Shown in pieces: positions 1 to 45,052 of a stretch of DNA of 45,052 nucleotides. The notes beneath the pieces are model-generated. The model ran no database searches. It was not told the origin of the DNA and saw only the letters and a program-made list of their open reading frames with translations. Position 1 is the first letter of the stretch. Each line of letters starts with the position of its first letter. A program made the position numbers and the translations under genes. Source of the DNA: an uncultured Pelagibacteraceae bacterium (GTDB lineage: Bacteria; Pseudomonadota; Alphaproteobacteria; Pelagibacterales; Pelagibacteraceae); the NCBI GenBank assembly GCA_902571095.1, contig CACGAV010000008.1, positions 1 to 45,052 of the forward strand, read 5' to 3'.

Positions 1-1189
1 CATCTAACAACAAAGTTCGGGATTGAATAACCTCAAGAGTAGTTCTTTCATTTCCTGATTCATATTCTAAAGAAATACCTTCATTAGCTATTTCAGCTGC
101 TTTTAATTGAACTCGTGTTGCTTCCAAAACACTTTCTGATGCATTGTATGTTGACCATGCATTAGCTGTATCTATCTGTACTTGTTCTGTTACGTCATCA
201 AAAATTAGTTGTTTTTCTTCTTTCTTAAACTTAGCTTTTTTAACTGAAGACAAATTTTTTCCACCCTTGAAAATAGGCCAAGTAATAGTTGCTTTTACTT
301 CTTCTTGTTCCCTCTCATCTACGGCTGAGCTTAAGTCTTTGTTTGTTTTTTTTGAATAAGAAACTTTTGCTGAAGGTGCTAGGTCTCCTCTAGCAACAAA
401 TAATTCTCTTTCGGCTATTTCCAAATCAAGTTTAGCTAAATTTAATTTAGGATTTAATTGCTCTGCTTTAGCTGTTGCTGCATTTAGGCTATTTGGAATC
501 ACTAAATTTGTAGAAAGTTCTAAATCAATATCTTCTGGCGCCATTGAACCAATAATTTTTTGAAAACTCTTTTTACCAGAAACAAGCTCATTTTCTGCAG
601 TTATTAACTGAGCTTTAGCACCTGCTAATGATGATTCAGATTGAGCAAAATCTGTTAGGCTTATTTCACCTCTATCTAGTCTAGCTCTATCACTTTCAAC
701 CTGTCTTTCGAAAAGATCGACGTTTAACTCATTATACTCAGAGTTTTTAAAACTATAACCTAAACTGTAATAAGCTTTTGCAGCATTTAATAACACTTCT
801 TGCTCAAGTTTATTAAGCTGAAATTTTGCTTGTTCAAATTGTAACTTAGATTTTTTAAGATTGTTGTAATTTCCAAATCCATCAAAAACTTTCTGTTCAA
901 CTATCACAGAATTTGTTTCAGGTGTTGACTCAACATCTCTCAACGGAACTCCGGATTGGTTTACTCTTTCAGTATCTTTCTGTGTTGCCATATCTCCTGA
1001 GAGTGTGATTGATGGTAAAAATTCTCCTCTCGAAATATTTATATCTTGTTTCGATGCTTCAAGACTAGCTCTTTGAGCATTTAGTTTTGAATTATTTTTG
1101 AAAGCATCTGACAAGGTTTTTATTATATCTTCAGAAAAAACCTTACTTGGTAATAAAAATATTAAAATAAGTAATAAAAAAATTTTCAT
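1..1189 (-). CDS. tolC: TolC-family outer-membrane efflux protein (3' end cut by window edge)
   Basis: The frame opens at an ATG at 1187-1189 and stays open to base 1, giving about 396 residues; the C-terminus lies outside the window. It starts with a signal peptide (about 19 residues, MKIFLLLILIFLLPSKVFS, then an acidic mature start). It continues with long amphipathic helices rich in Ala, Glu, Gln and Leu, including stretches such as QRASLEASKQDI, FDGFGNYNNLKKS and AAKAYYSLG. This is the two-fold repeated coiled-coil architecture of TolC/CyaE trimeric outer-membrane channels, which partner with inner-membrane pumps and adaptor proteins in efflux or type I secretion. The start lies 4 bases after the stop of the upstream kinase gene, so the two are probably co-transcribed. 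The partner pump is not in the window. The family call is firm; TolC itself versus another outer-membrane efflux paralogue is less certain. Confidence 0.85.
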   Translation of the reverse strand, partial: MKIFLLLILIFLLPSKVFSEDIIKTLSDAFKNNSKLNAQRASLEASKQDINISRGEFLPSITLSGDMATQKDTERVNQSGVPLRDVESTPETNSVIVEQKVFDGFGNYNNLKKSKLQFEQAKFQLNKLEQEVLLNAAKAYYSLGYSFKNSEYNELNVDLFERQVESDRARLDRGEISLTDFAQSESSLAGAKAQLITAENELVSGKKSFQKIIGSMAPEDIDLELSTNLVIPNSLNAATAKAEQLNPKLNLAKLDLEIAERELFVARGDLAPSAKVSYSKKTNKDLSSAVDEREQEEVKATITWPIFKGGKNLSSVKKAKFKKEEKQLIFDDVTEQVQIDTANAWSTYNASESVLEATRVQLKAAEIANEGISLEYESGNERTTLEVIQSRTLLLD

Positions 1190-1193
1190 CTAA

Positions 1194-2105
1194 TTAATAA
1201 AATTTCATTTTTTTTGAACGATGATTTTTATCCAAACTTATAGTTAAGTCTGATATTTTTGAAGACTCTTTAATCATATGTTTAGTTATTCTTTCATAAA
1301 ACATTATAAACTCTTTAATCTGAGATTTTGACATAGTCTTTTTACTTTTTGATGTCAATTTCATTTTTTGCTCCTGGTGCCACCTCCAAGTTAATATATG
1401 ATTAAAATTGGGAACTTTTAGATATACCAATTTGTCAATTTTATTAAAAAGTTTCTTGTAACTATATTTTAATGATTTATTTACGCTTTGCCTCCATTGT
1501 AAGTTCTGGTCATATTTTTTTTCAATAATGTTTAGTGGTTTTCTAAGATCTTTTGCTCTCTGATGCCTTGCGCCGACACACCATCCCTCAAAGATTATAA
1601 TATGCGGTTGCTTTTTTATTTTTTGCCATTTTTTTTTATTAGCCCTGTCATCTTTTGACTTATCAAATTTCGGTATTAATACTGTTCTAAAATTTTTCTT
1701 TTTTAGTTTTTTTAATATTTTATTTATAAAAACAATATCATGTGTTCCTGGTACACCCCTTGTTAAAAATAAAGGATGTTTTTTTTTTGACATTTCAATT
1801 CTCTGAGCTTTGGTTTTATAAAAATCATCTATTGAAAAAATACATAAATTCAAACCATATTTTCTTTTTAAAATAAATTTTAATATTGCTGTAATCGTGC
1901 TTTTACCTGCTCCCTGACCTCCTGATAAACCAATAATTTTAATTTTGTGATCTTTTTTATAAATTGAGTAAAGCCAGTCTGATACTGGTAAATAGAAAGA
2001 TTTTAATTTTCCAGCTTTATCGACAATAGCTTTGCTTCCGGCTATTTCCTTTTTTTTTAAATATTGTAGATATTCATTTTTTATCATGAGGATGGTTTTC
2101 GCCAT
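1194..2105 (-). CDS. P-loop kinase of the D-glycerate 3-kinase (GLYK/Tda10) family
   Basis: This 303-residue soluble protein has a Walker A motif, GGQGAGKST, at residues 62-70. Further on it has a Walker B-like IIIFEGWCVGARHQ segment; the EGWCVG signature is typical of plant and fungal GLYK/Tda10 glycerate kinases and separates them from uridine kinases. The likely reaction is ATP-dependent phosphorylation of D-glycerate to 3-phosphoglycerate, which would return photorespiration-type or glyoxylate-derived glycerate to central metabolism. The longest frame starts at 2105 and overlaps the upstream GFA gene by 32 bases. The internal ATG at 2087 (residue 7) would leave only a 14-base overlap and is an equally plausible start; neither has a visible Shine-Dalgarno. 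The substrate is inferred from family membership only. Confidence 0.75.
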   Translation of the reverse strand: MAKTILMIKNEYLQYLKKKEIAGSKAIVDKAGKLKSFYLPVSDWLYSIYKKDHKIKIIGLSGGQGAGKSTITAILKFILKRKYGLNLCIFSIDDFYKTKAQRIEMSKKKHPLFLTRGVPGTHDIVFINKILKKLKKKNFRTVLIPKFDKSKDDRANKKKWQKIKKQPHIIIFEGWCVGARHQRAKDLRKPLNIIEKKYDQNLQWRQSVNKSLKYSYKKLFNKIDKLVYLKVPNFNHILTWRWHQEQKMKLTSKSKKTMSKSQIKEFIMFYERITKHMIKESSKISDLTISLDKNHRSKKMKFY

Positions 2106-2445
2106 CGTTAACAGGAATATTTTTTATATCAAATGGTTTTATACCTTCAATGCATGCAATATTAACTCCATAAATTTTTGGATCTATTCTTGGCCTGTTA
2201 TGAGTATGAATGCCGCAAACTTTACAGAAGTAATGCTTGGCAGTTTTTGAATGAAATTGATATAGATTTAAAAGATCCGCGCCTTTAGTAATTGTAAAAT
2301 CATTAGGTCCAGCAATACCAATTATGTAACCCTTTCTCTTGCATATTGAACAATTACAACGCATAATTTTCTTAAAACCTGTATCAGGTACTTCTACTTG
2401 TGCTTCTACCCCACCACAGTGACATGTTAATTTTTTTTTTGGCAT
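2074..2445 (-). CDS. GFA-family (glutathione-dependent formaldehyde-activating enzyme / CENP-V fold) zinc protein
   Basis: This 123-residue protein has the Cys spacing of the GFA fold: CHC at 8-10, CNCSIC at 30-35 and CKVC at 74-77. These give seven Cys for two zinc sites. The segment CGIHTHNRPRIDP fits the usual CG..T.H..R ending of the family. GFA proteins bind glutathione-formaldehyde adducts or act as small zinc-binding carbon-sulfur lyases; most family members have no proven substrate, so the exact reaction is open. It overlaps the following kinase gene, which suggests one transcript. C1 oxidation is common in SAR11, so formaldehyde handling is a reasonable but unproven role. The 110-base region upstream (2446-2555) holds no gene. 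Confidence 0.8.
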   Translation of the reverse strand: MPKKKLTCHCGGVEAQVEVPDTGFKKIMRCNCSICKRKGYIIGIAGPNDFTITKGADLLNLYQFHSKTAKHYFCKVCGIHTHNRPRIDPKIYGVNIACIEGIKPFDIKNIPVNDGENHPHDKK

Positions 2446-2555
2446 TTATAATTCCTACGTATTGTTCTAAAAAAGATATCCACACAAAATATCATCAATT
2501 TTCAAATGTTCACGTTTTGATTCACTTATGATTCTAATTCAGACTCATTTTACAA

Positions 2556-3434
2556 CTATTTAGTGTATACGTTAAGTATATTCTCAATTCTTTCATTAGA
2601 TTTACTTAATTCACTTAAGTTTTCTCTTTTCGAGACAATAAAAATCAATAAGCAAAAAATGCCTATTAGCAGATTGATTAAGATAAAAAAAAGATTGGGT
2701 TTAAAGAAAAAAATTATCGAAAAAATAGAAATAAAAAAAATAGATCTTATTAATACTTGGTACTTAAATGTAGAAATAATTGAAAAAGAATGAAGCACTA
2801 AACCAAATAGTGGCATTTTTGATGGACCAAAATATCTTGTGCCTCTTACAGATGGAATGCTACCAAGATTATTAATAAATTTTTTAGCTGTACCTGCAAA
2901 ATTACTCCATAAACTTTTTTGATTTGATAAAAATATGACATCCTGTTTGGTTAGACAACTGTAATGCCCAAAATTAATATTTTTACCAGTAAAAAGCAAA
3001 GTTATCAGTTTATGTATATTGTACAGAAGGGTGAATGTTGGACCTTCGGATCTTTTTACACGCCTTGCTACAAATGAGGAATTTTTATTTTTAAGAGCTG
3101 CTTTAATTAATTTGTCAATATCTTCTGGATTATCTTCACCATCTCCATCCATAAGTATTAAGTAATCAAATTGAAGATTTTTTGATATATATTTAATACC
3201 AGTTGCATAACATCTTGTGTGTCCCTGGTTATTTTTAATATTAATTATATCAATAGAGTTTATTTTTTTATAAGTTTTATTAATTTTGTCTAATTTCTCA
3301 CTCGAACAATCGTTAACGATTATTACAGAAAAATCACCATCTATATTTATCAATTCTAAATCAATTTTTTCTAGGAGCTTCAGTACAGATTTCCAATCAT
3401 TGTAGCATGGTATTAGTATTTTAAAATTTTTCAT
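2556..3434 (-). CDS. GT2-family glycosyltransferase with C-terminal membrane anchor (polyprenyl-phosphate sugar transferase-like)
   Basis: This protein of 292 residues has an N-terminal GT-A domain starting ILIPCYNDW, with a VNDCSS nucleotide-binding loop and a LMDGDGEDNPEDI metal-binding motif (DxD). Two hydrophobic segments follow at roughly residues 220-265. This resembles ArnC/DPM1-type enzymes that load a sugar onto a polyprenyl-phosphate carrier at the cytoplasmic face. The start overlaps the stop of the GT39 gene by 4 bases, so translation is probably coupled. The pairing suggests that this protein makes the lipid-linked sugar that the GT39 enzyme then transfers on the periplasmic side. 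The sugar and acceptor cannot be told from sequence. Confidence 0.8.
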   Translation of the reverse strand: MKNFKILIPCYNDWKSVLKLLEKIDLELINIDGDFSVIIVNDCSSEKLDKINKTYKKINSIDIINIKNNQGHTRCYATGIKYISKNLQFDYLILMDGDGEDNPEDIDKLIKAALKNKNSSFVARRVKRSEGPTFTLLYNIHKLITLLFTGKNINFGHYSCLTKQDVIFLSNQKSLWSNFAGTAKKFINNLGSIPSVRGTRYFGPSKMPLFGLVLHSFSIISTFKYQVLIRSIFFISIFSIIFFFKPNLFFILINLLIGIFCLLIFIVSKRENLSELSKSNERIENILNVYTK

Positions 3435-4741
3435 TTGAGATCAATCCCTTTGAATTCAATCATTGAATTACCAGATATTATTTGTACATTATTCATAGAA
3501 ATTATTTCGCATCCAAACTTAGGTCTTGGTTTTAAATGGTAACATAAATTACCTGCTAACCACTCATTTCCGATTATCTTCGATATCTCATTAAAACCTC
3601 TCTCGTTTAAGTATCCTTTCACTTTTATAGCAACTTTTTTACCAGGATAATCTGTTCTTTTATCTGTTTGAGAAATTGAAACATAAGCATAAGTAAATGG
3701 CGATAAGAAAAATAAAATTAAAAAGAATGATACAAAACCTTTGAGCCTAATAAAATTAATTTTAGATTTAATAATATAAATTACCAGAGTTCCTAAAAAT
3801 AAGTAAAAAGGAGTCATCCACATTGTTCTTATTTTTACTCCCATAATCATTGAGGTCAATAAAATAAATATTATTGGAACAATAGTTATTAAAAGAATAA
3901 AAACTAATTTTTCATCTTTAAAATTAATTTTAAAATTTATCTTTTTTGTAAGAAAAAAAGTTAGTATAAAAAATGGTATTAATATTCCAATTTGTTTACT
4001 TAGAAATATCAATGGGTAAATAAGATGGTCAAGAAAATCTCCAACACCTCCAGTCCTGAGAAATGCATAGGTAATAGTTATATAATTATTTTCATTTAAC
4101 CATATTAAATGAGGCAACAAAATTAATAGCGTTATTGGTCCTGCAATAAAATAATGTGAAAATCTAATTTTTTTTCTTTTTTTAATATAGTAAATAAAAA
4201 TAAGCTTTATTCCTAAGATTAAATAAACAAAAAGATATTTCGACAAAATTCCTAAACCAGCAAATATGCCAAGAAAGACATAATCTGAGGCTTTGTCATA
4301 TTTCAGGCATCTCCAAGTGTAATAAATGCTTAGAGCCCAAAATGGAAGTTGAGCAACATTTACATTAAATTCTGGAGTAGTAAAATTATAAAAGTAAATA
4401 GCTTCAAGCAAAAGTACAGATAAAAAAGCAAGTTTTTTATTTTTCAAAAATTCTTGAGAAAATTTATAAACTACTAGGAAAGCAATAATAACAAAAATTT
4501 GACTTAAAAAATAATAAGCCCAATCCCGGCTTCCAAAAATTTGATAAAAGATTTCAACTACAAAGGCGCTCAAGGGAGGATGTTTATTATAACCCCACTC
4601 CAAATTACTTCCCCATGCTAAAGCTTCTATAGTATCTAAAGGCAGGTTTTGGTTGGTCAAAGATGGAACTAATGTCCAGATTAACAAATGAGAAAATAGT
4701 AACAAAAAAAGTAGGCGATTAGAATTAAGGTATTTATTCAT
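3431..4741 (-). CDS. GT39-family (ArnT/PMT-like) integral-membrane glycosyltransferase
   Basis: This 436-residue protein has about ten hydrophobic segments and a first periplasmic loop holding acidic residues D36 and E39 followed by WGYNKHPPL (about 49-57). That is the pattern of dolichyl-phosphate-mannose/undecaprenyl-phosphate-sugar transferases (ArnT, PMT_2). Known members move a sugar from a polyprenyl carrier to lipid A or to proteins on the outer face of the inner membrane. The C-terminal soluble part (from about residue 370) is short. It is probably co-expressed with the GT2 gene that follows with a 4-base overlap. It faces dksA divergently across 74 bases. The acceptor is unknown. Confidence 0.8.
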   Translation of the reverse strand: MNKYLNSNRLLFLLLFSHLLIWTLVPSLTNQNLPLDTIEALAWGSNLEWGYNKHPPLSAFVVEIFYQIFGSRDWAYYFLSQIFVIIAFLVVYKFSQEFLKNKKLAFLSVLLLEAIYFYNFTTPEFNVNVAQLPFWALSIYYTWRCLKYDKASDYVFLGIFAGLGILSKYLFVYLILGIKLIFIYYIKKRKKIRFSHYFIAGPITLLILLPHLIWLNENNYITITYAFLRTGGVGDFLDHLIYPLIFLSKQIGILIPFFILTFFLTKKINFKINFKDEKLVFILLITIVPIIFILLTSMIMGVKIRTMWMTPFYLFLGTLVIYIIKSKINFIRLKGFVSFFLILFFLSPFTYAYVSISQTDKRTDYPGKKVAIKVKGYLNERGFNEISKIIGNEWLAGNLCYHLKPRPKFGCEIISMNNVQIISGNSMIEFKGIDLK

Positions 4742-4772
4742 AGTATTTCACAAAAGTATAATTTAAATTATA

Positions 4773-4800
4773 TTGACACGAATATAAACGTTTATATACT
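4773..4800 (+). promoter_or_regulatory. Candidate sigma-70 promoter of dksA
   Basis: A perfect TTGACA (4773-4778) is separated by 16 bases from TATACT (4795-4800). Transcription would begin near 4807, only about 9 bases before the dksA ATG, so the mRNA would have a very short leader. Confidence 0.6.
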
Positions 4801-4815
4801 GCCCAACTTCTAAAG

Positions 4816-5235
4816 ATGGTAAAAAAGTCAATAAAAAAATACATTCCAAATACTAAAGAGAAGTATATGTGTGCAAAACACAAAAAATATTTCACTAATA
4901 AGTTAATCACATGGAGAAAAGAGATAATCAAATCAAATAATGAAAGTGTCATATTAAATAACCTAGATGATAATGTTTCATCTGCAGATATAGTCGATCA
5001 AGCATCTTCTCATACTGAAAAGTCAGTAGAACTAAGAGCTTCTAACAGGCGAAGAAAACTGGTTAACAAAATAGATCATGCACTAAAAAAAATTAAGGAC
5101 GGAACATATGGTTATTGTGAGGAAACTGGAGAACCAATTGGTTTGAAGAGGTTGATTGCAAGGCCAATAGCTACTTTGAGTATTGAAGCTCAAGAAAGAC
5201 ATGAAAAAGAGGAAAAAATTTACGTTGAAAATTAA
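4816..5235 (+). CDS. dksA: RNA polymerase-binding transcription factor DksA (zinc-finger-degenerate type)
   Basis: This protein has 139 residues. The coiled-coil tip motif DxxDxA is present at D58, D61 and A63, as in E. coli DksA, where it enters the RNA polymerase secondary channel to act with ppGpp. The C-terminal signature GYCEETGEPIGLKRL is clearly DksA. However, only C101 of the four zinc-ligand cysteines remains: the second position is T104 and the later CxxC pair reads SIEA (122-125). This CxxT-type, non-zinc form is the usual alphaproteobacterial variant. The ATG at 4816 directly follows a strong promoter; a later ATG at 4867 is possible, but would remove a conserved-looking N-terminal region. 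Its stop shares the TTAA at 5232-5235 with the convergent GST gene. Confidence 0.9.
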   Translation: MVKKSIKKYIPNTKEKYMCAKHKKYFTNKLITWRKEIIKSNNESVILNNLDDNVSSADIVDQASSHTEKSVELRASNRRRKLVNKIDHALKKIKDGTYGYCEETGEPIGLKRLIARPIATLSIEAQERHEKEEKIYVEN

Positions 5236-5855
5236 GGTAAAGGTATTCTTTCGTCTCTTTTTAAAAGATCAAATCCCCTAATCACCTCTTCTCGTTTTGA
5301 AATTTCTAAATACCACCTCGTCAAATTCTTATAATTTTTTAAACCAATATCATGCCATTCATGTCTTGCCATCCAGGGAAATGTTGCGATATCTGCGATT
5401 GAGTATTCCCCTGCAAGAAATCTGTTTTGCGCTAATCTATCATCTAAGTCCTTATAAATAATCTTTGATATTTTAAAATATCTTTCTTCTCCCCAATTAC
5501 TTTTGCCAGGATTATAGTGATGAAATTGATGATGCTGTCCTAACATCGGTCCTACATAAGCCATTTGACCCATCAACCATTGATTTATTAAATGCCTATT
5601 TTTTTCCGGGTAAAACTTCCCGCTTCTTTCTCCGAGATACATTAATATTGCTCCGGACTCAAATAGACTTATATTATTTTCGTGATCTATAATTACTGGA
5701 ATTTTACTAAATGGACTAATTTTCCTAAATTTTGGATTAAACTGTTCCCCTTTGTTAATATTAATTTTCGTGATTTTAAATTTAAATTTAATTTCCTCAA
5801 GCATTATTGAAATTTTTTTTCCGTTTGGGGTATTTGAGGTAAGTAGCTCAATCAC
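5232..5855 (-). CDS. Glutathione S-transferase, YfcG/YghU-like
   Basis: This 207-residue protein starts IELLTSNTPNGKKISIMLEE. TSNTPNGKK is the hallmark of the Nu-class YfcG/YghU proteins, which use Thr/Asn rather than Tyr or Ser to activate glutathione and act as GSH-dependent disulfide-bond reductases. The thioredoxin-like N-terminal domain includes the cis-Pro segment KIPVI and the glutathione gamma-glutamyl site FESGAILMYLGE. The helical C-terminal domain contains YSIADIATFPW, the typical ADI motif. It overlaps the upstream FNR gene by 4 bases (ATGA) and is the last gene of the proteorhodopsin-ferredoxin-FNR run. A redox role linked to NADPH is plausible, but the substrate is unknown. Confidence 0.88.
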   Translation of the reverse strand: MIELLTSNTPNGKKISIMLEEIKFKFKITKININKGEQFNPKFRKISPFSKIPVIIDHENNISLFESGAILMYLGERSGKFYPEKNRHLINQWLMGQMAYVGPMLGQHHQFHHYNPGKSNWGEERYFKISKIIYKDLDDRLAQNRFLAGEYSIADIATFPWMARHEWHDIGLKNYKNLTRWYLEISKREEVIRGFDLLKRDERIPLP

Positions 5856-6871
5856 TTTAATTTTCGACCCAAACGTTCTTGTATTTCTTTTGAGGAGGTA
5901 GTGAATTGAAATCTATATTTTTCATTAGGCCTAGCTCTTTTAAAACATTCAACTGATGCTAAAGCTGCCTCATGAAAACCAGATAAAATAAGTCTTTCCT
6001 TTCCTGGGTAAGAGCAAATGTCACCAATTGCAAATATCCCTTTTTTATTTGTTTGGAAATTTTCAGTATTAACTTTAATAGTCTTTCTATCCATATTTAA
6101 TCCCCATTGTGCTATAGGTCCTAGCTGCATTATTAATCCAAAAAAACCTAAAATATAGTTAGTTTCAATTTTTTCTATTTTTCCGTCGTCATTTTTGATC
6201 GTTATAGATTTAATGCTTGAGTTGCCTTCGATTGAGTTAATTTGGTACTTTGTTTTAACTGCCAATTTTCCTTTTTTTTCTAATTTCTTTATTTCACTAA
6301 GAGTGTGCGGTGCACCTCTAAATTCATCTCTCCTGTGAACAAGTGTTATATTGGCAATTTTTGATAACTCTAGTGTCCAATCCAAAGCGGAGTCTCCGCC
6401 GCCAAAAATAACTACATTTTTACCCTTAAATTTATTTTTATCATTTACAGAATAAAAGATATTTTTATTTTCATATTTTTCTGCATCATTCAAAGAAATT
6501 TTTCTTGGCTCAAATGAACCTACCCCACCTGCAATGATTATATTTGGGGATAAGAATACTTTATTTTTACTTGTTTTTACTTTCCATTGTCCGTTCTCAT
6601 TTGAAACCTCATTTACTCTCTCATTTAAATGAAATGTTGTCTTAAAAGGCTCAATTTGTTTTAATAAATTATTAGTAAGTTCTTTTCCAGTACAGGCTGG
6701 TATTGCTGGAATATCGTAAATTGGTTTATCTGGGTAAAGCTCTATACATTGTCCGCCAATTCTATCTAAATTATCAACTACCTGACAATTTAATCCTTTT
6801 ATACCTAATTGATGGACTGCAAAAATTCCGACTGGTCCTGCACCAACTATCAGTGTATCTGTTTTAATCAT
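5852..6871 (-). CDS. Ferredoxin--NADP(+) reductase, thioredoxin-reductase-like (type 2 FNR)
   Basis: This 339-residue flavoprotein has an FAD-binding GAGPVG at residues 10-15 and a central NAD(P)H Rossmann motif VIFGGGDSALDW near residue 150. Its C-terminal FAD-contact segment is GIFAIGDICSYPGKERL. It lacks the CxxC redox pair of thioredoxin reductase, which marks it as the YumC/TrxR-like ferredoxin-NADP reductase family found in many bacteria without plant-type FNR. It would exchange electrons between NADPH and the 2Fe-2S ferredoxin encoded 4 bases upstream. The gene pair and its overlap with the GST gene suggest one redox operon downstream of proteorhodopsin. Confidence 0.9.
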   Translation of the reverse strand: MIKTDTLIVGAGPVGIFAVHQLGIKGLNCQVVDNLDRIGGQCIELYPDKPIYDIPAIPACTGKELTNNLLKQIEPFKTTFHLNERVNEVSNENGQWKVKTSKNKVFLSPNIIIAGGVGSFEPRKISLNDAEKYENKNIFYSVNDKNKFKGKNVVIFGGGDSALDWTLELSKIANITLVHRRDEFRGAPHTLSEIKKLEKKGKLAVKTKYQINSIEGNSSIKSITIKNDDGKIEKIETNYILGFFGLIMQLGPIAQWGLNMDRKTIKVNTENFQTNKKGIFAIGDICSYPGKERLILSGFHEAALASVECFKRARPNEKYRFQFTTSSKEIQERLGRKLK

Positions 6872-6875
6872 ATTT

Positions 6876-7196
6876 TTAAACTTGCTTTAGTGGAGTAGTA
6901 ACTATTAAACCATCAAGTTCATCCGAAACAATTATTTGACAGCTTAACCTACTGTTTTTTTTTGGTTCAAATGCCATGTCAATCATATCTTGTTCCGCAT
7001 CTTCAGCTTTGTTTAATTTATTTAACCATTCTTCTTTGACATAAACATGGCAAGTTGCGCATGCCATACCTCCACCGCAGTCTGCATCTATACCAGGTAT
7101 ATTATTTTGGACAGCTCCCTCCATAACAGAAAGACCGTTCTCAACATCAATTTCGTTCTTATTTCCATTTGAATTTACGTAGATAATTTTTGGCAT
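6876..7196 (-). CDS. Adrenodoxin-type [2Fe-2S] ferredoxin
   Basis: This 106-residue protein has cluster ligands C40, C46, C49 and C86 with spacing C-x5-C-x2-C-x36-C, the adrenodoxin/FdxB/putidaredoxin signature (CGGGMACATC). The motif following the third Cys (HVYV) and the acidic helix (EDAEQDMIDM) that docks redox partners are both present. The adjacent FNR gene is the likely electron donor. Possible clients are iron-sulfur cluster assembly or a cytochrome P450-type oxygenase, neither of which is in the window. An intrinsic terminator lies between it and proteorhodopsin, so expression depends on read-through or a local promoter in the 73-base gap. Confidence 0.92.
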   Translation of the reverse strand: MPKIIYVNSNGNKNEIDVENGLSVMEGAVQNNIPGIDADCGGGMACATCHVYVKEEWLNKLNKAEDAEQDMIDMAFEPKKNSRLSCQIIVSDELDGLIVTTPLKQV

Positions 7197-7212
7197 TTAT
7201 TTAATATAGGTA

Positions 7213-7250
7213 CAAAAAAAAATAGGGCAAGTTATAAAACTCGCCCTATT
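7213..7250 (-). terminator. Intrinsic terminator after proteorhodopsin
   Basis: On the minus strand an 11-bp stem (AATAGGGCGAG paired with CTTGCCCTATT, with one G-U wobble) and an 8-base loop are followed by a run of nine or more T. It ends the proteorhodopsin message before the ferredoxin gene. Confidence 0.85.
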
Positions 7251-7269
7251 TTAAATAATTAGCTATTTA

Positions 7270-8040
7270 CTATCTTTTTGCTAAAGAAGTGCTTTGCATA
7301 GCAGCAGCCCAGATTACTAGACCAAATGCTAATTTGTTCACAAAGTCAGCTAAGTTGTAGATAACGTTCAATGTGTTTGAGTCAATTCCGCCTGCTAGGT
7401 AACCAAATACATAACCTAGTGGGTAGATCGCCCAACCAATTGTAACTATCATCCTCATAGCACCGAAAGCAGTTGCAACGGCTTTATTACCACCTTTTGC
7501 AGCAGCTCTTCCAGCTTCTCCAGAAAAGATTTCAAATAGAATGTATATCCAACCTGCCATTCCAATTATGAAACCGACAAATTCTTGGATGTAACCGGCT
7601 TCTCCTAAATATCCACCGACTAACATTACTATTGAAGCTATTAGCAATCTCCAAAACATTGAAGTTGGAACTTTTCTAACAGCAGCTAAGATTAGATAGA
7701 ATTCAACTATTTGAAGAGGAACAGTTATTAACCAATCAATATATCTGTATACTGTTGGAGTTTCTCCTGTACTCACCCAAATGTCTCTCATGTATATGTA
7801 GTGAACAAATGCGATAAACTGAATTAATCCAGCAACCGTAACAGATGTTCTCCACGATGCAGCAACTGTGTTTCTTTCTAAAAAGAAGAATACAGCACCT
7901 GCTAACATACCCATTGATACTAACCAAAACGATATTCCTACGAAATCGTTAGTAGCAAGAAAGGCAGTAGCAGCATTAGCAGAACTAGTGATTCCGAAGA
8001 ATGCAAAAGCAGCTAGTGCAATCATACTTAGTTTTTTCAT
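7270..8040 (-). CDS. Proteorhodopsin, blue-absorbing type (light-driven proton pump)
   Basis: This 256-residue protein has seven membrane helices after a signal peptide (residues 1-23, ending SANA). Relative to green proteorhodopsin the numbering is shifted by +5: H80 (H75), proton acceptor D102 (D97), proton donor E113 (E108) and retinal Schiff-base K236 (K231) are all present, so it should pump protons. The spectral-tuning residue, equivalent to position 105, is Q110, which in characterised proteins gives blue absorption near 490 nm and suits open-ocean water. The start has an exceptionally strong Shine-Dalgarno (GGGAGG) for this AT-rich genome, a sign of high expression. It has its own promoter, a roughly 100-base leader and a strong terminator, so it is mainly a single-gene transcript. 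No retinal synthesis genes are in the window. Confidence 0.97.
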   Translation of the reverse strand: MKKLSMIALAAFAFFGITSSANAATAFLATNDFVGISFWLVSMGMLAGAVFFFLERNTVAASWRTSVTVAGLIQFIAFVHYIYMRDIWVSTGETPTVYRYIDWLITVPLQIVEFYLILAAVRKVPTSMFWRLLIASIVMLVGGYLGEAGYIQEFVGFIIGMAGWIYILFEIFSGEAGRAAAKGGNKAVATAFGAMRMIVTIGWAIYPLGYVFGYLAGGIDSNTLNVIYNLADFVNKLAFGLVIWAAAMQSTSLAKR

Positions 8041-8143
8041 GAAAACCTCCCTTTCGTTTAGTTTTCTTTATTAGTTTAAATTTAAACCGTCCAAATTGAG
8101 AGCTTATCTCCCTCCCTATTCGAACATGTTGGGACGGTACCCA
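8041..8143 (-). ncRNA. Candidate structured 5' leader of proteorhodopsin mRNA
   Basis: Reading the minus strand from the predicted start near 8143, the leader begins GGGTACCGTCC. ACCGTCC (8086-8092 on the plus strand) can pair with GGACGGT (8132-8138) across a 39-base interior. Inside is a second hairpin, GGGAG-AUAAG-CUCUC. An alternative UCCC/GGGA pairing would exclude the closing stem. The leader ends in the GGGAGG ribosome site. I do not recognise it as a known riboswitch class; it is inferred from complementarity only. Confidence 0.4.
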
Positions 8144-8150
8144 AAAAAAA

Positions 8151-8156
8151 AGTATA
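8151..8156 (-). promoter_or_regulatory. Candidate -10 element of the proteorhodopsin promoter
   Basis: On the minus strand a TATACT hexamer lies at 8156-8151, followed by a T9 run and GGGTACC. Transcription starting about 7 bases downstream would begin at the base of the predicted leader stem, which supports both calls. No good -35 hexamer is seen at the expected distance. Confidence 0.45.
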
Positions 8157-8193
8157 TTTGAAGCTTTTTCTTTAATAAAAAGTGTTGATTTTA

Positions 8194-8223
8194 CTGACTT
8201 TTTGGTTTTTTTTTGGGGATAAT
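8194..8223 (+). promoter_or_regulatory. Candidate promoter of the acyl-CoA synthetase gene
   Basis: CTGACT (8194-8199) and GATAAT (8218-8223) are separated by 18 bases. The -10 is preceded by TGGG. The predicted start near 8230 gives a leader of about 28 bases that includes the GGGAG ribosome site at 8245-8249. Confidence 0.4.
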
Positions 8224-8257
8224 AGTGATTAAATTGGGCTAAAAGGGAGTATCTAAT

Positions 8258-10156
8258 TTGTCAGAAAAATACAAAAAAGTCTATGATTCGTCTATCGAAA
8301 ATAGAGAGAATTTTTGGAAAGAAATATCTAACGAAATTTTTTGGTATAAAAAACCAACTAAAATACTTAATTCATCTAATCCACCATTCTATAAATGGTT
8401 TGAGGATGGAATTACAAATACTTGCTACAATGCACTGGATATCCACATCGACAACGGACGTGGTGACAAGACAGCTATAATTTATGACAGTCCAATCACG
8501 GGCTCAAAATATAAGTTGTCCTACAATGAACTAAGAAAAAAAGTTTCTATTTTTGCAGGTGCACTTAAAAATCAAGGAATTTCAAAAGGAGATAGAGTAA
8601 TAATTTATATGCCAATGATACCTCAGGCTGTTGTTGCAATGTTAGCTTGTGGAAGAATTGGCGCAATTCACTCGGTCGTATTTGGTGGGTTTGCGGCAAA
8701 TGAGTTAGCTAGTCGAATAGATGACTCAAAAGCAAAAATTATCATTTCTGCATCTTGCGGGTATGAACCTGGAAGAACTGTTCATTATAAACCACTTTTA
8801 AATAAAGCAATTGAGATTGCAAAACACAAACCTGAGAAATGTATAATTTGGCAAAGAGAAAAAGATAAAGCAGAACTTGATCCTAAAAAAGACATTGATT
8901 GGGTTGAAGCATTGAAAGGTGCTAAGCATACTGAATGTGAAAAAATGAATTCAAATGATTATGCTTATATTCTTTATACATCTGGAACCACAGGAACTCC
9001 AAAAGGAATAGTGAGAGATATAGGTGGACATATAGTAGCTTTAAAATGGACGATGAAAAATATTTACGACATAAACCAAGATGATGTTTGGTGGTCTGCA
9101 AGTGATATAGGTTGGATTGTTGGTCATTCTTATATTGTTTATGCTCCTCTATTTTGTGGGTGCACAACAGTTTTGTTTGAAGGTAAACCAGTGGGTACTC
9201 CTGACGCAGGTGTCTTTTGGAGAATAATTTCAGAATATAAGGTAAAATCATTATTTACAGCACCAACAGCTATTAGAGCAATCAAAAAAGAGGATCCTGA
9301 TGGGAAATTTTTTAAAGAATACGACTTATCAAAATTTGATACTTTGTTTTTAGCTGGTGAACGTGCTGACCCAGATACAATTAAATGGTTTGAAAAACTT
9401 TCAAATGCTCCTGTAATAGATCATTGGTGGCAAACTGAAACAAGCTGGGCAATTAGCGCTAATTGTGCTGGAATAGAAAAGTTTCCAATTAAATATGGTT
9501 CTGCATTTAAACCAGTTCCTGGTTATGATTTAAAAGTTCTTAATAGTGAGGGAAAAGAAAATAAAGCAGGTCAGATGGGTGATATAGTTGTTAAATTGCC
9601 TTTACCTCCCGGTACTTTTCCGACTTTATGGAATGCAGATGAAAGATATAAAAAAGTTTATATGTCAACTTATGAAGGTTATTACCAAACTTATGATGCG
9701 GGTCATATTGATGAGGACGGTTACGTTTGGATTATGTCAAGAACAGATGATATTATAAATGTAGCCGGTCATAGATTATCTACAGGAGCAATTGAAGAGG
9801 TTTTGGCTGAGCACAAAAATGTAGCCGAATGTGCTGTAATAGGAATTGCAGACAAGTTAAAAGGGCAACTACCAATAGGACTGATTGCATTAAAGGCGGG
9901 GGTAAATAGAGATAAAAAAGAAATTACAAAAGAGTGTGTGGCTTTAGTTAGAGAAAAAGTTGGTCCTGTTGCTGCATTCAAGTTAGCAATTGTTGTAAAG
10001 AGATTACCAAAAACAAGGTCAGGTAAAGTTTTAAGAGGTACAGTCAGAAAAATTGCTGATGGAGAAACATATAAAGTACCACCAACAATAGATGATCCAG
10101 TAATTTTAGATGAAATTAAAAAAGATCTTAAAGATAATAATATTTTGAAAAGTTAA
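8258..10156 (+). CDS. prpE: Acyl-CoA synthetase, PrpE/ACSS3-like (propionate/acetate--CoA ligase)
   Basis: This 632-residue AMP-forming ligase has the P-loop YTSGTTGTPKGIVRD, where the TSGTTG...VRD form is nearer PrpE/ACSS3 than acetyl-CoA synthetase (TSGSTGKPKGVLH). HWWQTETSW is the adenylate-binding A5 motif, and PKTRSGKVLRG contains the catalytic K590 of the C-terminal domain. It should activate propionate or a similar short acid via an acyl-AMP. The start codon is TTG (8258-8260), supported by a GGGAG Shine-Dalgarno 8 bases upstream. K590 is the residue acetylated in regulated synthetases; the deacetylase-family gene starts 13 bases downstream, which suggests post-translational control. 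Acetate versus propionate preference is not certain. Confidence 0.85.
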   Translation: MSEKYKKVYDSSIENRENFWKEISNEIFWYKKPTKILNSSNPPFYKWFEDGITNTCYNALDIHIDNGRGDKTAIIYDSPITGSKYKLSYNELRKKVSIFAGALKNQGISKGDRVIIYMPMIPQAVVAMLACGRIGAIHSVVFGGFAANELASRIDDSKAKIIISASCGYEPGRTVHYKPLLNKAIEIAKHKPEKCIIWQREKDKAELDPKKDIDWVEALKGAKHTECEKMNSNDYAYILYTSGTTGTPKGIVRDIGGHIVALKWTMKNIYDINQDDVWWSASDIGWIVGHSYIVYAPLFCGCTTVLFEGKPVGTPDAGVFWRIISEYKVKSLFTAPTAIRAIKKEDPDGKFFKEYDLSKFDTLFLAGERADPDTIKWFEKLSNAPVIDHWWQTETSWAISANCAGIEKFPIKYGSAFKPVPGYDLKVLNSEGKENKAGQMGDIVVKLPLPPGTFPTLWNADERYKKVYMSTYEGYYQTYDAGHIDEDGYVWIMSRTDDIINVAGHRLSTGAIEEVLAEHKNVAECAVIGIADKLKGQLPIGLIALKAGVNRDKKEITKECVALVREKVGPVAAFKLAIVVKRLPKTRSGKVLRGTVRKIADGETYKVPPTIDDPVILDEIKKDLKDNNILKS

Positions 10157-10169
10157 AACTTTCATATAA

Positions 10170-11063
10170 ATGGAATTACCAGTAGTAAATCATCCAGAAT
10201 ATGTTGCTGAAATTAACGAAAACAGCATTTTTCCTATAAAAAAATTTAGTGCATTAGCAAAATACCTTTTGCAAAATAATATTGTTAAAAAATTTCACAT
10301 ACCTAAAGAATGTTCGCTTGAAACTTTAAGCAAGTCACACTCTATAGAATATATAAATAATATCAAAAATAAGACACTAAATAGAAAGGCTCAAGTCAGA
10401 ATTGGTTTTCCGATTAATGATAGTGTTGTCAAAAGATCTTTTCTAGCTACAGGTGGAACAGTTCTGTCAAGTAAACTTGCTCTTGATTTTAAATTATCCT
10501 GTAATACAGCTGGTGGAAGTCATCATGCAGGTTATGACTATGGATCAGGTTACTGTGTTTTTAACGATGTTGCTGTAGCAGCAAATTATATTAAATTAAA
10601 AAAAAAAGTTAAAAAGATTCTGATTTTAGACCTAGATGTACATCAAGGGAATGGAAATTCTGAAATTTTCAAAAATGATAAGAATATATTTACATTTAGT
10701 ATGCATTGTAAATCCAATTTTCCTGCAAAAAAATCTATTAGCGATTTAGATATAGAGCTTGAAGATAACTTAGAGGATAATGTTTATATTAATATTTTAA
10801 AAGAGAATTTGATAAAATTAAATAAATTTGGTTTTGATTTTGTTTTTTATATAGCTGGAGTAGATGTTCATTATCAAGATAAATTAGGAAAGCTTAAATT
10901 AACAGATGAAGGAATATTCAAAAGAGATCAAATGGTAATTGAGAATTTCTTTTCAAAAAAAATACCTTTATGTGGTGTTTTAGGAGGCGGGTATAATAAA
11001 GATTTTGATAAATTGGTTGAATTGCACGCAATGCTTCACAGAAACTGCAAAAGTTTTTTGTGA
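10170..11063 (+). CDS. Histone deacetylase-family (AcuC-like) zinc amidohydrolase
   Basis: This 297-residue protein carries the arginase/HDAC-fold catalytic set: the tandem His H118-H119 in GGSHHAGYDYGSGYC, zinc ligands D156 and H158 in LDLDVHQGNG, a third zinc ligand D232 in AGVDVHYQDKLG, and the transition-state Tyr in GGGYNKD (Y275). Bacterial members act as protein lysine deacetylases (AcuC), acetylpolyamine amidohydrolases or related enzymes. Its position 13 bases after an AMP-forming acyl-CoA synthetase recalls the B. subtilis acsA/acuABC arrangement, where AcuC deacetylates and reactivates AcsA. The target here is inferred from context. It lies 3 bases from the convergent small membrane gene. 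Confidence 0.85.
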   Translation: MELPVVNHPEYVAEINENSIFPIKKFSALAKYLLQNNIVKKFHIPKECSLETLSKSHSIEYINNIKNKTLNRKAQVRIGFPINDSVVKRSFLATGGTVLSSKLALDFKLSCNTAGGSHHAGYDYGSGYCVFNDVAVAANYIKLKKKVKKILILDLDVHQGNGNSEIFKNDKNIFTFSMHCKSNFPAKKSISDLDIELEDNLEDNVYINILKENLIKLNKFGFDFVFYIAGVDVHYQDKLGKLKLTDEGIFKRDQMVIENFFSKKIPLCGVLGGGYNKDFDKLVELHAMLHRNCKSFL

Positions 11064-11066
11064 AAA

Positions 11067-11249
11067 TTAAGAAGCTATAAATTTAATTAGGTAGTAAAGG
11101 ACTCCAGTAATTATTGTAGCGTAAACAAAGCCTGAACTAAATAATTTTATTCTAATTTTATCGTTTTTGAATTGTGACTTTAGATGTACGTAGATCATCG
11201 TATATATACCAACTATTGCTATACTTAATAAAATATCTGTTGGGTTCAT
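11067..11249 (-). CDS. Small two-helix membrane protein of unknown function
   Basis: This short protein of 60 residues has two hydrophobic segments (about residues 5-22 and 37-57) joined by a basic loop (KSQFKNDKIRIK). There is no recognised domain. It starts 11 bases after the stop of the cupredoxin gene on the same strand, so it is likely translated from the same message. Its small size, sensible start, and tight packing between the deacetylase and cupredoxin genes favour a real gene over a chance frame. A role at the membrane together with the cupredoxin is only a guess from position. Confidence 0.55.
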   Translation of the reverse strand: MNPTDILLSIAIVGIYTMIYVHLKSQFKNDKIRIKLFSSGFVYATIITGVLYYLIKFIAS

Positions 11250-11260
11250 TAATAAATAGA

Positions 11261-11758
11261 TTAGATATCGCTAATTTTAGCAATCATACCATCTTGGTAA
11301 TGACCTGGTACATTGCAGGCTGCTTCTAATTTAGCCTTATTGTTAAATTTCCAAACTAGTTCTCCTTTTTCACCTGGTGAAAGTAAAACACTGTTTGAAT
11401 GAGAGTGCGCCATTGCAGGGTTTTTTTTAGCCATCTGTTTCATTTTTTCTTTATCAACCTTATCAGACAATATGATTTCATTTTCTACCATCATCATCAT
11501 CTCGGGTTGATGTTTTATATGCATTTCTTTTGTTGCAATGTTAAATTCATGAACAAGTTCTCCAACATTTAAAACAATAAATTTAATTGTTTCATTTTTT
11601 TTTATATTAATTTGAGCCGGTTCGTAATAATTATCATACATTTTAACAGTTATAGTTCTTGTTACTTCCGAAATATTACCCTTTTCACCTATCGTCATCA
11701 TTGGTCCTGCAAAGACAATGTTAGGTATTAAAAATACTATTAATAAAAATAATCTCAT
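11261..11758 (-). CDS. Periplasmic cupredoxin-fold copper-binding protein, Met/His-rich
   Basis: A signal peptide (MRLFLLIVFLIPNIVFA) precedes a plastocyanin-like domain. Type-1 copper ligands are visible: His in GELVHEFN, then Cys, His and Met in AACNVPGHYQDGM near the C-terminus. Between them lies an insertion rich in Met and His (KEMHIKHQPEMMMM, then AMAHSHS), typical of periplasmic copper-handling cupredoxins rather than simple electron carriers. Total length is 165 residues. It could store or deliver copper to respiratory oxidases or carry electrons. It forms a two-gene unit with a 60-residue membrane protein. The upstream region holds an 11-base direct repeat, a possible operator. Confidence 0.85.
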   Translation of the reverse strand: MRLFLLIVFLIPNIVFAGPMMTIGEKGNISEVTRTITVKMYDNYYEPAQINIKKNETIKFIVLNVGELVHEFNIATKEMHIKHQPEMMMMVENEIILSDKVDKEKMKQMAKKNPAMAHSHSNSVLLSPGEKGELVWKFNNKAKLEAACNVPGHYQDGMIAKISDI

Positions 11759-11799
11759 AAATAATTAGTTATAATACATTTAAAGATTTATTAAATATC

Positions 11800-11835
11800 A
11801 ACTTGTCGCACTGGTCTAATCATTAACTTGTCGCA
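11800..11835 (-). promoter_or_regulatory. Direct repeat upstream of the cupredoxin gene (possible operator)
   Basis: On the minus strand TGCGACAAGTT occurs twice (11835-11825 and 11810-11800) with a 25-base period, just upstream of a loose TTGATA ... TATTAT promoter-like region of the cupredoxin gene. Spacing of about 2.5 helical turns is not the usual same-face distance, so function is uncertain. Confidence 0.3.
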
Positions 11836-11862
11836 GAGATTCAAGGGACTTTATAATTTTTT

Positions 11863-13179
11863 TTAATTAAAATTTAATGGTTTGCCTTTGGCAGGTGATG
11901 CAATCTTATTATTTTCCATCACAATTTCTCCATTAACTATTGTCGCTACAGGAAAACCTTTTACTTTGTAATTATTAAATGGTGTCCATCCACATTTGCT
12001 TTCAATCCAATCGTCCTTAATCACAACCTCTTTATTCATATCAATAACTGTCAGATCAGCATCAAAGTTTTCTTTGATATATCCTTTATTTTTAATACCA
12101 AATAAATCACAAGGATTCTCACAAACCAATTTTATTAATTTTTCTATTTTTAGTTTTCCTTTATTTACATGATCAAGCATAACAGGAAGTAAAGTTTGCA
12201 CTCCTGGCATTCCAGATGGTGATAAAGGATATTTTCTATTTTTTTCTTCTTTTGTATGAGGTGCATGATCAGATCCAATTGTGCTTACTAAAGACTTATC
12301 GACAGCATCCCACAACTTATCATAATGATCTTTGGACCTTATAGGTGGATTCATTTGGCTGAAAGTTTTTAATTTATCATAACAATCAGGTGCATATATA
12401 GTCAGGTGTTGGGGTGTTATTTCAAAAGTTACATTATCTCTTTTTTCTGAAAAAAAATCTATCTCCTGTTTGGTTGTTACATGAAGTATATGAATTTTCT
12501 TTTTATATTTTTGCGCAATTCTTACCACTCTTTTTGTTGACTCAAGTGCACATTCCTCATTTCTCCAAATAGGATGAGAGTGAACATCTCCATCTTTTAT
12601 ATATTTTTTTCTTGATAATAAAATGTTTTCATCTTCAGAATGCACAGAAATAATTTTGCTACTATTTGAGATAACTTTTTCAATATCCTTTTCCTGGCTT
12701 ACTAATAGGTTCCCTGTTGATGATCCTGCAAAAAGTTTAACACCGCAGCATCCCTTTAAAGCATCTACTGCAGCAAGCTCTTTCATATTATTTGGTGTTG
12801 CACCAAAATAAAATGCATGATTACAAAACATTCTATTTTTAGCAGCATCTAATTTTTTATTGAATTCTTCAAAAGTAGATGTTGGTGGGTTTGTGTTCGG
12901 CATTTCAAAAACTGATGTAACACCTCCTGCAACCGCAGCTCTACTCCCGCTTTCTAAATTTTCTGCATCATTCCCTCCGGGCTCTCTAAAGTGAACCTGG
13001 GTATCAATTACTCCTGGTAAAATAATTTTGTCCGATGCATCAAAAATTTTAGCATTTTTTTCATCAAATTTACCAATTTTTACAATTTTACTTTGCCGAA
13101 TAGCTAAGTCTATCTTTTGAAATTGACCATTAATGTAGCAAGAACCGTTTTTGATAATGAGGCTAAAGTTATCAGACAT
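11863..13179 (-). CDS. pyrC: Dihydroorotase-family amidohydrolase (type I PyrC-like), with a metal-ligand His replaced by Gln
   Basis: This 438-residue amidohydrolase has the dihydroorotase motifs VHFREPG, FEMPNTNPPT, KLFAGSSTGN (the Lys expected to be carboxylated), HSEDE, HVTTKQE and GSDHAPHTKEE. The usual first metal motif HxH in the D-T-H-V-H segment reads Q61-V62-H63, so one canonical zinc ligand is missing. The same substitution is, to my memory, frequent in an alphaproteobacterial subfamily annotated as dihydroorotase. If active, it interconverts carbamoyl-aspartate and dihydroorotate in pyrimidine synthesis. No pyrB is adjacent. A non-catalytic partner role or a different cyclic amide substrate cannot be excluded. 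Confidence 0.8.
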   Translation of the reverse strand: MSDNFSLIIKNGSCYINGQFQKIDLAIRQSKIVKIGKFDEKNAKIFDASDKIILPGVIDTQVHFREPGGNDAENLESGSRAAVAGGVTSVFEMPNTNPPTSTFEEFNKKLDAAKNRMFCNHAFYFGATPNNMKELAAVDALKGCCGVKLFAGSSTGNLLVSQEKDIEKVISNSSKIISVHSEDENILLSRKKYIKDGDVHSHPIWRNEECALESTKRVVRIAQKYKKKIHILHVTTKQEIDFFSEKRDNVTFEITPQHLTIYAPDCYDKLKTFSQMNPPIRSKDHYDKLWDAVDKSLVSTIGSDHAPHTKEEKNRKYPLSPSGMPGVQTLLPVMLDHVNKGKLKIEKLIKLVCENPCDLFGIKNKGYIKENFDADLTVIDMNKEVVIKDDWIESKCGWTPFNNYKVKGFPVATIVNGEIVMENNKIASPAKGKPLNFN

Positions 13180-13216
13180 AATTTATAAAGTATATTATAA
13201 TATATAAACTTTAAAT

Positions 13217-14092
13217 ATGGAAAAAGATCAAATATTTATTTTGAAAGACAGGGGTGTTATTTTTGTAAATGGCGAAGATGCAAGAGATTTTTTACAAAAT
13301 ATTGTTACAAATGATGTTTATAAAGTTAATGATAATTACAGTTGTTTTGCATCACTACTAACACCACAAGGTAAATATCTTTATGATTTTATGATTATAA
13401 AACATAAAAATGGTTACATCATAGATTGTGAGTCAAATCAAATCGAAGAATTAATAAAAAGATTAAATATATATAAGCTTAATTCAAAAATTGAAATTTT
13501 AAATTTATCTAATGAGTTTCAAGTTGCAGTAGTGAGCATTGACAAATTTCTCTCTCTTGAAAATTCTAAAAATATTGAGGGACACACTTTAAAATACAGA
13601 GATGATCCTTTTTTTATTGATCCTAGAAGCAGAAGTCTGGGGGCTAGAGTAATTATAAATTTAGAGAAACTTTATATGTCTATCAAAAAATTAGGGCTTA
13701 AGATTGGAGATCAAAAAATTTATTACGAAAAAAGTCATATGCTAGGTATTGCGCAAATTAATACAAAAAATCTTCAAGAAAAAGTTTTTGGTTTAGAATG
13801 TAATTTTGAAGAACTTAATGGAATTGATTTTAAAAAAGGATGTTATATAGGGCAAGAGAATACAGCAAGAATGAAGTTAAAACATAAATTGAGAAAAAAG
13901 TTAGTAGCTTTAAAATCTGATAAAAAAATAAATATAGGAAGCGACGTTAACTATAAAGATAAAAAAATAGGGACGGTTTTAATTAGTGATCCTTACCCAT
14001 TTGCCATAATTAAATTAGTAGACCCTGATTTTACAGAGTTTAAAGACAAAGAATTATTGGTAGATAATAATATATCAAAAATAATTCAGTAG
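13217..14092 (+). CDS. ygfZ: Folate-binding YgfZ/GcvT-like iron-sulfur protein maturation factor
   Basis: This protein of 291 residues has the YgfZ signature KGCYIGQENTARMK, whose Cys is needed for function, near residue 215. Its N-terminal part resembles the aminomethyltransferase fold of GcvT. YgfZ binds folate and helps maintain [4Fe-4S] enzymes; the adjacent nadA product is such an enzyme. It is transcribed divergently from pyrC across 37 bases. Its TAG stop (14090-14092) directly touches the 3' CCA end of the convergent tRNA-Leu gene, so there is no spacer for a terminator. Confidence 0.88.
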   Translation: MEKDQIFILKDRGVIFVNGEDARDFLQNIVTNDVYKVNDNYSCFASLLTPQGKYLYDFMIIKHKNGYIIDCESNQIEELIKRLNIYKLNSKIEILNLSNEFQVAVVSIDKFLSLENSKNIEGHTLKYRDDPFFIDPRSRSLGARVIINLEKLYMSIKKLGLKIGDQKIYYEKSHMLGIAQINTKNLQEKVFGLECNFEELNGIDFKKGCYIGQENTARMKLKHKLRKKLVALKSDKKINIGSDVNYKDKKIGTVLISDPYPFAIIKLVDPDFTEFKDKELLVDNNISKIIQ

Positions 14093-14176
14093 TGGTGCGG
14101 TCGGAGAGACTCGAACTCTCACGGGAAACCCACACGCCCCTCAAGCGTGCCTGTCTACCAATTTCAGCACGACCGC
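14093..14176 (-). tRNA. tRNA-Leu (anticodon GAG), CCA encoded
   Basis: On the minus strand the acceptor GCGGTCG pairs with CGACCGC, followed by discriminator A and encoded CCA. The anticodon stem CACGC/GCGTG encloses loop TTGAGGG, giving anticodon GAG (reads CUC/CUU). A variable arm of class II size and the TTCGAGT T-loop agree. The CCA abuts the ygfZ stop codon. Confidence 0.96.
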
Positions 14177-14237
14177 TTTAATTTATATGCGACAATAAAT
14201 GAATGACTTTTTATGTTCAAGTTGATAAATTATTATT

Positions 14238-15212
14238 ATGTCTACAGAGAGTTTAAATGAAATTTATAAAAAGATTTCATCAGTCGTGCCTGATATAGAA
14301 TGGAAATTTCATGCACCAATCATCGAAAAAATTAATAAATTAAAGAAAGAAAAAGATGCGGTAATATTAGCTCACAATTATCAAACGCCAGAAATATATC
14401 ATGGAGTTGCAGATATATCTGCTGACTCTCTTGCGCTTGCTTTAGAAGCCGCAAAAACTGAGTCAAGAATCATAGTTTTATGTGGAGTTCACTTTATGGC
14501 TGAAACTGCAAAATTAATGAACCCAAGCAAAAAAGTTTTAATACCAGATATGCAAGCAGGTTGTTCTCTGGCAGAGTCTATAACTGGTGAAGATGTGAGA
14601 ATGCTCAAGGAAAAGTATCCGGGCGTTCCTGTTGTATCTTATGTAAATACATCTGCAGAAGTAAAAGCTGAAACAGATATATGTTGTACATCTGCTAATG
14701 CAGTTAAAGTAGTTGAATCTTTAGGAACTGATAAAGTTATTTTTCTTCCTGATCACTACTTAGCTAATTATGTTCAAAAGAACACAAAAGTGAAAATAAT
14801 TTCATGGCAAGGAACTTGTATGGTACACGAGAAATTTACTGGCAAAGAAGTTGAAGATATTAAAAAAGAAAATCCTGGTATTGAAGTGATTGCACATCCT
14901 GAGTGCCCGCCAGATGTTATTAGTGCCTCTGATTTTGCCGGTTCTACTTCTAGCATGGTAAAGTATGTCAAAGATAACCAACCTAAAAAAGTTTTGTTAG
15001 TTACTGAATGTACAATGAGTGACAACGTTCAAGTTGAAAATCCAAATGTACAATTTATTAAGCCGTGCAATTTATGTCCTCATATGAAAAAAATTACTTT
15101 AAATAAAATCTATGATTGTTTAAAAAATGAGACGAATGAAATTAAAATAGGACATAATATTGCTGAAATGGCAAGAAAATCTGTTTTGAGAATGGCAGAA
15201 ATCGGTAGATAA
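14238..15212 (+). CDS. nadA: Quinolinate synthase A, [4Fe-4S]
   Basis: This protein of 324 residues begins its catalytic part with [10 protein letters not shown] (about 43-52). Cysteines expected to hold the [4Fe-4S] cluster are C109 (QAGCS), C194 (GTCM) and C277/C280 in PCNLCPHM. It condenses iminoaspartate with dihydroxyacetone phosphate to quinolinate for NAD synthesis. nadC follows 6 bases later, so the two act in sequence in one operon. The usual third gene, nadB, is not nearby, so iminoaspartate must come from an oxidase or dehydrogenase encoded elsewhere. It faces tRNA-Leu divergently across 61 bases. Confidence 0.96.
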
Positions 15213-15218
15213 TTTTGA

Positions 15219-16052
15219 GTGCAAAAAATAAATCCTAAATACATTAGATCAATTGTTAGACAAAGTCTTAGGGAAGATTTAATGCCCTCTGGCGATATCA
15301 CAACTAAAAATATAAAAAATAGAATAATAATTGCAAAAATAATTGCTGGCCAAAATTGTGTTGTTGGAGGTTTGAGTTTCGCTAAGGAAGCTTTTAAAAT
15401 TACAGACAAAAAAATCTTTTTTAAAACAAAAATAAAAGATGGAATAACGGTTAATAAAGGTAAAGTGATAGCTATATTGAAGGGAAGGTCTTCGGGAATT
15501 CTTAAAAGTGAAAGAGTTGCGTTAAATTTCTTGGGATTAATTTCAGGTGTTGCAACCATTACGAATAAATTCGTTAAAAAATTGAAAGATAAAGACTGCG
15601 AAGTATGCTGTACTAGAAAAACTTTGCCAAATTTAAGATTAATACAAAAATATGGGGTAAGATTAGGTGGGGGGACTAACCACAGATTTAATTTAAGTGA
15701 CGAAATTCTAATTAAAGATAATCATATAGCTGTAAAAAATAATATAAATGCGTTGGTTAAGAAGGCTATTAAAAATAAAAAAGGTAAAATAGTAACTGTA
15801 GAAGTTGATAATTTATCCCAATTAAAAAAAATTGTAGGTCTTAAATTTAATAGAGTTTTATTTGATAATATGAGTAATAAGAATCTCAAAAAGGCAGTGA
15901 AAATTTCAAAAAAATTATATGAAACTGAAGCATCTGGTGGAATAACTTTCAAAAACGTAAGACAAATAGCTGGAACTGGTGTTGATAGAGTTTCTGTTGG
16001 TCAAATAACTCATAGCGCACCAAATGTAGATTTTAAAATTAATTTTAAATAG
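15219..16052 (+). CDS. nadC: Nicotinate-nucleotide diphosphorylase (carboxylating)
   Basis: This protein of 277 residues has the NadC motifs SLREDLMPSGDITT, CCTRKTLPNLR (substrate-binding Arg/Lys), GGGTNHRFNLSD and IKDNH, and a C-terminal EASGGI. It turns quinolinate and PRPP into nicotinate mononucleotide, the step after NadA. The start codon is GTG (15219-15221), 6 bases after the nadA stop; a TTG at 15215 is in another frame that soon stops. The 3' end overlaps the convergent ppdK gene by 8 bases. Confidence 0.95.
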   Translation: MQKINPKYIRSIVRQSLREDLMPSGDITTKNIKNRIIIAKIIAGQNCVVGGLSFAKEAFKITDKKIFFKTKIKDGITVNKGKVIAILKGRSSGILKSERVALNFLGLISGVATITNKFVKKLKDKDCEVCCTRKTLPNLRLIQKYGVRLGGGTNHRFNLSDEILIKDNHIAVKNNINALVKKAIKNKKGKIVTVEVDNLSQLKKIVGLKFNRVLFDNMSNKNLKKAVKISKKLYETEASGGITFKNVRQIAGTGVDRVSVGQITHSAPNVDFKINFK

Positions 16053-18717
16053 AATACTTTCTTAGCTCTGCTTGTGCTGCAGCAAGTCTCGCTATAGGGA
16101 CTCTATATGGAGAACAAGAAACATAATTCAATCCTACTTTTGAGCAGAAATCTATACTTCTAGGGTCTCCGCCATGCTCTCCGCAAATACCCAATTTTAA
16201 TTTTTTATTATGTTTTTTTCCCCTTTGGGATGCAATTTTAACTAGTTCACCCACGCCATCTTTATCTATACTAACGAAAGGATCCTCGTCGAAAATTTTG
16301 TGATCAATGTAATCATTTAAAAACTTGCCTGAGTCATCCCTGCTAATTCCGAATGTTGTTTGAGTTAAATCATTAGTTCCAAAACTAAAAAAATCAGCGT
16401 ATTTTGATATTGGAGCTGCTCTTAAAGCCGCTCTTGGTAATTCAATCATTGTACCTACAAAATAATTAATTTTGATATTATATTGTTGTTGAAGTTCATT
16501 TGCTACCTTGTCAACTAATTTTCTCATTATTCCAAGTTCATCTTCGGTGGAAACTAAAGGGATCATGATTTCAGGAATTATTGATTTTATTTTTTCTTTT
16601 TTGCACTCTATTAAAGCAGTAAAAATAGCTTTACACTGCATCTCATATATTTCTGGGAACGATATACCCAATCTACATCCTCTATGTCCCAACATTGGGT
16701 TGAGCTCGTGTAATTCAACAACTCTATTTTTTATTTCTTTAATTCCTAAATTTAGAGACCTAGCTACTTCCTCCATATCCTTATCTGTTTTAGGCAAAAA
16801 TTCATGTAGAGGCGGATCTAACAATCTTACTGTAACAGGTAAACCCTGCATAATTTTAAAAATTTCCTTAAAATCATTTTTTTGGTGAGGGAGAAGTTTG
16901 TTTAAAGCTATTTTTCTATCATCCAAATGTTTTGATAAAATCATTTGTCTTACCGATAATATTCTTTCATCGTCGAAGAACATGTGTTCTGTTCTACATA
17001 AACCAATACCTTCTGCTCCAAAATTTTTAGCAATTTTTGTATCCTTGGGTGTTTCAGCGTTAGTTCTTATTTTGAGTTTTCTAAAATTATCTGCCCAATT
17101 CATAATTGTTGAAAAGTATCCGGAGATATCAGGTTTAACTGTGGGTACTAATCCTTTCATTACAGTACCGGCTGCGCCATCTATTGTAATAATATCCCCC
17201 TCTTTAACAACTAAGTCGCCTACTTTAAATTCTTTGGACTCATAATCGATATTTATTTCACCGGATCCAGAAACACATGGCCTTCCCATTCCCCTTGCTA
17301 CTACTGCAGCGTGGCTGGTCATACCTCCTCTGGCTGTTAAAATTCCTTTAGCAGCATGCATACCGTGTATATCCTCTGGAGATGTTTCGACTCTTACTAA
17401 TATTGTATCTTCTTTTTGGTGGCCCATACTTTCGGCTTGATCTGCGCTAAAAACTACTTTTCCACTAGCGGCACCTGGTGAGGCTGGCAGTCCTTTCGCT
17501 ATAATCTCCTTTTTGACTTTTTCATCTAGAGTTGGATGTAAAAGTGTATCCAGGGTGTTTGGGTCTATTCTTAAAACAGCCTCTTTTTTTGAAATCAAAT
17601 TTTCTTTTACCATATCAACTGCAATTTTAATTGCTGCTTTTGCTGTACGCTTTCCGTTTCTAGTTTGCAACATCCAAAGTTTATTGTTCTCAACTGTAAA
17701 TTCAATATCTTGCATATCTTTATAGTGTTTCTCCAACTTTATAAAAATATTTTTTAATTCTTTAAAAACTTTTGGCATAGTTTCTTCCATAGACTGTTCT
17801 TTGGCTCCAGCGTCTTGTCTTGCTTTCTTAGTTATGTATCTTGGAGTTCTGCTTCCCGCTACTACATCTTCTCCTTGAGCATTAATTAAATATTCGCCAA
17901 AGAATTTATTTTCTCCAGTTGATGGGTTTCTTGTAAAAGCAACTCCAGTTGCGCAATTATTGCCCATATTACCAAATACCATTGATTGAACATTTACAGC
18001 TGTACCCCAATCACTTGGTATATGATTAAACTTTCTATAGGTTTTAGCTCTTTTACTCTCCCAAGATAAAAATACTGCTCTAATAGCTCCAAATAATTGT
18101 TCATAGACATCTTGAGGAAAATTTTTTTTAGTTTTTTCAAATATAATTTTTTTGAAATTTTCTATTAAACCATCCCAATCTTCAGCATTTAGTTCTGTAT
18201 CTGATAAGACACCCTTTGTTAATTTATAATTATCAATCATTTCTTCAAATAAGTGACTTTCAATACCAAGAACTACATTCCCATACATTTGAATAAATCT
18301 TCTATAACTATCTTTGGCAAATCTCTCATTAGATGTTTTTTTTGATAATGCTTTGACTGTTTTGTCATTCAGACCTAAATTGAGAATTGTATCCATCATT
18401 CCTGGCATAGATACTCTTGAGCCAGATCTTACAGATACTAATAAAGGATTATAATTGTCACCAAAAGTTTTTTTAGTTCTCAATTCAATTTTTTTAAGTT
18501 GATTTTTAATTTCTGTAAGAATTTTAGGTCCTAATTTTTTTTTATTTTTATAAAAGATTTTGCACATTTCAGTAGAAATTGTAAAACCTGGTGGAACTGG
18601 TAGCCCCAGTCTTGCCATCTCTGCTAGGTTAGATCCTTTGCCGCCTAGAGTATTTCTTGAATTCTTTATTTGTTTAGTTTTTTTATCGCCAAAACTATAT
18701 ATATATTTTAACATCAA
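16045..18717 (-). CDS. ppdK: Pyruvate, phosphate dikinase
   Basis: This protein of 890 residues, the full family length, has the three expected domains: an N-terminal ATP-grasp part (TLGGKGSNLAEM, VSVRSGSRVSMPGMMDT), the central phosphohistidine domain with catalytic H469 in GGMTSHAAVVARG, and a C-terminal PEP/pyruvate TIM barrel ending with GICGEHGGDP. It interconverts pyruvate + ATP + Pi and PEP + AMP + PPi, serving gluconeogenesis or PPi-linked glycolysis. It is the last gene of the sppA-glyQ-glyS-ppdK unit, overlapping glyS by 4 bases. It lacks a regulatory-protein gene nearby. Confidence 0.97.
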   Translation of the reverse strand: MMLKYIYSFGDKKTKQIKNSRNTLGGKGSNLAEMARLGLPVPPGFTISTEMCKIFYKNKKKLGPKILTEIKNQLKKIELRTKKTFGDNYNPLLVSVRSGSRVSMPGMMDTILNLGLNDKTVKALSKKTSNERFAKDSYRRFIQMYGNVVLGIESHLFEEMIDNYKLTKGVLSDTELNAEDWDGLIENFKKIIFEKTKKNFPQDVYEQLFGAIRAVFLSWESKRAKTYRKFNHIPSDWGTAVNVQSMVFGNMGNNCATGVAFTRNPSTGENKFFGEYLINAQGEDVVAGSRTPRYITKKARQDAGAKEQSMEETMPKVFKELKNIFIKLEKHYKDMQDIEFTVENNKLWMLQTRNGKRTAKAAIKIAVDMVKENLISKKEAVLRIDPNTLDTLLHPTLDEKVKKEIIAKGLPASPGAASGKVVFSADQAESMGHQKEDTILVRVETSPEDIHGMHAAKGILTARGGMTSHAAVVARGMGRPCVSGSGEINIDYESKEFKVGDLVVKEGDIITIDGAAGTVMKGLVPTVKPDISGYFSTIMNWADNFRKLKIRTNAETPKDTKIAKNFGAEGIGLCRTEHMFFDDERILSVRQMILSKHLDDRKIALNKLLPHQKNDFKEIFKIMQGLPVTVRLLDPPLHEFLPKTDKDMEEVARSLNLGIKEIKNRVVELHELNPMLGHRGCRLGISFPEIYEMQCKAIFTALIECKKEKIKSIIPEIMIPLVSTEDELGIMRKLVDKVANELQQQYNIKINYFVGTMIELPRAALRAAPISKYADFFSFGTNDLTQTTFGISRDDSGKFLNDYIDHKIFDEDPFVSIDKDGVGELVKIASQRGKKHNKKLKLGICGEHGGDPRSIDFCSKVGLNYVSCSPYRVPIARLAAAQAELRKYSI

Positions 18718-20768
18718 ATTCCCTCTAGTTTTGAAAAGTCTACAAAACTATTAAATGTAGTGCATAAAATTTGCAAGAGTTCCAAACGATTATTTTTTAA
18801 ATCTTTATTTTCATCATTAACTTTAACGTTTTCAAAGAATTTATCTGTTGATAATTTTGTTTCTGATAATAGTTTAAGGTGGGTTTCATAATTTTTCTTA
18901 TCATCTTTTAAAGTAAAAATTTTTCTTATATTATTAATTTTTTCAAAAAGTTCTTTTTCTTCTTGATATTTAAATAGAACCGCGTCTGGTCCATTCTTAA
19001 ATACTGATTTTTCCTGTTCAAGGATATTATATGCCCTTTTAAATGTAGAAACAGCATTTTTTCCTAAATCTTTTGATATAAATTTATTCATAATTAAAGT
19101 TTTTTTATACAATTCTAAAAAGTTATCGTTTAAATGTGAGCTAATTGAGGCCTCAATAATATCTGATCTGACTTTTTTTTCTTTTAGAATATTTTTCATT
19201 CTATCTCTTAAAAATATTGTTAAATCATCAATTACTTTAACATTTTTTTGCTTTACGCCTTGGTCTGAATAAATTTTTAATGAATAATAAATTAAATCAG
19301 ATATTTTGATAGATAAATTATTTTCAATTATTGTTCTCAAAAAACCTATTGCAGCTCTTCTTAGTGCAAATGGATCTTTTGAACTTGTCGGCTTCTCATC
19401 AATTAGATAAAATCCAACTAAAGTGTCTAATTTGTCTATTATTGAAAGAGCATTGCTTATTGGTTTTTTTGAAACAGGCGAGGAAATGCTGTTGGGCAAA
19501 TAATGATCACTAATTGCTCTTGCAACATCCTCTTCGAAACCTTGGTTTATTGCAAAATATTTACCCATTACACCTTGTAACTCTGGAAACTCCCCTACCA
19601 ATCCGGATACTAAATCGGATTTAGAAATCGATGCAGCTATTTCTACTTTCTCCTTATTGATACTCATTTGATCTGAGATAAAATAAGCCATCTTTCTTAG
19701 TCTTTGAGTTTTTTCATAAACAGATCCCAAATTTTCATAAAAGGTAACTTCTTTTAATTTATTTATCTGCTTTATTAAGTTTAAGGACTTGTCTTTTTCC
19801 CAAAAAAAACTAGCGTCAGATAGTCTTGCATCTACTACTCTTTCATTTCCAATTTTAATTAATTTTTTTTCATCTTTTTTGTTTGCTACTACAACGAATT
19901 CATTGCTTATTCTGTCTTTATGATCAACTAAAGTAAAATATCTTTGATGAGTTTGAAGCGTAGACCTAATAACTTCCTGGGGCAATTTTAAATAATTTTT
20001 ATCAAATTGAGCTATTAATATGTTTGGTCTATCAACCAAATTACTTACCTCGGTAAGTAATGTTTGATTAATAAAAACTTTAAAAGATTTTTTTTTACAT
20101 ATTGATAAAATTTTATCGTTTATTATTTTTTCACGTTCATTATGATCAAGTATTATTGAATAACTTTTTAAAATTTTCTTATACTCAGAAAAATTGCTGA
20201 TTTTTTTTGTGATTATTGTGGAATTTTCCTCTATTTGCGTAAAATTTGAAGCCTCAAGGTGTTGGTAATTAAATTTAAGCAATTTATTTCCAAAAATAGC
20301 TAAAATTGATCTTAATGGTCTACCCCAGCTCATTAAGTGATCAGACCACTTCATAGATTTTTTCCAAGATATTTCGTCAAGAGATTTTAAAATACATTTA
20401 ACTAATTCTTCTTCGCTATTAATTTCTTTCCCTTTAATTTTAACAAAAAAGAAATTTCCTTTTTCTGTTTTTTTTTCATAAAGTTCACTTAAATCAACTG
20501 ATCTTGATTTTGCAAAATTTTCTAAAACTTTTTCTGGCACACCAACTTTGGGGCCTTTTATCTCAGCCGGTAAAATTTTGATTTTATAGGGTAATCCAGA
20601 AATACAAGCGGCTATTCTTGTAGGTGTCGAATATATCTCAAAATTATCATATTTTAAGTTTGCATCAGATAATTTGTCTACTAAAAGTTTTTGTAGTTGG
20701 TTCCTTGCGCTTATTTGTAAATTTGGTGGTATCTCTTCACTAAAAAATTCAATAAAAAGTTCAGACAT
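18714..20768 (-). CDS. glyS: Glycyl-tRNA synthetase beta subunit
   Basis: This protein of 684 residues begins [13 protein letters not shown], the conserved GlyS N-terminus, and has the HD-like and anticodon-binding regions typical of the beta subunit ([39 protein letters not shown]). Together with GlyQ it forms the heterotetrameric bacterial enzyme that charges tRNA-Gly. It overlaps glyQ by one base (TAATG) and ppdK by four, so all are probably translated from one message. Confidence 0.97.
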   Translation of the reverse strand: [684 protein letters not shown]

Positions 20769-21649
20769 TATTTATCTTGATTTTCTAACCAACCTGATCC
20801 TGCTCCCTTAGCTAAATCTCTAATTCTATTTATATAACCAGTTCTCTCTGCAACTGCAATTACTCCTCTGGAGTCTAGTAAATTAAAAATATGACTAGCT
20901 TTTAAACATTGATCGTAAGCTGGTAAAGGAAGTTTTTGCTCTAAAAGGTTCTTACATTCCTGTTCTGCAATTTCAAAATTTTTTAGCAGTGAGTCAGTGT
21001 TTGCATAATCAAAATTATAAGCAGAAAATTCTTTTTCGGATTGAAAATAAACATCCCTATATTTTACACCATTATCATTCCAATCGATATCAAATACGTT
21101 TTTCTTCTCTTGAACAAACATACAAATTCTTTCTAAACCATAGGTTAACTCCACTGATATTGGTTTGCATTCTATGCCTGTCATTTTTTGAAAATAAGTA
21201 AATTGAGTTATTTCCATTCCATCACACCATACTTCCCAACCTAAACCTGCTGCCCCTAAAGTTGGACTCTCCCAGTCATCTTCAACAAATCTTATATCAT
21301 GATCTTTGGAGTCTATTCCTATGGCCTTTAAACTTTTTAAATATAGTTGTTTAATATCTTTTGGGGATGGTTTAATTATAACTTGATATTGATAATAGTG
21401 TTGTAATCTATTTGGATTTTTTCCATATCTTCCATCAGTTGGTCTTCTTGAAGGTTGAACGTATGCTGCTTTCCAAGGCTTTGGTCCTAGGGATCTCAAA
21501 GTTGTTGCTGGATGAAAAGTGCCTGCTCCAACTTCTAAGTCATAAGGTTGCAGAATAATGCATCCTTGTTTATCCCAAAATTTTTGTAAATTAAAAATTA
21601 AATTTTGAAATGATAAGACTTCATTTTTTTTTTTAGTTTTTTTTGGCAT
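20768..21649 (-). CDS. glyQ: Glycyl-tRNA synthetase alpha subunit
   Basis: This protein of 293 residues has the very conserved class II core: [68 protein letters not shown] and TYGLERICM. It is the catalytic subunit that forms glycyl-adenylate. It begins directly after the sppA stop with no spacer, and shares one base with glyS. Confidence 0.98.
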
Positions 21650-22462
21650 CTATAAACCAAATTTTTGCCACAGTGCTCTTTCTTCTATAACGCTCACCAT
21701 ATTATCAACTTGATTATCTAATGATGATGATAATCTTTTTGCTAAAAAACCTTTTTGTTTTTCAAACCTTTTAATCTCAATATTTTCTCCAAATTTTTCT
21801 CTCAAAATTTGCTCTGCGTTTCCTAAGCCATCAATGAGTCCTAATTTTAATGAAGTTGAGCCTGACCAAAATTCGCCTGTAAAAGTATTATTTTTTTCTG
21901 GATCTTTTAATTTATGTCCACGACTTTTTTTAACTAAATTTATGAAGTCCGAATGTAATTCTAGTTGTAATTTTTTAATTCTTTCAATATCTTCAGGTTT
22001 TTCCTCTTTAAAAGGATCTAAAGTACTTTTGTTTTTTCCAGCAGTATAAACTCTTCTTTGAACCCCTATTCTTTTTATAGCATCTTGAAATCCAAAAGAT
22101 GCTGATATAACTCCAATTGATCCAACTATTGAACTTGGGTTTGCATATATTTCATCACCTGCACAAGCAATAAGATACCCACCTGAAGCTGCAACATCCT
22201 CTGCAAAAACAATAACTTTTTTTTTATTTTTTTTTGCAAGTTGTCTAATGTAATCGTGAATTAAATGTGATTGAACCGGTGATCCACCAGGTGAGTTTAT
22301 TGAAATTGCAATATTTTTAGCTTTTTTAAATGAAAATGCTTTTTTTATAATCTCTTGTTGACCTGAAAAATCTATACCTTGCCTAAATCTTCCAGCTGAT
22401 CCAATAACTCCAGCTAGTCTGATATGTGGAATAATAACTTTCTTTTTAAAAAACGAAAACAT
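21650..22462 (-). CDS. sppA: S49-family signal peptide peptidase SppA-like serine protease
   Basis: This protein of 270 residues has the SppA core. NSPGGSPVQSHLI forms the oxyanion region, S93 in VAASGGYLIAC is the nucleophile, and K145 in AGKNKSTLDPF is the general base; both lie in family position. It would degrade cleaved signal peptides or membrane peptides. Unlike most SppA proteins, no clear N-terminal membrane anchor is visible (it begins MFSFFKKKVIIPHIRL), so it may be peripheral. It leads the unit with glyQ, glyS and ppdK. It is divergent from ispB across 144 bases. Confidence 0.88.
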   Translation of the reverse strand: MFSFFKKKVIIPHIRLAGVIGSAGRFRQGIDFSGQQEIIKKAFSFKKAKNIAISINSPGGSPVQSHLIHDYIRQLAKKNKKKVIVFAEDVAASGGYLIACAGDEIYANPSSIVGSIGVISASFGFQDAIKRIGVQRRVYTAGKNKSTLDPFKEEKPEDIERIKKLQLELHSDFINLVKKSRGHKLKDPEKNNTFTGEFWSGSTSLKLGLIDGLGNAEQILREKFGENIEIKRFEKQKGFLAKRLSSSLDNQVDNMVSVIEERALWQKFGL

Positions 22463-22541
22463 ATGAATAAAGGTTAATCATAATTCTTATATCAGCACAT
22501 AAATTAAATTGAAATATAAATTACGCTACTCTTGGTTGAAA

Positions 22542-22568
22542 TTGACATGCGTCACAGAGGTCTAAAAT
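22542..22568 (+). promoter_or_regulatory. Candidate promoter(s) of ispB
   Basis: TTGACA at 22542-22547 is followed after 15 bases by TAAAAT (22563-22568). A second, perfect TATAAT at 22595-22600 sits just 6 bases before the ATG and would give an almost leaderless message, but its -35 is poor. Confidence 0.35.
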
Positions 22569-22606
22569 AATAATTAATTAAATTTTGAAAAGTATATAAT
22601 GAATCC

Positions 22607-23620
22607 ATGGGATCAGTAATTCCTTTAAAAAAATCTGTTAATAATGCTTATTTGGATTTAAGAAACCATTTAGACGGTAAGCTTGATTCTGTTGAAAAAC
22701 TCATAAAAAACAAACTCAAAAGCGATGTCGCTTTGATAAAAAAAATGAGTGATTATCACCTCAATTCAGGTGGTAAAAGAATAAGGGCTCTTTTAACAAT
22801 GGGGTCCGCAAAATTAGGTGGTTATATAGAGGGCGATAGAGATGTAAATCTAGCTGCATGTGTTGAGTTAATTCACAGCGCAACTTTGCTTCATGATGAT
22901 GTTATTGATCAAAGTAAAGTACGAAGAGGTAACAAAACTCCAAATCACATATGGGGAAATCAATCTTCTATATTGGTTGGAGACTATTTACTAAGTAGAT
23001 GTTTTGAAATGATGGTTGAAGATGGTAATTTAGAGATATTGAAACTTCTTTCATCAACGTCGACTAAAATTGCTCAAGGAGAAGTTATGCAGCTCCAACA
23101 CAAAGGTGAAGCTGATCTTTTAGAAGAAAATTATTTAAAAATAATAAGTTTAAAAACTGCAGCACTGTTTTCAGCAGCTACTAGAGTTGGGGCATGTTTG
23201 TCAGATTTGGATATTAAAAAGAAAGATGCTTTAGAGTCATATGGTAAAAATTTAGGTTTAGCTTTTCAAATTGCAGATGATGCTTTGGATTATTTCTCAA
23301 AAGAAAAAATATTTGGAAAAGAAATTGGTAAAGATTTTTTTGAGGGTAAAGTAACACTGCCAGTTATAATAGTTTATCAAAAATCTAACTCTATTGAGAG
23401 AGCATTTTTAATTAATATATTTAAAAAAGATATAAGGGAAAAAAATGATTTTGAAGAAATTTTAAAACTAATTAAAAGTACAATGCATTAGAGGCTACTT
23501 TTAAAAGGGCCGAATATTTTGTAAATGTTTCATATGATGCTCTCGGTATTTTTTGAAAATTCAGAAGAAAAAAATATTTTACAAAGCCTTACTAGTTTTA
23601 GCCTAAATAGATCTTTTTAA
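22607..23620 (+). CDS. ispB: Octaprenyl/polyprenyl diphosphate synthase, frameshifted twice in this sequence
   Basis: The uninterrupted frame (22607-23491) gives 294 residues with both aspartate-rich motifs (LLHDDVIDQ and FQIADDALDY) and the GGKRIRALL substrate site, but ends abruptly in KSTMH. The missing C-terminus is present in the next bases: YNALEATFKRAEYFVNVSY... in one frame, then ENSEEKNILQSLTSF to a TAA at 23618-23620. Restoring one A in the A4 run at 23474-23477 and removing one T from the T6 run at 23549-23554 joins all parts into 337 residues, the family length. The enzyme makes the side chain of ubiquinone. The corrected stop shares TTAA with the convergent pdxH stop. The slips are probably sequence errors; genuine decay is less likely. 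Confidence 0.88.
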
Positions 23621-24250
23621 GGATAAAGTATTTCCTTTACCCAATTATTATTTTCTTTTCTATAGTTTAGTCTTTCGTGAATCCTATTTTTTATTTCCAG
23701 CCAAAACTCAATTCGTTCAGGCTTCAAATTCCAACCCGACCAGTGAGGAGGTCTAGGTACATTATTTTCATCAGGATATTTTTTTTTAAATTCCTCGAAT
23801 CTTTGTATTAACTCTTCTCTTTTTTTTCATTACGCTAGACTGTGACGATGCCCAAGCACCTATTCTACTTCTATAAGCTCTTGAATTATGATATTTGTCA
23901 GCAATCTTGTCATCAACAATATTTACTTTTCCTGAAATTCTTATTTGTCTTCTTAGGCTTTTCCAATGAAAGCACATCGAAGCATTTGGGTTTTTTTTTA
24001 GATCAGCTCCTTTTTTGCTATTAAAGTTGGTATAGAAAATAAAACCATCCTCGCTATAATCTTTTAATAAAACCATCCTTACACTTGGAATTCCATCAGA
24101 TGTTGAGGTTGCCAGAGATAAAGCATTTGGATCATTAATTTCACTTTTTTCGGCAACTGAAAACCAGTTTTTAAACAAAACAATAGGATTTGCCTCATCT
24201 CGAAAGCAATTATCCAGTCCTAACGAATTTTTGCCATTTTTTTGATTCAT
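23617..24250 (-). CDS. pdxH: Pyridoxamine/pyridoxine 5'-phosphate oxidase, frameshifted once in this sequence
   Basis: The open frame from 24250 gives 154 residues that match PdxH (SVRMVLLKDY, FYTNFNSKKG, MCFHWKSLRRQIRISG, SRIGAWASSQSS) and then run into nonsense. One base too many in the T8 run at 23820-23827 (poly-A on the coding strand) causes this. Removing it restores EELIQRFEEF, YPDENNVPRPPHWSGWNL and ERIEFW, ending at a TAA at 23617-23619. That gives 210 residues, the normal length, including the conserved C-terminal FMN/PLP-binding segment. PdxH makes pyridoxal phosphate with FMN and oxygen. It faces aroC divergently across 34 bases. Confidence 0.9.
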
Positions 24251-24284
24251 AATTTATATAAAATAATTTATACATTAAATATCG

Positions 24285-25369
24285 ATGTCTTTTAATACTT
24301 TTGGAAAAATTTTTAGATTTACAACATGGGGTGAGTCACATGGTCCAGCTATAGGCTGTATTATTGATGGTTGCCCACCTAATATACCTATTTCGGACAA
24401 AATTATACAGGCAGATATGGACAGGAGAAGGCCAGGAAATACGAAGTTTGTTTCACAACGAAAAGAGTCAGACAAAATTGAAATCTTGTCAGGTATTTTT
24501 AATGGGAAATCAACTGGCACTCCAATTTCAATATTGATTAGAAATGAAGACAAAAGGTCCAGAGACTATGAGTCTATAAAAGATAAATTTAGACCAGGTC
24601 ATGCCGATTTTACGTATTTTAAAAAATATGGAATAAGAGATTTTCGTGGAGGAGGAAGACAGTCGGCAAGAGAGACTGCTTCTAGGGTTGCAGCGGGTGC
24701 AATAGCTAAAATTGTATTAAAAAATTTAATAGGTAAACAATTTAGTATTTACGGAGCTGTAACACAATTAGGATTAATGGGTTGCGATAAAAAAAAATTG
24801 GGATAATAATGAAATAAGGAAAAATCCTTTTTTTTGTCCTGATAAAAAGTCTGTGAAGCTCTGGGAAGAATATCTTTTAGCTGTAAGAAAATCTGGTTCT
24901 TCATGCGGTGCAATTATTGAACTTAGGGCTAATGGTGTACCAGCAGGTTTGGGGGGCACCAATTTACTCCAAACTTGATACAGATATTGCTGGTGCCTTG
25001 ATGAGCATAAATGCAGTTAAGGGTGTGAATATTGGAGCTGGTATGAGTGCTGCATATTTATCTGGGGAAGAAAATTCTGATGAAATGAAGTCTAGATCTG
25101 GAAAAATTAAATTTAAAACTAATAATGCGGGAGGTATTCTAGGAGGAATATCATCTGGTCAAGAAATTATTGCCTCGTTTGCGGTAAAACCAACCTCCTC
25201 AATAATTAACAGTCGAGAGACAATTAATAAGAAGGGAAAAAATACAAAAATATCAGTAAGAGGACGACACGATCCTTGTGTTGGTATAAGAGCTGTTCCA
25301 ATAGGTGAAGCGATGCTTGCATGTGTTTTGTTGGATCACTTTTTGATGAATAGAGCACAATGTGGCTAA
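24285..25369 (+). CDS. aroC: Chorismate synthase, frameshifted twice in this sequence
   Basis: The first part (24285-24806) has the N-terminal signature [20 protein letters not shown] and [14 protein letters not shown]. The last part encodes [24 protein letters not shown] and [19 protein letters not shown]. Between them the third frame encodes [34 protein letters not shown] and NGVPAGL. Removing one base from the A9 run (24789-24797) and one from the G6 run (24951-24956) joins all three into 360 residues, the usual length. AroC makes chorismate from EPSP using reduced FMN. The gene is essential for aromatic amino acids in a free-living cell, so the slips are more likely errors than real inactivation. 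It overlaps the convergent dxs by 4 bases. Confidence 0.9.
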
Positions 25370-27282
25370 GATAAATTTTTATTTTTTGCTATAACCACAT
25401 TTGAATTTAAAATACTTTGGATTTTTTCAACAATACTATTACAATCTAGTCCTGCAGTTTTATACATATTATCAGGGTTGTCTTGATCTAGAAATCTATC
25501 TGGTAAAATCATAGATCTGTACTTTATCCCACTATCAAAAAATCCTCTTTCAGCCAATAGATTTGAAACATGAGAGCCAAACCCACCTATTGAACCTTCT
25601 TCGATTGATAAAACTGCATCATGATTGGAAGCCAATTCTAAAATTAATTTTTCATCTAATGGTTTTGCAAATCTAGCATCAAAAATAGTTACTGAAATTC
25701 CTTTTTTCTTTAAAATATCAGAGGCCTTTTTACATTCATTTAATCTAGCTCCAAAATTTAAAATCGCTAAATGCTTCCCAGTAGAGATAATTCTTCCTTT
25801 ACCAATCTGAAGAACTTCTTTGATATCAGGTAGTTCAATACCAACTCCATTACCTCTAGGATATCTAAATGCTGATGGCCTATCATTAATATCTACAGAT
25901 GTATTAATCATTCTTACTAGCTCAGCTTCATCACTAGCAGCCATGACTACGAAATTAGGTAGAGTAGAAAGATATGTAATATCGAAGGATCCTGCATGTG
26001 TTGGGCCATCTGCCCCTACTAAACCAGCCCTGTCAATTGCAAATCTAACTGGTAGCGATTGTATTGCCACATCATGAACTACTTGGTCATAAGCTCTTTG
26101 TAAAAAGGTTGAGTAAATTGCTGCAAATGGTTTGTAACCCTCTGTCGCTAAACCGGCAGCAAATGTAACACCATGTTGTTCAGCTATTCCAACATCAAAC
26201 ATTCTTTCTGGAAATTTTTTCTGAAAAAGATCTAAACCTGTTCCGGATGGCATTGCGCCAGTGATAGCAACAATTTTTGTATCATTTTGTGCATGTTTTA
26301 TTAGTGTGTTAGCAAAAACTTTTGTATAGGAGAGTCCTGAGGATTTTCCTTTGGACTGCTTACCTGTTGAGATATCGAATTTAGATACCCCATGATATTT
26401 ATCGCCTGACTCTTCTGCGGGTTTATAACCTTTACCTTTTTTTGTTATAGCGTGAATTAGTATCGGCCCTTGATGACTTGAATTTTTTACGTTTTCTAAA
26501 ATTGTTACTAAATTATTTACATCATGTCCGTCTATTGGCCCGATATAATAAAAACCTAGTTGACTAAATAGTGTACCGCCAGTTACTGCGCTTCTTAGTA
26601 AGTCCTCTGCTTTACCGGCACTTTTTGAAAATCTTCGTGAAAAAGCTGAAAGAACTAATTTTATTGTTTCACGAAAACTAAAATAAATTTTACCAGATAA
26701 AAGTCTAGCAAGATATTTGCTCATTGCTCCAACTGGGGGAGCTATTGACATGTCATTGTCATTTAGAATTACAATCAATTTTGATTTCATTGCACCAGCA
26801 TTATTCATGGCTTCATATGCCATCCCTGCACTCATGGCGCCGTCTCCTATAACAGCAACAACATTATTTTTATCATTTGAAAGTTTTTTTGCTGTAGCCA
26901 TACCTAAAGTTGATGATATTGAGGTTGAGCTATGCGCTGCTCCAAATGGATCATACTCACTTTCTGCTCTTTTAGTGAAACCTGATAATCCACCTCCTTT
27001 ACGCAAAGTTCTTATTCTATCTTTTCTTCCTGTAATTATTTTGTGTGGATAACATTGGTGGCCAACATCCCAAACTAATTTATCTTTTGGTGTATTGAAA
27101 ACATAGTGGAGAGCTACAGTTAGCTCAACCACACCTAAACCAGCTCCTAAATGGCCGCCAGTCTCTGATACAACATTAATCAGTTCAGATCTTAATTCTT
27201 GTGAAACCTGATCTAATTGATTTCTTTTTAATTGTCTTAGGTCTGCAGGGTAATTGATTCTATCTAATAATTTTTCATCCAT
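25366..27282 (-). CDS. dxs: 1-deoxy-D-xylulose-5-phosphate synthase
   Basis: This protein of 638 residues has the transketolase-like layout: the [20 protein letters not shown] start, catalytic His in [12 protein letters not shown], the thiamine diphosphate motif [18 protein letters not shown]...NDNDMSI, and the pyrimidine-domain [18 protein letters not shown] and [15 protein letters not shown]. It makes DXP, the first step of the MEP isoprenoid pathway. It is one base from ispA in the classical xseB-ispA-dxs order. Confidence 0.97.
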
Positions 27283-28154
27283 TAATATGTCCTATTAAGT
27301 ATAAAATTAATCATATCAATAAGTTTATTTGATTTATTTCCATATTTATTTAATTTTTGAATTATCAATTTTTTTCTTTTGAAAGCAAACTCTAAAGTTT
27401 CCTTGTATCCTAATAATTTAATTAATGTCGATTTACCCTTTTTTTTATCATTATTTACTGGCTTACCGACGTTTTTTTTATTCCCTTTTAGATCTAGAAG
27501 GTCATCGGCTATCTGGAATAATAACCCTATTTCCTCTCCTAAAATACTAAATTCCTTTTTAATTTTATTATTCGAATTAGACAAAATAGCAGGTGCTAAA
27601 CAACAAAATTGAAAAAGTTTACCAGTTTTTTTCTTTTGCATGTTGATTATATTTGAAAAATTAACTTTTCTTTTTTCGTAACTCAAATCCAGAAACTGTC
27701 CGCCTGCAATCCCTAGGTGTCCTGCACATTCTGAAAGCTCTTTAAATAAAATCACTTTTGTTTTAGGATTAATATTAAACCTTTTATCTGCAATGATTTC
27801 AAAAGCTAGTGTTAAAAGTGAATTTCCGGCAAGTATAGCTGTCGACTCTCCAAACTTAATGTGTGTTGAAGGTTTGCCTCGTCTAAGTTTATCGTTATCC
27901 ATACAAGGAAGGTCGTCATGAATTAGAGAATATGAATGAATGCATTCTACTGCAGCACAAATCTGAATAACTTTTTTTCTATCGAGTTTAAAAATTTTTG
28001 AAGTTTCTATAATTATACTTGATCTTATTTTTTTTCCGCCAAATAAAGTACTGTATTTCATTGGTGCTAGTAGATTCGATTTTTTTTGATTTTTAAAAAA
28101 TTTTTTTAAAAAAATATCAACTTGTATTGCATTTTTTTTAATATTTTTTGTCAT
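27282..28154 (-). CDS. ispA: Farnesyl diphosphate synthase (short-chain trans-prenyltransferase)
   Basis: This protein of 290 residues has the first aspartate-rich motif [17 protein letters not shown], with the two-residue CM insertion typical of bacterial FPP/GGPP synthases, and the second motif [12 protein letters not shown]. The GGKKIRS substrate site is present. It elongates DMAPP with IPP, feeding IspB (also in this window) and possibly carotenoid/retinal synthesis for the rhodopsin. It overlaps dxs by one base and follows xseB after 10 bases. Confidence 0.94.
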
Positions 28155-28164
28155 TTAGTTTAAA

Positions 28165-28380
28165 TTAATTTTTTTTTCCAATAGATCGGATTTTCTCAAG
28201 CTTTTTTTTAAAGAGATTATCAACATGGTCGTTTAAATGAAGCAACCTTTTATAATCATTTGTTGATGCTTCTAAATCCATATTTTCTTTCTCAAGCCTT
28301 TCCAAAATATCTTTTATTTCTGATTTTGCCTCGTTTAATGATTTACTTTTTATATCAACTGGAATATTTTTTGTTTTCAT
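28165..28380 (-). CDS. xseB: Exodeoxyribonuclease VII small subunit
   Basis: This 71-residue coiled-coil protein contains LNEAKSEIKDILERLEKENMDLEA, the XseB signature region. It joins XseA in the nuclease that trims single-stranded DNA in mismatch repair and recombination. Its place just upstream of ispA and dxs is conserved widely in proteobacteria. Its start is only 21 bases from the divergent tsaC start. Confidence 0.9.
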   Translation of the reverse strand: MKTKNIPVDIKSKSLNEAKSEIKDILERLEKENMDLEASTNDYKRLLHLNDHVDNLFKKKLEKIRSIGKKN

Positions 28381-28384
28381 AAAA

Positions 28385-28392
28385 ATTATAAT
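28385..28392. promoter_or_regulatory. Palindromic, possibly bidirectional -10 element for xseB and tsaC
   Basis: ATTATAAT is a perfect palindrome that reads TATAAT on both strands. Predicted starts fall near 28378 on the minus strand (within the xseB ATG, a leaderless message) and near 28399 on the plus strand (3 bases before the tsaC ATG). No good -35 is visible on either side. Confidence 0.4.
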
Positions 28393-28401
28393 AATCTTAA
28401 T

Positions 28402-29343
28402 ATGAAAAATATCTATAAAAATACTAATGAAAATTTAAATAAAGCAAAAAGAATTTTGCAAAAAAACAATATAATTGCTGTCCCCACTGAAACTGTTTAT
28501 GGATTAGCTGGAAACGCCTATTCTGATATATCTATAAAAAAAGTTTATAATCTTAAAAAAAGACCGAGGAAAAACCCTCTCATAATACATTATTATAATT
28601 TAAAGTTGCTAAAAAATGATGCTTATTTGAATAAAGATTTTTTTAAATTATACAAAAAATTTTCCCCGGGTCCTATAACTTATATTTTAAAGAAGAAAGC
28701 AGATTCTAAAATATCAACATTTGCGAATTCTAATCTTAGTACTATTGCAGTAAGGTTTCCAAAACATAAAGTTATTAGAGAATTGCTTAAAAGTTTAAAA
28801 TTTCCTTTAGCTATTCCGAGTGCAAATAAATCGTCAGCCATTAGTCCAGTTAATAGTCATGATGTTTTAGATGAATTTTCAGATAAAATAAAATTTATTT
28901 TAAACGGAGGGCCTTCTAAAATTGGAATAGAATCAACAGTAATTAATTTACATGGAAAAATTCAATTATTACGTCCAGGTCTAATTGATAGAAATCAAAT
29001 AAGTAAAATTTTACATAGAAAAATTAATTTTGTTAAAAATATTCGTAAAATAAGATCTCCAGGTCAACTTGGAAAACATTATTCCCCCGGTATACCAATC
29101 CAACTAAACAGTAAAAAGACGGATGATAAAGCCGCATTCATTGTATTTGGAAAAAAGTATAAGAATATCAAAAATTCTTTTAATTTAAGTGAAAGTGGTA
29201 ATTTAAATGAGGCAGCAAAAAAATTATATAAAACTTTTAGAAAAATAAAAAATTTAGGATATAAGAAAATAAATATTGTGAAAATTCCAAATATTAAAAT
29301 TGGTATTGCTATTAATGATAGATTAAAGAAAGCAGCGAAGTGA
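28402..29343 (+). CDS. tsaC: L-threonylcarbamoyladenylate synthase (Sua5/YrdC family)
   Basis: This protein of 313 residues has an N-terminal YrdC domain (AVPTETVYGLAGNA near 28-41; KKRPRKNPLIIHYY; VRFPKH; IPSANKSSAISPV) and a C-terminal Sua5-type extension after about residue 215 (GQLGKHYSPGIP). It makes threonylcarbamoyl-AMP for the t6A37 modification of ANN-decoding tRNAs, an essential function. It heads a run of five closely packed plus-strand genes: the ABC ATPase ATG directly follows its TGA stop. Confidence 0.93.
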   Translation: MKNIYKNTNENLNKAKRILQKNNIIAVPTETVYGLAGNAYSDISIKKVYNLKKRPRKNPLIIHYYNLKLLKNDAYLNKDFFKLYKKFSPGPITYILKKKADSKISTFANSNLSTIAVRFPKHKVIRELLKSLKFPLAIPSANKSSAISPVNSHDVLDEFSDKIKFILNGGPSKIGIESTVINLHGKIQLLRPGLIDRNQISKILHRKINFVKNIRKIRSPGQLGKHYSPGIPIQLNSKKTDDKAAFIVFGKKYKNIKNSFNLSESGNLNEAAKKLYKTFRKIKNLGYKKINIVKIPNIKIGIAINDRLKKAAK

Positions 29344-30078
29344 ATGTTTATACAGATTAAAAATTTGACAAAAAATTATAATAATACAAAGGCAGTTAAC
29401 AATATTAGCTTTGATATGGAAAAAAATAAAACTATTGGTCTTCTCGGTCCAAATGGTTGCGGAAAAACTACTTCTATTGGAATGCTTCTTGGTTTAATAA
29501 AACCAACAAGTGGAGAGATAATAATAGATAACAAAAACTTAGAAAACCTTAAAAGAAATGATATTTTAGCCAGAATTAATTTTGCTTCCCCATATATTGA
29601 GCTACCAAAAAAACTCACAGTAAGACAGAATTTAGAAGTTTATGGGAGACTTTATGGTGTCAAAAATTTAAAGAAACGAGTTGATGAAATATCTGAAGAT
29701 TTAAATATTAAAAATTTTTATGATAGAAAAACTGGTGAATTATCATCTGGACAAAAGAATAGAGTTTCTCTAGCAAAATCTTTAATTAATAAGCCTGAGA
29801 TTTTATTTCTTGATGAACCCACCGCTAGTCTTGATCCAGATATTGGTGATTTTGTAAGAACATATATTCAAAAATACAAAGATGAAAATCAGGTTACAAT
29901 TTTACTTGCATCACACAATATGGTTGAGGTGGAAAGACTTTGTGACAGCATAATAATGATGAAAAATGGCAGAATTATTGACAGAGGTACTTGTGATCAA
30001 ATTATAAAGAAGCATGGAAGAAATAATCTTGAAGAAACATTTCTTAAATTAGCAAGGAGTAAAAATGAATTTCAATAA
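29344..30078 (+). CDS. ABC-2 type exporter, ATP-binding subunit
   Basis: This protein of 244 residues has Walker A GPNGCGKTT, Q-loop region NFASPYIELP, signature ELSSGQKNR (LSSGQ rather than LSGGQ), Walker B ILFLDEPTASLDPD and H-loop LLASHNM. The combination with an ABC-2 permease overlapping by 14 bases indicates an exporter of the NodI/drug/polysaccharide type. The substrate is unknown. The neighbouring oxygenase and GT17 genes hint at a glycan or glycolipid, but that is context only. Confidence 0.9.
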   Translation: MFIQIKNLTKNYNNTKAVNNISFDMEKNKTIGLLGPNGCGKTTSIGMLLGLIKPTSGEIIIDNKNLENLKRNDILARINFASPYIELPKKLTVRQNLEVYGRLYGVKNLKKRVDEISEDLNIKNFYDRKTGELSSGQKNRVSLAKSLINKPEILFLDEPTASLDPDIGDFVRTYIQKYKDENQVTILLASHNMVEVERLCDSIIMMKNGRIIDRGTCDQIIKKHGRNNLEETFLKLARSKNEFQ

Positions 30079-30856
30079 AATATATGCTTTGGCGCTAAGA
30101 CATCTTTATTTGATTGGCAACTCTTTACCAAGAATTATTGATTTAATTTATTGGCCAACAGTACAAATTTTTCTCTGGGGATTTATATCAAAGTTTTTCA
30201 CATTAAATTCTGACTACTACAGTGATACGGTTGGAATTATACTTACAGCTGCAATTTTATATGATTTTTTGTTTAGGGTTAGTATAAGTTTTAATATGAT
30301 GTTCTTAGAGGAAATTTGGAGTAGAAATTTTACAAATCTATTCATTGCACCGATTAAAATTAATGAGATAATAACATCATTAACATTAACGGCGATTTTA
30401 AGAGCACTAATTGGCATGATACCAGCAGCAATTTTGGCGATACCCCTTTTTGGAGTTTCCGTTTTTCAATTAGGCTTACCACTTTTATTCCTTCTATTCT
30501 CTTTATACCTTTTTGGCATCACTCTGGGCCTCTTAGTAACCTCTGGACTACTTAGATTTGGCCCATCTTTTGAAAATATTGCGTGGGCTAGTTTATTTTT
30601 TTTAGCTCCACTAGGCTGTATTTATTATCCTATAGATGTTCTGCCAATTTTTCTTCAGGTGGTTGCTAAGGGCCTTCCACTTGTCCATATTTTTGAGGAA
30701 ATGAGAAGTATTTTATTGAATGGAGATGTAAATTATATCGACATAATTAAGTCTATTTCGATATCTATAGTTTATTTTGTTTTAGGTGTTATAATTTTTT
30801 ATATTTCATTTTATGGAGCTAAAGTTAGAGGAACTTTAATTAATATGGGTGAATAA
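30065..30856 (+). CDS. ABC-2 type exporter, permease subunit
   Basis: This protein of 263 residues has six hydrophobic segments and the ABC-2 membrane domain pattern (RIIDLIYWPTVQIFLWGF near the N-terminus; LAPLGCIYYPIDVLP before the last helices, the conserved re-entrant region). It overlaps its ATPase gene by 14 bases, so translation is coupled. Two copies with two ATPases would form the exporter. No periplasmic adaptor is encoded nearby. Confidence 0.88.
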   Translation: MNFNKIYALALRHLYLIGNSLPRIIDLIYWPTVQIFLWGFISKFFTLNSDYYSDTVGIILTAAILYDFLFRVSISFNMMFLEEIWSRNFTNLFIAPIKINEIITSLTLTAILRALIGMIPAAILAIPLFGVSVFQLGLPLLFLLFSLYLFGITLGLLVTSGLLRFGPSFENIAWASLFFLAPLGCIYYPIDVLPIFLQVVAKGLPLVHIFEEMRSILLNGDVNYIDIIKSISISIVYFVLGVIIFYISFYGAKVRGTLINMGE

Positions 30857-30862
30857 AATATT

Positions 30863-31570
30863 ATGAATGAAAAAATTGAAGAAATAAAAAAACTAGAGTC
30901 TCCTCCAAAAGTTATAAAAGGGCTCTATACTCAAAAAGAGATAAATGAATTTATAGAACTATATAAATCTCTTCCAATAGCAACCCATAATAAAAAACAA
31001 AATGTTATAAAAAAAAGATGGCTTCAAGGATATAACAAAAATTTAGAAAAATTGTTTTGTGATAGACTTAAAAATGAAATTGGAGATTTTAAAATGGATA
31101 ATCTTCAAGATGAAAAAGGAAACGATATATATGGGCTTATACAAGAAAGTTATGCCCCGATTGGTCTTCATGTAGATGCTGGTTTTGAACCAAATAATCA
31201 AATATACAAACAAAGTCTTATCCCTCTTACACCAGTTGGTAGTACAATAATTTTCAAAAATAGATTTTACGGTGGGTCAACAACATTTACACAAGATCCT
31301 GAGGAACTAAAGAAAAAAAATTTAAGTTACGGTCAAAATAAACGATCATCAGAACATTTGAATCTTTACGGAGATAAACCTTTTGACAAAGAAATATACA
31401 ATAAGTATTTAAAGCATGAAAAAATTGATAATTTAAAAGGTTTAGAAGTTGAGTACATTTACCAATGGGAAGTTGGATCAATGTTGATTTTTGACAGAAC
31501 CCATTTGCATTGTTCCTCCTCAGTAATTGAGGGAAAAAAAATAGGAATAGCTACTTTTACAAAAAAATAA
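30863..31570 (+). CDS. Probable Fe(II)/2-oxoglutarate-dependent oxygenase, unassigned family
   Basis: I do not recognise a named family for this 235-residue soluble protein. It shows an iron-binding pattern HVD (H103, D105 in PIGLHVDAGF) and a distal His (H214 or H216 in FDRTHLHCSSS). A basic residue about ten positions later (K225/K226) could bind 2-oxoglutarate. The flanking strands (IFKNRFYGGS; QWEVGSMLIFD) resemble the double-stranded beta-helix of phytanoyl-CoA/prolyl hydroxylase-like enzymes. It lies 6 bases after the ABC permease and 4 bases before a GT17 gene, so hydroxylation of an exported sugar, lipid or peptide is possible. The function is inferred only from the motif. Confidence 0.6.
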   Translation: MNEKIEEIKKLESPPKVIKGLYTQKEINEFIELYKSLPIATHNKKQNVIKKRWLQGYNKNLEKLFCDRLKNEIGDFKMDNLQDEKGNDIYGLIQESYAPIGLHVDAGFEPNNQIYKQSLIPLTPVGSTIIFKNRFYGGSTTFTQDPEELKKKNLSYGQNKRSSEHLNLYGDKPFDKEIYNKYLKHEKIDNLKGLEVEYIYQWEVGSMLIFDRTHLHCSSSVIEGKKIGIATFTKK

Positions 31571-31574
31571 ACTT

Positions 31575-32381
31575 ATGGCCATATTTGACTGCTTTCAGTT
31601 CTTTAATGAGGAGCACATTGCTGAAATTAGATTTAATATTCTAAATGAGTTTGTAGATACTTTTGTAATAGTTGAGTCTACGGTTGATCACCAAGGGAAA
31701 AAAAAACAATTAAGATTTGATAAAAATAAATATCAAAAGTTTAAGAATAAAATTAACTATATTGTTGTGGATGATACTCCAGAAAATATTAAAAAACCCC
31801 ATAGAGGTGGTGAGTCTTTAGCAGAACAACATCAAAGAAACTCGATAATGAGAGGTCTTAAAAAAGCAAATGATGATGATTTAATTATTATATCAGATGT
31901 TGATGAAATACCTGACCTTAATAAACTTGGTGAGTTTAATAAAAATAATTATGCAGTTTTTTCCCAGAAAATGTTTATGTACAAGTTTAATCTTTTAAAC
32001 CAAAAAGAGAGTAATTGGCATGGATCTAAAATTTGTTTGAAAAAAAACCTAAGATCACCACAGTGGTTAAGAGATCTAAAATTTAAAAAATATCCCTTTT
32101 GGAGACTAGATAAAATAAGAAATTTACAGATTATTAAAAATGGTGGCTGGCATTTTGCATACTTACAAACCCCAGAAAATATTTCCAAAAAAATTAAATC
32201 ATTTGCGCATGGAGAATTCAACACAACTGAAGTTTCAGATGAAAAAAATATAAAGGCGAAAATTGAGAGTGGAAAAGATATTTTTAATAGAGGTTATTTA
32301 ATTAAAAAGGTAGAGATTGATTCAACATTTCCAAAGTATATTGTTAATAATTTAGAAAAGTTAAAGAATTGGATAGCATGA
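31575..32381 (+). CDS. GT17-family glycosyltransferase (MGAT3-like)
   Basis: This protein of 268 residues begins with FDCFQFFNEEHIAEIRFN, then FVDTFVIVESTVDHQGK. It contains DLIIISDVDEIPDL (about 102-115), all typical of GT17, whose eukaryotic member adds a bisecting beta-1,4-GlcNAc. Bacterial members are usually found in surface polysaccharide loci. There are no membrane segments or signal peptide, so it is cytosolic. It is the last gene in the tsaC-ABC-oxygenase run and ends 5 bases before the convergent tRNA-Arg. Donor and acceptor are unknown. Confidence 0.85.
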   Translation: MAIFDCFQFFNEEHIAEIRFNILNEFVDTFVIVESTVDHQGKKKQLRFDKNKYQKFKNKINYIVVDDTPENIKKPHRGGESLAEQHQRNSIMRGLKKANDDDLIIISDVDEIPDLNKLGEFNKNNYAVFSQKMFMYKFNLLNQKESNWHGSKICLKKNLRSPQWLRDLKFKKYPFWRLDKIRNLQIIKNGGWHFAYLQTPENISKKIKSFAHGEFNTTEVSDEKNIKAKIESGKDIFNRGYLIKKVEIDSTFPKYIVNNLEKLKNWIA

Positions 32382-32386
32382 CATTT

Positions 32387-32463
32387 TGGTGCGCCCGGAA
32401 GGAGTTGAACCCTCAACCTTCTGATCCGAAGTCAGACGCTCTATCCAGTTGAGCTACGAGCGC
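32387..32463 (-). tRNA. tRNA-Arg (anticodon UCG), CCA encoded
   Basis: On the minus strand the acceptor GCGCTCG pairs with CGGGCGC (one G-U), followed by A and CCA. The anticodon stem TCTGA/TCAGA encloses loop CTTCGGA, giving UCG (reads CGN Arg codons). The T-loop TTCAACT is normal. It is divergent from rluD, 24 bases away. Confidence 0.96.
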
Positions 32464-32487
32464 ATATAATAGGTTTAAAACTTTATA

Positions 32488-33468
32488 ATGAATAAAACAA
32501 TAACATTTTTAGTAGATAAAAATAACGATAATATGAGACTAGATAAGTATTTAGTTTCTAAATTAAAAAAAATTACAAGGTCACAAATTAAAAAAATTAT
32601 AATTGATAAAAACGTTAGTATCAATGGAGAAAATGTTTCGTCACCATCACAAAAAATCAAAGTAGATTATTCCATAAAAATTTTGATTTCAAAAAAACAA
32701 AACGAAAATATTATTCCTGAAAAAATAAAACTAGATATTGTTTATGAAGATAAAGATATCATAATTATAAATAAACCAAGTGGTATGGTTGTACATCCTG
32801 GTGCTGGAAATAAAAATGGAACTTTGGTCAATGGGCTAATTCACTTATATAAAAAAAATTTATCAAACTTAAATGGATTTTCGAGACCTGGGATAGTTCA
32901 TAGAATAGATAAAGAAACAAGTGGTCTTATAGTAGTCGCTAAAAATAATTATGCACATTCAAATTTGTCTGATCAATTTAGCAAACACAGTATTTATAGA
33001 AAATATTTGGCTTTAATATGGGGGGTAGTTAGACCGCTGAACGGAAAAATAAGTACACTTATATCGAGAAATAAAAAAAATAGGCAGCTTATGTCTGTTA
33101 GTGATATTTCTGGAAAAAAAGCAATAACAAATTATAAAACTTTAAAAGTTTTTAATCATAAAGAAATTCCAAAAATTAGTTTGATAGAATGTATTTTAGA
33201 AACAGGAAGAACACACCAGATAAGAGTTCATCTTGCCCATAAAGGCAATGGGCTGGTAGGAGATCAAAAATATGGAAAAAAAAAACTTGCTTTTAGGAAA
33301 ATTAGTAAAAAATTTGAAAAGATTATTTTAAATTTTAATAGGCAGGCTTTGCATGCAAAAAGTTTAGGTTTTATTCATCCTGTAAAAAACAAGTTTGTCA
33401 ATTTTGACTCTGAATTACCTAAAGATTTTAAAAAAATACTCGATTTTCTTGAAAAATTTACCGATTGA
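32488..33468 (+). CDS. rluD: 23S rRNA pseudouridine synthase RluD-family
   Basis: This protein of 326 residues has an N-terminal S4 RNA-binding domain (NMRLDKYLVSKL to NVSINGENV), then the RluA-family catalytic core with D141 in GIVHRIDKETSG, plus the GRTHQIRVHLAHKG motif. RluD modifies U1911, U1915 and U1917 of helix 69. The S4 domain favours RluD over RluA, but RluC is possible. rpoH follows after 34 bases. Confidence 0.88.
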   Translation: MNKTITFLVDKNNDNMRLDKYLVSKLKKITRSQIKKIIIDKNVSINGENVSSPSQKIKVDYSIKILISKKQNENIIPEKIKLDIVYEDKDIIIINKPSGMVVHPGAGNKNGTLVNGLIHLYKKNLSNLNGFSRPGIVHRIDKETSGLIVVAKNNYAHSNLSDQFSKHSIYRKYLALIWGVVRPLNGKISTLISRNKKNRQLMSVSDISGKKAITNYKTLKVFNHKEIPKISLIECILETGRTHQIRVHLAHKGNGLVGDQKYGKKKLAFRKISKKFEKIILNFNRQALHAKSLGFIHPVKNKFVNFDSELPKDFKKILDFLEKFTD

Positions 33469-33502
33469 AAAAATTTAGTTAAGAAATATATATGTATCTG
33501 AA

Positions 33503-34402
33503 ATGAGATCAAAAACTGAAATATCTAATCTTCCTGTTTTGTCAGGTGAAGGCGGTCTATCCGTATATCTAGCTCAAATTAAAAAATTTCCAATGTTAGA
33601 TGCGGAAGAAGAATATATGCTTGCAAAAAATTGGAGGGAGAAAGGAAATTTAAAAGCTGCTCATAAACTTGTTACAAGTCACTTAAGACTGGTTGCTAAA
33701 ATTGCAATGGGTTACAGAGGTTATGGTCTTCCGGTCAATGAATTAATCTCTGAGGGGAATATAGGATTGATGCAAGCAGTTAAAAAATTTGATCCTGATA
33801 AAGGCTTTAGATTAGCAACATATGCTATGTGGTGGATTAAAGCAGGAATACAAGAATATGTATTAAGATCTTGGAGTCTTGTAAAGATGGGCACAACAGC
33901 TGCCCAAAAAAAATTATTTTTTAATTTAAAAAAATTAAAGCAACAGATAGCCCCAAAGCAAGAAGGTGATTTAAAAAAGGAACATGTTAATGAAATATCA
34001 GAAAGACTTGGAGTAAAGTCTGAAGAGGTCATTTCAATGAACAGAAGGATGATGGGTCAGGAAAAATCTCTTAATGATCCAATTAAAAGTGATGAAAAAA
34101 ATGAGTGGCAAGATTGGATTGTGGACGACACTTTGGATCAAGAACTTTATGTGTCTCAAAAACAAGAAATGGAAGAAAAAAAAGATTTATTAAAAAATGC
34201 TATACAAATTTTGAATGATAGGGAAAGAAAAATTATAGAAGAAAGAAAACTATCAGAAGACCCAAAAACTTTAGATGAATTAAGTAAAAAATATAAAATA
34301 AGCAGAGAAAGAATAAGACAAATTGAAACAAAAGCATTTGAAAAACTTCAAAAGGCAATGCTGAATTCTTCAAAATCAAAAAATCTTCTACCAGCAAAAT
34401 AA
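33503..34402 (+). CDS. rpoH: RNA polymerase heat-shock sigma factor sigma-32
   Basis: This protein of 299 residues starts with PVLSGEGGLSVYLAQIKKFPML, the usual RpoH opening. Region 2 is intact (VTSHLRLVAKIAMGYRGYGLP, DLI-like ELISEGNIGLMQAVKKFDP, ATYAMWWIKAGIQEYVLRSW), and is followed by the RpoH box near AQKKLFFNLKKL. Region 4.2 reads SRERIRQIETKAFEKL. It directs transcription of heat-shock genes; one likely target in the window is ftsH. It ends 4 bases from the convergent purA stop. Confidence 0.95.
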   Translation: MRSKTEISNLPVLSGEGGLSVYLAQIKKFPMLDAEEEYMLAKNWREKGNLKAAHKLVTSHLRLVAKIAMGYRGYGLPVNELISEGNIGLMQAVKKFDPDKGFRLATYAMWWIKAGIQEYVLRSWSLVKMGTTAAQKKLFFNLKKLKQQIAPKQEGDLKKEHVNEISERLGVKSEEVISMNRRMMGQEKSLNDPIKSDEKNEWQDWIVDDTLDQELYVSQKQEMEEKKDLLKNAIQILNDRERKIIEERKLSEDPKTLDELSKKYKISRERIRQIETKAFEKLQKAMLNSSKSKNLLPAK

Positions 34403-34406
34403 AAGA

Positions 34407-36505
<2,099 letters not shown>

Positions 36506-36506
36506 T

Positions 36507-37838
36507 TTATTTAATTGATTTTTTTATTATTTTAATACATTTTAAAATTAAACTTTTATCATATGACTCGGCCATTATCCTAATTTTTGGTTCGGTGCCA
36601 GATTTTCTAACTAGAATTCTACCCTTACGACCCATAAGCCTACCTGCTTTCTTTATTGCATTATTGCATTTCGTTTTGCTAATAATATTTTTATCTTTAA
36701 CCACTATATTTTCTAAAATTTGAGGCAGGGGTTTAAAAACTTTTAAAAGTTGACTGGCCTTTTTACCCTTTCTTAAAGAAAACAAAACTTCTAAAGCTAC
36801 AAGTAAACCATCACCAGTCGTTGCAAATTTTCCCAAAATAATGTGGCCAGATTGTTCACCTCCCAAATTATAATTTAGTTTTTTCATTTTTTCTTTAACA
36901 TATCTGTCTCCAACTTTAGATCTAGAGAATCTTATTTTTTCTCTATTTAAAAATTTCTCAAGACCATAATTAGACATAAGTGTTCCGATCACACCGCCTT
37001 TTAAAATTTTTTTTGATTTCCAACGACGAGCTAGCATTGCAATAATTTGGTCGCCGTCTATTATTTTTCCTTTTTCATCACACATAATAACTCTATCAGC
37101 ATCTCCGTCGAATGCTATGCCAACTTTAGCTTTATATTTTTTAACTGCAGTTTTTATTTTTGAGGGATATGTTGATCCGCATTTCTCATTAATGTTTAAT
37201 CCGTTTGGCTTTACTCCGATTGAAATTACTTTTGCCCCAAGTTCTTTAAGTAATTTTGGCGCAGCTTTATAACAAGCGCCATTTGCACAATCTAAAACTA
37301 TTTTTGTACCTTTGAGGTGAAAATTACTTGGGAAATTGTTTTTTAATATTTTAATATATTTGTCATTTCCATCTTCTAATCTTTTTACTCTTCCTAATAA
37401 CTTTGGATTAGTTAACTGCTTGGTATTTTTTGCATCTATAAGTTTTTCAATCTTTTTTTCAATTTTATCGGATAACTTCATTCCATCTGGACCAAATAGT
37501 TTTAACCCATTGTCATAATAGGGATTATGAGAGGCTGTAATCATTATGCCCATATTAGCTTTCATAGATTTGGTTAACATTGCAAGACCATTTGTAGGCA
37601 AAGGACCTAAAGTAAATACATGCATACCCCCAGAGACAAGGCCAGAAACTAAGGCGGGCTCCAAAGTGTATCCTGATAATCTTGTATCTTTAGCTATAAT
37701 TGCAATTTGTTTAGATTTTTTCTGATTTTTAAAATAAGTTCCAGACGCTAATCCAAATTTAAAAAATTTTTCGCCAGTAATATTTCCTTGATTTACAGTT
37801 CCTCTTATTCCATCAGTGCCAAAGTATTTATTTTTCAT
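36507..37838 (-). CDS. glmM: Phosphoglucosamine mutase
   Basis: This protein of 443 residues has FGTDGIRG at the N-terminus, phosphoserine loop TASHNPYYDNGLK near residue 100, metal-binding DGDADR in GIAFDGDADRVIM, sugar-binding GGEQSGHII and phosphate-binding RKSGTEPKIRIM. It converts glucosamine-6-P to glucosamine-1-P for UDP-GlcNAc, which feeds peptidoglycan and LPS. It overlaps folP by 11 bases. Confidence 0.96.
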   Translation of the reverse strand: MKNKYFGTDGIRGTVNQGNITGEKFFKFGLASGTYFKNQKKSKQIAIIAKDTRLSGYTLEPALVSGLVSGGMHVFTLGPLPTNGLAMLTKSMKANMGIMITASHNPYYDNGLKLFGPDGMKLSDKIEKKIEKLIDAKNTKQLTNPKLLGRVKRLEDGNDKYIKILKNNFPSNFHLKGTKIVLDCANGACYKAAPKLLKELGAKVISIGVKPNGLNINEKCGSTYPSKIKTAVKKYKAKVGIAFDGDADRVIMCDEKGKIIDGDQIIAMLARRWKSKKILKGGVIGTLMSNYGLEKFLNREKIRFSRSKVGDRYVKEKMKKLNYNLGGEQSGHIILGKFATTGDGLLVALEVLFSLRKGKKASQLLKVFKPLPQILENIVVKDKNIISKTKCNNAIKKAGRLMGRKGRILVRKSGTEPKIRIMAESYDKSLILKCIKIIKKSIK

Positions 37839-38889
37839 TAATTTTTTTAAAAACTAAAATTCCTTGTTTAATTTCTCTAACGTTATGTACTCTAAAAATT
37901 TGTACTCCTTGAGATAATAAATAGAGAATAGAAGCTAAAGTTCCGCCTATTCTATCTTCAGTATCATAATCTCCTGATATTTGATTTATAAACCTTTTCC
38001 TTGAGGTCCCAATCAAAATAGGTAGACCAAGACTATGAAACAAAGATATTTTAGAAATTAAAGTCAAATTATGTTTCAAAGTTTTACCAAAACCAATTCC
38101 AGGATCTAAAATAGTTTTTTTGTTATTTGATATATTTAAAATTTCCTTTTCGAAAAAATCATAAATATCTAACAATACATTTTGGTACCTAGGATTTTTT
38201 TGCATAGTATTTGGTGTACCCTGCATGTGGTGCAAAACTTTTGAAATATTTAAATTTTTTAGTTTCGGAATTGCATGTTGATCATAACTAAAACCTGACA
38301 CATCATTAACAATATCTGCACCGTGTTTTATACTTTTAATCATTATGTCGGATTTCCTGGTATCAATTGATAGACAAATTTTTTTATATTTTTTTTTAAA
38401 ATTTTTAATAATGTATTCTACTCTTTTCCATTCTACATTTGGGTCAATAGTTTTTGACCCTGGCCGTGTTGACTCACCCCCTACATCAATAATTTTTGCC
38501 CCAGAATCGATCATATAAGCAATTTGCTTACTTGCTTTCTTCTTGTTATTAAATTTTCCTCCATCAGAAAAACTATCAGGCGTAAGGTTTAAAATACCCA
38601 TTACTGTAGTATCTTTAAAATTTATATTTTTAAGAAAATTTTTCCTATTTGATATAATTTTTTTCAGATCATATTTGACTATTTTTTTTATATTTTTACT
38701 AAGACCTTTGATCTCTTTAATATGAATTAATTTAGTTTTAACTCTGTTCTTTTCTCTTGAAAAAATTTCTAATTTATCAAAGGCAATATCTTTTTTACCA
38801 TTAAGGGGAAAAGCTTGGCTCGTTTTAATGAGGTTTTTTGCTTCTCTTCCATGATAAAAATTACACGCCCTGGTGTAATATTTTCTCAT
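37828..38889 (-). CDS. folP: Dihydropteroate synthase with long N-terminal extension
   Basis: This protein of 353 residues, against about 280 in most bacteria. The TIM-barrel core starts near residue 93 with VMGILNLTPDSFSDGG, then IDVGGESTRPGS, VNDVSGF, DPGIGFGKTLKHN and GTSRKRFI. The first 90 residues (YYTRACNFYHGREAKNLI, AFPLNGKKDIAFDKLEI) resemble the N-terminal part seen in other alphaproteobacterial FolP proteins. The enzyme couples p-aminobenzoate to pterin in folate synthesis. It lies 10 bases after ftsH, as in many proteobacteria. Confidence 0.93.
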   Translation of the reverse strand: MRKYYTRACNFYHGREAKNLIKTSQAFPLNGKKDIAFDKLEIFSREKNRVKTKLIHIKEIKGLSKNIKKIVKYDLKKIISNRKNFLKNINFKDTTVMGILNLTPDSFSDGGKFNNKKKASKQIAYMIDSGAKIIDVGGESTRPGSKTIDPNVEWKRVEYIIKNFKKKYKKICLSIDTRKSDIMIKSIKHGADIVNDVSGFSYDQHAIPKLKNLNISKVLHHMQGTPNTMQKNPRYQNVLLDIYDFFEKEILNISNNKKTILDPGIGFGKTLKHNLTLISKISLFHSLGLPILIGTSRKRFINQISGDYDTEDRIGGTLASILYLLSQGVQIFRVHNVREIKQGILVFKKINEK

Positions 38890-38899
38890 TATTTGTATA

Positions 38900-40795
38900 T
38901 TATAGTGCTGGTTTTGGTTTTAAACCAATAGAATCTATCGCTGAAGAAACATTATCTTCTTCCTGCTCTTCTTTTTTAGATAGCTTTTCAGGTTGAATAT
39001 TTTTTAAAATTAAATCTCTTATTTCATCACCAGTTAAGGTCTCGTAAACTAATAATGCTTTAGCAATTTTGTGTAAATCATCAATTTTTTCAGTTAAAAC
39101 TTTTCTTGCTCTTTCATAACCAGCGTCCACAATTTTCTTAACTTCCAGGTCCACTTTTTTTGCAGTCTCTTCGGACATATTTTGTTGTCTAGTTATCGAT
39201 CTTCCCAAGAAGACCTCATCTTCATTATCTCCATAAGCAACGGTACCTAGATCTTTGCTCATTCCATATCTTGTAACCATATTTTTTGCCATTTTTGTTG
39301 CCATATCTATATCAGATGATGCCCCAGATGTTATTTTTTCGTATCCAAAAATTATTTCTTCGGCTATCCTTCCACCCATAGCAACTGCTATGTCAGAATA
39401 CATTTTTTCTCTAGTTACAGATAGTTGGTCTCTTTCTGGCAATCTCATTACCATGCCTAAAGCTCTGCCTCTTGGTATAATGGTAGCCTTATGAATTGGG
39501 TCAGAAACCTTTTCGTTTAAAGCAACAATAGCATGTCCGCCTTCATGGTAGGCAGTTAATTTTTTCTCTTCCTCTGTCATTACCATTGATCTTCTTTCCG
39601 CACCCATCATCACTTTATCTTTAGCCTCTTCAACATCCGCCATAGTAACTACTCTTTTATTTTTTCTAGCGGCAAGTAATGCCGACTCATTAATTAAATT
39701 TGCTAAATCTGCACCAGAAAATCCTGGAGTACCTCTTGCTATTGTTCTTAATTTCACATCTGGGCCTGTGCTTATTTTTTTAACATGTACTTTAAGAATA
39801 GCTTCTCTTCCCAAAATATCTGGGTTTGGGACCACGACTTGTCTATCGAATCTTCCTGGTCTTAATAAAGCTGGATCAAGAACATCAGGTCTGTTAGTTG
39901 CCGCAATTAAAATTATACCTTCATTTGTATCGAAACCATCCATTTCTACTAATAGCTGATTTAATGTTTGTTCTCTCTCGTCATTACCTCCGCCTAAGCC
40001 TGCACCTCTGCTTCTTCCAACTGCATCAATTTCATCAATAAAAATTATGCAAGGAGCATGTTTTTTTCCTTGCTCAAACATGTCTCTAACTCTGGATGCA
40101 CCTACGCCCACAAACATTTCAACAAAGTCAGAACCAGAAATTGTGAAAAATGGAACATTAGCTTCTCCTGCTATCGCTTTAGCTAATAAAGTTTTACCAG
40201 TTCCTGGAGGGCCAATTAATAGAGCACCTTTTGGAATTTTTCCTCCTAGACGTCTAAATTTTTTTGGATCCTTTAAAAAATCAACAATTTCTTCGACTTC
40301 TTCTTTTGCTTCTTCAATTCCAGCGACATCATTAAATGTTACTTTGCCTTGAGCCTCAGTAAGAAGTTTTGCTTTTGATCTTCCAAAACCCATGGCTCCA
40401 CCTCTGCCGCCTTGCATTTGACGCATAAAAAATATCCACACACCTATTAAAAGAAGCATTGGAAACCAAGATAATAAAACTCCTAGCAACGAAGGCATTT
40501 TATCTTCAACTGGAGACGCTACAATACTTACATTTCTTTCTGAAAGTTTTTCGACTAATCCAGGATAGTTTGGTGAGTAGGTGCTAAATTTTTTTCCATC
40601 AGATAGAAGTCCATTTATATCGTTTCCTTGTATTTGTACCTCAACAACTCTACCATTATCAACTTCCTCTAAAAATTTTGAAAAAGCGATTTTATTCTGT
40701 TCAGAGTTTGCAGTATTGGGGTTTTTGAAAAGATTAAACAGTCCAACTGATAAAAGGACAATTAAGCCCCACATAAGTAAATTTCTAAAGTTCAT
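38900..40795 (-). CDS. ftsH: ATP-dependent zinc metalloprotease FtsH
   Basis: This protein of 631 residues has an N-terminal membrane helix (about 5-23), a periplasmic part, a second helix (about 104-124), an AAA+ domain with Walker A GPPGTGKT (195-202), IDEIDAVGR, and an SRH with [19 protein letters not shown]. The zinc site HEGGH is at 417-421. It degrades misfolded membrane proteins and regulatory proteins such as sigma-32. A sigma-32-like promoter lies immediately upstream. The last segment is acidic and charged (KKEEQEEDN). Confidence 0.98.
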
Positions 40796-40802
40796 ATCTA
40801 AT

Positions 40803-40830
40803 AAATAGGTATTTTAAAATTTTAAACAAG
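40803..40830 (-). promoter_or_regulatory. Candidate RpoH (sigma-32) promoter of ftsH
   Basis: On the minus strand CTTG (40830-40827) is separated by 17 bases from CCTATTT (40809-40803), close to the alphaproteobacterial RpoH pattern (CTTG, then CYTATNT). The transcript would start within a few bases of the ftsH ATG. FtsH is a classic heat-shock protein, which agrees. Confidence 0.35.
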
Positions 40831-40851
40831 TGCTTTAAAGCAGCATTTTAC

Positions 40852-40875
40852 AAAAATATCCCATATTTCTGGGAT
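40852..40875 (-). terminator. Intrinsic terminator after tilS (possibly bidirectional)
   Basis: The stem ATCCCA/TGGGAT with a 6-base loop is followed by T-rich sequence on both strands. On the minus strand it ends the tilS message before ftsH. Confidence 0.55.
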
Positions 40876-40889
40876 TTTTTGACTTTTTT

Positions 40890-41912
40890 TTAAAATTCTC
40901 TTGTCACATGCAATAGGTTTTTTCTTTTTTCAAAAATACATCCTCCTAAAGTGCACTTCTTGGAATTTTTTTCATTAAAACGGTTTATTAAGTTTAGAAC
41001 TTTTCTTGACCTTGGGGGATAGTAGGATGAGGATATATTTTTTACTATTAAATTTATAATTTTGAATTTTGTCTCTTGTGGCTCTTTTTTAAACATTATT
41101 AAATCTAAAATAGTTTCATTTTTTTTAAATTTCACAAATTTCTTTAATGATTGTTTGACATAAAAATTGATAGCTTCCTTAGTAGAAGAAATATTATTTA
41201 TAGAGCGGACAATTTGATCAAAGTTTAGACCTTTTTTTTCAAGAATATTTTTAAGATCTCTTATATTTGTTCTTAAAAATTTTTTATTAGTATTACTTGG
41301 ATCATTAATTGTTTGTTTAAAAGCTTTGTTGGCAACTTTTTTTAAATCAATTTTTTTTATATCTAAAAATGGTCTAATCAATTTAATTTTTTTGTTTAAA
41401 ATTGTTATTTCGCTCATAGATGAAAGGCCCTCTATCCCACTTCCTCTAGATAGTCTTATAAGAAAAGTTTCTACTTGGTCATCTATATGATGCGCTGTTA
41501 ATAGAAATTTAATTCTGTTTTTTTTGCAAAAATTGGTCAAGATCTCATATCTTACGTCTCTCGCATTTTTTTGGATATTTTTTAATATTTTTGTTTTGTT
41601 TTTTAGAATTTTTAGATTTATTCCTTTTTGTTTCAACAGCTTTTTAACCTTTAGAGCTTCTTTTTGAGAATTTTTTCTTATACCGTGATCAACTAGTACG
41701 AAGAAAGCTTTTTGCTTTTTTTTAATAGCCAATAAATTTGCCAAATAAGCAAGTGCCATACTATCAGGTCCTCCAGATACAGCTACTACGAAAGATTTGA
41801 CTCGATTTTTTCTTAATAATACCAGGTTTAGTTTGTTATATATTTTAAAAATTTGATTATCTTGTAATATTGTACTTTCAGGCTTTACTGCATTTGAATT
41901 TTTTCTTTTCAT
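40890..41912 (-). CDS. tilS: tRNA(Ile)-lysidine synthase
   Basis: This protein of 340 residues has the PP-loop VAVSGGPDSMALAYLA (SGGPDS at 46-51), then ILTNFCKKNRIKFLLTAHHIDDQVETFLIRL, the TilS signature including HHxDDxxET, and NDPSNTNKKFLRTNIR. It makes lysidine at C34 of tRNA-Ile so that it reads AUA. The start at 41912 overlaps the cpoB end by 35 bases; no later Met precedes the PP-loop, so that start is kept, though a rare start codon is possible. The C-terminal domain is shorter than in E. coli. Confidence 0.93.
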   Translation of the reverse strand: MKRKNSNAVKPESTILQDNQIFKIYNKLNLVLLRKNRVKSFVVAVSGGPDSMALAYLANLLAIKKKQKAFFVLVDHGIRKNSQKEALKVKKLLKQKGINLKILKNKTKILKNIQKNARDVRYEILTNFCKKNRIKFLLTAHHIDDQVETFLIRLSRGSGIEGLSSMSEITILNKKIKLIRPFLDIKKIDLKKVANKAFKQTINDPSNTNKKFLRTNIRDLKNILEKKGLNFDQIVRSINNISSTKEAINFYVKQSLKKFVKFKKNETILDLIMFKKEPQETKFKIINLIVKNISSSYYPPRSRKVLNLINRFNEKNSKKCTLGGCIFEKRKNLLHVTREF

Positions 41913-42843
41913 ACTCAGCTTTTTGTAGCACAGACTTACTAGCTTTTGGATATTCTTTTTTCACACCATTAATCATAAGACAACCCTGATCTTTTTCCCC
42001 AAGCTGAACTAGAGTGGTTCCAAGCTTTAATAGATTGATTGGAGCTTTTTTGCTTTTAGGATAATTTTGATAACCATCTAAATAAGCGGCGGCTGCATCT
42101 TGATAAAGTTGTCTTATTCTAAATGTTTCCCCATACCAATATTGAGCGCTTCCGGCTAAATCATTATCTTTATTTTTGTCAATAAACTCTCTTAATGCAA
42201 ACTCTGCGGTTTCATAATCACCAATTTTTATAAAACCTACTGCGAAATCGTACTGTTCCTTTGGGGGTTTGTTGGGTAACAACGATTTGTTTCTTGTAGC
42301 TTGTTCTGTTACAACTAATCCTGCTGTCTCGACTGATTGAGTTTTTTGAATTTCTTGAGTTTGTTTTAAATCACTATCTGATACTCTTCCAAGATCTTGT
42401 GGTAAATCTGTTCCGGGTAATCTTTTTTTATTTTTCTTTTCTGGTTTTTTAACTGAAGCGATACCAGTACTTTCTAAGTCATTAAATCGCATTTGATTAT
42501 CTGATTGCATTTTTGTAATTCTGCTAGATAATTTATCCATTTTAAAATTAATTTCCTCATATCTGTTTGTAATTTCTCTAAATTGTTCTTCTATTTCGTT
42601 TAATTTAAGTAGGTGTCTGGTAAGAATATCTTCATTTAAATCACTTGATGATGACGGTTTTATTTCCGAGGTTTTATAAAATGCGGTTTCAAGAGTTTTT
42701 AGATCTTTATTAATAACTTCAATTTTTTTAATTATTTCTTCTAAATCTTTTTTATCGTCAGACTTTAAATTGTTTGAGAGAATTAACAAAAGAAAAGTCA
42801 CAAAAATTATCTTTAATGCGTAATATGCTTTACATCGAACCAT
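41878..42843 (-). CDS. cpoB: Cell division coordinator CpoB / tol-pal system protein YbgF
   Basis: From the ATG at 42843 this gene encodes about 321 residues: a signal peptide (MVRCKAYYALKIIFVTFLLL...), a coiled-coil trimerisation region (LNEIEEQFREITNRYEEIN, KMDKLSSRITKMQS), a low-complexity linker, and a C-terminal TPR domain (YDFAVGFIKIGDYETAEFALREFIDKN; AQYWYGETFR). The frame is open upstream to a TTG at 42873, but that codon lies in the T tract of the pal terminator and would displace the signal peptide, so 42843 is preferred. CpoB links peptidoglycan synthesis and Tol-Pal constriction. Confidence 0.92.
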   Translation of the reverse strand: MVRCKAYYALKIIFVTFLLLILSNNLKSDDKKDLEEIIKKIEVINKDLKTLETAFYKTSEIKPSSSSDLNEDILTRHLLKLNEIEEQFREITNRYEEINFKMDKLSSRITKMQSDNQMRFNDLESTGIASVKKPEKKNKKRLPGTDLPQDLGRVSDSDLKQTQEIQKTQSVETAGLVVTEQATRNKSLLPNKPPKEQYDFAVGFIKIGDYETAEFALREFIDKNKDNDLAGSAQYWYGETFRIRQLYQDAAAAYLDGYQNYPKSKKAPINLLKLGTTLVQLGEKDQGCLMINGVKKEYPKASKSVLQKAEYEKKKFKCSKA

Positions 42844-42871
42844 AAAATAATTCTTATTTGTACATCGTGGC

Positions 42872-42914
42872 AAAAAAAAGACCCCGTTATTTTATTAAGA
42901 ATTACGGGGTCTTT
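42872..42914 (-). terminator. Intrinsic terminator after pal
   Basis: On the minus strand an 11-bp stem (AAAGACCCCGT with ACGGGGTCTTT) and a 16-base loop are followed by a T8 run. It sits between pal and cpoB, so much of the tolA-tolB-pal message probably ends here. Confidence 0.9.
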
Positions 42915-42927
42915 AAATATTAAAAAC

Positions 42928-43413
42928 TTAGTTAGTTTTGATTGTTACAGATCTTCTATTTTGAGACCAGGCTAATGGTGATGACGCCGGATTAACTGGT
43001 TTCTCTTTACCATAACTAATAACGGTAATTCTTTTTCCAGAAACCCCATATGTCATTAAATAATCTTTTGCAGCATTTGCTCTTCTTTCACCTAAAGCCA
43101 AGTTGTATTCTCTAGTTCCTCTTTCGTCGGCATGTCCTTCAACGGTAACAGTTACATCCTTATTTTTTCTTAAATAAGTAGCTTGCTTTCTTAAAGTATC
43201 ACGCGACTTGGTAGTCAAACTTGATTTATTAGTCGCAAAAAATATTCTATCTGGAACACCTTTTGCTAAGAACTCAACAGTATCTGTACCTGTGTAAACG
43301 TCATCAACTGTATCTACGTTTGCTTTTTTTGCAGTAGAACACGCTGAAATTAACAACGTACTGAATAGAACTAAAACAAAATTTCTTAGTGCACTATTAA
43401 ACTTCATTTTCAT
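42928..43413 (-). CDS. pal: Peptidoglycan-associated lipoprotein Pal
   Basis: This protein of 161 residues has a lipoprotein signal with lipobox LISAC (Cys at residue 25), then an OmpA-like peptidoglycan-binding domain with VTVEGHADERGTREYNLALGERRA, the Pal signature, and YGKEKPVNPASS and NRRSVTI. It anchors the outer membrane to peptidoglycan and works with TolB and TolA at division. A good Shine-Dalgarno (AGGAG) precedes it. The 79-base gap to tolB holds a short inverted repeat (ATTCC/GGAAT) and no gene. Confidence 0.97.
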   Translation of the reverse strand: MKMKFNSALRNFVLVLFSTLLISACSTAKKANVDTVDDVYTGTDTVEFLAKGVPDRIFFATNKSSLTTKSRDTLRKQATYLRKNKDVTVTVEGHADERGTREYNLALGERRANAAKDYLMTYGVSGKRITVISYGKEKPVNPASSPLAWSQNRRSVTIKTN

Positions 43414-43492
43414 CTCCTAAATATATTTAAGGTTGCCGTAATATTCCAAATTTAAAGGAATCTTGCAAGTATAAATTGTACATAAAAATCAC

Positions 43493-44830
43493 TTATTTTG
43501 AAAGTAAAGAGGACCAGGATGGGTCGGAGGCATCGGTTTTGGTTTTTATCAACCTTTCATTATACCCGGTGATGTCAATTGACCATAATTTAGCTGAGAA
43601 ACCTTTACCTTTACTATCCGATTTAGTCTCTCTATAAAAAATCAGAACTCTTCCATTTGGTGACCATGACGGAGCTTCTTGATAATAGTTTTCTGTAAGA
43701 AGTCTCTCCCCAGTACCATCGGATCTCATTACACCAATATAAAATCTTCCTTTACGGACTTTTGTAAATGCAATTAAATCACCTCGTGGTGACCATACTG
43801 GTGTACCATAAAGACCGTCCCCAAAAGTAATTCTTTTTACTCCTGTACCATCACTTCTCATTACGTAAATTTGCTGTAAGCCACTTCTATCTGAATTAAA
43901 ACAAATATATTTGCCATCTGGAGAGTAAGAAGGTGATGTGTCAATTGCTGAATGTTCGGTTATTTTCTCAACTACCCTGGTTTCTAAATCCATAGAATAT
44001 ATATCTGAGTTACCATCTTTAGCAAAACTCATAATAACTTTTTTTCCATCTGGAGAAAATCTTGGAGCAAAAGTCATTCCAGGAAAATTTCCAACTACTT
44101 CTTGGATTCCTGTTTCAATATCCAAAAGATATACTCTGGGCATATTTTTAAAATAAGACATGTATGTTACTAGTTGGTTAGTTGGGTTAAATCTTGGTGT
44201 TAAAACTAATTCATTTCCCAAAGTTAAATATTTTGTACCATGACCATCTTGGTCCATTATCGCTAATTTTTTAACACGTTGATCTTTTGGTCCAGTCTCA
44301 GAAACATAAATAATTCTTGTATCAAAATAACCTGTTTCACCAGTAAGTCTCTCATAAATTTTATCAGATATAATATGTGCTACTCTTCTCCAATTACTTG
44401 GTGTAGTAGTAAAAGATAAAGCGGTCATTTCTTTTGCGGCCGTTAAATCCCAAAGTCTAAACTCAACCTTTAATTTTTTATCCTTAACTAATATCTTGCC
44501 AGTAACAAGTGCTTGCGCCTTTATTAATCTCCAATCTTCAAATCGAGGTTTTAAATGTGCAATATCTGGTTTTTGAACAAACGCATTCTTTTTTAATGGA
44601 TTGAACAAACCTGTAGATTTGAAGTTTTTTTCAATTATTATTGAAATGTTTTCACCCAATTTTTGATCTTTTAAAGATTTTAAGTTTTCAGAAGAATTAT
44701 CAATATGTAAAGGTGATACTGCTATAGGCAAGGGATCCAGATTCCCTCTTGTAATATCTACCTTTATTAAACTGTTAGCATTTCCAAAGCTAATCAAAAA
44801 AATTAAAAAAGTAAGAATAGTTTTTTTCAT
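43493..44830 (-). CDS. tolB: Tol-Pal system periplasmic protein TolB
   Basis: This protein of 445 residues has an N-terminal signal peptide ([20 protein letters not shown]), an N-terminal alpha/beta domain (to about 165) and a six-bladed WD40-like beta-propeller with repeats such as [38 protein letters not shown] and [13 protein letters not shown]. It shuttles between Pal and TolA in envelope constriction. It starts 5 bases after the tolA stop. Confidence 0.97.
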
Positions 44831-44835
44831 ATATT

Positions 44836-45052
44836 TTATCCTTTCAACATTTCTGTTGGATCAAAGTTTAATTGTAAATCTTTCCATCTTTCATAGCCTG
44901 TCGGAGGAACCTTTAAAGGTTGACAAATTCTAACTGCTCTAAGTGCACTTTCAGCTAAGATTTTATAAAAACTCTGTCCAGGAGTGTTCATTCGAGCATG
45001 ATCTAAAATTTCAGCCTTAACTATTCTTCCGTCTGGCTTAAGTTTTAACTTA
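44836..45052 (-). CDS. tolA: TolA C-terminal domain (5' end cut by window edge)
   Basis: The minus strand is open from the window end to a TAA at 44836-44838, giving about 72 residues. The segment ends [20 protein letters not shown] then NFDPTEML, and includes [10 protein letters not shown], a pattern typical of the TolA C-terminal domain that binds TolB and Pal, rather than of TonB. Its place directly before tolB supports this. The coiled-coil middle and the N-terminal anchor lie outside the window. Confidence 0.85.

Follow-up and report, generated by a model that had tools for sequence, protein, structure and literature searches.

A hairpin conserved in shape rather than sequence in the leader of the SAR11 proteorhodopsin gene

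The proteorhodopsin locus and its leader

The window (the whole stretch analysed, 45,052 nucleotides of DNA from an uncultured Pelagibacteraceae bacterium) carries a proteorhodopsin gene on its minus strand, and the segment just upstream of the gene is the core promoter and 5' untranslated region (UTR) of this SAR11 gene (Table 1). SAR11 proteorhodopsin is among the most transcribed genes of the sunlit ocean. No published account of the rhodopsin leader RNA, or of how the rhodopsin message is built, was found in the literature searched. Rhodopsin homologues were collected from the window's genus, from single-cell and other Pelagibacteraceae genomes, from 398 genomes of the family, and from closed genomes. 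In three Pelagibacteraceae genera their leaders follow one order: a promoter of the form TTCNNN-17 nt-TANNN(T/A) with a C-rich discriminator, hairpin P1, palindrome P2, an A-rich stretch, the Shine-Dalgarno sequence (SD) and the ATG. We are highly confident in this shared architecture (promoter, P1, P2, A-rich stretch, SD) as described.

Table 1. Features of the proteorhodopsin gene and its leader in the window
Feature	Position	Strand	Basis and remarks
Proteorhodopsin gene	7270..8040	-	256 aa, signal-peptide-like N terminus; open reading frame and homologues
P3, weak hairpin GAAAAC...GUUUUC	8041..8066	-	SD in loop; base adjoins ATG
Shine-Dalgarno AAGGGAGG	8046..8053	-	Sequence; GGGAG nearly invariant across relatives
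P2, perfect palindrome GUUUAAAUUUAAAC	8074..8087	-	Adjoins P1; form GUUUA(W)nUAAAC
P1, predicted 5'-terminal hairpin GUUCGAAU-A-GGGAG...CUCUC-A-AUUUGGAC	8089..8125	-	Minimum-energy fold, sister leaders, covariation
Predicted transcription start	8125..8128, about 8126-8127	-	Spacing in HTCC7211
Putative C-rich discriminator CCCAACA	8127..8133	-	Between -10 box and start
Putative -10 element TACCGT	8134..8139	-	Homologous position and spacing; counterpart TATTTA in HTCC7211
Putative -35 element TTCAAA	8157..8162	-	Exactly 17 nt before -10 hexamer

An earlier, sequence-only reading of the window had proposed a structured leader between the promoter and a strong SD, and the 98-nt leader does fold better than its dinucleotide shuffles (-23.8 kcal/mol; z -2.9). 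The same reading closed this structure with ACCGTCC (8132-8138) and its complement GGACGGT (8086-8092), placed a GGGAG/CTCTC hairpin inside (8112-8116 and 8098-8102; all minus strand), and added a competing pairing of UCCC with GGGA. All of these letters are present and the UCCC/GGGA pairing is possible; the proposed closing stem, however, is absent from the minimum-energy fold of the 98-nt leader, where GGAC pairs with GUUC to close P1 and GUUUAAAUUUAAAC forms the second hairpin, P2. Folded by itself, a 57-nt piece holding the proposed stem is unremarkable (z -1.6).

A covariance model built from 38 leaders matches 94 of 98 sources, the window among them (62.7 bits; E-value 1e-9). Eight genomes each gave one convincing match, always before the rhodopsin gene, and no second convincing copy was found with the model at other genes of these eight. 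Searched across the order, the model matches 110 of 148 genomes (E-value ≤ 0.01), all of them in three genera (g1, g3 and g4); Pelagibacteraceae genera outside these three gave no match to the model, and their rhodopsin leaders differ by eye. The sole second match in the order-wide search is weak (E-value 0.005; G168:C1:404114-404206) and lies about 3 kb from the main match. As the element occurs at rhodopsin only, it is not a general regulon switch. The leader had also been read as belonging to no named RNA class, in agreement with Rfam 15, which gave no match at gathering score and nothing meaningful at E-value ≤ 1 (best 13-14 bits, against gathering scores of 60-94).

Promoter and transcription start

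A -35 element TTC(A/T)NN (or TTTNNN) separated by exactly 17 nt from TANNN(T/A) was found in 134 of 135 distinct leaders from the three genera; among other spacings in the same leaders, the next commonest (14 nt) occurred in 61 and two others in 8-11. The discriminator is 62% GC in the 134 leaders, compared with 21-24% for the -35 element, the spacer and the -10 element. C-rich discriminators are elsewhere associated with growth-rate or stringent control. TATACT, considered as a -10 box, is not kept: sister leaders read TTAACT or TTACTT at this place.

Transcription starts have been mapped in situ on the HTCC7211 genome, where the rhodopsin start ranked 10th and its transcript is listed in Table 2 as 529616-530457 (PMC5069720). 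The same table lists glcB from 61961 and the text of that study puts the glcB start 162 nt before the start codon; since the glcB ATG lies at 62123 in the HTCC7211 genome, the outer coordinate of the table is confirmed as the transcription start. The rhodopsin open reading frame of HTCC7211 begins at 529690, which with a start at 529616 gives a 5' UTR of 74 nt. It opens AUCUU-GGUUUAGG, so that the mapped start lies 5 nt before P1 and 7 nt beyond the -10 hexamer TATTTA. Transferred to the window, the positions of TTCAAA, TACCGT and CCCAACA predict a start at about 8126-8127, with P1 directly there. ACCGTCC overlaps the -10 box and the discriminator, and this strand (8132-8138) is thus probably not transcribed and absent from the RNA. 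The sequence-only reading had set the start just after TATACT; by homology to the mapped HTCC7211 start, it would lie further downstream, past the first half of the stem proposed there. Judged on the window by itself, transcription could conceivably begin at GGG, some 9 nt past TATACT.

The rhodopsin leader is the longest among the 19 top HTCC7211 starts (74 nt; 0-34 nt for the others with a start codon found). It also has the strongest 5' fold, at z -4.4 (simple shuffles, first 50 nt), followed by trxB at -2.6, a gene with a 2-nt leader.

Conservation of the three hairpins

P1 was found in all 17 distinct sister leaders of the window's genus, and comparison of relatives, which had been suggested as a check on the leader structure, revealed real covariation at this hairpin. 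In a sequence-only alignment of 38 leaders of one genus, 95.5% of the cells of the lower stem are paired, two-sided changes occur in 5 of 6 pairs, and the score was reached by none of 500 shuffles. Because the inner part of P1 (and an arm of P3) came out misaligned with MAFFT, P1 was recounted on an alignment of 94 leaders fitted to the covariance model, whose counts lean towards the structure: 91.3% of cells pair (71.1% when shuffled), 310 cells are changed on both sides (99 when shuffled), and two-sided changes occur in 11 of 11 pairs, with none of 500 shuffles as high in cells or score. The signal was lost when the partner strand was slid by one to three columns. The sequence-only alignment of the 38 leaders points in the same direction as these counts, and on that of the 17 sister leaders, though partly misaligned, the paired cells of P1 lie above all shuffles. 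The covariation spans rhodopsins down to about 70% protein identity. Both stem and loop are hypervariable in sequence. P1 is a real RNA helix, conserved in shape rather than sequence. In 125 of 134 leaders it begins 6-13 nt past the -10 box; the other 9, with gaps of 0-1 or 31-83 nt, had the wrong promoter anchor and were later re-anchored.

The sequence-only reading had also called the GC pairing of the leader unusual for its genome. High GC is seen in the discriminator of the 134 leaders; in the hairpin it is not kept as such, and several relatives have a P1 made up almost entirely of A-U pairs. The ACCGTCC/GGACGGT pair, for which compensatory change among relatives had been proposed as the test, shows essentially none: 73.9% of cells are paired in the 17 leaders compared with 76.2% in shuffles, with one two-sided change, and the pairing is perfect in 3 of the 17. 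Neither this closing stem nor the idea of two competing pairings is supported.

Two observations concern the P1 loop. In the window's genus only, the loop (8103-8116 in the window) contains an almost invariant GAGGGAGATA, which resembles the SD. A group of leaders (L043, L051, L069, L076 and L183-L186) have a common loop motif, ACCGCGATT, on stems that differ.

The arms of P2, GUUUA and UAAAC, are invariant in the 92 distinct rows of the 94-leader alignment, and as its five pairs never vary, covariation cannot assess its pairing. A self-complementary stretch of 14-22 nt runs through its centre in 135 of 135 leaders compared, and the centre variants (AATT, TATA, TTAA and ATAT) are all self-complementary; in L057, a further leader, one arm carries a point change. 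On the sequences compared, the centre is more symmetric than a four-base RNA loop would need. The gap between P2 and P1 is always 0-4 nt, while the gap between P2 and the start changes as P1 changes in length.

Several further top HTCC7211 leaders also have perfect palindromes, differing in sequence, between start and SD: those of potD (AACGTTAACGTT), tauA (TTTAATTAATTAAA), opuAC (ATTAATATATTAAT), PB7211_298 (AGTTAATTAACT) and PB7211_130 (ATTGTTAACAAT). Across the genus the opuAC palindrome changes in sequence while its symmetry stays perfect. We scanned positions -50 to -12 for palindromes of at least 12 and compared genes for exported proteins with other genes. They occurred at 7 of 10 exported-protein genes and 5 of 98 others in stretches of HTCC7211 (p 3e-6; this genome and several of these genes suggested the idea), at 2 of 8 and 3 of 108 in HTCC1062 (p 0.038), and at 2 of 6 and 1 of 119 in one genome from the genus of the window (p 0.006; rhodopsin accounts for one of these 2), with p values uncorrected for multiple thresholds and genomes that share orthologues. 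We treat this excess as a lead. That P2 belongs to an undescribed class of perfect palindromes between transcription start and SD, in SAR11 genes whose products are abundant and exported (rhodopsin, opuAC/tmoX, tauA, potD and others), is possible, if on the doubtful side. Dyad symmetry kept under sequence change would then suggest binding by a dimeric protein, pairing of RNA, or some other process that recognises symmetry and not sequence. In another Pelagibacteraceae genus (L134, L136) the rhodopsin leaders lack P1 and carry TTTTTTGTTTAAACAAAAAA, a long and perfect palindrome, directly ahead of the SD.

P3 is predicted by minimum-energy folds in nearly all leaders shown from the three genera. 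Its two-sided changes are few (GAAAC/GUUUC; A-U for G-C), and one subclade loses most of it, keeping a part alone; P3 is suggestive as a conserved hairpin. The SD region varies too little for its pairing to be assessed by covariation.

A candidate stabilising stem-loop and its alternatives

We slightly favour, at a little better than even chance, a 5'-terminal stabilising stem-loop with an accessible ribosome site. Transcription would begin just before P1, which would form at or within a few nt of the 5' end, with the P2 hairpin adjoining. The 5' half of the leader would be taken up by P1 and P2, and the A-rich stretch with its strong SD would stay open to ribosomes, the structured half being kept off the ribosome site. 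The base-paired 5' end would slow RppH and 5'-tethered RNase E, so that a heavily used message might persist and translation stay constitutively high. A hairpin at the very 5' terminus of a strongly transcribed mRNA, kept for pairing and not for sequence, looks like such a stabiliser. In E. coli, RppH, like 5'-tethered RNase E, requires an unpaired 5' terminus; secondary structure there impedes RppH and RNase E and makes the mRNA more stable (PMC3997798). Homologues of both enzymes score above curated cut-offs in four genomes: that of the window, that of a sister, HTCC7211 and HTCC1062. The HTCC7211 rhodopsin mRNA has 5 unpaired 5' nucleotides. Five is near the upper limit for stem-loop protection in E. 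coli. Stabilisation alone leaves the invariant sequence and palindromic centre of P2, and P3, unexplained.

A switch would instead start at GGGTACC (about 8142), its 5' strand ACCGUCCC alternating between GGACGGU and the SD GGGAGGU and so hiding or freeing the SD on a signal. The 98-nt fold indeed pairs ACC.UCCC with the SD, and this pairing is possible in 98.3% of cells in the window's genus; since the SD side is invariant and the other side almost so, it carries no information, and the GGACGGU pairing lacks covariation. Folding from GGGTACC with downstream coding sequence included no longer pairs the strand with the SD, and the strand coincides with the conserved -10 box and discriminator, its HTCC7211 counterpart lying upstream of the mapped start. 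The ACC.UCCC-SD alternative is thus disfavoured by the start that we infer and not by the comparison. Expression of the 'Ca. P. ubique' rhodopsin is reported to be constitutive and unchanged in light (PMC3090418), a pattern more in keeping with a stabiliser than with a switch; it also disfavours the light response that the sequence-only reading had suggested. We judge the switch improbable. Even less probable is a thermosensor or translational gate in which weak P3, with P2, melts or folds around the SD: in three genera the loop of P3, an A-U hairpin, does hold the SD, but this leaves the SD core unpaired, the predicted unpaired probability of the window's SD hardly changes (0.60 at 5 °C and 0.63 at 37 °C), and there is the subclade that has lost most of P3.

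P2 might act primarily as a DNA operator, or as a site for a dimeric nucleic-acid-binding protein, with P1 merely insulating it. In all leaders compared its dyad symmetry runs through the centre, something a 4-nt RNA loop has no need of; this speaks for such a role, as do the perfect palindromes of other sequence kept before the binding-protein gene opuAC. Against it, the P2 motif shows no excess over a reversed control elsewhere in six genomes (a single-target factor would be compatible with this), the differing palindromes at other genes are ill-suited to one operator, and P2 holds its place next to P1 and not its distance from the start; we think this reading unlikely. A metabolite riboswitch is highly improbable, and with it an attenuator was rejected: a structured leader on one energy-related gene, in a group that uses riboswitches elsewhere (PMC2704228), would be in keeping, but no conserved aptamer core was found, P1 being hypervariable in stem and loop, no terminator lies in the scanned stretch, no Rfam family matches and only one gene per genome is concerned. 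There is scarcely any chance that the RNA fold is without function and the likeness due to shared ancestry and promoter conservation. The invariance of P2 and the SD region, too great for a pairing test, is in line with it, and P1 covariation above all 500 shuffles and all slid controls is not.

The favoured stabilising leader resembles the stem-loops of E. coli ompA and papA in having a hairpin at or within a few nt of the mRNA 5' end, shape kept over sequence, then an open ribosome-binding site, and a highly expressed gene. It differs from them in its two or three tandem hairpins, in a P2 that is invariant and palindromic, and in a P1 that evolves fast yet is kept within three genera. Like riboswitches and SD-sequestering switches it is a structured 5' UTR near a strong SD, and unlike them it has no conserved ligand-binding core or covarying alternative pairing and a single target gene. 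Candidate RNAs of 'Ca. Pelagibacter ubique' (rpsB, rpsL, ffh, SAM-V, rhtB, pntA and SAR11_0636), which came out of a comparison of intergenic regions (Meyer et al. 2009, PMC2704228), are likewise cis-leaders in the same organism group. The rhodopsin leader, unlike these, is absent from the text and Table 1 of that study, where intergenic regions were ranked down to about 26% GC; its low GC is the probable reason.

At most other top HTCC7211 starts examined the leader is far shorter and only weakly structured, which makes that of rhodopsin exceptional. SAR11 genomes are known for minimal intergenic DNA, and a leader kept in shape in such genomes implies that selection pays for it. The alignment and covariance model can be used to find the ends of rhodopsin messages in metatranscriptomes. 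The leader probably protects a heavily used message from decay rather than switching it on and off.
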